Virus record (IMG/VR): IMGVR_UViG_3300010938_000071 | Span: 1-43,020 of that record | DNA: 43,020 nt | Reading direction: 5' to 3' (one strand) | Source: a virus | Shown: positions 1 through 43,020 of the stretch, piece after piece | Layout of the letters: each line of letters begins with the position of its first letter | How positions within the stretch are numbered: position 1 is the first letter of the stretch | Notes under the pieces: model-generated | The model's input: only the letters and a program-made list of their open reading frames with translations | Databases searched by the model: none | Told to the model about the DNA's origin: nothing | Translations under genes and position numbers: made by a program

Positions 1-55
1 TTCTCCAGGAAAAGCGCTACCCCGTTTATATCATCATCAGTGAGTTGCCAGCTGA
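1..55. repeat. 55-bp direct terminal repeat (left copy)
   Basis: The first 55 bases are identical to the last 55. The length equals a common assembler word size, so this is most simply the overlap left when a circular or circularly permuted genome is linearised. It shows that the sequence closes. It is not evidence of a physical phage terminus. Confidence 0.95.
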
Positions 56-572
56 GTTCCTCTGCGGCTTTTTTTATCTCGGCATAGTTCATCTTACATC
101 CCTCCCTTTCAAGTATGTAGTGAATCTTTGCCGCGAGAGATAGGGTTCTGTAGCTTTGATCAACCCTGAGAGCTTTCAGTTTATCAATTACATCCCTGAT
201 CTTCTCATCGAGTTCAGGAAAGGTCCTTATCAGATCTTCAGCAACTTCCTCAACCCCCCTTGGCATAATCAACTCAATCCTCGTTGATTCACGGGTATTG
301 CCATAGATGAAGGGCTCCCTCTCAACCACTTTCTCATCCACAAAACCCAGGCCTTTCAGCTCTGCCACCGCATCCGCAAGCGTCTGGCTAAAGGGGCCAT
401 AGTAGTATGACCTAAACCCCAGATCGCGTCCCGTGAACTGCTTTAACTCTATGATCTTGTCCAACAGGTATATGGTTTTATGGAACACGGTTCTGCTAGG
501 GATTTTTCTTCCCTCGCTATAGTAAAGAACCAGAAGAACAACATCTTCAAGGGTTGGTCTGGTCTTTTTCAT
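1..572 (-). CDS. Hypothetical protein with a YGP motif, 5' part (gene crosses the circle join)
   Basis: The frame opens at ATG 570-572 behind GGAGAGGAGAG and stays open to base 1. It continues at the other end of the window to TAA at 42938-42940, giving a 199-residue protein. Residues about 25-70 contain a Lys-x2-Tyr-Leu-Leu helix followed by Tyr-Tyr-Tyr-Gly-Pro-Phe-Ser and an amphipathic helix. This is reminiscent of the Panacea/DUF4065-like antitoxin fold or an archaeal-type winged helix, but the match is by eye only. The C-terminal half is charged and helical. It belongs to the distal part of TU1. Its ATG overlaps the stop of a 14-residue leader frame (ATGA), so translation may be coupled. 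Function unknown. Confidence 0.8.
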   Translation of the reverse strand, partial: MKKTRPTLEDVVLLVLYYSEGRKIPSRTVFHKTIYLLDKIIELKQFTGRDLGFRSYYYGPFSQTLADAVAELKGLGFVDEKVVEREPFIYGNTRESTRIELIMPRGVEEVAEDLIRTFPELDEKIRDVIDKLKALRVDQSYRTLSLAAKIHYILEREGCKMNYAEIKKAAEELSWQLTDDDINGVALFLE

Positions 573-613
573 CTCTCCTCTCCTCTTCTAGAGCCTATGG
601 TTTTGTCTGACAT
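569..613 (-). CDS. Possible 14-residue leader peptide
   Basis: A 14-codon frame (begins Met-Ser-Asp-Lys-Thr-Ile-Gly) follows a strong AAGGAGG with ideal spacing. Its TGA overlaps the ATG of the downstream gene as ATGA. The ribosome site and first codons are nearly identical to those of the 104-residue gene at 618-932 (Met-Ser-Asn-Lys-Thr-Ile), so it looks like a duplicated translation-initiation region. It may drive coupled translation of the next gene rather than make a functional peptide. Confidence 0.4.
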   Translation of the reverse strand: MSDKTIGSRRGEER

Positions 614-617
614 GGTT

Positions 618-932
618 TTACCTCCTTTTCCTGATCATCTCCAACGCGTCCTTTCCAGGGATTTCGTCATCGCTCAGTAGTGGCTCCCCGGTCTTTTCTA
701 TCTTCTCAAGGAGAACATGGTTTAGCCGCCAGAGGGCCTCTATTACCTCACTGGCCATATCTATCCTATCCATATACTTCGCTATGAGCCATTCGCTGAT
801 GATTTCCTGGGCATATTCTAGCTCAGGAAAATCCCTTGTATCTCCCAGGACTACTAGGAGAGCGTGAAGGCCATTCACGATCCTCCTAGCTTCATCTACA
901 TCTATGCCTATGTTTATGGTTTTGTTTGACAT
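618..932 (-). CDS. Hypothetical helical protein (104 aa)
   Basis: ATG at 930-932 follows GAGGAGGTAAAGCC. The protein is acidic and mostly helical, with heptad-like Leu/Ile spacing in residues 15-85 and a basic Arg-Lys-Arg-Arg end. No family recognised. Its start overlaps the end of the upstream cysteine-rich gene by 19 bp, and its last codons plus stop (AGG AGG TAA) form the ribosome site of the following leader frame. It belongs to the tail of TU1, between the helicase gene and the methyltransferase, so it is probably an early accessory protein. Confidence 0.75.
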   Translation of the reverse strand: MSNKTINIGIDVDEARRIVNGLHALLVVLGDTRDFPELEYAQEIISEWLIAKYMDRIDMASEVIEALWRLNHVLLEKIEKTGEPLLSDDEIPGKDALEMIRKRR

Positions 933-1111
933 GGCTTTACCTCCTCATATCTCTTAGCTTTCATGGCTTCTTTATAGCACACACGGGAGCAATACTCCCA
1001 CACGGGGTATTTTGCTCCACAGCTTCTCCTATACACTCCGCTCCACGATGAGATATAGCGGCCACACCACTTACAGTGGCCAGGTTTGACTCTGTTTTTA
1101 TTCTCCTTCAT
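914..1111 (-). CDS. Small zinc-finger-like protein (65 aa)
   Basis: Residues 13-45 hold a Cys-Lys-Trp-Cys-Gly knuckle, a single Cys and a Cys-Ser-Arg-Val-Cys pair. This spacing could bind one zinc ion in the manner of phage zinc-ribbon or HNH-type knuckles. There is no catalytic His-Asn-His set, so nuclease activity is not supported. The protein is basic and aromatic-rich (several Tyr and Trp), fitting a small nucleic-acid-binding protein. It overlaps the upstream gene by 4 bp (ATGA) and the downstream gene by 19 bp, inside TU1. Confidence 0.75.
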   Translation of the reverse strand: MKENKNRVKPGHCKWCGRYISSWSGVYRRSCGAKYPVWEYCSRVCYKEAMKAKRYEEVKPCQTKP

Positions 1112-1395
1112 GTTTTTCTTCCTTTCTGGATTATCTCCTTTAGAGCTCCATCAAAACCTTCGCCCTGTTCGTCATACCAATATCCCCACGGGTGGATCTT
1201 ACCATCATTTAGCATAGCAAGCTCCTCCCTATAATCAAGGCCATTGCTGTCTGTTATTGCCATGAGGATTTGTGGGAGCCATACTTCGGGAGCTCTGTCC
1301 ACCTCTATGGTCAGCTTATTCCCTTTCTCTTTGATGTGGAACTTACATTTGACTTGCTTCCTTCTGTCATATACGGCTATTTCTTTGTCAATCAT
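1108..1395 (-). CDS. Hypothetical protein (95 aa)
   Basis: ATG at 1393-1395 overlaps the stop of the helicase gene (ATGA), and AGGAGGAAAAAGCC precedes it. The protein is soluble, starting with beta-strand-like segments (residues 5-35) and ending in a short helix. It is rich in Trp, Tyr and Gly around residue 70. No family recognised. Tight coupling to the helicase suggests co-expression with replication proteins, and nothing further can be said. Confidence 0.75.
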   Translation of the reverse strand: MIDKEIAVYDRRKQVKCKFHIKEKGNKLTIEVDRAPEVWLPQILMAITDSNGLDYREELAMLNDGKIHPWGYWYDEQGEGFDGALKEIIQKGRKT

Positions 1396-3359
1396 GGCTT
1401 TTTCCTCCTTGGCTTCTTAGGAACCTCTTCATCATCTGGTATCTCCTCTAGCCGGAACAGACGACACACATACTCCCACCGGGCTGGGTCTATACCCGGA
1501 GGAGGTGGTGGGGGTATGTAGTCATCCTCATCCTCTTTTTCATCCTCTTTGGCCTCCTCTAGCTTCTCAGGTAATTGGCCAGAGTCATCCCTGAGGGGGG
1601 GGTCTAGAGGAAACTCCTCGGCCTCTAGGGCATCTAGCTCCTCAGCTAGGGAGGGGCCATTAGGGCTATTTGGGCGATTAGGCGATTTGGAGCTCTCTTC
1701 GTTGTCAGGACTTGTTTTTGTAATCGCCCTCTCTGAGCTCTCAGTTGGGCGATTAGGGCGATTTGGGCTATCTGGGCTATCTGGGTTATTTGTCTCAGAC
1801 CCAGGGGGGGTAAATTCAAATCGCCCAAATCGCCCGGTAGTCTCAGAAGACCCCTCTTGGAAATCCGCATTGTTATTAGGGTTCCCCAAATCGCCCAAAT
1901 CGCCCTTATATATATAAGGGGCGATTAGGCGATTTGGATCGTTTCCATTCCCGGAACGGGGATGATATACGAACCCCCTAGGGATTTCCTCACGGCGAAG
2001 TAAAGCTACTTTCTTCTCCTTGGGGTTGCCCCGGCCTATCCGTGGAACATAACCGGCCATGGCCAGGCGTTCCCAGGTATCGCGGTATAGTTTCTCAGGG
2101 ACCCCCTCACTCTTTAGCTTGGCTTTGAGGTCAGATACCAGCATGCCCTCTGTCCCGGCCTCAAGGAGGGTCTCTATGATTACCTCCGCGGCATGTCTCT
2201 GTTCCTCAGTCGTGAGGCTTGCCACACTCTCCACAGAGGCCCCTTCCCACATGAAGCCCTCTGGAGTAATCCGAAAGCTGAGAGGTCGGATAAGGCTCAT
2301 ATCCTTGTAGTTGCACTTGACAATCCGCATTGTCCTTTCCCCGGTCAGGGGGTCTTGCTCTATTCCTATCACTGAGCGAGCTTTTGCTCTGAAGTCCACA
2401 GAACCCAGGATAGGATCGCCGCTTGATTTAGGCTTGTGGTAAAGAGCCAGGACCCCGGCGCCAGGAAAAGCCCTGTCCAGGATGTTTAAAGCTTCTCTCA
2501 CTTCATTAGCCCGGTTAATATCTATTCGTCCCGGAAAGAATGATTGTAAGCTGTCCAGGATGATGAGATCGGGTTGGAGCTTCTGGCCTATCTCACACCA
2601 CCTAGCCTCCTGATCCGGAACAAGGAGAAGGCCTAGGGGTTCTGAGGGGACTAGAATGTTGTCGCCTATCTTGGAGATGTCCACGCCTATTGCGTCTAGG
2701 CGGTTTCTCAGAATTCCGGCCGCGTCCTCAGTGGAGATAATTACTACACGCCCCCCTTGAGAAGCCACAAAAGCCGCCATGGCCAACGCGGCCCAGGTTT
2801 TCCCTGAGCCGGGATGACCGCTCATAATCGTGAGGCCATTCCGCGGTATCCAGTCTTCCACAACCCATTGCGGGGTCTCAGGTTCCACATGGGACATGGG
2901 GATGAATTCCTCAGTCTTTTCATAACCCGCAAAAAATTGCCGAGTGGCCTCAGACAGCTTAGTAAAAGCCTCGGTGAGACAAGACTTATCTTCATGCTTA
3001 GCGGCCTGGATGATATTATTGGCCGTGCGGATGATCTGATAACGATACCGGCGCCTGAGCAGGGCTTCAATATACTCATCCACCTGACGCGCTGATATTA
3101 CATAATCCTGAAGCTGAGCCAGGTATTCACGGCCTCCTATGGCTTGAAGCCACCCGCGGCGTTCCAGCTCCTCTACTATCTCTGTTATATCAGGGGTCTT
3201 GTTCCCGTTATCATAGAGGGCCTGTATAGCTTGAAATATCAACTTCTCAGCTTGGCCCCCTATATCATCTATGGATATGGCCTCTATTACGCGCGGGCAC
3301 TCCTCAGGATACACGAGGAGTGTTCCTATGAGAGCTTGTTCGGTGGGGTTTGTCTTCAT
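1392..3359 (-). CDS. Replicative helicase: DnaB-type N-terminal domain plus RecA-fold ATPase
   Basis: 655 residues. Residues 1-145 look like the DnaB N-terminal helical domain (start Thr-Glu-Gln-Ala-Leu-Ile-Gly, then Gly-Gly-x2-Tyr-Leu). Residues 165-375 are a RepA/KaiC-type RecA-fold ATPase with Walker A GHPGSGKT at 181-188 and Walker B LIILDS at 265-270. A winged-helix-like segment follows (385-455). The C-terminal 190 residues are low-complexity, with Ser-Pro-Asn-Arg-Pro repeats and a poly-Pro run. In that tail the DNA itself is an array of AAATCGCCC iterons, resembling the lambdoid arrangement of an origin inside the replication-protein gene. It is coupled to the RuvC-like gene upstream (ATGA). 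It probably unwinds phage DNA and recruits host primase and polymerase. Domain calls are by motif; the tail's role is inference. Confidence 0.85.
   Translation of the reverse strand: MKTNPTEQALIGTLLVYPEECPRVIEAISIDDIGGQAEKLIFQAIQALYDNGNKTPDITEIVEELERRGWLQAIGGREYLAQLQDYVISARQVDEYIEALLRRRYRYQIIRTANNIIQAAKHEDKSCLTEAFTKLSEATRQFFAGYEKTEEFIPMSHVEPETPQWVVEDWIPRNGLTIMSGHPGSGKTWAALAMAAFVASQGGRVVIISTEDAAGILRNRLDAIGVDISKIGDNILVPSEPLGLLLVPDQEARWCEIGQKLQPDLIILDSLQSFFPGRIDINRANEVREALNILDRAFPGAGVLALYHKPKSSGDPILGSVDFRAKARSVIGIEQDPLTGERTMRIVKCNYKDMSLIRPLSFRITPEGFMWEGASVESVASLTTEEQRHAAEVIIETLLEAGTEGMLVSDLKAKLKSEGVPEKLYRDTWERLAMAGYVPRIGRGNPKEKKVALLRREEIPRGFVYHPRSGNGNDPNRLIAPYIYKGDLGDLGNPNNNADFQEGSSETTGRFGRFEFTPPGSETNNPDSPDSPNRPNRPTESSERAITKTSPDNEESSKSPNRPNSPNGPSLAEELDALEAEEFPLDPPLRDDSGQLPEKLEEAKEDEKEDEDDYIPPPPPPGIDPARWEYVCRLFRLEEIPDDEEVPKKPRRKKP
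1659..1938. repeat. Iteron array with AT-rich palindrome inside the helicase gene (candidate replication origin)
   Basis: At least nine copies of a 9-10 bp unit (AAATCGCCC or its complement GGGCGATTT, some degenerate as GGGCTATCT) occur in four clusters: 1659-1690, 1745-1792, 1818-1837 and 1886-1938. The last cluster is an inverted repeat with arms of about 20 bp around TTATATATATAA. Units are direct in some clusters and inverted in others, as in initiator-bound origins. All lie in codons for the low-complexity tail of the helicase. Origin function is inferred from architecture. Confidence 0.6.
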
Positions 3360-3925
3360 GGTATCCTCCTCTCCATGTTTAGCAGGCCCTCACCATACCG
3401 GGCAATCAGATAAGCGTCCCGGATATGTTCACGAGCCTGGATGTAGCTTCCTTCTCTGTTTATGAAAATATCATACATATCATTCCATAATCCCTTATCT
3501 CTCATTTCCCACTCAAATATACGCCAGAGAGCTTCATCTGAGGCCCGGCGTCCTCCTATGGCCTCACGCCATTTACGAGGTTCCACGAGATTTATGGCCC
3601 TTATGCGATGTGCTAGGAACCAGTGATGTAGCATTCCTGCATAAAACGAGCACTTAGCCAGTGGGGCTACATTCATAGCCTTTTCCCCTGTCCTAGCCCA
3701 ACCCTCCCAGGGAACTTCAAGGTATATCACCACAGAATTCCAGCACAGGAAATCCTCTATATTACTCCTCTCATATTTCTCATATCTGTTATGCCAGATA
3801 ATACCTAGTTCCTTAGGAGCCGGGATATCTGTCTTCCCCTCAGTGAGAAGGAGAAGCTCCTCCTGGCATATGACAGCAATCCCTGTCGTGAGGCCAGGGT
3901 CAACACCTATGATGATCTCAGACAT
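3356..3925 (-). CDS. RuvC-like Holliday-junction resolvase (RNase H fold)
   Basis: 189 residues from ATG 3923-3925 behind AAGGA. Residues 4-10 (IIIGVDPG core) carry the first-strand Asp9. A second acidic residue follows a strand at Glu70 (IYLEVPW), and His167-Ile-Arg-Asp170-Ala-Tyr gives the C-terminal acidic residue. This is the layout of RuvC-type nucleases that cut four-way junctions with metal ions. A longer start at 4006 (27 extra Ser/Arg-rich residues, overlapping the upstream stop) is possible but adds no recognisable fold. It is placed directly after the annealing-protein genes and before the helicase, which fits recombination-dependent replication or debranching before packaging. Confidence 0.8.
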   Translation of the reverse strand: MSEIIIGVDPGLTTGIAVICQEELLLLTEGKTDIPAPKELGIIWHNRYEKYERSNIEDFLCWNSVVIYLEVPWEGWARTGEKAMNVAPLAKCSFYAGMLHHWFLAHRIRAINLVEPRKWREAIGGRRASDEALWRIFEWEMRDKGLWNDMYDIFINREGSYIQAREHIRDAYLIARYGEGLLNMERRIP

Positions 3926-4002
3926 GCTATTCCTTAAATCCCTCAGGGACCGGGGGTTGGACCCGGTTCCCCTGAAAGAGGAGGTTAAAGATGAAAGGGC
4001 GG

Positions 4003-4446
4003 TCATATTTCCCTTTCAGCTCTTTCCCTCTCCTTTTCCAGGGTTCTGAGATAAGAGAGGAGTGTGTCCCTAAGGCCCTCAAGACGAGCCTCCAAAGCCT
4101 CCCAGAGCTTGAACCGGCCATAGCTCTCATTGAGCCGGCCGTTTGTGAGATATTTCAGTTCTGCGGCCGCGGTCGCCGAATTGAGAGGCTTCCCATCTGG
4201 TCCGGTTGCTATGAGGGCCTGATAGTTCATAGTTTCTTGCTCTCGTTTGGCTATCTCAGCTTTGGCCCTTTCCTGGCTCGCAAAGGCCAGGTAGCCCTCA
4301 CAAGCTAACATAGTGTCCGCCACCTCCGACGGAGACTGGGAGTTTATGAGGGCTACAGCACCTAGAATGAACCGGCCTATGCCAGGAATGAGCCGGTCAA
4401 AGTCCTCTAGACCAGGTTGAGGCAAGATTATCCGTTTTTCACTCAT
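4003..4446 (-). CDS. Hypothetical helical protein in the recombination cluster (147 aa)
   Basis: The start at ATG 4444-4446 overlaps the stop of the Rad52-like gene by 8 bp, with a G-rich ribosome site upstream. The protein is almost entirely helical. Residues 65-147 are charged and heptad-like, typical of a coiled coil. No cysteines or nuclease motifs are visible. Its place between the annealing protein and the RuvC-like nuclease makes a recombination accessory role (end-protection or loading factor) plausible, but no family is recognised. Confidence 0.7.
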   Translation of the reverse strand: MSEKRIILPQPGLEDFDRLIPGIGRFILGAVALINSQSPSEVADTMLACEGYLAFASQERAKAEIAKREQETMNYQALIATGPDGKPLNSATAAAELKYLTNGRLNESYGRFKLWEALEARLEGLRDTLLSYLRTLEKERERAEREI

Positions 4447-5074
4447 CTTTGTTCCCCCATGATGGTTTGATGTTATGTTCATCGCACCATTTAATAAAAG
4501 CTGAGGCCTCGGCCATCGTCATCCCCCTTTTCATCTGTTCGCGGAATTTATGTAATTCCCATTCCCACATCTTCTCTATCTCAGGATTTGCTTTTATGGT
4601 GCGGCCTAAAGCCGCTATCAGATTTATCTGTTTTACAGTTGCCATTGGCTTCTCAGGTGTTTTTTCCTCGTCTTCATTCTGGCCTTGGCCTAGCAAGCCC
4701 ATATAGGCCTTTTCACCTACTCCTATCACGGAGAGGGCCTTTTCTAGAGCGTTCGTGATTGCCCCTTTCAGGGCCTCACCGGCCGCGGTATTAGACCTGC
4801 TATTCCCGGCATGCTGTAGAGTTATCACCTCGCCGTCTGGAGTTCGTAGCGTGGCCTCTACAACGGCCCATGCTGTCCATGACTTGTCTTCTTTGGATTC
4901 AGCATGCTCTAGAATTCGTGTGAGTCGGATAATACCTCCGGCCTCTCTGACAGCCCGGAAAACATAAGCCGGGCTATAACCCCACAGGGTATCATAGCCC
5001 GCGTCATATTTCTGGATAGCCTCCGAGCCATAACTGTCCAGAAGCTCGTTGACCTTTTTTATGAATTCATTCAT
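4439..5074 (-). CDS. Rad52-like single-strand annealing protein
   Basis: 211 residues from ATG 5072-5074. Residues 69-114 contain a beta-hairpin followed by Gly-Glu-Ala-Leu-Lys-Gly-Ala-Ile-Thr-Asn-Ala-Leu-Glu-Lys-Ala-Leu, then Gly-Val-Gly. This closely resembles the Ala-x-Lys-Gly-Ala-x-Thr-Asp-Ala-Leu-Lys-Arg-Ala helix of Rad52/Sak-type phage recombinases. Residues 140-210 form a separate helical tail that resembles the C-terminal tail seen on several such proteins. It would anneal complementary single strands during replication and repair. No partner exonuclease is visible nearby. It is ATGA-coupled to an upstream 69-residue paralogue of its own core, which is unusual. The assignment is by motif. 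Confidence 0.75.
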   Translation of the reverse strand: MNEFIKKVNELLDSYGSEAIQKYDAGYDTLWGYSPAYVFRAVREAGGIIRLTRILEHAESKEDKSWTAWAVVEATLRTPDGEVITLQHAGNSRSNTAAGEALKGAITNALEKALSVIGVGEKAYMGLLGQGQNEDEEKTPEKPMATVKQINLIAALGRTIKANPEIEKMWEWELHKFREQMKRGMTMAEASAFIKWCDEHNIKPSWGNKDE

Positions 5075-5280
5075 GATGTTTTTACCTCCCTTTCTACCCT
5101 TTCTAGAAGGCCATCTGCAGACATGGCCTTCTCCGCGGCCCTCTCCACAGCTCCACGGATAGCTTCTATCCCCTCTGTAGAGCTGTGGTCTCCTGTATAG
5201 CATATTGTCATCTCCCCCCCGTTCGGGGTTTTGATGACGACTCTTATGCTAGCTACTGCCAACCATCTTCTTTCTGTCAT
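5071..5280 (-). CDS. Miniature paralogue of the Rad52-like core (69 aa)
   Basis: Residues 9-53 align almost gap-free with residues 69-114 of the neighbouring annealing protein: a strand ending Lys-Thr-Pro-Asn-Gly-Gly, a second strand Met-Thr-Ile-Cys-Tyr, then Glu-Ala-Ile-Arg-Gly-Ala-Val-Glu-Arg-Ala-Ala-Glu-Lys-Ala. The protein therefore carries the hairpin and DNA-groove helix of a Rad52-type fold without the rest of the domain. It overlaps the full-length gene by 4 bp (ATGA), so the two are made together. It could cap or mix into the annealing ring, or be a duplication remnant. The open frame, ribosome site (AAGGAGGTGTAAG) and coupling argue that it is expressed. Confidence 0.75.
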   Translation of the reverse strand: MTERRWLAVASIRVVIKTPNGGEMTICYTGDHSSTEGIEAIRGAVERAAEKAMSADGLLERVEREVKTS

Positions 5281-5292
5281 CTTACACCTCCT

Positions 5293-5499
5293 TTATCTTG
5301 CGTTCCCGGTCTCATCGTTGTGGCCGGGGACGGTTATGGGTCTCGTCGTTATAGGGTCTATTTCAATTCTTGCCCCACAAAGAGGGCAAGAAACATAGGC
5401 CCGACAATCTTCGTGCCGGGCCTGATACCATACACCCTCAGGCCGGACGACCCGTTGGCACTGAGGGCAATAAACCTGTCTCTCTTTTTTCTGTTTCAT
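5293..5499 (-). CDS. Zinc-ribbon protein (68 aa)
   Basis: Two Cys-x2-Cys knuckles (CPQC near residue 11, CPLC near residue 38) separated by about 25 residues form a classical zinc ribbon, with a basic N-terminus (Lys-Gln-Lys-Lys-Glu-Arg). Such ribbons usually bind nucleic acid or another protein. It overlaps the upstream gene by 4 bp and precedes the annealing-protein pair in TU1. The specific function is unknown. Confidence 0.75.
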   Translation of the reverse strand: MKQKKERQVYCPQCQRVVRPEGVWYQARHEDCRAYVSCPLCGARIEIDPITTRPITVPGHNDETGNAR

Positions 5500-5678
5500 C
5501 CTTCCTCTAGGTATTCCTTCTCTATGTATTTTATCATCTTTTCCGCCTCAGGATCGCCCTCACATAGAGGGCCCAGGATATCTATGATCACCTGTATGGC
5601 CCAACCAATTTCATCGTCGGTGTGAGGCCATTCCAATATGAGGCTTTTAGCCTCTTTTTTGATTTCTTCCAAGTTCAT
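5496..5678 (-). CDS. Hypothetical acidic helical protein (60 aa)
   Basis: ATG follows AAAAAGGAG. The protein is short, acidic and helical, with a hydrophobic central stretch (residues 26-38) that is too short and polar to be a clear membrane span. No family recognised. It is the first gene after structured leader copy a (5696-5744), so its translation or mRNA stability may be set by that element. Confidence 0.65.
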   Translation of the reverse strand: MNLEEIKKEAKSLILEWPHTDDEIGWAIQVIIDILGPLCEGDPEAEKMIKYIEKEYLEEG

Positions 5679-5695
5679 CTTTTTCTCCTTTTTAG

Positions 5696-5744
5696 CCCTC
5701 TCCTCAAGCCCGGCGGAGAGGGGTTTTGCGCGGCCGGGACGCGC
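5696..5744 (-). ncRNA. Kissing-hairpin leader RNA, copy a
   Basis: Read on the minus strand, the 5' hairpin has stem GCGCG/CGCGC (5728-5744) and a loop containing CCCGGC. The 3' hairpin has stem CCCTCTCC/GGAGAGGG (5696-5722) and a loop starting GCCGGG. The two loops are perfectly complementary over 6 nt. The element ends about 10 nt before the ribosome site of the 60-residue gene. It is one of four copies whose stems and loop-loop pairing covary (others at 5983, 11122 and 15573). Confidence 0.7.
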
Positions 5745-5752
5745 TGAGGAGC

Positions 5753-5959
5753 CTATTCAATTTCCTCGGTCTCCTCGGCTACAATAGCTTTAAGGAGAGC
5801 AACGAGAATGTCCCGTGCTGGGGCGCGAGTAAGGGCGCCGACTTCCGTAGCGCCCTTAGCGATCTCCTTAGCCACGGCCGCCTGCAGAGCCGCTTGGAGG
5901 TCTTCCTTTATCCCTAGCTCCTTTATGGGGCTAGGCCTCTTCTTTTTTTGCTTTTTCAT
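5753..5959 (-). CDS. Small helical protein (68 aa), paralogue of the N-domain of the 234-aa protein at 9541
   Basis: The start at ATG 5957-5959 is chosen because the region upstream is the structured leader copy b followed by AGAAGGAG. Residues 1-10 are strongly basic. Residues 21-66 match residues 8-53 of the protein at 9541-10245, sharing Ala-Leu-x3-Leu/Val-x-Lys-Glu-Ile, Gly-Ala-Thr-Glu-Val/Ile-Gly-Ala-Leu and an acidic end. The shared unit is a short three-helix domain of unknown role, perhaps for self-association or binding a common partner. Both paralogues are preceded by structured RNA leaders. Confidence 0.7.
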   Translation of the reverse strand: MKKQKKKRPSPIKELGIKEDLQAALQAAVAKEIAKGATEVGALTRAPARDILVALLKAIVAEETEEIE

Positions 5960-5982
5960 CTCTTTTTTCTCCTTCTTTAAAG

Positions 5983-6029
5983 CCCTCTCCACGAGGCCCG
6001 GCGGAGAGGAGCTAGCACGCCGGGTGTGC
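5983..6029 (-). ncRNA. Kissing-hairpin leader RNA, copy b
   Basis: The 5' hairpin has stem GCAC/GTGC (6015-6029) and a loop with CCCGGC. The 3' hairpin has stem CCTCTCC/GGAGAGG (5984-6009) and a loop starting GCCGGGCC. Loop-loop complementarity is 6 nt. It lies between the stop of the 117-residue gene and the ribosome site of the 68-residue gene. The 5' stem sequence differs completely from the other copies while keeping its pairing. Confidence 0.7.
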
Positions 6030-6042
6030 ACTGGGCCAGAAC

Positions 6043-6396
6043 CTATTCAATTACGAATAGGTTTCTGACCCCGATTATCCTGCCCTCTTCGTCCCTGACG
6101 GTCTCGCCAGGGACTATAACCACGAGCTCCGGCCACTGCTCCTTCAGCACCGGAGCCACCATGCTGGAGACAATCACCACATCCCCAACATGGAAGTCCG
6201 GCATGGCCGGAATGAATTTTACCTCTCCAAGCTCACGCCTGAAGAGGTCAATCTCGTGCCCGCTAAGCGTAATAGTGCCAGCAGGCACTAGCTCCTCATC
6301 AAGCCTAACAGTGATACCGCTAGGCTTGATGACTAGGTCCTCACCTGGTAGTTTTATCACCACCGGGTGTGGCGTCAAATTATATATATCAGGCAT
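6043..6396 (-). CDS. Hypothetical phage protein (117 aa) with Asn-Leu-Thr-Pro-His-Pro N-terminus
   Basis: ATG 6394-6396 follows GGAGG at ideal spacing. The N-terminus (Asn-Leu-Thr-Pro-His-Pro-Val-Val-Ile, then Pro-Ser-Gly) is a pattern I have seen in small uncharacterised phage proteins. The rest alternates beta strands with Gly/Pro turns and has a Val-Gly-Asp-Val-Val-Ile-Val-Ser-Ser strand near residue 75, suggesting a compact beta barrel. It is the first protein gene of TU1, preceded by about 150 nt of structured leader. The frame extends upstream to 6552, but that part overlaps the RNA structure and is low complexity, so I do not include it. Confidence 0.7.
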   Translation of the reverse strand: MPDIYNLTPHPVVIKLPGEDLVIKPSGITVRLDEELVPAGTITLSGHEIDLFRRELGEVKFIPAMPDFHVGDVVIVSSMVAPVLKEQWPELVVIVPGETVRDEEGRIIGVRNLFVIE

Positions 6397-6456
6397 TATC
6401 GCCTCCTGCCCATTCTCCCCACGGAGCCGTGAGGCCGCCGGGCCAGCGGGTTTAGG

Positions 6457-6545
6457 GGAACCCCCGGAGAGACCTAGCTGAGCGGCATAGGTAGCCCCTC
6501 CGGGGGTTCCGGGATTTCGTCTGCTCTCTGGAGAGCCGCTCAGCT
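6457..6545 (-). ncRNA. Structured TU1 leader with loop-to-5'-end pairing (pseudoknot candidate)
   Basis: On the minus strand a 13-bp stem (6457-6469 with 6498-6510) encloses a 5-bp inner stem (ACCTA/TAGGT). The loop region, GCCGCTCAGCT (6476-6486), is perfectly complementary over 11 nt to AGCTGAGCGGC at 6535-6545, about 10 nt from the predicted transcript 5' end. A related leader at 10291-10347 conserves the outer stem with different sequence and has its own loop-to-upstream pairing. Further 3', both leaders carry a CACGGAGCCG element (plus-strand sense) before the ribosome site. Confidence 0.65.
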
Positions 6546-6562
6546 TTTTCATCTAGAGCTAA

Positions 6563-6591
6563 ATTATAACCGATTTGGCGTGGTCTGTCAA
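6563..6591 (-). promoter_or_regulatory. Consensus sigma-70-type promoter of TU1
   Basis: The minus strand reads TTGACA (6586-6591), a 17-bp spacer, then TATAAT (6563-6568), both hexamers perfect. Transcription should begin near 6556. The spacer contains CGCCAAATCGG, one bp from the iteron sequence found in the helicase gene, so an iteron-binding protein could repress this promoter. Confidence 0.9.
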
Positions 6592-6787
6592 GGGGTAATT
6601 TGGCAGGTCTAATTATATGTAGGTTATAGCCAGTAAGTCATTATTAGGCCTATACTTAGGCCATGTAATCTAGAGCTATTTGTAGATCTGAGAGAACCGG
6701 AAATCGGTCTTTCCCGGCCAAACCTAGAAACAGGTCTAAGTTTGATATCGTAAGTCCTTGAGACAACATGACTTACAAAATAGACAA
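6592..6787. other. Intergenic region between TU1 promoter and TU2 terminator
   Basis: No credible gene. It holds TCTAGAGCT at about 6669 (also at 6552 and 8293), ATACTTAGGC (also at about 8745), and inverted repeats such as GTAAGTC/GACTTAC near 6750-6775 and CCGGAAA/TTTCCCGG near 6700-6718. These are candidate operators for TU1 and are unproven. Confidence 0.5.
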
Positions 6788-6813
6788 CACTCCCCCCGTA
6801 AAAGGGGGGAGTG
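6788..6813 (-). terminator. Hairpin terminator of TU2
   Basis: A perfect 10-bp stem (CACTCCCCCC/GGGGGGAGTG) with a 6-nt loop lies 25 bp after the stop of the papain-like gene. On the minus strand it is followed by GTTGTCTATTTTG, an imperfect U-rich tail. It probably ends TU2 and shields the TU1 promoter region. Confidence 0.7.
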
Positions 6814-6837
6814 AAGGAGGTTATTAAGATGGGAGCT

Positions 6838-7392
6838 TTATTTCCCTGTCTCAAGTGTGGCCACAACCCTAAAGCCGTTCGCCTTAGCCCACTTGTAGAG
6901 GTCATTCGGGGTCGTGTCCGCAGGATCGCGGTAAGAGTGAGGAATGCCAAGCTCGTCAAAGGCCCTCAGATAGGCCTCACAGCATAACTCACTACAGAAC
7001 CATTTGTTTCCCCAATCAACCTTAATGTTTAGAAGCCTATGTAGCACAAACCCCACAATCCCCAGAAAGTCATAAGGCCGTCCCTCAGCAAGCTTCTTGG
7101 CCCATGTGGCCGCGACAACGGGAGCTTTGTCAATCCGTGCCTGATCCGCAATCGCTATGGGCCGTCCCTCGTATCTCAGAACCACATAGCCAGACGCGTT
7201 CCGGAGAAGCCATTTCGTCGTCCGCTCTTTAATCCCCGTGGGCTCAGCTGAGAGCCACCTGTCAAGCCCCACACAAATAGCCACATGGTTGAGACCTTGA
7301 GGAAAATCCTGAGGCGCTCCTCTGCGTGTCCAGAAGCGGATAAGCCACGCAGAGAACCCCTTGTCGTGAACAAATATCAGGTCCCCTATCAT
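6838..7392 (-). CDS. Permuted papain-fold (NlpC/P60, YiiX-like) hydrolase
   Basis: 184 residues. The opening Gly-Asp-Leu-Ile-Phe-Val with Asn-His36-Val-Ala-Ile at 35-39 and Trp-Phe-Cys133-Ser-Glu-Leu at 131-136 follow the circularly permuted papain order (His first, Cys later) typical of YiiX/YaeF-type amidases. Such enzymes cut amide or lipid-linked bonds. Beside a peptidoglycan amidase the likely target is cell-wall peptide. Its ATG overlaps the amidase stop (ATGA), so the two lytic enzymes are coupled. No signal peptide is seen, so export would need a holin (candidate at 40353). The family call is by motif. Confidence 0.75.
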   Translation of the reverse strand: MIGDLIFVHDKGFSAWLIRFWTRRGAPQDFPQGLNHVAICVGLDRWLSAEPTGIKERTTKWLLRNASGYVVLRYEGRPIAIADQARIDKAPVVAATWAKKLAEGRPYDFLGIVGFVLHRLLNIKVDWGNKWFCSELCCEAYLRAFDELGIPHSYRDPADTTPNDLYKWAKANGFRVVATLETGK

Positions 7393-7967
7393 AGCTGAGC
7401 CTCCTCAGTGAGAATAGTGTGTAGCTTCTCAGCACTCTCAAGGAGATTAGAAGAGATGATAGCCGCTATGAGGTCTAGTCTGTGAGGATGCCAAAGCTCG
7501 CCGGGGCAGGTCTTAGGTGCGCTATCGCAGTGGTATCTCACTATCGCCCCCCCTGAGGCCATAGGCATGAGGTTTTGAGGCCAAGCAAGCTGAGTAGCCA
7601 AGCCCTTAACCAAAAATACCAGAGAACGAACCTGGGCCAGTGTGGGGATGTCCTTTCCGCGGTCAAACCAACCTACAAGGGAAATTCCTATGTGAGTGTG
7701 ATTGAAGCCCTTCTCGTGAGCACCATTCAGCTGTTGCCGCCAGCGATTGCCTACAGCTATCATTCCGTCCTCTTCTATGAGGAAATGATAGCCCATGCCA
7801 GCGAGCCATCCTCGCGTGAACCTGTGCCAACGATCTATCGCTTTGGCTTGATGTTTCTTGTTGTGCCGCGTTGCTGTGTGGTGTAGCGTGAAGCCTTTCC
7901 AGACACGACAGGCTTTCTCCAAATCCCGTATAGCGTCCCGCGCATTGTTATACCATTCTATCGCCAT
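7389..7967 (-). CDS. N-acetylmuramoyl-L-alanine amidase (Amidase_2/PGRP fold) endolysin
   Basis: 192 residues from ATG 7965-7967 behind AGGAGG. Visible zinc-site residues are the His-His pair at 29-30 (Leu-His-His-Thr-Ala), His146 (Tyr-His-Cys-Asp) and Cys154 (Lys-Thr-Cys-Pro-Gly). Gly-Tyr-His-Phe-Leu-Ile at 59-64 is the conserved central strand. This is the T7-lysozyme/PGRP layout that cleaves the bond between MurNAc and L-Ala. The single domain has only a short helical tail and no wall-binding repeats. It lies in TU2 after the tRNA-like gene. It is probably the main endolysin. Confidence 0.9.
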   Translation of the reverse strand: MAIEWYNNARDAIRDLEKACRVWKGFTLHHTATRHNKKHQAKAIDRWHRFTRGWLAGMGYHFLIEEDGMIAVGNRWRQQLNGAHEKGFNHTHIGISLVGWFDRGKDIPTLAQVRSLVFLVKGLATQLAWPQNLMPMASGGAIVRYHCDSAPKTCPGELWHPHRLDLIAAIISSNLLESAEKLHTILTEEAQL

Positions 7968-8191
7968 ATCAGACCTCCTAGCCACTGACCAACCGCCTTA
8001 GCCCTCCATAAGTAATAGCGGGGCCAGGATTTGAACCTGGAACCTTCGGATAATGAATCCGGTGAGCTACCTGATTGCTCTACCCCGCTATTTTCGTCCA
8101 AGACTAGGATAACCTCCTGATCGGCCATATTCGTGTAGGCTTTCATGGCCTCAGAGGGGGTCATCTGAGCTATGAACAATAGCCAAACCAT
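7958..8191 (-). CDS. Short reading frame that contains the tRNA gene (candidate leaderless gene, 77 aa)
   Basis: The ATG at 8189-8191 lies exactly 6 nt after the TATACT -10 element, the same leaderless spacing seen at the regulator and terminase genes. The first 35 residues look protein-like (Met-Thr-Pro-Ser-Glu-Ala, Asp-Gln-Glu-Val-Ile-Leu-Val-Leu-Asp-Glu). The frame then runs through the entire same-strand tRNA and stops at 7958, overlapping the amidase start by 10 bp. Either it is translated and tRNA processing competes with translation, or the open frame is chance. The sequence cannot decide. Confidence 0.35.
   Translation of the reverse strand: MVWLLFIAQMTPSEAMKAYTNMADQEVILVLDENSGVEQSGSSPDSLSEGSRFKSWPRYYLWRAKAVGQWLGGLIWR
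8016..8089 (-). tRNA. tRNA-Met-like (anticodon CAT)
   Basis: A 74-nt cloverleaf: acceptor AGCGGGG/CCCCGCT (7 bp), D-arm GAGC/GCTC with GG in the loop, anticodon arm CCGGA-TTCATTA-TCCGA (4 pairs plus a C.A at 27-43), T-arm CCAGG-TTCAAAT-CCTGG, discriminator A, no encoded CCA. The sequence strongly resembles bacterial initiator tRNA. However, position 1-72 is paired, the anticodon stem lacks the full three G-C pairs of initiators, and position 37 is U rather than a purine. It is therefore a diverged initiator-derived tRNA that may act as an elongator or a non-translational element. Confidence 0.85.
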
Positions 8192-8197
8192 ACTCAT

Positions 8198-8227
8198 AGT
8201 ATAAACCTTTCATATGGTCTAGTTCAA
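8198..8227 (-). promoter_or_regulatory. Promoter of TU2 (tRNA and lysis genes)
   Basis: The minus strand reads TTGAAC (8222-8227), an 18-bp spacer, then TATACT (8198-8203). The predicted start near 8191 coincides with an ATG. A paired iteron (8247-8267) lies 19 bp upstream of the -35 box, a place where a bound protein could activate or repress. Confidence 0.7.
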
Positions 8228-8246
8228 CCCGGTGCCACTTAGCTTT

Positions 8247-8267
8247 CAATCGCCCCAATCGCCCTTA
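8247..8267. promoter_or_regulatory. Paired iteron next to the TU2 promoter
   Basis: Two tandem AATCGCCC units (AATCGCCCC then AATCGCCC, followed by TTA) match the iteron clusters at 1818-1837 and 1886-1906. It lies outside any gene, so the match is not forced by coding. Likely a binding site for the same protein. Confidence 0.55.
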
Positions 8268-8309
8268 GTCCGGCTACTTAAGGATAGCTAGTCTAGAGCT
8301 GGTTAGCTA

Positions 8310-8585
8310 TAAAAAAAGAAAAAGAAAAGAGAAGCTCTAAGAGAAGAAGCTCTTAAAAGGCTCTAAGGAAAAGAAGCTCTAAAAGGAATAAGAAATACCT
8401 AGAGTAAGCTCTCTTAAGTAAGGATAAGATAGGTTCTTAGGTAAGTAAGAGTAAGCTCTTAGGTAAGGATGTTCTCAGGCTCAGGTGAGAATAGTTTCTT
8501 AGGTGAGGATGTTCTGGTGAGGATGATTTCCCAGGTTTTCTCAGGTGGGTTTTCTCAGGTGAGAGTAATTTCTCAGGTGAGGATA
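8310..8585. repeat. Degenerate direct-repeat region
   Basis: Non-coding. The left part repeats AAGCTCTAA/AAGCTCTTA four or more times in a purine-rich context. The middle shifts to TTCTTAGGTAAG, and the right part has about six imperfect copies of TTCTCAGGTGAGGATG, each near 16 bp. The gradual drift from one variant to the next suggests growth by repeat slippage. It may be a second origin, a packaging or partition site, or an untranslated transcript. No promoter clearly drives it. Confidence 0.6.
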
Positions 8586-8609
8586 GGGGGTGGGGGGAGG
8601 CGGGGTGGG
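8586..8609 (+). other. G-quadruplex-forming motif
   Basis: Four G-runs of five, six, four and three residues are separated by loops of 1, 4 and 1 nt, meeting the usual G4 pattern. The last run also pairs with CCACCCC at about 8621-8627 to form an alternative hairpin. It sits at the end of the repeat region, with no gene nearby. Confidence 0.6.
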
Positions 8610-8905
8610 AAAGACTTTCTCCACCCCCTCCTATTCGGTTTTGGTTTTACGCTTCTGGCCTCAGTTTCCGTGGTTGGAACAGGTGAATTAACATAATAGG
8701 TATTATGTAAGGCAATATGGCCTAAGTGCCTATCTGACATATACTTAGGCTAGTTTTCAATGAGATAAAGTAAAGTGAGAGAAGGGTTCTCATTAACGAG
8801 AGCAACCCTAGGAGCAATAGCTAGGAGCAATAGCTAGGAGCAATGGCAATAGCTAGAATATTATGGCTAGAGATAACCGAGAGATAATCCAAAAAAACAA
8901 AAAAA
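8610..8905. other. Non-coding region with palindrome and tandem repeat
   Basis: Contents: a 16-bp palindromic site CATAATAGGTATTATG (8692-8707); an inverted pair GCCTAAGT/ACTTAGGC (8723-8753); and three tandem 13-bp units ctaggagcaatag (8808-8846, third with one change). I see no gene or convincing promoter. The palindromes are operator-like. Confidence 0.5.
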
Positions 8906-8943
8906 AAGGCCTAGTGGCGAACAAACGCTCGCCACTAGGCCTT
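8906..8943 (-). terminator. Strong intrinsic terminator of TU3
   Basis: A perfect 15-bp stem (8906-8920 with 8929-8943; core GGCCTAGTGGCGA) with an 8-nt loop is followed on the minus strand by a run of nine T, then G and seven T. It ends the operon whose last gene is at 9078-9446. Confidence 0.9.
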
Positions 8944-9077
8944 ATACTTATATATGTTCTACCTATATTTCCAACTTTTCCAACGCCTTTCGCGTCGCAC
9001 GCGTTCCTTCTCCCTTTCTCTTACCCTTCTTTCATATGCTCTCTCTCTTCTCTCCTTATTTATCTTATTTATCTGTT

Positions 9078-9446
9078 TCACTTTCTCTCTCCTTCTCTTC
9101 CTTCTCTTACTGGAAAGGCCTTCAAGGCTTCAAGGCCTTTCCGAGCTATGGCTTTCTCGATCTTTGTTGCCTCTCGGTCAGTCCGACACGGAATATACCA
9201 CATCCCGCGCCTGCGGCTATATTTTCCACCCGCGGCTTTCATAACAACTCGATCTTTCTCGCTCGGCTTATCTGTAAACTTAAGCCATAACCAATTACCC
9301 TTTCTCGTTATTCCCTTTAGTACGGGTGTAGTAGTAGCCGGTATACGGGTGAGCTTTTCTAGCTGAGCTTGTAGCTCAGCCAGCTGGGCTTGCAGTGTCT
9401 CGATCTCCGAGACACTATTCCTATGCTGAGATATACGCTTAGACAT
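9078..9446 (-). CDS. Coiled-coil protein with a small Trp-rich beta domain (122 aa)
   Basis: Residues 14-36 form a short coiled coil (Leu-Gln-Ala-Gln-Leu-Ala-Glu-Leu pattern). Residues 48-92 read Trp-Leu-Trp-Leu-Lys-Phe, Lys-Pro-Ser-Glu-Lys, Lys-Ala-Ala-Gly-Gly-Lys-Tyr-Ser and Met-Trp-Tyr-Ile-Pro. This resembles a small domain common in phage and plasmid multidomain proteins with the theme Lys-x2-Gly-Phe-x-Trp-x-x-Lys-x-x-Trp-Tyr. I cannot name the family. The last codons contain an 11-bp inverted repeat (GGAAAGGCCTT/AAGGCCTTTCC, 9112-9141). Last gene of TU3, followed by the strong terminator. Confidence 0.7.
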   Translation of the reverse strand: MSKRISQHRNSVSEIETLQAQLAELQAQLEKLTRIPATTTPVLKGITRKGNWLWLKFTDKPSEKDRVVMKAAGGKYSRRRGMWYIPCRTDREATKIEKAIARKGLEALKAFPVREGREGERK

Positions 9447-9474
9447 TACAGCCTCCTTTGAGGGCGTGTTTTGT

Positions 9475-9539
9475 TTGCCCTCGTATATACAGGTTTTAGT
9501 GCCAGTCAGGAGTCCAAGCCTCCGGCTGGCACTTTCACG
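9475..9539 (-). other. Post-gene hairpin unit 1
   Basis: Right after the stop of the 234-residue gene, AGTGCCAG/CTGGCACT (9498-9505 with 9526-9533) closes a bulged hairpin with an inner GGAG/CTCC stem. A conserved block TAAAACCTGTATATACGAGG follows on the minus strand, then a small GAGGGC/GCCCTC hairpin (9460-9482) and the next ribosome site. Related units are at 10327-10390 and 11175-11240. There is no U-tract, so processing or regulation is more likely than termination. Confidence 0.6.
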
Positions 9540-9540
9540 C

Positions 9541-10245
9541 TTACCTATCCTTGCGATATTGATCAGGGGTTAACCCCCTGGAGGCTAGCTCACTAGCCCG
9601 GTGGGGGTCATTAACCCCTACCTTGACCCACGCCAGAGCTTCCTCTGGCGTGAACCCTTTTGCGATCCAATCGTTGATCTGAAACGGGTTTTCAAAACCC
9701 ATTTCAAACCAGCTTCTATATTTGACCATCCAAAGGAGATGCGCCACTTCCTTTGGTGTAAGATGCCATCTTTTGCACCACCCCGCTCCACGAGGACCCA
9801 ACCCCACTTCTCGCCACGCTTGCACTTCTCCCAAAGTGTAAGCATCGGCATAAATACGCCAGTCAAGGGCATCAGAGGGGGTAAGTCCCCAGGCGGCCCA
9901 ATAGCGGGCCTCGTATTCCTGAATGCCCGCTACTATAAGCCACTCTTTTTTCTCTTTTGACGAGAGATAGAGCGGGTCGTTGGGGTCATCCTCATTCTCA
10001 TACTCATTCTCATATTCATACTCATTCTCCGGTTCCTCCAGCTCCTCTGGCTCCTCTGGTTCCTCCAGTTTCTCCAGTTCCTCTGGCTCCTCTGGCTCCT
10101 CTGCTTCTTTGATAACGGCCTCTAGCAAAGCCATTATCAAATCCCTGTTTCGGCACAGGGCCCCTATTTCCGTGGCCCCATTTTCTATCTCCTTTTCCAG
10201 GGCCTCTTCCAAGGCCCTTTTTATTTCCTCTCTTTTTGTTGACAT
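9541..10245 (-). CDS. Multidomain protein: shared helical N-domain, acidic linker, Trp/Leu-Thr-Pro repeats (234 aa)
   Basis: Residues 8-53 are paralogous to the 68-residue protein at 5753. Residues 50-90 are a low-complexity Glu-Glu-Pro and Glu-Asn-Glu-Tyr linker. Residues 100-230 contain four or five helical repeats of about 20-25 residues built on Gly-Leu/Phe-Thr-Pro-x-Glu-Ala-x2-Trp-x3-Gly, probably stacked helix pairs for protein binding. No enzyme motif. It has a strong GGAGG site and a structured leader (10291-10347) upstream, with a post-gene hairpin unit after the stop. Non-repressing scaffold or host-takeover roles are possible; the function is unknown. Confidence 0.7.
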   Translation of the reverse strand: MSTKREEIKRALEEALEKEIENGATEIGALCRNRDLIMALLEAVIKEAEEPEEPEELEKLEEPEEPEELEEPENEYEYENEYENEDDPNDPLYLSSKEKKEWLIVAGIQEYEARYWAAWGLTPSDALDWRIYADAYTLGEVQAWREVGLGPRGAGWCKRWHLTPKEVAHLLWMVKYRSWFEMGFENPFQINDWIAKGFTPEEALAWVKVGVNDPHRASELASRGLTPDQYRKDR

Positions 10246-10290
10246 AATATCCTCCTCGCCCGTTTTTGCCCACGGAGCCGGGGGTTTAAA

Positions 10291-10347
10291 GGAATCCAGA
10301 GAAACCTAGTTGCTCTCTGGATTCCGTGCCCTCGTATTTATAGGTTT
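10291..10347 (-). ncRNA. Structured leader of the 234-aa gene (relative of the TU1 leader)
   Basis: A 12-bp stem (GGAATCCAGAGA/TCTCTGGATTCC, 10291-10302 with 10314-10325) is closed by an 11-nt loop. Its TAGGTTT (minus-strand sense) complements AAACCTA 30 nt upstream (10341-10347). The stem occupies the same place as the 13-bp stem at 6457-6510, keeping the GGAA/TTCC ends but changing the inner pairs on both sides. Both leaders share GGGTTTA and CACGGAGCCG (plus-strand sense) 3' of the stem. Confidence 0.6.
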
Positions 10348-10390
10348 AAGTGCCGGTCAGAGGGTCGGACTCCTGACTGGCACTCTCACG
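10327..10390 (-). other. Post-gene hairpin unit 2
   Basis: After the stop of the 111-residue gene, a 12-bp stem with one G.U (10349-10360 with 10373-10384) is followed by TTAAACCTATAAATACGAGG, the conserved block seen in unit 1. The block's AAACCTA is also the partner of the leader loop at 10302-10308, so the hairpin unit and the leader may fold as one structure. Confidence 0.6.
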
Positions 10391-10391
10391 C

Positions 10392-10727
10392 TTACTGGCT
10401 AGCGTAATTCCGGAGCCAGTTTTCTGTCTCTTCTGTCAGAGAAGTCCACCACCACCAGTCGGGGTCGCCGTAAAGAGCCTCTTTGTCCACATAGCCTTTT
10501 ATTTCCTCCAGAATCTTCAATTGAAGCTCCTGAGGAATCTCTATTTCCCCTACAGGAAAATAGCTCCCACTCCAGGGTTGTCGGAAAACCCTGATCGTTA
10601 TTTTGCCCGCCTGCACCCAAAGCCGGGCAAAATAGTAGCTCATATGACCCTGCCACTCACACTCACTATGCTCCCATTTCATCTTAGGGAGCATCTCCCT
10701 TATCTCTTTTGCTGACAGCTTTTTCAT
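10392..10727 (-). CDS. Hypothetical protein (111 aa), tandem paralogue of the next gene upstream
   Basis: ATG 10725-10727 follows AAGGAGGTGTAAG. The N-terminus (Leu-Ser-Ala-Lys-Glu-Ile-Arg-Glu-Met-Leu-Pro-Lys-Met-Lys-Trp) and C-terminus (Glu-Glu-Thr-Glu-Asn-Trp-Leu-Arg-Asn-Tyr-Ala) match the corresponding ends of the 124-residue protein at 10729-11103. The core is beta-rich with many aromatic residues, including four Trp in a row near residue 94. The two genes are probably a tandem duplication. No family recognised. Confidence 0.7.
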   Translation of the reverse strand: MKKLSAKEIREMLPKMKWEHSECEWQGHMSYYFARLWVQAGKITIRVFRQPWSGSYFPVGEIEIPQELQLKILEEIKGYVDKEALYGDPDWWWWTSLTEETENWLRNYASQ

Positions 10728-10728
10728 C

Positions 10729-11103
10729 TTACACCTCCTTGTTAGCTTTGTTGGCATAGTTGCAAACCCACTGATCAAGTTCCTGGGTAGTGGGATAGTA
10801 AGCAAGGGTATTCAGCGTGCCCCCTTGCTGATATATGGCTCTTTTCAAAAGTGCCTGAGGGGCATTTATAATCCCTATATACTCTATCTTAGCCCCTCGC
10901 ATATGATACACCTGCAAAACTAGCTTGCGATCTGCCGCATCTATCAGGAGATAGTAAAAGTCCTGAGTGCGAAGATACGCAAGATATGTAGCCACTTTTT
11001 CAGGCGTATTGAGAGGCACGGGCCATATATCTTTGATGGGGTCATAACCCCATCTTATCATAGGTATTATCTCTTTTACCTTTTCAGGTGATAGTGCTGT
11101 CAT
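10729..11103 (-). CDS. Hypothetical protein (124 aa), paralogue of the 111-aa neighbour
   Basis: The start Thr-Ala-Leu-Ser-Pro-Glu-Lys-Val-Lys-Glu-Ile-Ile-Pro-Met-Ile-Arg-Trp and the end Thr-Gln-Glu-Leu-Asp-Gln-Trp-Val-Cys-Asn-Tyr-Ala-Asn match the neighbour. The middle is more divergent, with a strand-rich stretch (Tyr-Tyr-Leu-Leu-Ile-Asp, then Leu-Val-Leu-Gln-Val-Tyr). Kissing-hairpin leader copy c lies immediately upstream. Its stop codon falls inside the ribosome site of the following gene. Function unknown. Confidence 0.7.
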   Translation of the reverse strand: MTALSPEKVKEIIPMIRWGYDPIKDIWPVPLNTPEKVATYLAYLRTQDFYYLLIDAADRKLVLQVYHMRGAKIEYIGIINAPQALLKRAIYQQGGTLNTLAYYPTTQELDQWVCNYANKANKEV

Positions 11104-11121
11104 CTTACACCTCCTTTAAAG

Positions 11122-11170
11122 CCCTCTCCACTAAGCCCGGCGGAGAGGGGTTTGGCGGCCGGGCACGCCA
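11122..11170 (-). ncRNA. Kissing-hairpin leader RNA, copy c
   Basis: The 5' hairpin has stem TGGCG/CGCCA (11153-11170) and loop TGCCCGGC. The 3' hairpin has stem CCCTCTCC/GGAGAGGG (11122-11149) and loop GCCGGGCTTAGT. The loops pair over 7 nt (GCCCGGC with GCCGGGC). TTTAAAGGAGG, which includes the ribosome site, follows at once. This is the longest loop-loop match of the four copies. Confidence 0.72.
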
Positions 11171-11174
11171 GGGT

Positions 11175-11240
11175 TTTGCCTTCACATTTACAGGTTTTAA
11201 TACCGGCCAGAAGTTTAAACTTCTGGCCGGCACTCTCACG
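11175..11240 (-). other. Post-gene hairpin unit 3
   Basis: Soon after the methyltransferase-helicase stop there is a perfect 28-bp palindrome (11203-11230; arm CCGGCCAGAAGTTT), then TTAAAACCTGTAAATGTGA, the conserved block of units 1 and 2. The stem sequence differs strongly from the other two copies while pairing is retained. Confidence 0.6.
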
Positions 11241-11244
11241 AAAA

Positions 11245-14200
11245 TTAATGCCATAAGCTAAGCTGGACCTCATATCCCCAAAGGTCATTTTCCGGAAGCC
11301 GTTTATCTGGCTTCGGTTCTGGCTTCGGTTCTGGCTTTGGCTCCGGTTTTGGCTCCTCAGGAATCCTTACATTCTCATCCGTTATCAGGCGGAGAGGATT
11401 TAGGGCCGGTATCTCAACCCGCATCTCTTTTGTTTCCGGTTTCGTTTCGTTGGTCTTCTCAGCTACCCGTTGAATTACATCCTTCTCTGGAAGCGTAAAT
11501 TCAGTGAGCTTTCCGTCTACAGCTAGGTCTACATCCCGGCCTTTCTCATAGACGATATTCCAGATATGAGCGCTTACCGAGCCAGCTATGAGATGTATTT
11601 TTACCTGAGGAGCTTGCCTCTGGCCTATACGGTATATCCGTCCGATTGCTTGCCTCAGTGTCGTTGGGTCCCAGCAAAGATCAACAAAGATTGCCACTGA
11701 GGCTCGCTCAATTCCGTTTAGGCCAAGCCCGGCCGCGTTCGTGGCCGCAATCAGAACCTCATATTTCCCCTGGGCAAAAGCGAGTCTTATTGCCTCGTTT
11801 TCTTTAGCTGATTGCCGGCCATTTAGCTTGGCCACGGATATACCTCTACACTTGAGAGCCGCCTCATAGAAGTCCTGGGTCGCATAGAACTGAGAGAAGA
11901 TGACCACTCTCCGTCCAGCATTCAGAGCATTTATGACATCCCGGATAACTGCTCGCGTCATAGGTAAGACAGGATTCTCAGGGTCTTCAGGTCGTCTCCA
12001 GTCGTATTCTGGAGGGTAGTAGGCCAGGTTTTGAGAGCCAGGGCAGGATAGAAATTGTTGGAGCAGGATAAGACGACCAAGTATATCCTGTCCCCCCGCT
12101 CTCATTTGTTGATCAGTGAGCAAGTCTGGCTTTTTCTTTTTGGTGCTAAAGGCCACCAGGAACCGGTCGCGTAAATCCAGATATGTTTCCGTCCACTGAG
12201 GAAGCAGGGGCCAGCTTTCAACCTGGATGTTTAGGGGAAGCTTTTTGCCGCCATTTATCTGGGCGTAGTCCTCAGGATAATCCTGGGCCAGGGTTTCTTT
12301 TGTCCTCCGGATCATAAAGGGCGTCAGCATTTTCCAGAGCACGGCCAGATTCCGAACCCCTTCAACCTTCGTATAGTCCCGGTATTTATGGCCCCAGTCA
12401 TCCAGATATGTCCGGGTATGCTTGATCAGAGCAAAGTCCTCGGTGAACTTTGTCCTATCTGTCGCCTTGTAGGGGAACACATCAGAGTCCCCGAAAAGCC
12501 AAAACAGAAGATTGAAAAGATCCGGAATCCGGTTCTTGATGATCGTGGCCGTGGTGATTATCCTGTAAGGCGCCTGGAGCTGGAGAATAGCCTGAGCTCT
12601 GAGGCTATCACGGGCCTTAATATAGTGGCCCTCGTCTAGGACGATCGCGTCGTAGCCAGCTCTCTTAAGAGCCTCCACCATAGGAAACCGGATATAAGAC
12701 TTTTTACGGCACCAAGCTTGGATATCCTCTGGCCTGTATTCCCGTGGAGCACCATCGCACTTAAACGGAGGCAGTATCTCAGCGATCTTGCCGTCCACAT
12801 AGCGAATGAGGATATAAGACATGTCCGCTGTCTTATATTTCTCCCAGAATTCCTCAGCTATTTCAGGAGCCTCGCGCCTTATGCTTTCTGGCATATGACA
12901 TATCACCGCGCCATACTGGGTATAAGACTGCTCTACCCGGTGATATTTCCAGACGATTTTGGAGCTATCCCGTGTTAGCTTTTCGTAGTTGATCAGGTAG
13001 ACACCAGGCTCAGAGCTTACATCCTGGATTTTCTGGATGATCTTTGCCTTGACGCCCAGGGCTTTTTTCAGCTCGGCTTGTAAGTTTAGCATTGAGCGTG
13101 CAGGAGATACAATAAGTATCTTCTGGGCACCCTTAAGCCATGCCCACAGATATATGGCACGGCTTTTCCCTAATCCGGTATCCCATGAGAGGATCGCCGT
13201 ATCCCTGAGAGCCAGCCTGGCTATATCCTCTTTCTGGTATTGGAGAAGCCTCTGGCCCTCAGGGTAAGGATAACAATCCAGCTTGTAGAGATATTTCTGA
13301 TATTCCTCAGGCTGGTTTTCCTCCACGGTGCCCGGATAAGGAAACTTGAAATGAGGAGGTTCAGTCTCATTTCCCAGCAGAAATATCAAATCCTCCTCGT
13401 TGTCATCCCAGAAGTCATATTGCATTCCGTTTTCCGCTTGTAGAGTAAGCCGGTTCGCGGTATAGGTAAACCAGGTTTCGGTTTTCCCGGTGCGGGTAGA
13501 ATTCACTGACCTTATAGAGGAAGCACAATCCAGGATCGGATAAATTTTCCCCGCTTTGAACCGGATCTCCTCACCATGCCGGATAATAGTCCCGTCCCTG
13601 ACACATTCCAGAGCACCAGCAGTAAAAGCGTAAGCTAGCTTCTGGTGTTCCATAAGCGGTTGAAGCGTGGCGCTTTTGGAGATATATTCCTTAAACGCCT
13701 TCTCATAATCCTGTAAGAATTCATCAGGGAGAGGGATATTTAACATGGCCGCTATCCGGTCGGCTACGCTCTTTAACAGAGGATTCCAGACTATCTTACG
13801 CAGGGGGATAGCGCTATCAGTGAAAACCCTGATCTCTGGTTTCTCACGGGCTTTGAGCATGGCGGAAAGAGTAGATATCCTCAGGACCAGGTCTTTCTCA
13901 CTGGTATATACCCAACGGATTTCCTCTTTGGCCGCCTCGTCCACTAGTTTGCAGAAGTTATGAGCAAGCAGTTCGCAGTAGGTCTTATGAGTACCTCCGC
14001 ATTCTATCAGCCCCAACAGTTCGGCTATCTCCTTGGAATCGGGTAGTTCGTTATATACAACCGGTTCCTCAGTTTTCCTTTCGTAGCCCCACCGGCCAAA
14101 AGCAATTACTATCCGGCCATCGTGAGAGCTTATGTTCCAGGGATTGCCTATCTCCACTATAGCCCATATCAGCTTAGAGCGCAGTATCTCGTTATCATAA

Positions 14201-14712
14201 GGCACTATAAAGGCAAACCATCCGTCCGGGCATGTCCGAGCAAAGACATCAAAGACAGCATAAGCGCTCTCTACAGGAAAATCGTGGAAACCGAGAGTCT
14301 GGAAATTAAGACCATAGGGCGGGTTGGCCACGACCAATATATCCGCTAAAGCGCCCTTCATCTCCTCAACAAACGCATAAGCCAGCTGATTCCAGTCTCC
14401 ACAAGCGATATGAGGCAAGCCTCTGTCTCGTGCGGCCGCGGCCATTTCTGGGTCTATTTCAATCCCTAGAGTCGGAAAGCCATGTAGATGGAGAGGGAAC
14501 AGGAGATTGCCGTTCCCACAAGTAGGATCAACAACTAGCACCGATTTCTTTAGGGGCGCTAGTTCCTGTTGGAAAGTCATAAAGACCTCAGCAATATATT
14601 CCGCTATCTCTGGCGGGGTGAAATATTGCTGGAGGCCTTTTTGCCTTCCGTTATCCGGGGAGAAAACATTCTCTCCAGCTGATCCTTTACCGCCATATGT
14701 TTTTGTTGCCAT
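11245..14712 (-). CDS. Adenine methyltransferase fused to an SNF2-family helicase
   Basis: 1155 residues from ATG 14710-14712, which gives the best spacing to GGAGG; an ATG 3 nt upstream is also possible. Residues 28-135 hold a Class I methyltransferase: Gln-Tyr-Phe-Thr-Pro-Pro, Asp-Pro-Thr-Cys-Gly-Asn-Gly (motif I) and Ala-Asn-Pro-Pro-Tyr near 129-133 (motif IV). From about 500 comes an SF2 helicase with Asp-Thr-Gly-Leu-Gly-Lys-Ser (about 510), Asp-Glu-Gly-His (about 692) and a C-terminal lobe with Arg-Gln-Ala-Ile-Gly-Arg-Ile-Tyr-Arg-Ile-Gly-Gln (about 1024), a SNF2 hallmark. The end has Glu-Pro-Lys-Pro repeats. No nuclease motif is seen. P1 DarB-like antirestriction proteins share the methyltransferase-helicase combination; Type ISP-like enzymes share it plus a nuclease. 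I favour modification or antirestriction. Confidence 0.8.
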   Translation of the reverse strand: MATKTYGGKGSAGENVFSPDNGRQKGLQQYFTPPEIAEYIAEVFMTFQQELAPLKKSVLVVDPTCGNGNLLFPLHLHGFPTLGIEIDPEMAAAARDRGLPHIACGDWNQLAYAFVEEMKGALADILVVANPPYGLNFQTLGFHDFPVESAYAVFDVFARTCPDGWFAFIVPYDNEILRSKLIWAIVEIGNPWNISSHDGRIVIAFGRWGYERKTEEPVVYNELPDSKEIAELLGLIECGGTHKTYCELLAHNFCKLVDEAAKEEIRWVYTSEKDLVLRISTLSAMLKAREKPEIRVFTDSAIPLRKIVWNPLLKSVADRIAAMLNIPLPDEFLQDYEKAFKEYISKSATLQPLMEHQKLAYAFTAGALECVRDGTIIRHGEEIRFKAGKIYPILDCASSIRSVNSTRTGKTETWFTYTANRLTLQAENGMQYDFWDDNEEDLIFLLGNETEPPHFKFPYPGTVEENQPEEYQKYLYKLDCYPYPEGQRLLQYQKEDIARLALRDTAILSWDTGLGKSRAIYLWAWLKGAQKILIVSPARSMLNLQAELKKALGVKAKIIQKIQDVSSEPGVYLINYEKLTRDSSKIVWKYHRVEQSYTQYGAVICHMPESIRREAPEIAEEFWEKYKTADMSYILIRYVDGKIAEILPPFKCDGAPREYRPEDIQAWCRKKSYIRFPMVEALKRAGYDAIVLDEGHYIKARDSLRAQAILQLQAPYRIITTATIIKNRIPDLFNLLFWLFGDSDVFPYKATDRTKFTEDFALIKHTRTYLDDWGHKYRDYTKVEGVRNLAVLWKMLTPFMIRRTKETLAQDYPEDYAQINGGKKLPLNIQVESWPLLPQWTETYLDLRDRFLVAFSTKKKKPDLLTDQQMRAGGQDILGRLILLQQFLSCPGSQNLAYYPPEYDWRRPEDPENPVLPMTRAVIRDVINALNAGRRVVIFSQFYATQDFYEAALKCRGISVAKLNGRQSAKENEAIRLAFAQGKYEVLIAATNAAGLGLNGIERASVAIFVDLCWDPTTLRQAIGRIYRIGQRQAPQVKIHLIAGSVSAHIWNIVYEKGRDVDLAVDGKLTEFTLPEKDVIQRVAEKTNETKPETKEMRVEIPALNPLRLITDENVRIPEEPKPEPKPEPKPEPKPDKRLPENDLWGYEVQLSLWH

Positions 14713-14933
14713 CATGCACCTCCTATGTTTATGCGACACATATCTATAAGCTTCTCATATGTATCAGGGCCTATAACCTCTATGGGTTTTAATCCTACCC
14801 CTTCCCAGTCAGACATTAGCCATACTACCAGTCCTGTATTATCCCTGGCAATTACAAACCAGGGCATATTGGAATCATCCAGGGGCAGGATAACCCTTAT
14901 CATACGCTTTATCAGGGCTTTCTCGTTTCTCAT
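14712..14933 (-). CDS. Hypothetical protein (73 aa)
   Basis: The start ATG 14931-14933 has an ideal GGAGG site; a longer frame to 14966 lacks one. The basic N-terminal helix is followed by strands (Trp-Phe-Val-Ile-Ala-Arg-Asp, Leu-Val-Val-Trp-Leu) and a short acidic helix. Its stop overlaps the start of the methyltransferase-helicase (TGATG), so translation is coupled. It may be a partner of that enzyme. No family recognised. Confidence 0.65.
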   Translation of the reverse strand: MRNEKALIKRMIRVILPLDDSNMPWFVIARDNTGLVVWLMSDWEGVGLKPIEVIGPDTYEKLIDMCRINIGGA

Positions 14934-15142
14934 TCCGTACCTCCTTTTTTCATCTTTCTGAGCCACCAGCTCATATACCTCTTATATGCCTCGTTGTCCT
15001 CAGGTTCCCAGACATATTCCTCATCGGAAACTGCCCAGGATGAGGATCGCTCTTCTCTCTCCTGTCTCTCCAGCAAGAGTTTCACGGCCCCGAGAATGGC
15101 CGTGAGAGTCTCTATGATTATCTTTTCGTGCTTTTTCCTCAT
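14930..15142 (-). CDS. Hypothetical helical protein (70 aa)
   Basis: Basic start, a long amphipathic helix (residues 5-32), an acidic Trp/Glu-rich middle and a basic C-terminal helix with adjacent Trp residues. It overlaps both neighbours by 4 bp (ATGA on each side). It lies in TU3 between the first gene and the methyltransferase-helicase. Function unknown. Confidence 0.65.
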   Translation of the reverse strand: MRKKHEKIIIETLTAILGAVKLLLERQEREERSSSWAVSDEEYVWEPEDNEAYKRYMSWWLRKMKKGGTE

Positions 15143-15555
15143 CTTACACCTCCTTTGTTTATACGAGCCATAGCCGCATCTTTAAACCAATTTGGCTTAG
15201 GCTCGGCCGTTTTCCTCACATTCTCAGGTGGCAATAACCTGAGAATGACCCTTATTCCTTTGCGTGTCTTGAGATACCAGGTCTCATAGCCGGTAATTAC
15301 GCCATAGCTTTGGGCGGCTTCTAGAATCTTCGTAAATGCCGCCCAAAGGGTTTTGCGCGTCCCGGTATAGCCTCCAGCTTTTCGGCCAGCAATGGTATAG
15401 ATATGCGCCAGGAAAAGCGGAACACTTTTCCAGGCGCATTCACAGATATAGCGCGCCATGGCCAAGCGCGCTTTCTTATGCTGTTCCTTGCCTTCTTGGT
15501 TTTCTACATAGGCCAAGAAGGCCTTGATGACCTCTATATATCCCTGTTCACTCAT
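15139..15555 (-). CDS. Hypothetical protein (138 aa), first gene of TU3
   Basis: ATG follows AAAGGAGGTTATC. The protein is basic and mainly helical. Residues 25-85 contain several Ala/Tyr-rich helices. Residues 85-110 form a beta-hairpin-like wing (Tyr-Gly-Val-Ile-Thr-Gly-Tyr-Glu, Ile-Arg-Val-Ile-Leu-Arg-Leu-Leu-Pro), so a winged-helix DNA-binding fold is possible. I cannot assign a family. Kissing-hairpin leader copy d lies directly upstream and would be at the 5' end of the TU3 transcript. Confidence 0.7.
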   Translation of the reverse strand: MSEQGYIEVIKAFLAYVENQEGKEQHKKARLAMARYICECAWKSVPLFLAHIYTIAGRKAGGYTGTRKTLWAAFTKILEAAQSYGVITGYETWYLKTRKGIRVILRLLPPENVRKTAEPKPNWFKDAAMARINKGGVR

Positions 15556-15572
15556 GATAACCTCCTTTTATG

Positions 15573-15619
15573 CCCTTTCTACAAGGCCAGGGAGAAAGGG
15601 GTTTAGCGCCTGGCTCGCT
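15573..15619 (-). ncRNA. Kissing-hairpin leader RNA, copy d (most informative covariation)
   Basis: The 5' hairpin has stem AGCG/CGCT (15605-15619) and loop AGCCAGG. The 3' hairpin has stem CCCTTTCT/AGAAAGGG (15573-15600) and loop starting CCCTGGCC. The loop-loop pair GCCAGG/CCTGGC replaces CCCGGC/GCCGGG of the other copies by a change on both sides. The 3' stem has two pairs changed from C-G to T-A on both strands. AAAAGGAGG follows. Confidence 0.72.
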
Positions 15620-15622
15620 CAT

Positions 15623-15651
15623 AAAATATGCTTTCTGTCGCTTGCGGTCCA
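15623..15651 (-). promoter_or_regulatory. Weak candidate promoter of TU3
   Basis: The minus strand reads TGGACC (15646-15651), a 17-bp spacer, then TATTTT (15623-15628). Each hexamer matches consensus at four positions. The predicted start near 15616 would place leader copy d at the very 5' end of the transcript. This is the best candidate I can find in the divergent region; a phage-specific or activator-dependent promoter is equally possible. Confidence 0.35.
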
Positions 15652-15723
15652 TGCTCCTTTTTTGCTCATGCTCACGCTCCAACTTAGAGGCCCTCTCTTT
15701 GAATCAGTGGTAATGAAGAGTGA

Positions 15724-15753
15724 TTGAATGATCCCACCCGGTTAATTTATAAT
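15724..15753 (+). promoter_or_regulatory. Promoter of the TU4 regulator, giving a leaderless mRNA
   Basis: TTGAAT (15724-15729), 18-bp spacer, TATAAT (15748-15753). The ATG begins 6 nt after the -10 box, at the expected start of transcription, and there is no Shine-Dalgarno sequence. The lambda cI maintenance promoter also makes a leaderless repressor mRNA. Confidence 0.75.
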
Positions 15754-15759
15754 TACAGC

Positions 15760-16182
15760 ATGAGACACGATGAGTTTATACGCAAGAAGTTCAGACAAAA
15801 AGGCAAACGAGCCTTTCCTATTAAGGGAAAGGGTATCCGAAAGAAAAGATCAGACTATAAATATACACTCAAGGTAGGAGGGCGTAGAGAAAAGCCTAAC
15901 TGCCCATATAGGAGATTAGTTAAGCCTCCAAAGTATGGTTGTCAGCTAGGGAGAATAAGACTAGATTTTCAACGCACTGGCCACGATTGGATGAGTCCAG
16001 TTAGGTTCGCCAGATTGTTAGGTCTAAGTATAGAGCGTTATTTACAATTGGAAACAGGTAGTTATAAGAAGGAACCTACTGCTACTCAGCTGATCAAGCT
16101 ATTTAACAGGACTAATGCCATAAGGGAACACTATGGCCTTCCTCGCCTGGATATCAACGAGTTTTGGAGAGTGGAACCCTGA
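15760..16182 (+). CDS. Helix-turn-helix regulator (140 aa)
   Basis: Residues 1-60 are very basic (clusters of Lys/Arg and two Cys). Residues 79-117 fit a Cro/CI-type helix-turn-helix: Ser-Pro-Val-Arg-Phe-Ala-Arg-Leu-Leu-Gly-Leu-Ser, Tyr-Leu-Gln-Leu-Glu-Thr-Gly, then Glu-Pro-Thr-Ala-Thr-Gln-Leu-Ile. No dimerisation or peptidase domain is seen. It is encoded alone, divergent from TU3, which it probably controls from the shared intergenic region. It is convergent with TU5 with one base between stop codons, so each transcript would be antisense to the other. A longer TTG-initiated form from 15724 is less likely given the promoter. Confidence 0.8.
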   Translation: MRHDEFIRKKFRQKGKRAFPIKGKGIRKKRSDYKYTLKVGGRREKPNCPYRRLVKPPKYGCQLGRIRLDFQRTGHDWMSPVRFARLLGLSIERYLQLETGSYKKEPTATQLIKLFNRTNAIREHYGLPRLDINEFWRVEP

Positions 16183-16183
16183 T

Positions 16184-16612
16184 CTATTTCCCCTGGATAG
16201 CCTCTAGTATGGCACGATAATCGCGGGAAGTGCCTATGTTTACCTTGTGGGTATTAAGGTCCACCTTGATGGGAAGGGTCTTATACTCTACGATACTTTT
16301 CCAGGTCTCCATATCAAGGTCCTCTGGGCTGTTATCTGCCAGCTGTTGTAAGAAGTTATCTGTGAATATCTTACCCTTGATGTCGTTGAGGCGTGTGTTA
16401 GAGCCAAGCGTCAAATCCTGTAAGGGATGTAGAACTCCCCATACATAAAGACCCAGATCACTACCAAAAGTGGGCGTTAGCTTTTTGGCCTGTTCAAGCA
16501 TCTTTTGCTGGATTTCCTTGATTTTCCTGTCTTCATATTCCTCATAGGATTCGTCCGATGAAGCCGGTTCCAAGCCACTTTTGGTTATATCTATCTTCTC
16601 ATTCTCAGCCAT
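16184..16612 (-). CDS. Hypothetical protein (142 aa), last gene of TU5
   Basis: The start at ATG 16610-16612 behind AAGGAGAAGG is preferred to 16639. The acidic N-terminal half is helical (residues 20-50, Glu/Lys-rich). The C-terminal half is mixed, with Lys-Val-Asp-Leu-Asn-Thr-His-Lys-Val-Asn strands. No family recognised. It lies after the small basic proteins at the end of the virion operon and ends one base from the convergent regulator gene. No terminator is visible between them. Confidence 0.7.
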   Translation of the reverse strand: MAENEKIDITKSGLEPASSDESYEEYEDRKIKEIQQKMLEQAKKLTPTFGSDLGLYVWGVLHPLQDLTLGSNTRLNDIKGKIFTDNFLQQLADNSPEDLDMETWKSIVEYKTLPIKVDLNTHKVNIGTSRDYRAILEAIQGK

Positions 16613-16613
16613 T

Positions 16614-16880
16614 TTACCTTCTCCTTTTTCTCTGAGCATAAAATTTCCGGCGTTTGACTATGGCTATTGCATAGCGATACAACCTCTCACCTATAAGACC
16701 TTTCTTTTTGGCCTGGGCCTTAGCCTCACGCCAGCGTTGCTCGTCCTTTTTTGTCTTTATGAGTCCCTTAGGCATGTGTATCCTATCCTCTCCGATTGTG
16801 TCTTTTTCGCCCGTGGTTTTTTTGCCTGTTTTTTTGTTTTCGGATTTCCGGCCGGTTGGTTTTGTTTTTTTCCTGGGCAT
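16614..16880 (-). CDS. Small very basic protein (88 aa)
   Basis: From ATG 16878-16880 the sequence starts Pro-Arg-Lys-Lys-Thr-Lys-Pro. The first 35 residues are Lys/Thr/Gly-rich and disordered-looking. Residues 45-88 are a basic helix pair ending Arg-Lys-Arg-Arg-Arg. Predicted charge is extremely positive, fitting a DNA-binding or DNA-condensing virion component. It pairs with the similar basic protein upstream. No family recognised. Confidence 0.65.
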   Translation of the reverse strand: MPRKKTKPTGRKSENKKTGKKTTGEKDTIGEDRIHMPKGLIKTKKDEQRWREAKAQAKKKGLIGERLYRYAIAIVKRRKFYAQRKRRR

Positions 16881-16881
16881 T

Positions 16882-17112
16882 TTACTTCCTCTTTTTTGCG
16901 CGTCCGCCCTTACCAGCATATTTCCTGACATTTAGGGCGAACTGAGCCTTTTTCCTGGTTTTGGGATTCTGGGAGTGAGCCAGCTGTTCCAGCTTCTTCA
17001 GGGGTATCTTCTCACCTTTTTTGACTCCCGCTATTCTCCGGAGGGAACCGACAGTTCCCTTCCGCTCCATCCGCTCTCTGGCGGCCTGTATCCACTTCTT
17101 CTTTCTTGCCAT
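16882..17112 (-). CDS. Small basic virion-associated protein (76 aa)
   Basis: Arg/Lys-rich from the first residues (Ala-Arg-Lys-Lys-Lys-Trp-Ile-Gln), with Gly-Val-Lys-Lys-Gly-Glu-Lys-Ile-Pro near residues 29-37 and a helical middle. Small phage proteins starting Lys-Lys-Trp-Ile-Gln-x-Ala with this later Gly-Glu-Lys-Ile-Pro motif are common beside head genes. I infer a minor structural or DNA-binding role. It lies directly after the giant protein gene in TU5. Confidence 0.65.
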   Translation of the reverse strand: MARKKKWIQAARERMERKGTVGSLRRIAGVKKGEKIPLKKLEQLAHSQNPKTRKKAQFALNVRKYAGKGGRAKKRK

Positions 17113-17117
17113 GGCTT

Positions 17118-20100
17118 TTACCTCCTTTGTTTTGGTGAGTATTTAGATGGAACATATCCAGTCTTAACCTGGGGCAAGGTCTGGCTTTGTTTGGCCTCTT
17201 TTGTTATGTAGTAAGCCATAACACTTCTCTGGAGCTTAGTCCATGGTGTAGTGTAATCCTTCCGAAATTCATCCAGCTTATTTCTAAGCCACACCATATT
17301 AGTATCACTTGCAAACATCATATCAATAGCATTGTTAATCTCGGAAAGCTCTTTTTGATCAGGTATTTCGCCAGTGGCAGTTAATCCTTCCCGATAAAGT
17401 TGCCACTTGAAAAGTATCTTGAAAGCATTGATTGCCGCATCTCTAGGAACTGGTTCCGGTGGAACCAGTGGAGTGAATATATATTCTCCACCTCCTATTA
17501 TCTTCGGTATAGTTTGTCGTTCCTTGCCCAGAGGACTATTTGCAACCAGGATTTGCGCCAGGGCCATGGCCATATCGGGGTCTCTAGTAGCTTGTTGGGC
17601 AATCTGAGTCATTACTTCTGGAGCTATATCAGGCATGTATTCATACAAATAGCCTATGAGTTGTTGGACATCTCCTATATTTTCCTTACGCTTATAGGGG
17701 TCAGAAGAGATCAGCGCGTCTAGTTCCTGCAATATCCGGTATCTCTGTGAGTAGGAAACGCCAGGTATACCAAAATATTCTCTAAAAGGAGTAAGGGGCA
17801 TACTTCCCATTACTGACATTCCTCCAAAGGCACCGGAGCGTGCAACGAGTTGACCTATTGGTATCGCAAACTCAGGACTGACCTGGCCATTTGCTATTTG
17901 TTTGTTCACCATATTCCACAAGGCTAATGTCTTGGTTATGGCCACAATCTCTTGACCATATGGTAGCCACTGAGAGGGAATGCCAAGGGGTAATACATAA
18001 CGCTCTTGTTTGCCAGTGATGGGGTCTATCTTCTCATAGATTACTTCTACACCTGAGGCTGACATCTCACCGCCAGGAACCGGGAATTTTTTTGAGAACT
18101 TAGTTGCGAGTTTCCATTCTCCAAATCCCAAAGCCTGAGCAACATCGTCAAGGGTCAATAGGTTATAAAATGCCCAGCTTGTCATGCCCCTGGCGTATCC
18201 TTCTGCACCTTGTTGAGTAAGCATGCCAAACATTAGGAGGTCAGTCATGGGACTCCATAGCGGTCCTCCTATCTTGAAAACACCTAAGGAAGGAAGAAGA
18301 TCAGGCTTAATGATGTAGCTGAATGGAAGCCACCATTCACCACCTAGTAGCTGTCTGGTCATATCAACGCCACTGATTGTCTGATATGCCTTACAAAGCA
18401 AAAAAGTAGCCACAAAGTAATTGGCAAACATCTTAGCCGCGGCTGTAGGAGAGCGATTAGAAAGGACATCAAGCATAAGTCCTACATAATGCATAGGGAA
18501 CTGCCAGAATGTCATAAAAGAACCAAACAGAGAACCTGAATTAGCAAGGAGAGCTATATTCCCACCACGAGGATGGAGCGATTGAGTCTGATAAATAGCA
18601 TCAAGCCCGAGTGCATTAGCAAACTGGGAGATTTTGAGCTTACGAAGATTAGGATCATGAATGCCTTGTATCTGATCATACCAATATTTATACCTTTCCT
18701 CAGTGCCTTCAACAAACCTATCCAGATTGAGTTCTTTCTTGACTACATCCCATTCTTCTCCTTTCTCAAGGAGCCTCATGGCCTTGTTCATTAAGCCCTG
18801 AGCAATCATGTTCCGTCCTATTTTCTCACCCCACCAATAAAGTGTTCCACCCATATTAATGAATTTGTTCCAGAGATAACCCCTCTGACTTTTGGCAAGG
18901 CCCAGAGAACCGAGAAGCTCATCTATGGGTATCTTAGGTAGCACAGTCGGGGTAAGAACCCCACCATTCCAATAATCCCCCAATACAGCATTCTCATTAC
19001 CTTCTATTAGGCCTCGCCAGGCCACTTCTATTTCTGCGTTTGATATTTTCTTTCGGTAGAGATTCCAACTGCCTTCTCTGATAAGGTCGGGTATAGATAC
19101 CCTAAGTGAACCTAATGAGATAAGGCCTAATAGGTTAGCCATGAAGGTTCTGTAAGTGAAAAGCACTGAGTTGACCGCTATATTATTCATGGCCCGGATT
19201 GCGTCTTTCTCAAAGTTGGCTCTGCGTCTCAGTATTATATCAGCGAGAGCTGTTTTACCAGAAGACTTCTGCAATCTGCGATAAAACTCATCAATCCACT
19301 CATTGGCTTTGCGTGCCAGAATATTAGGCTCACCTCTTATGGTCTCAGCCTGTTTAACAAGATAATCAGTAAAGCTCTTAGTATCCAAGGGCAATTCGGC
19401 TTGTTTAAAGACCTTTCCTAGATTTTCAGCAATTGTGGTGATCCTTTTCAGTTTACCGATTAGGGGCGTGTAGGAGGCCGAGAATGCTATCCTGGGTAGC
19501 CAATCAGTAGTTAACCATTGCCAAGATGACAAAACCGCATATACGGGGATTTGCGCCTCTCTAACAAAGGGTTCTCCCAGAGGATAAAATGCTGAGAAAC
19601 GCTCTTGTATCTCGGAACGATCAGGCCTCTTTATCCTCTTTTCTATGATTCCTTCAAGGAACTCACGAGGAGCCAGTTTGATGTTTGTTATCATAGGAAC
19701 ATAGCTCTCATAAGTTTCATGCATAGGAATACCATGTCCTTCGGCTATCTCGGTCCATTTATCTATCAGATTTCGCATAGCTTCTATTGTTGATTCAAGA
19801 TGATATTCCCGGATAAGTGTTGCCGCTATTTCGTCCAAACTTGCCGAAGGAGGAGTGCCAAATTTGGCCGTGCATTCAGCTTTGGCTTCTGCGACTCTTT
19901 GAATGTAATTGGCTTTATTTTGCCTTGCTTCCGCAAGCTGTTGCTCCAGGTTTTGAGGTATTCTGCCGCCTGGAGAGTTAACCATCGCGTCTGTTATCGC
20001 TCCTTCAATCTCAGCAATCTTATTATCCCAGAAATATACTCCTTCTTCTAGCTGGCGGAGCATTTCTACATAGTAAGCAAAGTTTAGAGCTTGTATCTTG

Positions 20101-23100
20101 GGGTCTTTGTCAACTAGTTCTTGGAAACGCGCTTTAATCCTTTTCTCGTTCTTGAGAAGGTAATTACACCTTTCATATTCTTCTAGTTCCTGAGGAGTAA
20201 TCTCGCCCGTGGCTTTCCTGGCTTCCAAAACCTGTATCCTCTCTCCCGCATCCCCGACGGCCTGATTGAACCTCTGCCAACTATCAAGGGCCGTTGTTAG
20301 GGCCTCAAGCGGAGGACTGATATTGTGTATAGCGTCCTTAATATCCTTTCCAAGTTCCTTGACAAGATTGTGATACAACTCACCACTGGCCATTATATCA
20401 AATGGTATTTCGGTAAAGCTTTTTCTCAGCTCTTCAATCCCTCTGACTATACCTAGTCTTGTTTGTGGGCTAAGATGTGCAAAGGGATGATTATCTGGAA
20501 CATTTCCCTCAGCATCTATTTGGCTTATACGATACTTAGCTGTGAAATCCTCTAGCCTTTTGAGCTGGCGCGTGAGCGTGATCTGTGGGGGTTCCAAACG
20601 AGCCTTACCTACAGCTCCTACATCAAATAGCTCCTCGCCATAAAGGCTCTTTCTGAAGAACCGCGGAATAACCCCAAAAAGCGCCAAGGAAAGGGCTAGC
20701 TTGACAGCAAACTCTCCTCCATCAGCGGGCTTCAAGAAATTCAACCAAAGCTTTTTCCAAATCTCCGGGTCTCCTTTGGCTATCTTTTGATACTCTTCTT
20801 CTGTAAAGTTTTCCCTTTCATTGGCCAGAAGTATACCAGGTAGAAGGGCCGCGGTTATTGCCCCTACAGCTCCTATTCCTAGAATAGGAGCAAGCCAGTT
20901 GTATTTTTTCTCAGGATTCTCACCGATCTCACTTAGTTTGTTCTTGGCTAATATCTCTGATCTAAAATCAGGATCAAGCTTGCCTATATTTGTGATCATC
21001 CTCAGATCAGTAGCATATAATACAACCTCCTTGCTTATCAGTTTCTCACCTTTTAAGGCAGGAAGCCACAATATTCCTTCAGGATTGCCTTGTTTCGTAA
21101 AACCTTGTAAGGTAAAGTAAATATCTGGCGCCTCAGTTTCGGGAAGCCTTTTTCGTTCCTCTTCAAGGATTCTGAATATGCTACTTTCTTTAAGAAGTGT
21201 TGATTGGTGCTCACCTTCTTTGATAAATATGTCCCACATCTCTCGTGCCACTCGGTAAGGTATCTTAAAACCATCTCCAAGGGCAATATCTCCTCTCTCA
21301 TATGCCTCTCTTATTCCCAACGGGTCTCTTACGGCCTCCAATAAGTTATGGTTTTCAAGTGCTTCCATGATTGGTATAATGGAGTTTGTCTCCATGATGA
21401 CATCTTTGGGAATATAAGTAGCCTTAACCCCGCCAGCCTCACTTATCTGTCCAGTATCACTTATCTTGAAAGCTATGACAACGCCGTCTAAATTATGCAC
21501 TCTATAAGGCACCAGTTCCTCAGGTGGTAGTTCCGCTTCAGGTGTAAATTGTTCCAAAAGCTCTCTCCATTCTCCTGTTATTTCTTCTGTTTCTTCCTGA
21601 TATCTTAGTTGTTCTTGCCATTCTTTATAAACTTCAAATTGTGGTTTATAACCCTCCTTGACTATCTGATAGATTTCCCTAAGAGGTATATCAAGGGTTT
21701 CTTTTCCTATCCGAACAGTAATAAGTGATTCCTCGGTAAGTTCCTCAGGTATCGCAACAACTTTTCCCTTAACGAGTCTGTCTACTTCTACACCTGGTTC
21801 AAGTTTCGTTTCCTCAGGCCATTCATATTCATAACGCCCTAATCTTACTTCTTTCGTTCCGTCTCTAACTTGGATTATCATATCTTCTTCTGAAATTATC
21901 TCGGTTATTTCCACGGGTTTTTTAACAACAACTTCTGCTCCTTTTCTAAAGTTAAGGCTTATTACTTTCCCTTTAAAAGGCACTACATATCCCAACTCAA
22001 TTCCTTTGTAATTGTAATATCTAACAGCTTTATCACTATTATAAGCCTCATAAGTGAACCTGGTTAAGATTGTTTTAGAAGACGAAGAGATTTGTTCCAG
22101 AAGTCTGTAAAATTCTCCCCTGACTGGTATCTTATGGATAATATTTAGCCATGGAAGCCATATATGATCCTCGCGTATTTCTAGACCTGGTATCTTCTCA
22201 TAGACTAATCTATTATTCTTTCTCAATCTGGCAAACCACTTTTCCAGTGCTATGCTGGGATTATGTCCTCTATCCACTAGCTCAGCAATTCCTTGTTGTT
22301 CTGCTGTTTTAAGAGCTATAAAATCGCTAACTATACGAGTTAACGCATTCTTTTGGTTAGTAATCTTTTTATCCAATTCAGCAATCATAATAGATTCTTG
22401 ATCCGTAAGATAGCTGTTCAACCCCTTACGGGCTATTTCTTCCACACTTTTTCCTTTGGAAATTGCCCTATCTATAGCTTGTTTACGCAGGAATCTTTGA
22501 TTAAAAGACAGGCTTTCTATTTGTTCCAACCTTTTAGAGATGTCAGCAAATAATGTAGAACCAAATTCCCCGGCCAACTCATAGAGCGATTTATCACTGA
22601 GACCCTCAACATTCATTCTGTTTTGGTAAAGTGCTCTGTATTTCTCACTCCACCAGTCCCTAATGAGCTTCAATCCCTTTGGTTGAATCTTATTCCCCAG
22701 TTCACTAAGAAGTCGTTTCCAGTCTTTGTAAGCCACAAAACGGGCCATAACGGGGTCGTCATAAAAGTCAGAAAGTTCCTTCAGGATAGGTTCGGCCCAA
22801 TCGGTATCCAAAATCCTGATATGTTCTCCCATATGAGGTTGTAGCATGGCTTGACCTGTCAGCTTCCTGGCAGTATCCTCTGGCAAGCCAAAACGGCGAG
22901 ATATTATCTCAACCGCATGGGCAGGAGGAACTGTTTTCAGCAATCTCTGTATAGTCGGATTGCCATAGGTTGGTTGTCCGCGTAGCTTAGCTACTTTGTC
23001 AACAGCCTTATCTAAATCCCCCAGCTTAACAAGGCCATCGTATAACAGAGTAGTCTGTAATCCGCGTCCTATTGTAGCTTCTGGAAAAATTGCAGGAATC

Positions 23101-24884
23101 TCAGCAGGTCTTTCTCTAAAAATCTTTTGTGTAGCCGCAATCAAAGTAGCAAGGGTAAGATTGGCAGGATGAAGAGTGCTTTTTTCCTTGTCCCATATGA
23201 AGACATAATCCTTTGTTTTCAGTGTCTTTAGTTTTTCTTTTAAGAGACTGGGATTACTGGCCAGTTCGTCTATAACCTTAAGGTCTTGGCCTGTTTCCTT
23301 AAGAACGGAAAGGGCATCTATATCATGGAGAGAGACCTTCTGCACCTCGTCAGGTTTATATTCCAGTTCTTTTCTGGTTATATCAGCGGTGGTTCGTATT
23401 CCCTGTATGACCTTCTGGAATTCAGGGTTATCCGCTATGCTTGTAGCGGCCTCTTTGATTTCCATCTCTGGAATCTTCTCTCCTTTCCTAAGTTGCTCCG
23501 CAATTCCTTGGAGCTTTGTGGCCCCCGCGGCTATCTGAGGAGCCAGCTCCTTGATCACAGAAGCCATTAACAAAACATTACCAGGATGTTCCAGAGTATA
23601 GGTTAGAGGCTCGTTAACAAAATCAATCCCTATTTGTGCAATACCCATTACCAAACCAGCAAGATTATATAGGACACTTGGAGGCTTCATAGGAGGCTCT
23701 GTAGACGCCAGAGCGGCTTGAATTTCCCCCAGCTGGTCAAATGATATATCCCCCACCCCATAAGCCATCTCTGCGGCCAAATGCGCCTGTTCTGTTGCAA
23801 TCTGCCGTTCATAATTGGCTTTTGTGGTAGCGGGAGCCATAATGACTTGTGCTAGTGGTTCATTCAAGGCCTTGTCATAATTGCCCAGTAAAGTGCCTGG
23901 CTTATAAAGACCGGGGAGCACCTTACTTGCTATTCCATCAGCGACAAGCATCTGACCGCGGGTTATTGTCTTGAAGACAGAGCCAACTAACTCTGCCGTT
24001 CCTAGTCCTACTCCACTAACTATATCGTCTATGGCATAAGCAGGTAGCATGGCCAGGGTCTCAGCTAATCCGCCATCCTTGATCCAACTGAGAAGCTCAT
24101 TCCAGTCTTCACTATCAGGTAAGTCAGCCGTAGGAGTAAAGATTCCCTTAGCGAATAGTTGAGAAGCCCCCTTTAGGCCGAACAGGGACAATAAACGCGG
24201 GAGAGGTTTTCTAGGAGGCGTAATAGCCTCAGCCTCAATTTCCTTTGACTTGATTGCTCGCTCAAAAGCGTCATATATCCTGTTTTGCCGGGTTATAATA
24301 GCGCCTATTACTGCTTCTGGTTCAACCTCAACTCCCTGTTCTTTTAGAATAGCATACCTTTCCATAACCTCCCTGACACCACCTTCAGCTGAGAGGCCCA
24401 TAACATATTCGCCCTTTGATGGCCACTTATCTGTAGGAGGAGTGATTCGTGTCTTTGTAGCGTCAGGTTCCATTACTTCAGGATGTAGGCTATAATCCGC
24501 TATTTTCAAAAAGCTAAGGGGCTGATTCTTTGTGGAAGCCATAAGGTTGACTACCTGCTCAAGATAAGAGGGCTGTGGCGGTGATACTGGTTGTATTATC
24601 TTAGACACTATTCTCCCCAGAGCGGTTCCTTCTGGAGCTGGGGTCTTTTCCTCAGAAATCGGTTGTGTTAATATGGCTCCTATTTCCTCTGGCGTGAGCT
24701 TCTTATCCTTTTCCTGTTCCTGAGTCTGGGCAAGCTTCTCGGCTTGCTGTTCAGGAGTCAATTGTGAAATCTCTTCCAGTGTTGTTTGCGGTGTTAGAGC
24801 AGTCTTAATCTTTTCTTGGAAAGTCTCTCCACTACTTTCCACCTGGGGGGTAGTCTCCTTTGGTTCATTATTGTCCTGTTTCAT
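17118..24884 (-). CDS. Giant 2588-residue internal virion/ejection-type protein
   Basis: This single uninterrupted frame is 18 percent of the genome. Its place after the tail-tube and two smaller internal-protein genes matches T7 gp16 or the large ejection proteins of other podoviruses. The N-terminal 100 residues are low-complexity (Gln/Glu/Pro/Thr). A beta-rich stretch near 975-1120 has Val-Lys-Gly-Lys-Val-Val-type strands. Hydrophobic helices occur near 1330-1350 (Gly-Ile-Gly-Ala-Val-Gly-Ala), 1380-1395, 1905-1925 and 2155-2170, so several segments could enter a membrane. Most of the remainder is helical. I see no lytic transglycosylase or polymerase motif. The role (forming a conduit for DNA entry) is inferred from position and size. 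The ribosome site is weak and the start overlaps the upstream gene by 17 bp. Confidence 0.75.
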   Translation of the reverse strand: MKQDNNEPKETTPQVESSGETFQEKIKTALTPQTTLEEISQLTPEQQAEKLAQTQEQEKDKKLTPEEIGAILTQPISEEKTPAPEGTALGRIVSKIIQPVSPPQPSYLEQVVNLMASTKNQPLSFLKIADYSLHPEVMEPDATKTRITPPTDKWPSKGEYVMGLSAEGGVREVMERYAILKEQGVEVEPEAVIGAIITRQNRIYDAFERAIKSKEIEAEAITPPRKPLPRLLSLFGLKGASQLFAKGIFTPTADLPDSEDWNELLSWIKDGGLAETLAMLPAYAIDDIVSGVGLGTAELVGSVFKTITRGQMLVADGIASKVLPGLYKPGTLLGNYDKALNEPLAQVIMAPATTKANYERQIATEQAHLAAEMAYGVGDISFDQLGEIQAALASTEPPMKPPSVLYNLAGLVMGIAQIGIDFVNEPLTYTLEHPGNVLLMASVIKELAPQIAAGATKLQGIAEQLRKGEKIPEMEIKEAATSIADNPEFQKVIQGIRTTADITRKELEYKPDEVQKVSLHDIDALSVLKETGQDLKVIDELASNPSLLKEKLKTLKTKDYVFIWDKEKSTLHPANLTLATLIAATQKIFRERPAEIPAIFPEATIGRGLQTTLLYDGLVKLGDLDKAVDKVAKLRGQPTYGNPTIQRLLKTVPPAHAVEIISRRFGLPEDTARKLTGQAMLQPHMGEHIRILDTDWAEPILKELSDFYDDPVMARFVAYKDWKRLLSELGNKIQPKGLKLIRDWWSEKYRALYQNRMNVEGLSDKSLYELAGEFGSTLFADISKRLEQIESLSFNQRFLRKQAIDRAISKGKSVEEIARKGLNSYLTDQESIMIAELDKKITNQKNALTRIVSDFIALKTAEQQGIAELVDRGHNPSIALEKWFARLRKNNRLVYEKIPGLEIREDHIWLPWLNIIHKIPVRGEFYRLLEQISSSSKTILTRFTYEAYNSDKAVRYYNYKGIELGYVVPFKGKVISLNFRKGAEVVVKKPVEITEIISEEDMIIQVRDGTKEVRLGRYEYEWPEETKLEPGVEVDRLVKGKVVAIPEELTEESLITVRIGKETLDIPLREIYQIVKEGYKPQFEVYKEWQEQLRYQEETEEITGEWRELLEQFTPEAELPPEELVPYRVHNLDGVVIAFKISDTGQISEAGGVKATYIPKDVIMETNSIIPIMEALENHNLLEAVRDPLGIREAYERGDIALGDGFKIPYRVAREMWDIFIKEGEHQSTLLKESSIFRILEEERKRLPETEAPDIYFTLQGFTKQGNPEGILWLPALKGEKLISKEVVLYATDLRMITNIGKLDPDFRSEILAKNKLSEIGENPEKKYNWLAPILGIGAVGAITAALLPGILLANERENFTEEEYQKIAKGDPEIWKKLWLNFLKPADGGEFAVKLALSLALFGVIPRFFRKSLYGEELFDVGAVGKARLEPPQITLTRQLKRLEDFTAKYRISQIDAEGNVPDNHPFAHLSPQTRLGIVRGIEELRKSFTEIPFDIMASGELYHNLVKELGKDIKDAIHNISPPLEALTTALDSWQRFNQAVGDAGERIQVLEARKATGEITPQELEEYERCNYLLKNEKRIKARFQELVDKDPKIQALNFAYYVEMLRQLEEGVYFWDNKIAEIEGAITDAMVNSPGGRIPQNLEQQLAEARQNKANYIQRVAEAKAECTAKFGTPPSASLDEIAATLIREYHLESTIEAMRNLIDKWTEIAEGHGIPMHETYESYVPMITNIKLAPREFLEGIIEKRIKRPDRSEIQERFSAFYPLGEPFVREAQIPVYAVLSSWQWLTTDWLPRIAFSASYTPLIGKLKRITTIAENLGKVFKQAELPLDTKSFTDYLVKQAETIRGEPNILARKANEWIDEFYRRLQKSSGKTALADIILRRRANFEKDAIRAMNNIAVNSVLFTYRTFMANLLGLISLGSLRVSIPDLIREGSWNLYRKKISNAEIEVAWRGLIEGNENAVLGDYWNGGVLTPTVLPKIPIDELLGSLGLAKSQRGYLWNKFINMGGTLYWWGEKIGRNMIAQGLMNKAMRLLEKGEEWDVVKKELNLDRFVEGTEERYKYWYDQIQGIHDPNLRKLKISQFANALGLDAIYQTQSLHPRGGNIALLANSGSLFGSFMTFWQFPMHYVGLMLDVLSNRSPTAAAKMFANYFVATFLLCKAYQTISGVDMTRQLLGGEWWLPFSYIIKPDLLPSLGVFKIGGPLWSPMTDLLMFGMLTQQGAEGYARGMTSWAFYNLLTLDDVAQALGFGEWKLATKFSKKFPVPGGEMSASGVEVIYEKIDPITGKQERYVLPLGIPSQWLPYGQEIVAITKTLALWNMVNKQIANGQVSPEFAIPIGQLVARSGAFGGMSVMGSMPLTPFREYFGIPGVSYSQRYRILQELDALISSDPYKRKENIGDVQQLIGYLYEYMPDIAPEVMTQIAQQATRDPDMAMALAQILVANSPLGKERQTIPKIIGGGEYIFTPLVPPEPVPRDAAINAFKILFKWQLYREGLTATGEIPDQKELSEINNAIDMMFASDTNMVWLRNKLDEFRKDYTTPWTKLQRSVMAYYITKEAKQSQTLPQVKTGYVPSKYSPKQRR

Positions 24885-26310
24885 TGGTGCCTAATCCAGG
24901 TATAACTATCTCATGTGTAGTTTTGAACTCCCCGCTTTTCCACCTATTGATTATATTCTTGATCTCCTGGAAGTCCACCTCAGGATTAGCCGAACCAGGC
25001 GATCCCGGTGTTCCATATAAGAAGTCATACAGGGTCCTAAACTCCTTATAATTCTTCAAATCCTTAGGAGACTTCATTACCATAATCTTATCCATTTCCG
25101 GTTCTGTAAGCCCTATACCACCTACAATCGCGTGCGATGGGCCTTCACCAATACCGGGTTTATACACTTCTATTACAACACCTCCTTGCATACCATCTAC
25201 CTTTATCATTGTTTTTCCACTCCAATCTACAATTGGAGTTCCCATCCGTTCAACTAGTTGCGAGAAAGCGCCGGCTGTGTTATACCACTGCGCAACATCT
25301 AGAGGATTACCAACGCTTACCTTGAATTGATCAGCTGTTCCGATTGAGCCATAGTAATACCTAATGAAGTCCTTTATCTGTTGGCCTCTGAGCCTAGCCC
25401 ATCCCAAACCAGACAGAGCTCTCCAATACTCCTCCTGCGCTGGCCTATCCTCAACTTTGAATTCTTCTTTGGTTATGTTTTGCGTGCTGATCTCTTTGGT
25501 CGTTGTTCCTGCCTTTCCGATCTTTGCGGCCGCTATCCTCTCCCAACCCTTAGGTTCACCTGTGAGATAAGGAGTAAGGGTCTGAAGTAAGTAAGCCGCG
25601 GCTGTCCTATTACCTTGCCAAGCTTGTAGCTGTGCCTGATATACAGCCTGACGAGCCGCCTGACGCTGTAAATACGATTTATAAGCTCCTTGAAGATAAC
25701 CCTGCTCCATAGCCATTCCTACTGGCAATGCCTCGGCGCCCATTCTCGCTCCGATTAATGTTCCTCCAAGTAAATTGAGTCCTGCTATAACTAAGTGTAT
25801 CCATGGAAATTCCTCTGGTTGGGGTGGAAGCGGAGGTAGAGATGTAAATACTTCTAATGCCTTCTGATATTCTGGTAATTGTCTCAAACCCCGCCAGGCT
25901 TCAACAGCTTTGCCCATAGTTTCCTCACCAGGGCCGAAATCAGGTATTGTTGTTCTGAGAAGTTCCCTTACTCCTTTTTGTTGAGAAATCCCATGTGAGC
26001 GTGAATAAGTGCCCGGAATACCCAAGCCCATACTAATAGCATCCTTGATACTCATACCAGCACCCTCACCTCCCATAGGTTCCATAGTGGCACCTCCCGT
26101 AGGTTCCGTAGAAGCGGGAGAAGTGGGAGTCTCATTACGCTGACTACCTAAATGCTGACGAAGAATTTCAGCAATAGCCGTTGTGGCAATAGCCCTTTCC
26201 CGAAGAGATGAGGGGTAGTTCTTAAAAACGCGTTCCTCGTTTCCCTCTGAGTTGCTATTTTCAGAGTTCACGATATTCAGCAAGGCCAGAGCTTCAGGTA
26301 ATTTAGGCAT
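24868..26310 (-). CDS. Internal virion (ejection) protein, gp15-like position (480 aa)
   Basis: ATG follows TTAGGAGG encoded in the last codons of the upstream gene. Residues 55-90 are Gly/Pro/Thr-rich and flexible. A hydrophobic helix with Leu-Asn-Leu-Leu-Gly-Gly-Thr-Leu-Ile-Gly lies near 175-195. Residues 200-240 are Gln/Ala-rich helices (Tyr-Gln-Ala-Gln-Leu-Gln-Ala). The C-terminal half is mixed. The composition and the place between two other internal proteins suggest an ejected core protein. No sequence family is recognised. Confidence 0.65.
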   Translation of the reverse strand: MPKLPEALALLNIVNSENSNSEGNEERVFKNYPSSLRERAIATTAIAEILRQHLGSQRNETPTSPASTEPTGGATMEPMGGEGAGMSIKDAISMGLGIPGTYSRSHGISQQKGVRELLRTTIPDFGPGEETMGKAVEAWRGLRQLPEYQKALEVFTSLPPLPPQPEEFPWIHLVIAGLNLLGGTLIGARMGAEALPVGMAMEQGYLQGAYKSYLQRQAARQAVYQAQLQAWQGNRTAAAYLLQTLTPYLTGEPKGWERIAAAKIGKAGTTTKEISTQNITKEEFKVEDRPAQEEYWRALSGLGWARLRGQQIKDFIRYYYGSIGTADQFKVSVGNPLDVAQWYNTAGAFSQLVERMGTPIVDWSGKTMIKVDGMQGGVVIEVYKPGIGEGPSHAIVGGIGLTEPEMDKIMVMKSPKDLKNYKEFRTLYDFLYGTPGSPGSANPEVDFQEIKNIINRWKSGEFKTTHEIVIPGLGTNETGQ

Positions 26311-26311
26311 T

Positions 26312-26782
26312 TTAACCTCCTAAACCTCCTAAGAGTTCCTGTGAAACCAGGCCTTCCGAACCGGCTGTTTGCTGTCCTGTGCCTGTTAGAAGGTTAGTGA
26401 GCCATTGCTGATACTGAGCCCAACCCGAAAGGCCTTGAAGCCGCGTGGCGAGATTATACTTCTCCAATTCTGTCATTCCTCGTATTATCTGAGAAGCTGT
26501 CCCACTAGCTATGTCTCTTTGCAAAGCAGTCCCTAAGCCTCCTGTAAGCCCTACATTTCCCATAGCTGAGGCTCCGGCTCTGCTCACTACATTCGCAGAA
26601 CTCAAGGCCTCTCCCCGGAGCTGGCGATAGAAAAGATGCCTCTGCTCAGGAGACATAATCCCCTCACGGGCCACTCTCTCTAACTCTTTTCTGACAGGAG
26701 ATTGACCCGCCAGATAGTTTCCTAAGAGTCTAAAACCTATATTTGCGGCCGTCATGGTGGCTAATAAGGTTATCGGGTCCAT
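26312..26782 (-). CDS. Internal virion protein, gp14-like position (156 aa)
   Basis: A hydrophobic N-terminal helix (Ile-Thr-Leu-Leu-Ala-Thr-Met-Thr-Ala-Ala-Asn-Ile-Gly) is followed by Ala/Ser/Gly-rich helices with many small residues (Gly-Ala-Ser-Ala-Met-Gly) and Gln-rich segments. This composition is typical of the smallest T7-type ejection protein, which inserts in the outer membrane. The C-terminal codons for Gly-Gly-Leu-Gly-Gly double as the ribosome site of the next gene. Inferred from position and composition. Confidence 0.65.
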   Translation of the reverse strand: MDPITLLATMTAANIGFRLLGNYLAGQSPVRKELERVAREGIMSPEQRHLFYRQLRGEALSSANVVSRAGASAMGNVGLTGGLGTALQRDIASGTASQIIRGMTELEKYNLATRLQGLSGWAQYQQWLTNLLTGTGQQTAGSEGLVSQELLGGLGG

Positions 26783-26797
26783 ATCTTTCCTCCTTTA

Positions 26798-29700
26798 TCA
26801 TGTTCCATATGCCCTCACATTCGGTTCCTCCAAATTATCCGGCATTTGCGCGGTGAAGATCAACTGCTTGAGTGCCAATGGAAGGCCAACAACAGCACCT
26901 TTTACACTGGCTTGTGCTACATATAGTCCTATAAGCAAACTCACTATATTACCCCAGAATCCCATAGGAACATGGTGATGGTGATTTAGCTGATTATAAT
27001 TATATGTCCTGTCATAGACATTTTCCTCACCACTATGAATTTTTCCAGTTTGCCACTGAAGGCCCAGTATCGTAGCATTGGGGTTTTCAGGTTTCTGCGA
27101 GATATCCACCAACGGCAAGCAATAATGCCAATAGGTCAGAACAGATGGGAAGGGTTGTAGCTCAGCTATTTTAAAACTGGCCTCAACAGAAGGGCTGTAA
27201 TGAGACAATAGATGGCCGATCTCTAAGAGTGTTGAATTCCCATAAATAGTCTCCTGAACTCTCCAACCCTCACCTTGATTCCAGATATGCATACCTGATA
27301 CATTATAAATAGCTGACCTTATTTGCATAGGAGTTGTCCCAGCGGCATTATTGACATACAGGCCATCCCAATTCTTGGTCGCAAAGTTATAAACCAGCAG
27401 GGCGTTATTGAGAGCAATCAAATCACTATAGGGTGTTTCGCCCCAATAGGCCGTATAGGCCAAGTGAGGGCCATTCCAGTCCTCAAAATAAAACAGACAA
27501 GCGGTATAATTCGGAATGAACCGCTCAGTCTCAGTGCTATCCTTGTGCTCTCCACCACTAAACAATCCCTTCACAAGCGAACTAATCTCGCTCACCTCGC
27601 CATTAGGAGTGAAAAGATAAATACCATACTCATTAGCAATTGCAAAGCCATATGGAGTGTTTGTTATGGCATCTGGATATGGTGCTCCTATACGGCCACT
27701 TATACCAACCAGGGCAAGGTTTCCTTTTGCATTTGAAACCCAATTTTGAAGTGCTTCTCCTACTGATGAACCTCCCGGGGCAAAGATTCCTGGAACTCCC
27801 CTGAGGGAATAAATCCTATTAGGAGTCGTTATCATTAATGCCGTGGCAACTCCTTCCTGTAAATTATATCCCCTTGCGGGGACAATCTCGGTTATTTCCT
27901 CTCCTAAGGTAATATTCTGATACAAGGCCGAAAAGGCATATTTTTCCCCACCTCTTCCAGACCAGTAAATATCTCCATGATCTCCAATCCAAAGCATATC
28001 GTTGTAGTAAGCTCCCCAACGAGCACACTGAGGGGCACGATCCCTAGGAATTGGAACCCCATTTACAGATACAACCTGATTCGGATATTCGGATGATATG
28101 TCTGATATTGTTTTGCTATTATCACCTTCCTGTTCTTCCCACCAATGCATAGCTGTTATGTATATCTGGTAAAATTTACTTGTCCCGAAAGGATTAGAGG
28201 CATAGTTAGGGCCAAACGAGAACCTGAGAAGTTGCTCTGGCTCTACCTGAATATGCAGAGGAACCCATTCTCCATGCCAAGTAGCTCCATCATACCATCT
28301 TCTTATAAGATAAGCTTCCTCCCACTCTGTTGAACCATCATGAAGGCCTACATCTTCTAACCATTCTATCCGGCCAGCATTTTCGTGCTCTGCTACGCTT
28401 CGTCTCTCATCTCTCAGTAAAACCCTCAAATGAGTTATCTGAGGATCAAGATCGCAAGGAATCCAGACCTTAAAGATTGTGCTCTGGAAATTATGTGTAT
28501 CTATGTTATCTTTGTAGATTACCTCTCCTATGTCTGTGTAAGGACCTTCCTTGACTATGTTATCGCCATCCTTCGTTATAAACTGAAGCCTACAAAGTCT
28601 CCTGACAATCCAGACTGTCTGACCAGAGCCAGGGGTCCCAACAGAACCATGTGTGTCTCTTTCTCTGGTATCGGGCGCGTGTTGAATTGAGAGTGAATTT
28701 ACCTTAGCAGTCCAACCATTATCGTTATCGTATTTTAATTCCACCTCCATAGGAGCTCCCTGACCATCCAGGAGAAGGACTTTTTCCTCTCCTATAGGAA
28801 TTATCCGCTTGTGGCGTGAAGGCCCTCCACCTTGCCAGAGTTTCGCCAGATTGGTTCCATCATAGTAAAAGAATCCATCCTGACTTCCTACAATCAAAGT
28901 GGAGTAAATATCACCTGACATCTTGATGTCTCCACTATGAATCCTGCTGGAATGAATATGAATCCTTTGAACATCCGCCAGATTTTTTATAATACCTTGA
29001 GCGTCAACATTAGCCAGCAAGTCGGTCTTTGTTCCCCAACTGCTACTTGTAATCCCTATTTTGACCAAATAACCATCTCCTCCTACAATTACATTTCTGG
29101 TATTAGCGTCTTCACCTGCATGGTTTTCACAAGTTATCAAATGAGCCGTCGTTGTCCCTAAATTATATGTGAGGTTATCTGATACCACACTTATGGCAAC
29201 GCCATTCCAGCTGACAGAATAGCGCTCAATTATCCCGTCAGACCTCAGAACATAAAGCTTACAACTCTCACCTGTTCCTAATGTTTTTCTTGAAACCGCT
29301 ACATCACAAATACCATATGTATTTGTCCAACTGATAAAAATAGATGTCAACCCTAATGGATCAATCGTCCAATAACCCCATCCACCACCCCCTCCTACAA
29401 ATATGACATCCCCAAGAGCACCTTCTTGAAGTTTAATACCTGCTATTCCCTTATATGGGGCGTATTGTGTGCTACCTACTGCGATTTGGGTCAAAGTAAT
29501 GTTAAGATCATTAGGCGGCCAAGTTCCCAAATTAGCACATCTTACTCTGGATAGATAATAAGGATTGGTCCCATGATGAAAATAAGCACTCCCTTTTGCA
29601 TCAACATCCTCTCCGGCCGCGTCTACACATCTGAGATTTGGATAGGGTATTGAACCTGGGCTACCTATTCCTAATGCACCATTCCAATTAGCAAATAGAG

Positions 29701-30268
29701 GCCACCATGTCCCCCATGGTTTACAAATATCTGGTTGTTCTTTCCACTTGTCCATGCTTTGACCAGTGAAATTGTAATCTTCTTTCTTCAAGCCTATACC
29801 CGTATAACCTCCTGTCATACTGGTTTCCATAGCGCGTCCTACTACCAACACATCAGCATACCAAGTTGCTCTCCCAATTATGTTCGGATACGCAATTCCG
29901 CTCACACGACTCATTATATTGTTCCCTCTATGATGAACACTGGAATAGAGAAAATTCCCGGATGTATCCAAAGCACTCAACCTAACCAGATTATAATTGT
30001 TGTCTCCCTCAGCTATGACAATAACATCTCCATATAGATTATTGTTAATATACTCTAATCCAATCAGCTTAGGGTTGTAAACCCGGTAATAAGGAACGGA
30101 TAATGTAAGCTTAGGACTATTGAGCTCTCTTGGAACTATAGCTCCATCCTGGCGAATCCGAACATTACGAGCTGATTGAATAGCTTGAGGCGTAGCTAGA
30201 GATTCTAGGGGGCTACACACATGGCCTATCGGCCAGGGACCGATAGGGATGTTAAGCTGTCTGCCCAT
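26798..30268 (-). CDS. Large tail-tube/stabiliser protein (1156 aa)
   Basis: The start ATG 30266-30268 has a GGGAGG site; an ATG three codons upstream (30277) is too close to it. The N-terminus (Ile-Pro-Ile-Gly-Pro-Trp-Pro, then Ala-Arg-Asn-Val-Arg-Ile-Arg-Gln-Asp-Gly-Ala-Ile-Val-Pro-Arg) is the pattern of podovirus tail-tubular-B or stabilisation proteins. The body is beta-rich with many Trp/Tyr/Gly, suggesting propeller-like repeats. A hydrophobic stretch near the C-terminus (about residues 1102-1130) is unusual for this class. It overlaps the upstream adaptor gene by 43 bp. It probably forms the nozzle or tube through which DNA leaves. Confidence 0.75.
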   Translation of the reverse strand: MGRQLNIPIGPWPIGHVCSPLESLATPQAIQSARNVRIRQDGAIVPRELNSPKLTLSVPYYRVYNPKLIGLEYINNNLYGDVIVIAEGDNNYNLVRLSALDTSGNFLYSSVHHRGNNIMSRVSGIAYPNIIGRATWYADVLVVGRAMETSMTGGYTGIGLKKEDYNFTGQSMDKWKEQPDICKPWGTWWPLFANWNGALGIGSPGSIPYPNLRCVDAAGEDVDAKGSAYFHHGTNPYYLSRVRCANLGTWPPNDLNITLTQIAVGSTQYAPYKGIAGIKLQEGALGDVIFVGGGGGWGYWTIDPLGLTSIFISWTNTYGICDVAVSRKTLGTGESCKLYVLRSDGIIERYSVSWNGVAISVVSDNLTYNLGTTTAHLITCENHAGEDANTRNVIVGGDGYLVKIGITSSSWGTKTDLLANVDAQGIIKNLADVQRIHIHSSRIHSGDIKMSGDIYSTLIVGSQDGFFYYDGTNLAKLWQGGGPSRHKRIIPIGEEKVLLLDGQGAPMEVELKYDNDNGWTAKVNSLSIQHAPDTRERDTHGSVGTPGSGQTVWIVRRLCRLQFITKDGDNIVKEGPYTDIGEVIYKDNIDTHNFQSTIFKVWIPCDLDPQITHLRVLLRDERRSVAEHENAGRIEWLEDVGLHDGSTEWEEAYLIRRWYDGATWHGEWVPLHIQVEPEQLLRFSFGPNYASNPFGTSKFYQIYITAMHWWEEQEGDNSKTISDISSEYPNQVVSVNGVPIPRDRAPQCARWGAYYNDMLWIGDHGDIYWSGRGGEKYAFSALYQNITLGEEITEIVPARGYNLQEGVATALMITTPNRIYSLRGVPGIFAPGGSSVGEALQNWVSNAKGNLALVGISGRIGAPYPDAITNTPYGFAIANEYGIYLFTPNGEVSEISSLVKGLFSGGEHKDSTETERFIPNYTACLFYFEDWNGPHLAYTAYWGETPYSDLIALNNALLVYNFATKNWDGLYVNNAAGTTPMQIRSAIYNVSGMHIWNQGEGWRVQETIYGNSTLLEIGHLLSHYSPSVEASFKIAELQPFPSVLTYWHYCLPLVDISQKPENPNATILGLQWQTGKIHSGEENVYDRTYNYNQLNHHHHVPMGFWGNIVSLLIGLYVAQASVKGAVVGLPLALKQLIFTAQMPDNLEEPNVRAYGT

Positions 30269-30981
30269 TTTTTCCATGCCTCCCAGTCATAACCGAGAGC
30301 CTGCATATACTCTCGGAGAGAACCATTAGCCAACTGCAAGAACCTCTGACCTCCTGCTATATCTGGACTCATACTAGATAAGAGAATCAAAGCGCAAGTG
30401 AAATTCTGAGCTGGCTCAATTAACTGGGCAGGAAGCTCGCAATCCTGAGTCAGTGTCCCATTGTTCATTTGCAGGGGAAATCTGATATACTCAATTTTCA
30501 GTAAATCATTACTTTCTAGTGCAGGTATAATTATAAGCTGATTAGTTGCAGGAGTAGTATTTTGGAAAGCATATCGTCCATACCAAACTATCGACACAAA
30601 TCTTGTAGGCTGAATATAAGTTGCATACTGGAAAGGAGAGAGAACAGGATTATAATCGCAAGGTTGTTCGTCATAGCCACTATTTGTTGCTCCATTATAG
30701 TGAAAGTAAACCACATCATATAGCTGAGCCAAATCGCTAGGAAGATTAGTAATCTCTCCTATGGCTACATTTGCCCAATTAGTAATAACCTGGTTAGCGT
30801 AAACAAATAAGGCATTTGCTTGTAGAGTTGGCATGGTTGCTGGCGGCAATCCTGTGGCAAACCTATTCTGAATGTTGTTGAAAATTTGATAAATAAATTC
30901 GTTGGAATGATAAGCATTCACTCCACTGCCAGGGTCTTTAAGCAATCTTCTAATGCCGTCTAAAACTTCCTGAAGCGTCAT
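30226..30981 (-). CDS. Head-tail adaptor-like protein (251 aa)
   Basis: It begins Thr-Leu-Gln-Glu-Val-Leu-Asp-Gly-Ile-Arg-Arg-Leu-Leu, similar to the next upstream gene (Thr-Leu-Asn-Glu-Val-Val-Gly-Arg-Leu), so the pair may be diverged duplicates. An aromatic beta-rich middle is flanked by N- and C-terminal helices, as in gp11/adaptor proteins that sit below the portal. Tail-tubular A is the main alternative. It is ATGA-coupled to the upstream gene. Confidence 0.65.
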   Translation of the reverse strand: MTLQEVLDGIRRLLKDPGSGVNAYHSNEFIYQIFNNIQNRFATGLPPATMPTLQANALFVYANQVITNWANVAIGEITNLPSDLAQLYDVVYFHYNGATNSGYDEQPCDYNPVLSPFQYATYIQPTRFVSIVWYGRYAFQNTTPATNQLIIIPALESNDLLKIEYIRFPLQMNNGTLTQDCELPAQLIEPAQNFTCALILLSSMSPDIAGGQRFLQLANGSLREYMQALGYDWEAWKKWADSLTSLSVPGR

Positions 30982-31640
30982 AGTGCTCTCCCTCTATGAT
31001 AAATATTTCGTCTGATGTGTTTCTTGCCTCCATAATCAGGCCAGGTGCGTTTGAGTGCTTCTTGAGCTTCTACAATATCCTGTTTGATTAGTGAGAGCCT
31101 CGCACCAAAATCCCGAATATAAGCAAACGCATAAGCATAAGCCAGTTCTTTGATGAATAGGTCCTCATACTCAGGAGGTATATCCCAATCTCCATTAGGA
31201 TTCTCCCAAATGAAATCGTCTAAAGGAGCCGCATAACCAAACCGAATCCGGTAATTTCCGTCAGGAACAGGCCAAAGGTTTCCCCAGCCCCCCGGTGCTA
31301 CAAAGAGATGTTTCGGAAATCCTCTTTGTCCTGGGTTCCCGATATTATGAGTATCCCGATATGGCTTTATAGGCAAGGGTAGCCAAGTTTCATCATCATC
31401 AGTTGTCTGTTGAATGAAGGCCTCCAAAGCAACAGAAAACCGGGGGAGGGAGATAGTGTTGTCTCCCTCCCCCACAGTTATCGTTGTTTGCCTCAGTAAA
31501 GCCCACGGGTTGTTCCGCACAATAAACCCGTGAACCTTAGCTTTGGCTTGGCCCATCCAGAGGTGAATTTTGCCGGTATCGGGCAAGGTTTGCTCGCCCA
31601 GATAAGCCATTAACCGGCCAACCACCTCGTTCAGTGTCAA
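30978..31640 (-). CDS. Head-tail adaptor/tail-tubular-A-like protein (220 aa), TTG start
   Basis: The frame starts with TTG at 31638-31640 (TTGA overlaps the upstream stop), 9-10 nt after GGAGG. The layout is an N-terminal helix, an Ile-Ser-Leu-Pro strand, the segment Tyr-Arg-Ile-Arg-Phe-Gly-Tyr-Ala-Ala-Pro-Leu, then Ile-Pro-Pro-Glu-Tyr-Glu-Asp-Leu-Phe-Ile-Lys-Glu-Leu-Ala helices. This is the usual sequence of podovirus adaptor proteins that bind the portal. The C-terminus is basic. Called from pattern and position. Confidence 0.7.
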   Translation of the reverse strand: MTLNEVVGRLMAYLGEQTLPDTGKIHLWMGQAKAKVHGFIVRNNPWALLRQTTITVGEGDNTISLPRFSVALEAFIQQTTDDDETWLPLPIKPYRDTHNIGNPGQRGFPKHLFVAPGGWGNLWPVPDGNYRIRFGYAAPLDDFIWENPNGDWDIPPEYEDLFIKELAYAYAFAYIRDFGARLSLIKQDIVEAQEALKRTWPDYGGKKHIRRNIYHRGRAL

Positions 31641-32071
31641 ACTATCACACCCTCCATCAAGACAGACAGATGAGCGGCGGCAGGCGCTCCGGTGGTGCTG
31701 ACCGCTATGGTCAGATACTCTCCATCCTTTAGGGAAACAGACCTACCTGGAGAACCCTGTGATGGAAGAGTGAAACGATATAGCTCCACCACGCTTTCAC
31801 TGTTTCCCGAGAGTAAAACAAGGCTATTCCCTATGTTGGATGGTCCCTGCTTGAGCTGGAGCGTATAGTGATCAGTTGTAGTGCCCGCAGAATCATGGAT
31901 GATTGCCACACGCTTAACCACAAAACGCCGATCTCCAAGCTCAGGAGCCATAAGGTAAAGCGCAGTTTCAGTTCCTAGCGCTAGGTTGAGGGTAGATGAC
32001 CATGCGGTTTCGGGATATTTAGCAAATCCCATTCTGAGAAGGTTCCCTATCCGTGTAAAGATACTGATCAT
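31637..32071 (-). CDS. Beta-rich minor head protein (144 aa)
   Basis: Strand-rich throughout, with regular Thr/Ser/Gly turns (His-Tyr-Thr-Leu-Gln-Leu-Lys; Ser-Leu-Lys-Asp-Gly-Glu-Tyr-Leu-Thr-Ile). The likely fold is a jelly roll or Ig-like sandwich, as in decoration proteins and head fibres. It follows the capsid gene and a 58-residue gene, overlapping the latter as ATGA. Decoration is inferred from fold and position. Confidence 0.6.
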   Translation of the reverse strand: MISIFTRIGNLLRMGFAKYPETAWSSTLNLALGTETALYLMAPELGDRRFVVKRVAIIHDSAGTTTDHYTLQLKQGPSNIGNSLVLLSGNSESVVELYRFTLPSQGSPGRSVSLKDGEYLTIAVSTTGAPAAAHLSVLMEGVIV

Positions 32072-32244
32072 AGCTCCTCCTCAAGATTCAGAAGCTCAGC
32101 AAGAAGGATACCGAAACGAGGAAACTCCTTTTTGATCTTCTTAAGGGCCTCCAAATTATAGCCCTTGAAAGTTTCCTCTATCATTTCCTTCTCAGGCGGT
32201 CCCTTTTCCTGCGACTTCGTATCCTGTTTCTTATTTTTGGCCAT
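32068..32244 (-). CDS. Small Lys/Glu-rich protein (58 aa)
   Basis: ATG 32242-32244 lies 9 bp after the capsid stop, with GGTGAGTG upstream. The first 20 residues are basic and polar (Lys-Asn-Lys-Lys-Gln), followed by a helix pair with Gly-Tyr-Asn-Leu-Glu-Ala-Leu-Lys-Lys-Ile and Leu-Ala-Glu-Leu-Leu-Asn-Leu. The TGA overlaps the next ATG. Position between major capsid and decoration-like genes suggests a minor head role. No family recognised. Confidence 0.6.
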   Translation of the reverse strand: MAKNKKQDTKSQEKGPPEKEMIEETFKGYNLEALKKIKKEFPRFGILLAELLNLEEEL

Positions 32245-32252
32245 CACTCACC

Positions 32253-33848
32253 TCACAGCGTTATGCCATGTATCTTGCCCAGGGTCCCCGGCTCGGCTAT
32301 GACCTGGCCAAACCACCCGTTCATGTAGTTAAAAGCCTCATCATAGCCTTCCTTCTTGTGGAAGAAAGAGCTACCCACATTTGGTTCCTCCATCCAGGCA
32401 AGGAAAGGAGGTATCATGGTGTTCTTAAAGATATAAGCCTTGCTGTTTGCGGGAAGGCCTATGGCCCGCTCCGGCGGTTCCATATATTGAATCTCTACCG
32501 GGTTATCAGCTGTTGATCTCACAGGAGGCACGGCCTTTATAAGAATTATACCTGGGCCAACATAGGGGTCTGGTATTACCGGCACACCATCAACCTCAAC
32601 CGTGCTTATCGTGCCGAAGGGGTCTCCTACCACCTTAGAATCAGCCAGGTTATATGTCATAAGAGCCATGCTGGCCACCTCATCCCTGAGCTGTTCTATG
32701 TAGTAGCTATCGCAAAAGATAGCAATATCGCTTCCCCCGCCAACAAGGTTATACTGGGCCTTGATTGTAGCAACCAGGCTCCTCAGCTGATCATAGAGAG
32801 TCCCGGCCGGGTCAAAGGCCAGGCTGTATCCGTTGAACTCAGAGTAATTAGCGCGGTTAACCAGATGGATGTAGCCAGCATCCTCAGCTCCCCAAGAAAG
32901 AGGAAGAGTATGAGCATACCAGCTATCCTGGACATTACCATCATAGTCGTAGGACGCAAGAGTGAAGTAAAGGTTAGCGTTAGCCGCAAGAGTTATGGCG
33001 GCTCCTGAGACAGAACCCAACTTGACCTGATAGGGGAAACGGCCAGCGACGGGTTTGATGACAGACATGACCCTCACTACTCCCGCACTTCCACCGCCAT
33101 CATTCAGCCGGCTATAGGTATTTGCTCCTGTCCTGTTATATATCGTCAAAAGCATACCTGGCTTCAGATAGTAAGCTCCCACACGGCCATAATTATTGCC
33201 GGTGGCATCCATATGGTCGTTGAGAGTGAGAATCGTTCCACCATTGGCTAGAGTTGCTATGGTTTCGTTGGTTGTGCCGACATGGTAGAAGGCAATAGCG
33301 CCCCTACAAACCAGGCCGGAGTTCGCATCCACGATCTCGGTTCCACCATAACCATATCCAAAGGTAGTGCCATTATCATCATAGTTGAAGATGTCTCCCC
33401 TATACAGCTGGAAAAGGTAGTGATGAACGATCCCATAGGTTTTAGCGGATAGCCTCTGACGGACATAATCCTCAACCGAGCTTACCTGGGCGACATTCTG
33501 GAGAAATGCCGTATCTCCCCTCAGAGCCGCGTTGATGATCTCTATTTCATCATCAACGCCTGCTCCTAGTTTAACCAGACGCGCATATGCCGCCATATGA
33601 GAGCCTCCTGCTCCTACAAGACCTGCCGCACCTGAACCAGTTCCCGCGCTAGTAGATATATCCTCCCAGAGCCTACGCCTGAGCTGATACCTATGATCTG
33701 CGCTGAGACCATAAGTGGGCGCTTTCACAACAGGTATCTTGGAGGCCAACGGGGCGGTGGCCGATACCTGTGCCGCAAACAAACGGTGCACGACCGCTAT
33801 GGTGTTGTTCCCCGTAAGATAATCAGCATATCCTTGTGTCGTTGCCAT
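32253..33848 (-). CDS. Major capsid protein, HK97-like fold (531 aa)
   Basis: Located directly after the scaffold gene and behind AGGAGG. Features consistent with a podovirus capsid subunit: a Gly/Ala-rich N-terminal segment with Ser-Thr-Ser-Ala-Gly-Thr-Gly-Ser-Gly-Ala-Ala-Gly, an extended helix near residues 355-400 (Tyr-Asp-Gln-Leu-Arg-Ser-Leu-Val-Ala-Thr-Ile), and the Val-Asp-Gly-Val-Pro-Val-Ile-Pro-Asp-Pro strand-turn typical of the axial domain. Length 531 exceeds the usual 300-400; the extra beta-rich stretch (about 165-320) may be an inserted domain exposed on the shell. Assigned by gene order and pattern. Confidence 0.8.
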   Translation of the reverse strand: MATTQGYADYLTGNNTIAVVHRLFAAQVSATAPLASKIPVVKAPTYGLSADHRYQLRRRLWEDISTSAGTGSGAAGLVGAGGSHMAAYARLVKLGAGVDDEIEIINAALRGDTAFLQNVAQVSSVEDYVRQRLSAKTYGIVHHYLFQLYRGDIFNYDDNGTTFGYGYGGTEIVDANSGLVCRGAIAFYHVGTTNETIATLANGGTILTLNDHMDATGNNYGRVGAYYLKPGMLLTIYNRTGANTYSRLNDGGGSAGVVRVMSVIKPVAGRFPYQVKLGSVSGAAITLAANANLYFTLASYDYDGNVQDSWYAHTLPLSWGAEDAGYIHLVNRANYSEFNGYSLAFDPAGTLYDQLRSLVATIKAQYNLVGGGSDIAIFCDSYYIEQLRDEVASMALMTYNLADSKVVGDPFGTISTVEVDGVPVIPDPYVGPGIILIKAVPPVRSTADNPVEIQYMEPPERAIGLPANSKAYIFKNTMIPPFLAWMEEPNVGSSFFHKKEGYDEAFNYMNGWFGQVIAEPGTLGKIHGITL

Positions 33849-33871
33849 ATCTTTTTACCTCCTGTAGCGTC

Positions 33872-35047
33872 TCATAGCCTATATCCTAAACCCTCCATGA
33901 GGCTATCTATATCCTCAATGGGTTTAGGAGTTTCGCCACTTACGCTACCTGTTTTAATGCTCTCCAGTTTGCCCTGTTCCTTAAGGTATTCCTCCGCTAC
34001 CTGTTTACGGAAATCAGGGTCTTTACGGAGAGCTTCAATCTCCCTGTCCAGCGCCTTTTTGTAGCTCTCTTCAATCATACTCGTGAGCTTCTTTTCAAAG
34101 GCCTGTGAGATACTCTCCAAATGCTGGGTAAGCACCTCATCGGCCAACTCACGCGGTTTGCCCTTATCATCATAGAGAAGACCTTCTTCATGCAAAGCGC
34201 CAAAAGCAGAGCCTAGTATCAACCCCACCGCGTTCTTTTCGCCCAGTAGGGTGGAAAGAAGCGGGGCCTGGCTTTTGGCCTTCTCCATGGCCATTTGGGT
34301 AAAACGCTGATTGAGAGCCTCTAGCTGAGCCACACTGGAACTTTGGAGATCATTAAGACGCGCCACTAGAGCCGCGTCCCTTTTGACCATAAACTCACGG
34401 AACTTCTCCACATTAAAGGCCGCCTTTACAGCTTCAACTGGAGCATCAGCATCAAGATTGAGGAACTCCCTCGCCGCGACAAGCAGTTCGTCAACGCCTG
34501 AGTCGGGGATTGAAATTACCAGGTTAACGGCTTCATCGTATTTCTTGCGGGCTTCTTCTTCCCTCTTCTTGATTTCAACAGCATCCTGAAGAACCTTGTC
34601 CGCCTTTAGGAGCTTCTGGCCTTGCCTGATAAGATTCTCAACGGAATAAGGGATTTCCTGGCCATCAACCTTGAGTGTTATTTTCCCGTGCAGAGGCATT
34701 ATGCCCACTATATTCCCCTGTTCATCTACAACAGAGATCATCCCGTCTTGAACTGCCCTTTCTTTGAGTAGTTTAGTGAATTCATCCTCAGGCTCAGGGG
34801 TAGGGGTTTCTGGTTTGGCCTCTTCTGGTTTGGATTGCTCTGGTTCCTTAGGCTCGGTTTGAGCTTCAGACTTTTCCTCGGTTGTAGGAGCTGTTTTTTG
34901 TTTTTCGGTTCTAGCCTCTTCCTCTTCTGGTGTAGCAAGCCCCATATCCGAGAAAATATCTATCTCAGACACGGCCTCTGGCTCAGGTGCTATCTGAGCC
35001 TCAGGTTCTTGTGTTGCTATATCTTTCTCTTCGTCTGGCATGGTCAT
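33872..35047 (-). CDS. Scaffolding protein (391 aa)
   Basis: Acidic, Pro/Glu/Lys-rich first 100 residues (Glu-Pro-Glu repeats), then long charged helices and a helical C-terminus (Ala-Glu-Glu-Tyr-Leu-Lys-Glu-Gln). It lies between portal and capsid genes. This is the composition and place of internal scaffolds that direct procapsid assembly. GGAGG is encoded by the portal's last codons. A second ATG at 35041 is an alternative start. Confidence 0.8.
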   Translation of the reverse strand: MTMPDEEKDIATQEPEAQIAPEPEAVSEIDIFSDMGLATPEEEEARTEKQKTAPTTEEKSEAQTEPKEPEQSKPEEAKPETPTPEPEDEFTKLLKERAVQDGMISVVDEQGNIVGIMPLHGKITLKVDGQEIPYSVENLIRQGQKLLKADKVLQDAVEIKKREEEARKKYDEAVNLVISIPDSGVDELLVAAREFLNLDADAPVEAVKAAFNVEKFREFMVKRDAALVARLNDLQSSSVAQLEALNQRFTQMAMEKAKSQAPLLSTLLGEKNAVGLILGSAFGALHEEGLLYDDKGKPRELADEVLTQHLESISQAFEKKLTSMIEESYKKALDREIEALRKDPDFRKQVAEEYLKEQGKLESIKTGSVSGETPKPIEDIDSLMEGLGYRL

Positions 35048-35048
35048 A

Positions 35049-37067
35049 TTATATTATACCTCCTTGTGGTATTTCAACTCCCTCTTCTGGCGATGGGGCG
35101 TTTTGTGTGATTTCAGCTGTCCGTGGCCGCCCACCTCGTTCACCTGATACTTGCTGAGGGGTCTTTACTCCCATAGATTCCTGCACCTGCTTTTGGAGTT
35201 GTTGAGTTAGCGTCGCCAGCTCTGCCTGCAAACCTATCTGACGAATCGCCTGTTTCTTGATTTCAGTCATGTAAGTATCATCATGGGCCTGTATATGGGC
35301 CATTAACTCTCTAAACTCAGGGCTTTCTCTCTCTTCTATACCTATCTGAGCGGCCCTAAGTTTATGAATTGTCATATGGACTACATGATCATCACTCTCG
35401 GCTACTGGACACCTTTTTCCTTCCAGAATAAGCCTGTTTTCCTCTTGGGCCAGACGCCTTTGAGCCTCACGCGCCTGATTAAATCCCGGAACCTCAATAC
35501 CAAGATCGCGCATGACCATATCTGATATTGCCTGATAAACAGCTGGGTCTTGCATTGGTATTATTCCTCTCTGCACTAACTCCATAGTCATTTCTGGCCT
35601 TAGTGCACGGCTAAATATGCTGTTCTGGCCTACATCTACACTTATATTAGGCACAGGCCCATAGACTCTTTCTGGTGTCAAGAATTCCCTAGCATAATCA
35701 ACCATATCCTTTCCAACTAGCTGAGAAAGAGTATCCTTTCCTCTCATAAACTCGGCCGCGAGGCCCAGTATTTGCTCGGCTACACGCCTCATAGCCAAAG
35801 CAAGCGTAAATAGTCGGGGCCTAAAAAGCTTCTGTCTATTGACTTCTGACATCTGCCAAGCAGTTGCACTTTCACCGCGGCCTATGGGTTCACCACGATC
35901 AAGAGGTGTAAGACCCATTAGAATGTCCATGCCATTCATCAAGCTCGTAAATGCCTGAAAATACGATTCGCCAACCTGTGGTGGAACAAGAAAGCCTAGA
36001 GGATTAGCATTAGCAAATTGTGGGTCAACAGACAATATCTGACCAGGTTCATTTGAAATTTCCTCAACCCTTATCGCTCCGTCCACATAGTAAAGAATAG
36101 GATTGGCCAAATAGTCAACATTCTCCACATACTTGGCCAACATGAGATTGATAACATCCTGGATTGCGGCCATATCTGAAAGTGGAGTAGTCCCCACAAA
36201 ACGAGAACCATAATCCAACAAAACCCTAATGACAGGCAACTCACCATGGCCATAACCATCATAGGTCTCATTTAAGACTACATACTCAGCTTCATCCTTC
36301 TCTTTATAATTATCTCCTCCTTTATGCATAAGGATAAAATGTCGCCCCTCAGGATGAGCAGGAGTGCTTTTCTCCCAATATTCTATTATCTTAATATTCT
36401 CATTCCAATCAACGGCATCACTGGTAATCCTTGCTGGCTCCCTTTCTTCGGGAACAGGAACTTTATCAATGACACTAGCCCAACGGGGGAATATGGCCTT
36501 TAAATCCTCACGATTGACTATACTTTCCACGGCCGCCCAGCGTGCTTCTTGTAGAGTTGGGTCTCTGGCTTGAAGATCATATAAAACATTCTGAGGATGT
36601 GGAACATCCACAAAGATTACTGGTTTACCCTTCTTTTTGCTGGCGTGAACATAAAAGAATGCCTGACCACCGAAAAGAAGCCAATAGTAAAGCGGATACA
36701 GGACATCCGAAAAATGATTTTGCTCTAAAACCGCGTTGATTAGCTTCTCGGCGGCCTCAGCTTGAAGCACATCATCTTCGTCAGTGGTAGTAGGGTTTAC
36801 CTGCACACGCGGTAAATACTCTAATAGCTTGGCCACTACAGCATTACAATTGAACCTAATCCGGTTAAATACCAGTGATAACTGGTTAATATCTTCATCG
36901 CCCAAAACAACCGAACGCTGAATGCTGTCTTGTGTGGAGTTTTTAGTCTGCAAGCCCTGATAATAATCTGCAAACAAGTTGCTCATATTCCAGAGCGGTG
37001 TCAGCTTCGCCCTCGTCCATTCCAGACGCCGAGCAATCGGCGTGATTTCCTCAGAGATATCGGCCAT
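35049..37067 (-). CDS. Portal protein (672 aa)
   Basis: The length and order (after terminase, before scaffold) fit a P22/T7-type portal. The N-terminus has Trp-x2-Ala-x-Leu-x-Pro-Leu-Trp-Asn-Met-Ser. The wing domain includes Val-Gln-Val-Asn-Pro-Thr-Thr. The stem region has Pro-Leu-Asp-Arg-Gly-Glu-Pro-Ile-Gly-Arg-Gly-Glu-Ser-Ala-Thr-Ala-Trp-Gln, typical of such portals. A long charged, Gln-rich helical barrel ends the protein (residues 560-640). It forms the dodecameric DNA channel. Confidence 0.85.
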   Translation of the reverse strand: MADISEEITPIARRLEWTRAKLTPLWNMSNLFADYYQGLQTKNSTQDSIQRSVVLGDEDINQLSLVFNRIRFNCNAVVAKLLEYLPRVQVNPTTTDEDDVLQAEAAEKLINAVLEQNHFSDVLYPLYYWLLFGGQAFFYVHASKKKGKPVIFVDVPHPQNVLYDLQARDPTLQEARWAAVESIVNREDLKAIFPRWASVIDKVPVPEEREPARITSDAVDWNENIKIIEYWEKSTPAHPEGRHFILMHKGGDNYKEKDEAEYVVLNETYDGYGHGELPVIRVLLDYGSRFVGTTPLSDMAAIQDVINLMLAKYVENVDYLANPILYYVDGAIRVEEISNEPGQILSVDPQFANANPLGFLVPPQVGESYFQAFTSLMNGMDILMGLTPLDRGEPIGRGESATAWQMSEVNRQKLFRPRLFTLALAMRRVAEQILGLAAEFMRGKDTLSQLVGKDMVDYAREFLTPERVYGPVPNISVDVGQNSIFSRALRPEMTMELVQRGIIPMQDPAVYQAISDMVMRDLGIEVPGFNQAREAQRRLAQEENRLILEGKRCPVAESDDHVVHMTIHKLRAAQIGIEERESPEFRELMAHIQAHDDTYMTEIKKQAIRQIGLQAELATLTQQLQKQVQESMGVKTPQQVSGERGGRPRTAEITQNAPSPEEGVEIPQGGII

Positions 37068-37244
37068 TTATCGTGTCCTCCTCTTGATCTTTACTTCTGA
37101 CTTTGGAAACTTTTCCGGCACAAATCCTCTGCCGGCCTTGTAGCCATCCCGGTAAACCGACTTCATTACAAACCACACAGACCAAATCAGCGCCAAAGTA
37201 TAACACAAAACACAGGCGCCTGCAACCATGTATATCCAGATCAT
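37068..37244 (-). CDS. Single-membrane-span protein between terminase and portal (58 aa)
   Basis: ATG 37242-37244 overlaps the terminase stop (ATGA) behind GAGGAG. Residues 2-27 form one hydrophobic helix (Ile-Trp-Ile-Tyr-Met-Val-Ala-Gly-Ala-Cys, then Leu-Ala-Leu-Ile-Trp). The remainder is basic (Lys-Ile-Lys-Arg-Arg-Thr-Arg end). The expected topology is N-out with a basic cytoplasmic tail. T7-like phages place a small holin near the terminase genes, so a holin or antiholin is possible. A packaging-related membrane anchor is also conceivable. Confidence 0.65.
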   Translation of the reverse strand: MIWIYMVAGACVLCYTLALIWSVWFVMKSVYRDGYKAGRGFVPEKFPKSEVKIKRRTR

Positions 37245-38941
37245 CGTATCTCCTCTATGTATCTTCTCACTTCAGCAAACCTCCCCCGGTGCCCTATCCT
37301 ATTGACTCCACGACGCACTACCCTGATTGAACTTATTCCTGTTTGGGAATGAAATTCGCGGGCACGCTTCTCCTCAGTTGTGTAAATTGCCATTCTGAGT
37401 GCATCAATCAAGTGAAAAGCATGGCTTCTCCTTCCCGTAGAAGGCAAGTCCGTTCTCTCCATTGTTCCTAGCTGATTTCTCAACATCCTTGCGCCTGCTG
37501 ATAATAATAAATCACCGCGGCGCATTACATCAACTACATGACCAAAGCTCTCAGCCCTATTAGCAAGAATACCACGGCAAATAGTGCGTTTGATCCCACC
37601 ATATTCAAGGGCATTTAAGAATTTTCTTGCTATTGTAGCCTCGTCAGTATTCTGTCCGGCTCTATACCGGTTAACATGTGCGGACGCATCATAGTTTATC
37701 TCAACCGGTTCCCAACCATTTCTACGCAAAGTATCAACTAACCTATTAGCCGTATCCTCTGGCTGTTCATGCCCCTGCCACTCTGCTACAACATACCACT
37801 TGCCGTCATTGGTCTTAGATACGAAACAAAGTGCACTTGGACTTTCACCAAACCCAAAGTCAACCCCAACCCATACATCTTTACTATGTGGAGGGTCTTC
37901 GCTGACAATTATATCTGGCGTAATATACTTACCGAAAATCAAAGTATCCGACACGATCCATTCGCCCATAGCAAACATCCTGAAGCGTCCCAAATCTCCA
38001 TCGGCTTTGGCATAAAGATACGCTTCTATGTGAGCTTCTGGCGGATAATAAGGTGAAAGAATATTGGGGTATATGATACTCAAGAATGGTTCTACACCCT
38101 CAGACTTCAATACTGCCTCCCAATCCATTTGGTATTCCTCCTTGAACTTTGCGAAAGCCTTCATGGCTCCTGCCTTGCCTAACCTTGCCTCAGCATAAAT
38201 ATCTGCTCCCATTTCAAGCCACTTTTCATGGTCTATTATCCTTCCCAGCTGATCTCTGAAATAAATTCTAAACTGCACTTTCCTACTGGGAAGGTAAATC
38301 TCATAATAGACCCAACCCAATCTATAGGGTGTAGTTCCCATCAATATCTCCCTGTGATAACGCCGCGTCCTGTCTCTGATTACCTTCCAGACCTCTTCAC
38401 TAATATTATAACTGGTATCGTGAGAAGCAATATCAACCTCATCAATCACCATTCCGTTAAGATGTCGGCCTTGTATCTTAAGGCCTTCTTGAAGGTGCCT
38501 AAAATAAATTGTGCCTTTACAAAATGTTGGGCTAAGTTGAATGAAACCAGATGTTGGAGAAGAACCCTTCTTCAACTTTCCCAGAGAAGGATACAGATCA
38601 AATGCTCCCATTCCACCAAAAGTCTCAATCAGCTTGGGTATAAGGACCTGTTGAATGTGAGGACCATCAGGACCTCCCATAAGACCTACAAAAGGTTTCT
38701 GTTTATCATAACCATTTTGATGATACTGGTAAGCCTTTGCAAACAACCAGATAGGAAGTAGGAAAGTCTTTCCCGCTCCCTGCCCCGCTACCAGGAGAAC
38801 AACCTCATATGGCTTACCGCCACGCATCCTGGCTCTAAAAGCAAGTGTCTGCGCGGGATCAAGAACAAAATCACGAAAGACCTTAACACGCTTCAACTGG
38901 TCATAATGCTGACGGAATTTGTAGAAATCCTGCCTAGCCAT
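37241..38941 (-). CDS. Terminase large subunit (566 aa)
   Basis: Packaging ATPase-nuclease. Walker A is at residues 52-59 (Ala-Gly-Gln-Gly-Ala-Gly-Lys-Thr). Walker B is Gly-Met-Val-Ile-Asp-Glu-Val-Asp near 170. A Gly-Thr-Thr-Pro coupling motif follows near 205. The RNase H-fold nuclease begins with Trp-Val-Gly-Val-Asp-Phe-Gly-Phe-Gly-Glu near 355, and a second acidic strand follows (Ile-Asn-Tyr-Asp-Ala-Ser-Ala-His). It cuts and pumps DNA into the procapsid through the portal. It starts 4 bp after the small-terminase stop. Confidence 0.9.
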   Translation of the reverse strand: MARQDFYKFRQHYDQLKRVKVFRDFVLDPAQTLAFRARMRGGKPYEVVLLVAGQGAGKTFLLPIWLFAKAYQYHQNGYDKQKPFVGLMGGPDGPHIQQVLIPKLIETFGGMGAFDLYPSLGKLKKGSSPTSGFIQLSPTFCKGTIYFRHLQEGLKIQGRHLNGMVIDEVDIASHDTSYNISEEVWKVIRDRTRRYHREILMGTTPYRLGWVYYEIYLPSRKVQFRIYFRDQLGRIIDHEKWLEMGADIYAEARLGKAGAMKAFAKFKEEYQMDWEAVLKSEGVEPFLSIIYPNILSPYYPPEAHIEAYLYAKADGDLGRFRMFAMGEWIVSDTLIFGKYITPDIIVSEDPPHSKDVWVGVDFGFGESPSALCFVSKTNDGKWYVVAEWQGHEQPEDTANRLVDTLRRNGWEPVEINYDASAHVNRYRAGQNTDEATIARKFLNALEYGGIKRTICRGILANRAESFGHVVDVMRRGDLLLSAGARMLRNQLGTMERTDLPSTGRRSHAFHLIDALRMAIYTTEEKRAREFHSQTGISSIRVVRRGVNRIGHRGRFAEVRRYIEEIR

Positions 38942-38944
38942 GTC

Positions 38945-39436
38945 TCACACCTCTATATCACTCCCTAAGTTAACCTCCTCCTTGTCCTCAATGTTCATCC
39001 TGAGAGTCATCTGGAACTTCTTCAACTCAGTCAGTTTCCCTCCGACCTGAGGAACCATACTAAGTATAGGACCAATTACCCTTTTATACTTCTCTGCCTC
39101 TTCTGGGTCTTCTACGGCTAGTTGATTGAGACGATCAAGTGCTTTATCGGCTTGAGCGAGTATCTTCATGTAAAGAGCCGCTATTGGCTCCAATGAAATA
39201 ACTCCTATGGCCTCATTGGAGAGATCAAAAACATCCCGATAAAAATCCCCCCAGGTCTTTTTCAGAGGCCGAAGAACCCTATCTTCAAAGCTCTGTTTGC
39301 TAGGGAAACCTTCTTCGGCCAAAACCTTCTTAAAATCAGGATCGGCTTCTCGCACGACTGCATGAACAATAGCCTGATATTTCTCTTTCAAGTAATCAAC
39401 CGACAGGTTTCTCGGTCTACCTCGCCGTTTAGCCAT
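38945..39436 (-). CDS. Terminase small subunit-like DNA-binding protein (163 aa)
   Basis: The start ATG 39434-39436 sits 6 nt after a TATAAT box with no ribosome site, so the mRNA is leaderless. The basic start (Lys-Arg-Arg-Gly-Arg-Pro-Arg-Asn) resembles an AT-hook. Residues 15-80 are helical and could hold a helix-turn-helix; residues 85-135 form a long helix bundle suited to oligomerisation. It is the first gene of the virion operon, just before the large terminase, and would recognise the packaging site. Assigned mainly by position. Confidence 0.75.
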   Translation of the reverse strand: MAKRRGRPRNLSVDYLKEKYQAIVHAVVREADPDFKKVLAEEGFPSKQSFEDRVLRPLKKTWGDFYRDVFDLSNEAIGVISLEPIAALYMKILAQADKALDRLNQLAVEDPEEAEKYKRVIGPILSMVPQVGGKLTELKKFQMTLRMNIEDKEEVNLGSDIEV

Positions 39437-39442
39437 GGAGAA

Positions 39443-39472
39443 ATTATAAAGGTTGCGCCAAGTATAAATCAA
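39443..39472 (-). promoter_or_regulatory. TU5 (virion operon) promoter
   Basis: The minus strand reads TTGATT (39467-39472), 18-bp spacer, TATAAT (39443-39448). ATG begins 6 nt later. It is interleaved with the plus-strand TU6 promoter, so polymerases cannot occupy both at once. Confidence 0.75.
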
Positions 39473-39482
39473 GCAGTATAAT
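39453..39482 (+). promoter_or_regulatory. TU6 promoter
   Basis: TTGCGC (39453-39458), 18-bp spacer, TATAAT (39477-39482). ATG begins 7 nt later at 39490 with no Shine-Dalgarno sequence. It overlaps the TU5 promoter over 20 bp on the opposite strand. Confidence 0.7.
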
Positions 39483-39489
39483 TTCAACT

Positions 39490-39957
39490 ATGGCCAAGCT
39501 AACTTCTGGACTCAGAAGGGTCATAGATGACCTTTGGCGTAGCTGGCTCAGGTTCCTTCTCCTTTCGGAAAGGGAAGGTAGACTCATCCTACTCTACATG
39601 TGGACAAGCCGTTATGGCAAACTATCACCGGAAGACCAGCGGAAACTAGCGACTGATTTCCTCATGGTCGGCAGAAACAAGTTTGCCAAGCAATTTGGCT
39701 TTTCAGAGCCTCCAACATACGGAACACCACCAGCCAAATACATTACAATCTATACCGGCGATCTCAGTGAGGAGGAATGTCAGCTGTTTTTTAAGATCAC
39801 CCAGGAATATCGTCTCACCTCTAACCAACTAGCAAAAATCTTACTTCTCATAGGGCTTCACTATACCCAGCAAAAAGGTATCAACCGGCTCTGGACACTC
39901 CGCGACAAGGTTGAAAAGGATCAACCACTAGCCATAAACTTTGAGACTAATGATTAA
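39490..39957 (+). CDS. Hypothetical basic helical protein (155 aa)
   Basis: Leaderless start. The N-terminal half has amphipathic helices rich in Arg/Leu/Trp (Trp-Arg-Ser-Trp-Leu-Arg-Phe-Leu-Leu-Leu). The middle has Gly-Phe-Ser-Glu-Pro-Pro-Thr-Tyr-Gly. The C-terminal part could contain a helix-turn-helix (Leu-Thr-Ser-Asn-Gln-Leu-Ala-Lys-Ile-Leu-Leu). As first gene of TU6 and divergent from the virion operon, it might regulate the shared promoter region, but no family is recognised. Confidence 0.7.
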   Translation: MAKLTSGLRRVIDDLWRSWLRFLLLSEREGRLILLYMWTSRYGKLSPEDQRKLATDFLMVGRNKFAKQFGFSEPPTYGTPPAKYITIYTGDLSEEECQLFFKITQEYRLTSNQLAKILLLIGLHYTQQKGINRLWTLRDKVEKDQPLAINFETND

Positions 39958-40348
39958 GGTTCTTGACAGACGAAATGTAGGAGCTCCCAGCGGAATAGGG
40001 GGCTGGCTATACGCTAATGTAAACGGCTTCAGCCGTGCCCTAAATGGAAGCTATGTTCAACACATCTGGATTATTGTGCATGATGGGGTCCGGCAACGAA
40101 CACATGGAACCGACAAAGGAATACCCGCAACTGCCACAAGTGAACGCTCTCTAAAATTCCCTCTATTGACCGACTTCTTCGGCCAGAACTCTGTTGATGG
40201 TTATCAAGATACTGGCTATGTCTTCTCACTTGCAGTGCTGGTAGAATATACTGACAACACATCGGAAAGCGTTGAACTTGACACGGCCATAGAATTCGTT
40301 GACACCGTAGCCGATGACCTACATCCAACACCTGACACAAAGGAGTGA
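39950..40348 (+). CDS. Beta-rich hypothetical protein (132 aa)
   Basis: The start at ATG 39950 overlaps the upstream stop (ATGATTAA). A TTG nine bases earlier is also possible. The protein is Gly/Ser/Thr-rich with alternating strands (Tyr-Val-Phe-Ser-Leu-Ala-Val-Leu-Val-Glu-Tyr; Ser-Val-Glu-Leu-Asp-Thr-Ala), suggesting an Ig-like or jelly-roll sandwich. It lies before the holin and fibre genes, so it may be a tail or baseplate decoration. No family recognised. Confidence 0.65.
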   Translation: MIKVLDRRNVGAPSGIGGWLYANVNGFSRALNGSYVQHIWIIVHDGVRQRTHGTDKGIPATATSERSLKFPLLTDFFGQNSVDGYQDTGYVFSLAVLVEYTDNTSESVELDTAIEFVDTVADDLHPTPDTKE

Positions 40349-40352
40349 GATC

Positions 40353-40598
40353 ATGAGCCATGATGAGGTTTTGCAAATCTTAGGCCAGCTGAATGATCTT
40401 AATGCCCGGTTGGCCAGGATAGAGGCCAAGCTCAACAACGGCCTTTGCCAAGATGTAGAAGACCATGAAGCCCGGATAAGAGACATAGAAACCTGGAAGG
40501 CTAAGCTCTATTGGCTCCCTGGCCTTCTCTCAGGGATTATAGGGGGAGCGGCCGGGGCCTTAGGGGCCATAATTGTGCAGGTCATAACAAGGAGGTAA
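40353..40598 (+). CDS. XhlA/BhlA-like holin (81 aa)
   Basis: ATG 40353 follows AAAGGAGTGAG. Residues 5-50 are a coiled coil (Gln-Ile-Leu-Gly-Gln-Leu-Asn-Asp-Leu-Asn-Ala-Arg-Leu-Ala). Residues 53-77 are one membrane helix rich in Gly/Ala (Gly-Ile-Ile-Gly-Gly-Ala-Ala-Gly-Ala-Leu-Gly), and the end is Thr-Arg-Arg. The same architecture is seen in hemolysin-XhlA-type holins of Gram-positive phages. It would form the membrane lesion that releases the TU2 amidase and papain-like enzyme. It is encoded apart from them, which is unusual. Confidence 0.75.
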   Translation: MSHDEVLQILGQLNDLNARLARIEAKLNNGLCQDVEDHEARIRDIETWKAKLYWLPGLLSGIIGGAAGALGAIIVQVITRR

Positions 40599-40601
40599 GA
40601 A

Positions 40602-41735
40602 ATGGCTTACTTACAGCTTTCTGGTAAAATGCTTCGTCTGAATGGAAATCAATATCTCAGAAAGGCATGGCCAGCTGGAAATTACCCTAGCTTGTCAGCG
40701 TGCTGGGTCAGGATTGCGAGTAAAATAAATGAGTTCCCGCAAGCTGACTCTCGCACTGTGCTTCATATAGTGGCCAATACAGGGAAGATTGAAATTACAT
40801 ATTTCCAAGACCTTAGCTATGGTGGGGATCTGATACGCGTATCATCTGCAACATCTAACACAAGTAAGATTACCATTCTGGGCCTTCCAAGCTGGTATAG
40901 CTCTACAGGCCTAACAGCACCAATCGGGTCAAATACTATTGATGTGGTTTGGAATGGCGATATTCTTTGTGTATACCTTAATGGAACACTTGCAGGGAAA
41001 TATTCTGGTATAACTGGGCGCATTGAAAACAACAGTGTATACTTCGGTGTAAATATAGGACAATACGATTATGGTAGTGGTATTAAAAGATTTCTTGGTG
41101 ATGTGGGTGATTGTATAATTCATGATGCTGTGCCGAGCTTTCTTGCTGATTTTCCAAGATATATTCCCAATGCAAATCTCAAAGCTACAGAATTCCTAAA
41201 ACTACACGGCCTTACTGAGAATGATGTTTTGTGCTTATATGATTACCGCGATCCCAGTAATCCCGGAAAGAATTATGGCTCAGGAGGGTCAGACTGGGAT
41301 TTGACCGCCTATGGCAATCCAACTATTTTGGACACTGATTTTCAGTATGAGCTGGTTGATGAACCACCCCTTATAGCTAGAGCTTACTGCGATGACGCGG
41401 CTGGTCCCCATCCCCATACCGTTAATTTCACATGTGAGGCATTTGGGGGAACAGAAACCTATCAGTATCAGTGGTATTATAGGGCCGCTGGTGCTGGAAC
41501 CTGGAATACAATTGGCGGGGCCACAGATCCTACTCTAAAATGGACTATACCATCAGTAGGGGATTGGGAGGTAAGATGTAAAGTTAGTGATGGGAAAAAC
41601 ACTGTGTATTCTGATATTGTTTCTGTGGAAGCCTACGATCCTACCCCTATTGAATACCCTCAGGCTACCACCTTCAGAGCCAACCTCAGAAATCCCACAC
41701 TAAAAGGGAACTTGATATTAAAGCTTCCCCAATAA
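40602..41735 (+). CDS. Tail-fibre/adhesin: LamG-like domain plus Ig/PKD-like domain (377 aa)
   Basis: It starts 3 bp after the holin stop behind GGAGGTAAGAA. Residues 25-185 fit a concanavalin/LamG jelly roll (Ile-Asp-Val-Val-Trp-Asn-Gly-Asp-Ile-Leu-Cys-Val-Tyr-Leu-Asn-Gly-Thr and Gly-Asp-Val-Gly-Asp strands). Residues 255-345 look like an Ig/PKD domain (Phe-Gly-Gly-Thr-Glu-Thr-Tyr-Gln-Tyr-Gln-Trp-Tyr-Tyr-Arg; Trp-Glu-Val-Arg-Cys-Lys-Val-Ser-Asp-Gly). Such combinations bind carbohydrate on phage fibres. It is probably the receptor-binding protein, although it lies outside the virion operon. Last gene of TU6; no terminator is evident in the 59 bp before the convergent methyltransferase gene. 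Confidence 0.7.
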   Translation: MAYLQLSGKMLRLNGNQYLRKAWPAGNYPSLSACWVRIASKINEFPQADSRTVLHIVANTGKIEITYFQDLSYGGDLIRVSSATSNTSKITILGLPSWYSSTGLTAPIGSNTIDVVWNGDILCVYLNGTLAGKYSGITGRIENNSVYFGVNIGQYDYGSGIKRFLGDVGDCIIHDAVPSFLADFPRYIPNANLKATEFLKLHGLTENDVLCLYDYRDPSNPGKNYGSGGSDWDLTAYGNPTILDTDFQYELVDEPPLIARAYCDDAAGPHPHTVNFTCEAFGGTETYQYQWYYRAAGAGTWNTIGGATDPTLKWTIPSVGDWEVRCKVSDGKNTVYSDIVSVEAYDPTPIEYPQATTFRANLRNPTLKGNLILKLPQ

Positions 41736-41794
41736 GTAAGCATCAAACTACGATTATTTTTTCATGTTGCGAATGGTGCAAAAGTCAAGCCTCC

Positions 41795-42439
41795 TTAGTC
41801 ATCAAAAAGGTCTCCTATCCCCTTTGGCTTTTCCAACCACATGATTATAGGTTCATGTAGAGCAAGTTGTTTGTAGTTGACAAAGTAGAACCAGGCATAG
41901 TCAACCATGCTGGTGGAGAGGTATTCAGTTTTATCCCACCCACTCCTTATCTTCAGGCGCCAGGGGATAACATATAGCGTATGTAGCCTACCTCCGATCT
42001 CATAGCTCTTGCGGCCCCACAGCTGATTATATCTCTCTATCCCTGCTAGAAATGAGACCCGCATGAGCATATAAACCCCTTTCCGGGCGTGCTTGAGCGC
42101 ATGGAGAACGAATTCCAGGGCCAAGTTGAAGGGGGGGTTCGTGATGATCCAGTCAACATCGCGCTCTGCACGGAGAAAATCAACTCCCTTCTCGCCATAG
42201 ACATCCTCATCTGTTCTGAGATCTGAGCTGATGATCTTGCACTCCGGGTAAGCCTTTTCCAGAATGCGTGAGATGGCCCCGTTCCCTGAGGCTGGCTCCC
42301 AAATTACATCGCCAGTGGAGAACCGGTAGCCCACTTCCTTGAGCAAAGCCATGACCGCGTCCGGTGGCGTGATGTAATAGTCATAGGGGGCGCGGTCATA
42401 GCCGGCCCCAGCAAAATTTGCTGGGTGGGTTTTATTCAT
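41795..42439 (-). CDS. DNA adenine-N6 methyltransferase (214 aa)
   Basis: Motif I is Glu-Pro-Ala-Ser-Gly-Asn-Gly-Ala at 48-55 and the catalytic motif IV is Thr-Asn-Pro-Pro-Phe at 100-104, with a start (Tyr-Tyr-Ile-Thr-Pro-Pro) typical of phage adenine methylases of this size. It is likely a solitary enzyme that modifies phage DNA against host restriction, as no endonuclease partner is seen. Last gene of TU1, behind AGGATGTAAAACC. It may complement the larger methyltransferase-helicase by methylating a different sequence. Confidence 0.85.
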   Translation of the reverse strand: MNKTHPANFAGAGYDRAPYDYYITPPDAVMALLKEVGYRFSTGDVIWEPASGNGAISRILEKAYPECKIISSDLRTDEDVYGEKGVDFLRAERDVDWIITNPPFNLALEFVLHALKHARKGVYMLMRVSFLAGIERYNQLWGRKSYEIGGRLHTLYVIPWRLKIRSGWDKTEYLSTSMVDYAWFYFVNYKQLALHEPIIMWLEKPKGIGDLFDD

Positions 42440-42450
42440 GGTTTTACATC

Positions 42451-42933
42451 CTATATGGTTATCACAGCGTCAAACCACTCATCTATGCCTACCTCCTGAA
42501 GACACTTTTTTATGAACTTTGGCGAATAACCAGGCACCAGAGCTAAGATTAACCTATTCTCATATGACCACCCGATATACATTCCGAACGGAAACACTCC
42601 TTTTTCGCGGACGATAACCTTTTTCAACATCTTTATCCGCTCTATGACCTCATCCTCGCTAGCACGGGTTTTACTTTGTATTCTCCGTATTGTAATTTCG
42701 TCTATATCCGTTTTGTCAATCCAGTTGAGCATGGTCTCCTTATCCTTGAACCTCTCGTTAAACCACGCGTCTAGCTCCTTGAGGGACCTGAAGGACGCTA
42801 TGATATTATCAAAGGTAGAGATAAAAGGAGAAACCCTCACATGATATAGCCGGCCATCGACCCATTTCTTTATAAGCTCCAGACCGACCTTAGCCAGCTT
42901 CATCCTTATGGCTTGTTCTGTTAGCTTTGTCAT
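42451..42933 (-). CDS. Hypothetical protein (160 aa)
   Basis: ATG 42931-42933 follows AAAGGAGGTAAAAAC. The frame continues upstream to 42963, but the SD fixes this start. The N-terminal 45 residues contain a helix and a hairpin (Gly-Arg-Leu-Tyr-His-Val-Arg-Val). Residues 50-110 are charged helices (Lys-Glu-Leu-Asp-Ala-Trp-Phe, Ile-Arg-Arg-Ile-Gln-Ser-Lys-Thr-Arg). The C-terminus alternates strands. No family recognised. It sits between the gene at the circle join and the methyltransferase in TU1. Confidence 0.7.
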   Translation of the reverse strand: MTKLTEQAIRMKLAKVGLELIKKWVDGRLYHVRVSPFISTFDNIIASFRSLKELDAWFNERFKDKETMLNWIDKTDIDEITIRRIQSKTRASEDEVIERIKMLKKVIVREKGVFPFGMYIGWSYENRLILALVPGYSPKFIKKCLQEVGIDEWFDAVITI

Positions 42934-42937
42934 GTTT

Positions 42938-43020
42938 TTACCTCCTTTGCTTGACCAGGCCAAGCTTCTCCAGGAAAAGCGCTACCCCGTTTATATCATC
43001 ATCAGTGAGTTGCCAGCTGA
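42938..43020 (-). CDS. 3' end of the gene that starts at 572 (across the circle join)
   Basis: This is the continuation of the YGP-motif protein. The 55-bp overlap is shared with bases 1-55, and the unique part encodes the C-terminus ending Gln-Arg-Arg. The codons Arg-Arg-stop read AGG AGG TAA, so the stop codon lies inside the Shine-Dalgarno sequence of the next gene (42451-42933). The same stop-in-SD arrangement occurs at other junctions of this phage. Confidence 0.8.
   Translation of the reverse strand, partial: SWQLTDDDINGVALFLEKLGLVKQRR
42966..43020. repeat. 55-bp direct terminal repeat (right copy)
   Basis: Exact copy of the first 55 bases. Removing one copy gives a circle of 42,965 bp, and the gene interrupted at the left end then closes with a stop codon at 42938-42940. 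Confidence 0.95.

Follow-up and report, generated by a model that had tools for sequence, protein, structure and literature searches.

The alpha primase-helicase of P4, with its ori/crr, is a helicase-type initiator that carries a C-terminal origin-binding domain, and the repA genes of N15 and PY54 encode helicase-type initiators with the origin located within the replication gene itself. RSF1010 (RepA/RepC/oriV) combines a RecA-type hexameric helicase with an iteron origin in which the iterons, about 20 bp long and outside repA, are bound by a separate protein, RepC. PICI origins lie 3' to the initiator gene and have an AT-rich region with a set of iterons on either side (PMC6092414), the C-terminal domain of Cch2 binds its own origin (PMC7581432), and lambdoid origins lie inside gene O, with iterons and an AT-rich tract in the initiator coding sequence (PMC7466680). 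An iteron origin that is read by a helicase initiator and located at or in the gene of that helicase is an already known kind.

We have analysed the whole of IMG/VR virus record IMGVR_UViG_3300010938_000071 (43,020 nt, hereafter the window), which has a direct terminal repeat of 55 bp. Its map was taken as circular, about 42,965 bp, because a related contig, L009, is collinear across the window ends (L009 7963 corresponds to window 611 and L009 8295 to window 42946). Judging from the portal, terminase and amidase matches found elsewhere in the window, this is a tailed bacteriophage. Many of its small ORFs are without annotation. An earlier note on this DNA had placed iterons and a candidate origin inside the helicase gene, at 1659-1938, and the coordinates proved right. 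We interpret this array as the phage replication origin, with iterons that a winged helix would bind, an A/T element that would melt and a helicase that would be loaded there, and we give this reading, made from sequence comparison, a probability of roughly 0.78. The helicase gene is made up of the following parts:

1392-3359, minus strand: replicative helicase gene, 655 aa (Pfam DnaB 9.5e-18, AAA_25 1.2e-22; PHROG 19 DnaB-like helicase 1e-25)
3060-3344, minus strand: DnaB-like N-terminal domain, residues 6-100 (Pfam)
2421-2888, minus strand: AAA_25 motor domain, residues 158-313 (Pfam)
1965-2237, minus strand: predicted winged-helix DNA-binding domain, residues 375-465, proposed iteron reader (AF2 and Foldseek)
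1647-1964, minus strand: iteron-encoded low-complexity linker, residues 466-571 (comparison with L009)
1425-1646, minus strand: C-terminal segment kept in the relative, residues 572-645 (74% identical in L009, dN/dS 0.30)

The protein is thus laid out as a DnaB N-terminal domain, an AAA_25 (RecA-type) motor, a predicted winged helix, the iteron-encoded linker and a conserved C-terminal peptide. The last ca. 75 residues are again conserved in L009, which makes the array internal to the ORF and not part of a read-through tail. This C-terminal segment (1425-1646), beyond the array, contains the motif PPPPPP-G-x-DPAxWEYxCRLFxLEEIPDD and is perhaps a partner-binding peptide. For the winged helix, an AF2 model of residues 374-463 gave three helices and short strands (pLDDT 71), and Foldseek with the AF2 fragment of ca. 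90 residues matched mostly winged-helix proteins, but at E > 0.03. The AF2 model of the full-length helicase was poor (pLDDT 48.6), Pfam returned nothing above its cut-off for the winged-helix region of the window, and the hhalign comparison of this region with the corresponding domain of the relatives described below was not significant (P = 0.17). The neighbouring gene (3356-4006) is Holliday-junction resolvase-like by PHROG comparison.

The array lies deep within the ORF, about 280-545 bp before the stop and about 1.4 kb from the start codon. Its 7-bp core, AATCGCC, occurs 11 times at 1673-1934 and only 3 times in the other 42.7 kb. The features of the array, together with an outlying pair, are:

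1663-1671: degenerate unit AAATAGCCC, beside the following pair
1673-1687, minus strand: iterons 1673-1679 and 1681-1687, 8-bp spacing (core matches)
1722-1728, plus strand: isolated iteron (core match)
1748-1763, minus strand: iterons 1748-1754 and 1757-1763 (core matches), followed by degenerate GGGCTATCT units up to 1789
1819-1834, plus strand: iterons 1819-1825 and 1828-1834 (core matches)
1889-1904, plus strand: left iteron pair of the central palindrome, 1889-1895 and 1898-1904 (core matches)
1906-1917, no strand: central A/T element TTATATATATAA, candidate unwinding element, between the facing iteron pairs
1920-1934, minus strand: right iteron pair of the central palindrome, 1920-1926 and 1928-1934 (core matches)
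8247-8264, plus strand: outlying tandem iteron pair CAATCGCCCCAATCGCCC (unit matches), in a non-coding stretch

The exact AAATCGCCC is present in five copies in the array region (1673-1934). When one mismatch was allowed, the window contained 23 matches against 9.98 expected (the largest of 100 shuffles had 18), and 12 of the 23 fell in the single 280-bp stretch 1659-1938. Between the two iteron sets at 1889-1934, which face one another, is TTATATATATAA; no other 12-mer of the helicase gene is pure A/T. The gapped inverted pattern AATCGCC-n-AATCGCC-n-GGCGATT was found four times in the window and never in 100 shuffles. The earlier description of this arrangement needs some adjustment. The four clusters are there as pairs or triplets, but with an isolated unit besides (1663-1688, 1721-1729, 1747-1764, 1818-1835 and 1888-1935); the spacing varies, being 8 or 9 bp; and the inverted repeat, described as near-perfect with arms of about 20 bp, is a palindrome at 1886-1937 with arms of 26 nt, of which 21 are complementary because one side is spaced at 9 bp and the other at 8 bp. 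Both orientations are represented among the units, and so are all three reading frames of the helicase gene, with the result that a single DNA word encodes NRPN, GDLG, GRFG, KSPN, RAIT or LIAP in different places.

This leads to the question of what is under selection, the DNA or the peptide. When the tail was re-encoded synonymously or permuted 20,000 times, the mean was 0.8-1.0 units and the maximum 6, against the 11 observed. The close relative L009 (99.8% identical to another contig, L049, over 9.9 kb) has a helicase 85% identical to that of the window over residues 1-459, and its array consists of 17 units where the same control reached a maximum of 8. All the units of L009 and L049 are CAATCGCC, where the window has A or T at the first position; they also include two facing pairs with A/T centres, and their frames are shifted with respect to the window. 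In the aligned tail, 66 of 74 unit bases are identical between the window and L009 (89%), compared with 245 of 340 other bases (72%; z about 3.1). The peptide encoded by the linker is 62% identical, with 64 gap columns and a dN/dS of 0.43, whereas the helicase core is 85% identical with a dN/dS of 0.13. L009 retains the DNA sites, changed in concert, while the peptide varies, and the check on relatives proposed in the earlier note thus speaks for a tail peptide shaped by the DNA site. An array kept while frames and peptides differ means that it is the DNA, and not the peptide, that is conserved.

Outside the helicase gene, the CAATCGCCCCAATCGCCC pair at 8247-8264 matches the unit type of L009 and lies upstream of a leftward ORF; it is possibly, from its sequence and location, a second binding site, a control region or a rival origin. 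The L009 contig ends before the counterpart of this region. The non-coding stretch around the pair (about 8198-8862, 0.6 kb) also holds purine-rich repeats (TCTCAGGTGAGGAT and AAGCTCTTAGG), and a tRNA-Met gene is located nearby (8015-8090). Cumulative GC skew, proposed as a check on the origin, lent no support: after detrending, the extremes fell at 39.4 and 20.6 kb and none near 1.9 kb, probably because most genes are on one strand.

A scan of 84,980 genomes for the gapped palindrome yielded 107 matches, mostly due to chance, with two leads, L107 (AAA_25) and L168 (DUF3987). L107, from Sedimenticola, codes for an AAA_25 helicase whose last ca. 75 residues are winged-helix-like, with CAATCGCC repeats after the stop codon. 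As L107 had been picked through its repeats, the search onward was done by protein only, for AAA_25 helicases with a predicted winged helix at their end. In this way 369 genomes provided L180-L183 (about 40% identity), plasmid records provided L185 and the more distant L188, and an alignment-based search of viral proteins provided L189-L198. No members came from a single-protein viral search with L107, and no further ones from phylum-wide samples queried with alignment A4 or L183. Leaving out L196, in which the contig ends, there were 15 protein-found helicases with readable 3' ends. In the relatives, arrays were scanned for from the end of the winged helix, in place of a fixed interval around the stop codon that missed the upstream array of the window.

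In 13 of these 15, belonging to phages, prophages and plasmids, the winged-helix codons are closely followed by a repeat array, which is located at the 3' end of the gene. Against 300-500 dinucleotide shuffles, 12 of the arrays had p values of about 0.002 or below and L180 had p = 0.018; the 3' repeats of L197 and L198 were not significant in this comparison. For most arrays no other segment of the locus matches their unit count, L185 being the exception because its unit has also expanded to over 30 copies downstream. The position relative to the stop codon varies: the array straddles it in L181, L185, L189 and L191-L195, is wholly within the tail codons in L180, L182 and L183, and comes after the stop in L107, L188 and L190. 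The window is the extreme internal case. The recurrence of arrays at the same position of the gene in protein-found AAA_25 helicases, together with their persistence in L009 and L049, strengthens the proposal of a candidate origin in the helicase gene.

From element to element the units vary (ATTGCGCG, ACCTCGCC, ATTGCGCC, ATTCCGCC, ACCTCGCG, GCGTCACC, ATCCCGCC, TTGGTGCG, ACCCTCGC, ACTGCGCC, AATCCGCC and AACCCGGC), and these mostly fit the scaffold A-NNN-CGC[C/G], as does the AAATCGCC of the window. The gap between facing units is 23 bp in the window and 20-28 bp in the group, usually around CCTATAGGGAAA or a related box. A CTATAG box stands in the relatives where the window has TTATATATATAA, and CTATAG was observed nine times in their 3' regions, where the remainder of these loci would predict 0.43. 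Unit similarity tracks winged-helix similarity (Mantel p = 0.008, 13 sequences), but not significantly beyond the relatedness of the motor domains (partial Mantel p = 0.12, 13 sequences). In several of the relatives the helicase is joined to a primase domain (Prim-Pol, PriCT_2 or Toprim_3), a feature that would be expected of replication initiators. The helicase of the window is distant from the other aligned helicases (19-28% identity), and its DnaB-N architecture is not shared by the L107/L182 group; the protein searches found no relative of the window at middle distance, and the 3' array is absent from the more distant DnaB-N/AAA_25 helicases L056, L061, L063 and L186.

Some of these loci have peculiarities of their own. 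In the Methylomagnum plasmid pRS11DPr4 (NZ_AP019787.1, L185), the iteron CGCGAGGT is repeated over 30 times with an exact 18-bp period at 4880-5481, just downstream of the helicase, within an annotated 'hypothetical protein' (WP_221067450.1, REVGGL repeats); to judge from the sequence this is a hyper-expanded iteron array annotated as a gene. The AAA_25 helicase is the only annotated primase or helicase in the (incomplete) gene table of this plasmid. In Vibrio phage 1.123.O (L056:2296-2554) five CCGCGAGG units, one of them beside TATATAGGGAG and with GTAAGTGCTTGAT-like repeats interspersed, form a non-coding cluster upstream of a DnaB-like gene and not at its 3' end. There are also 3' iteron arrays at primase-helicases of other families: L055:8365-8740 (Prim-Pol, partly inside the tail codons), L168:377-599 (matching DUF3987) and L053:2356-2585 (grouped with it), and L028:2663-2785 (DUF5906/NrS-1-like). 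The rule of an array at the 3' end may reach beyond AAA_25 helicases, with the proviso that these four loci are weaker evidence because they were chosen by their unit pattern. An exact 18-mer scan of viral contigs was of little use, as its 37 matches were mostly an unrelated recurring coding motif ('...AAGGCAGAAATCGCCCAAATCGCCCAGCAA...'), and only L026 and L028 resembled non-coding repeat sites. AAATCGCCCAAATCGCCC, a fixed coding motif of a common viral contig family (most of L011-L047) unrelated to the array, is a trap for motif searches of this sort. L026:11980-12560 is AT-rich, with TCGCCCAA and AGGCAAAA arrays in both orientations upstream of a gene for a small HTH_17 protein, and looks like another iteron or regulatory site.

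The most likely situation is an iteron origin read by the helicase's own winged helix. The newly made helicase would bind the 8-9 bp AATCGCC iterons via the predicted winged helix that precedes the iteron-encoded linker, and the oppositely oriented sets would put two helicase assemblies face to face around TTATATATATAA. The A/T element would then melt, the helicase rings would load themselves and replication would leave the site. Since the 3' codons that would spell out the origin come directly behind the codons of its reader, origin and specificity would be inherited together.

There are other possible explanations for the array. One would be that it is indeed an origin, but that some other protein of the phage or of the host reads its iterons, the helicase being brought in as a second step on the model of lambda O and P. 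The DnaB-like N-terminal domain is typical of helicases that need loading, hhalign and Foldseek support the winged helix of the window weakly, and there are many unannotated small ORFs; still, the arrays of the relatives directly follow the winged-helix codons of the helicase, also in plasmid pRS11DPr4, and neither a loader nor a distinct initiator could be recognised in the scanned ORFs of the window, so we regard this alternative as unlikely, if worth bearing in mind. It appears improbable to us that the array is a cluster of operators, bound by the helicase or a repressor so as to regulate how the replication operon is transcribed and not how replication starts. Iterons do commonly double as control sites, and the non-coding tandem pair at 8247-8264, upstream of a leftward ORF, would suit such a role, but the main array is about 1.4 kb from the start codon, those of the relatives are located where the gene ends or beyond it, an operator would not usually consist of iterons that face each other around an A/T box, and the window ORFs scanned yielded no clear repressor.

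The two remaining explanations we consider very improbable. Centromeres bound by ribbon-helix-helix (RHH) proteins consist of short contiguous repeats in both orientations, which the array resembles, and a partition site bound by an RHH or ParB-like protein might be suspected also from the presence of ParA and RHH genes in one relative plasmid. These genes are, though, about 10 kb from the array of the Methylomagnum plasmid, which adjoins the helicase gene; the recurrent neighbour of the arrays is always the helicase, and ParA, ParB and RHH proteins were not detected among the window ORFs scanned. The other is that there is no binding function at all, the array being selfish or slippage-born tandem repeats or a low-complexity tail selected as peptide. 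Other tandem repeats are in fact present in the window, and the L185 unit has expanded to over 30 copies with its 18-bp period; but slippage does not yield two orientations, three frames and interrupted positions, the synonymous controls reject selection on the peptide, the unit bases are conserved while the tail drifts, and independent elements have arrays in the corresponding place of the gene, with a central box in common.

More tentatively, and with somewhat less than an even chance in our opinion, there could be a widespread and undescribed class of phage and plasmid replicons with the origin in or behind the 3' codons of an AAA_25 initiator helicase, in which the middle of the common scaffold A-NNN-CGC[C/G] would be changeable and set the specificity for the winged helix of the same element, with melting or priming taking place at a near-universal CTATAGGG box. 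In such replicons the origin would be passed on jointly with its reader, and a change of specificity would involve both, which would produce built-in incompatibility groups. For most phages and many plasmids the location of the origin is not known, nor can it be read from sequence. Looking directly downstream of the codons for a helicase's winged helix, for an 8-bp repeat that faces itself across CTATAGGG, would be a rule for predicting origins in many uncultured phages, and one testable at the bench, where recoding alters the DNA and not the protein. We found no paper joining AAA_25 and iterons in the open-access literature, and no description, in the part of it that was searched, of the AAA_25/RecA-type version, of an array within the gene that is followed by a conserved peptide, or of the scaffold plus CTATAGGG box shared by phages and plasmids.

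Compared with the described systems, P4 alpha and N15/PY54 repA differ from the window in motor architecture. Much closer are the SaPI/PICI Rep-ori and SCCmec Cch2, in which the initiator is likewise a helicase with a C-terminal DNA-binding domain, here predicted (PMC7581432, PMC6092414). The SaPI/PICI Rep-ori also has short iterons in two sets around an AT-rich element, and there too the origin goes with the 3' end of the gene for the helicase. The differences are that the motor of SaPI Rep and Cch/Cch2 is DUF927 or D5/Primase_Cterm whereas that of the window is AAA_25 (RecA-type) with a DnaB N-domain, that their origin is immediately 3' of the helicase gene whereas the array of the window is inside the ORF with a conserved C-terminal peptide beyond, and that SaPI/PICI are satellite islands whereas the window is an element of a tailed phage. 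The present phage and plasmid arrays, where the helicase is of another type, appear to be either a counter-example or a product of convergence. The analogy with lambda, drawn in the earlier note, holds in that the iterons are inside the initiator coding sequence in both, but lambda has direct-repeat iterons on one side of the AT-rich tract whereas the window has 8-9 bp units in both orientations with the A/T element between them. Moreover, lambda O is not a helicase whereas the gene of the window is, and the SaPI/PICI Rep-ori, with a helicase that is its own iteron reader, is the closer parallel.
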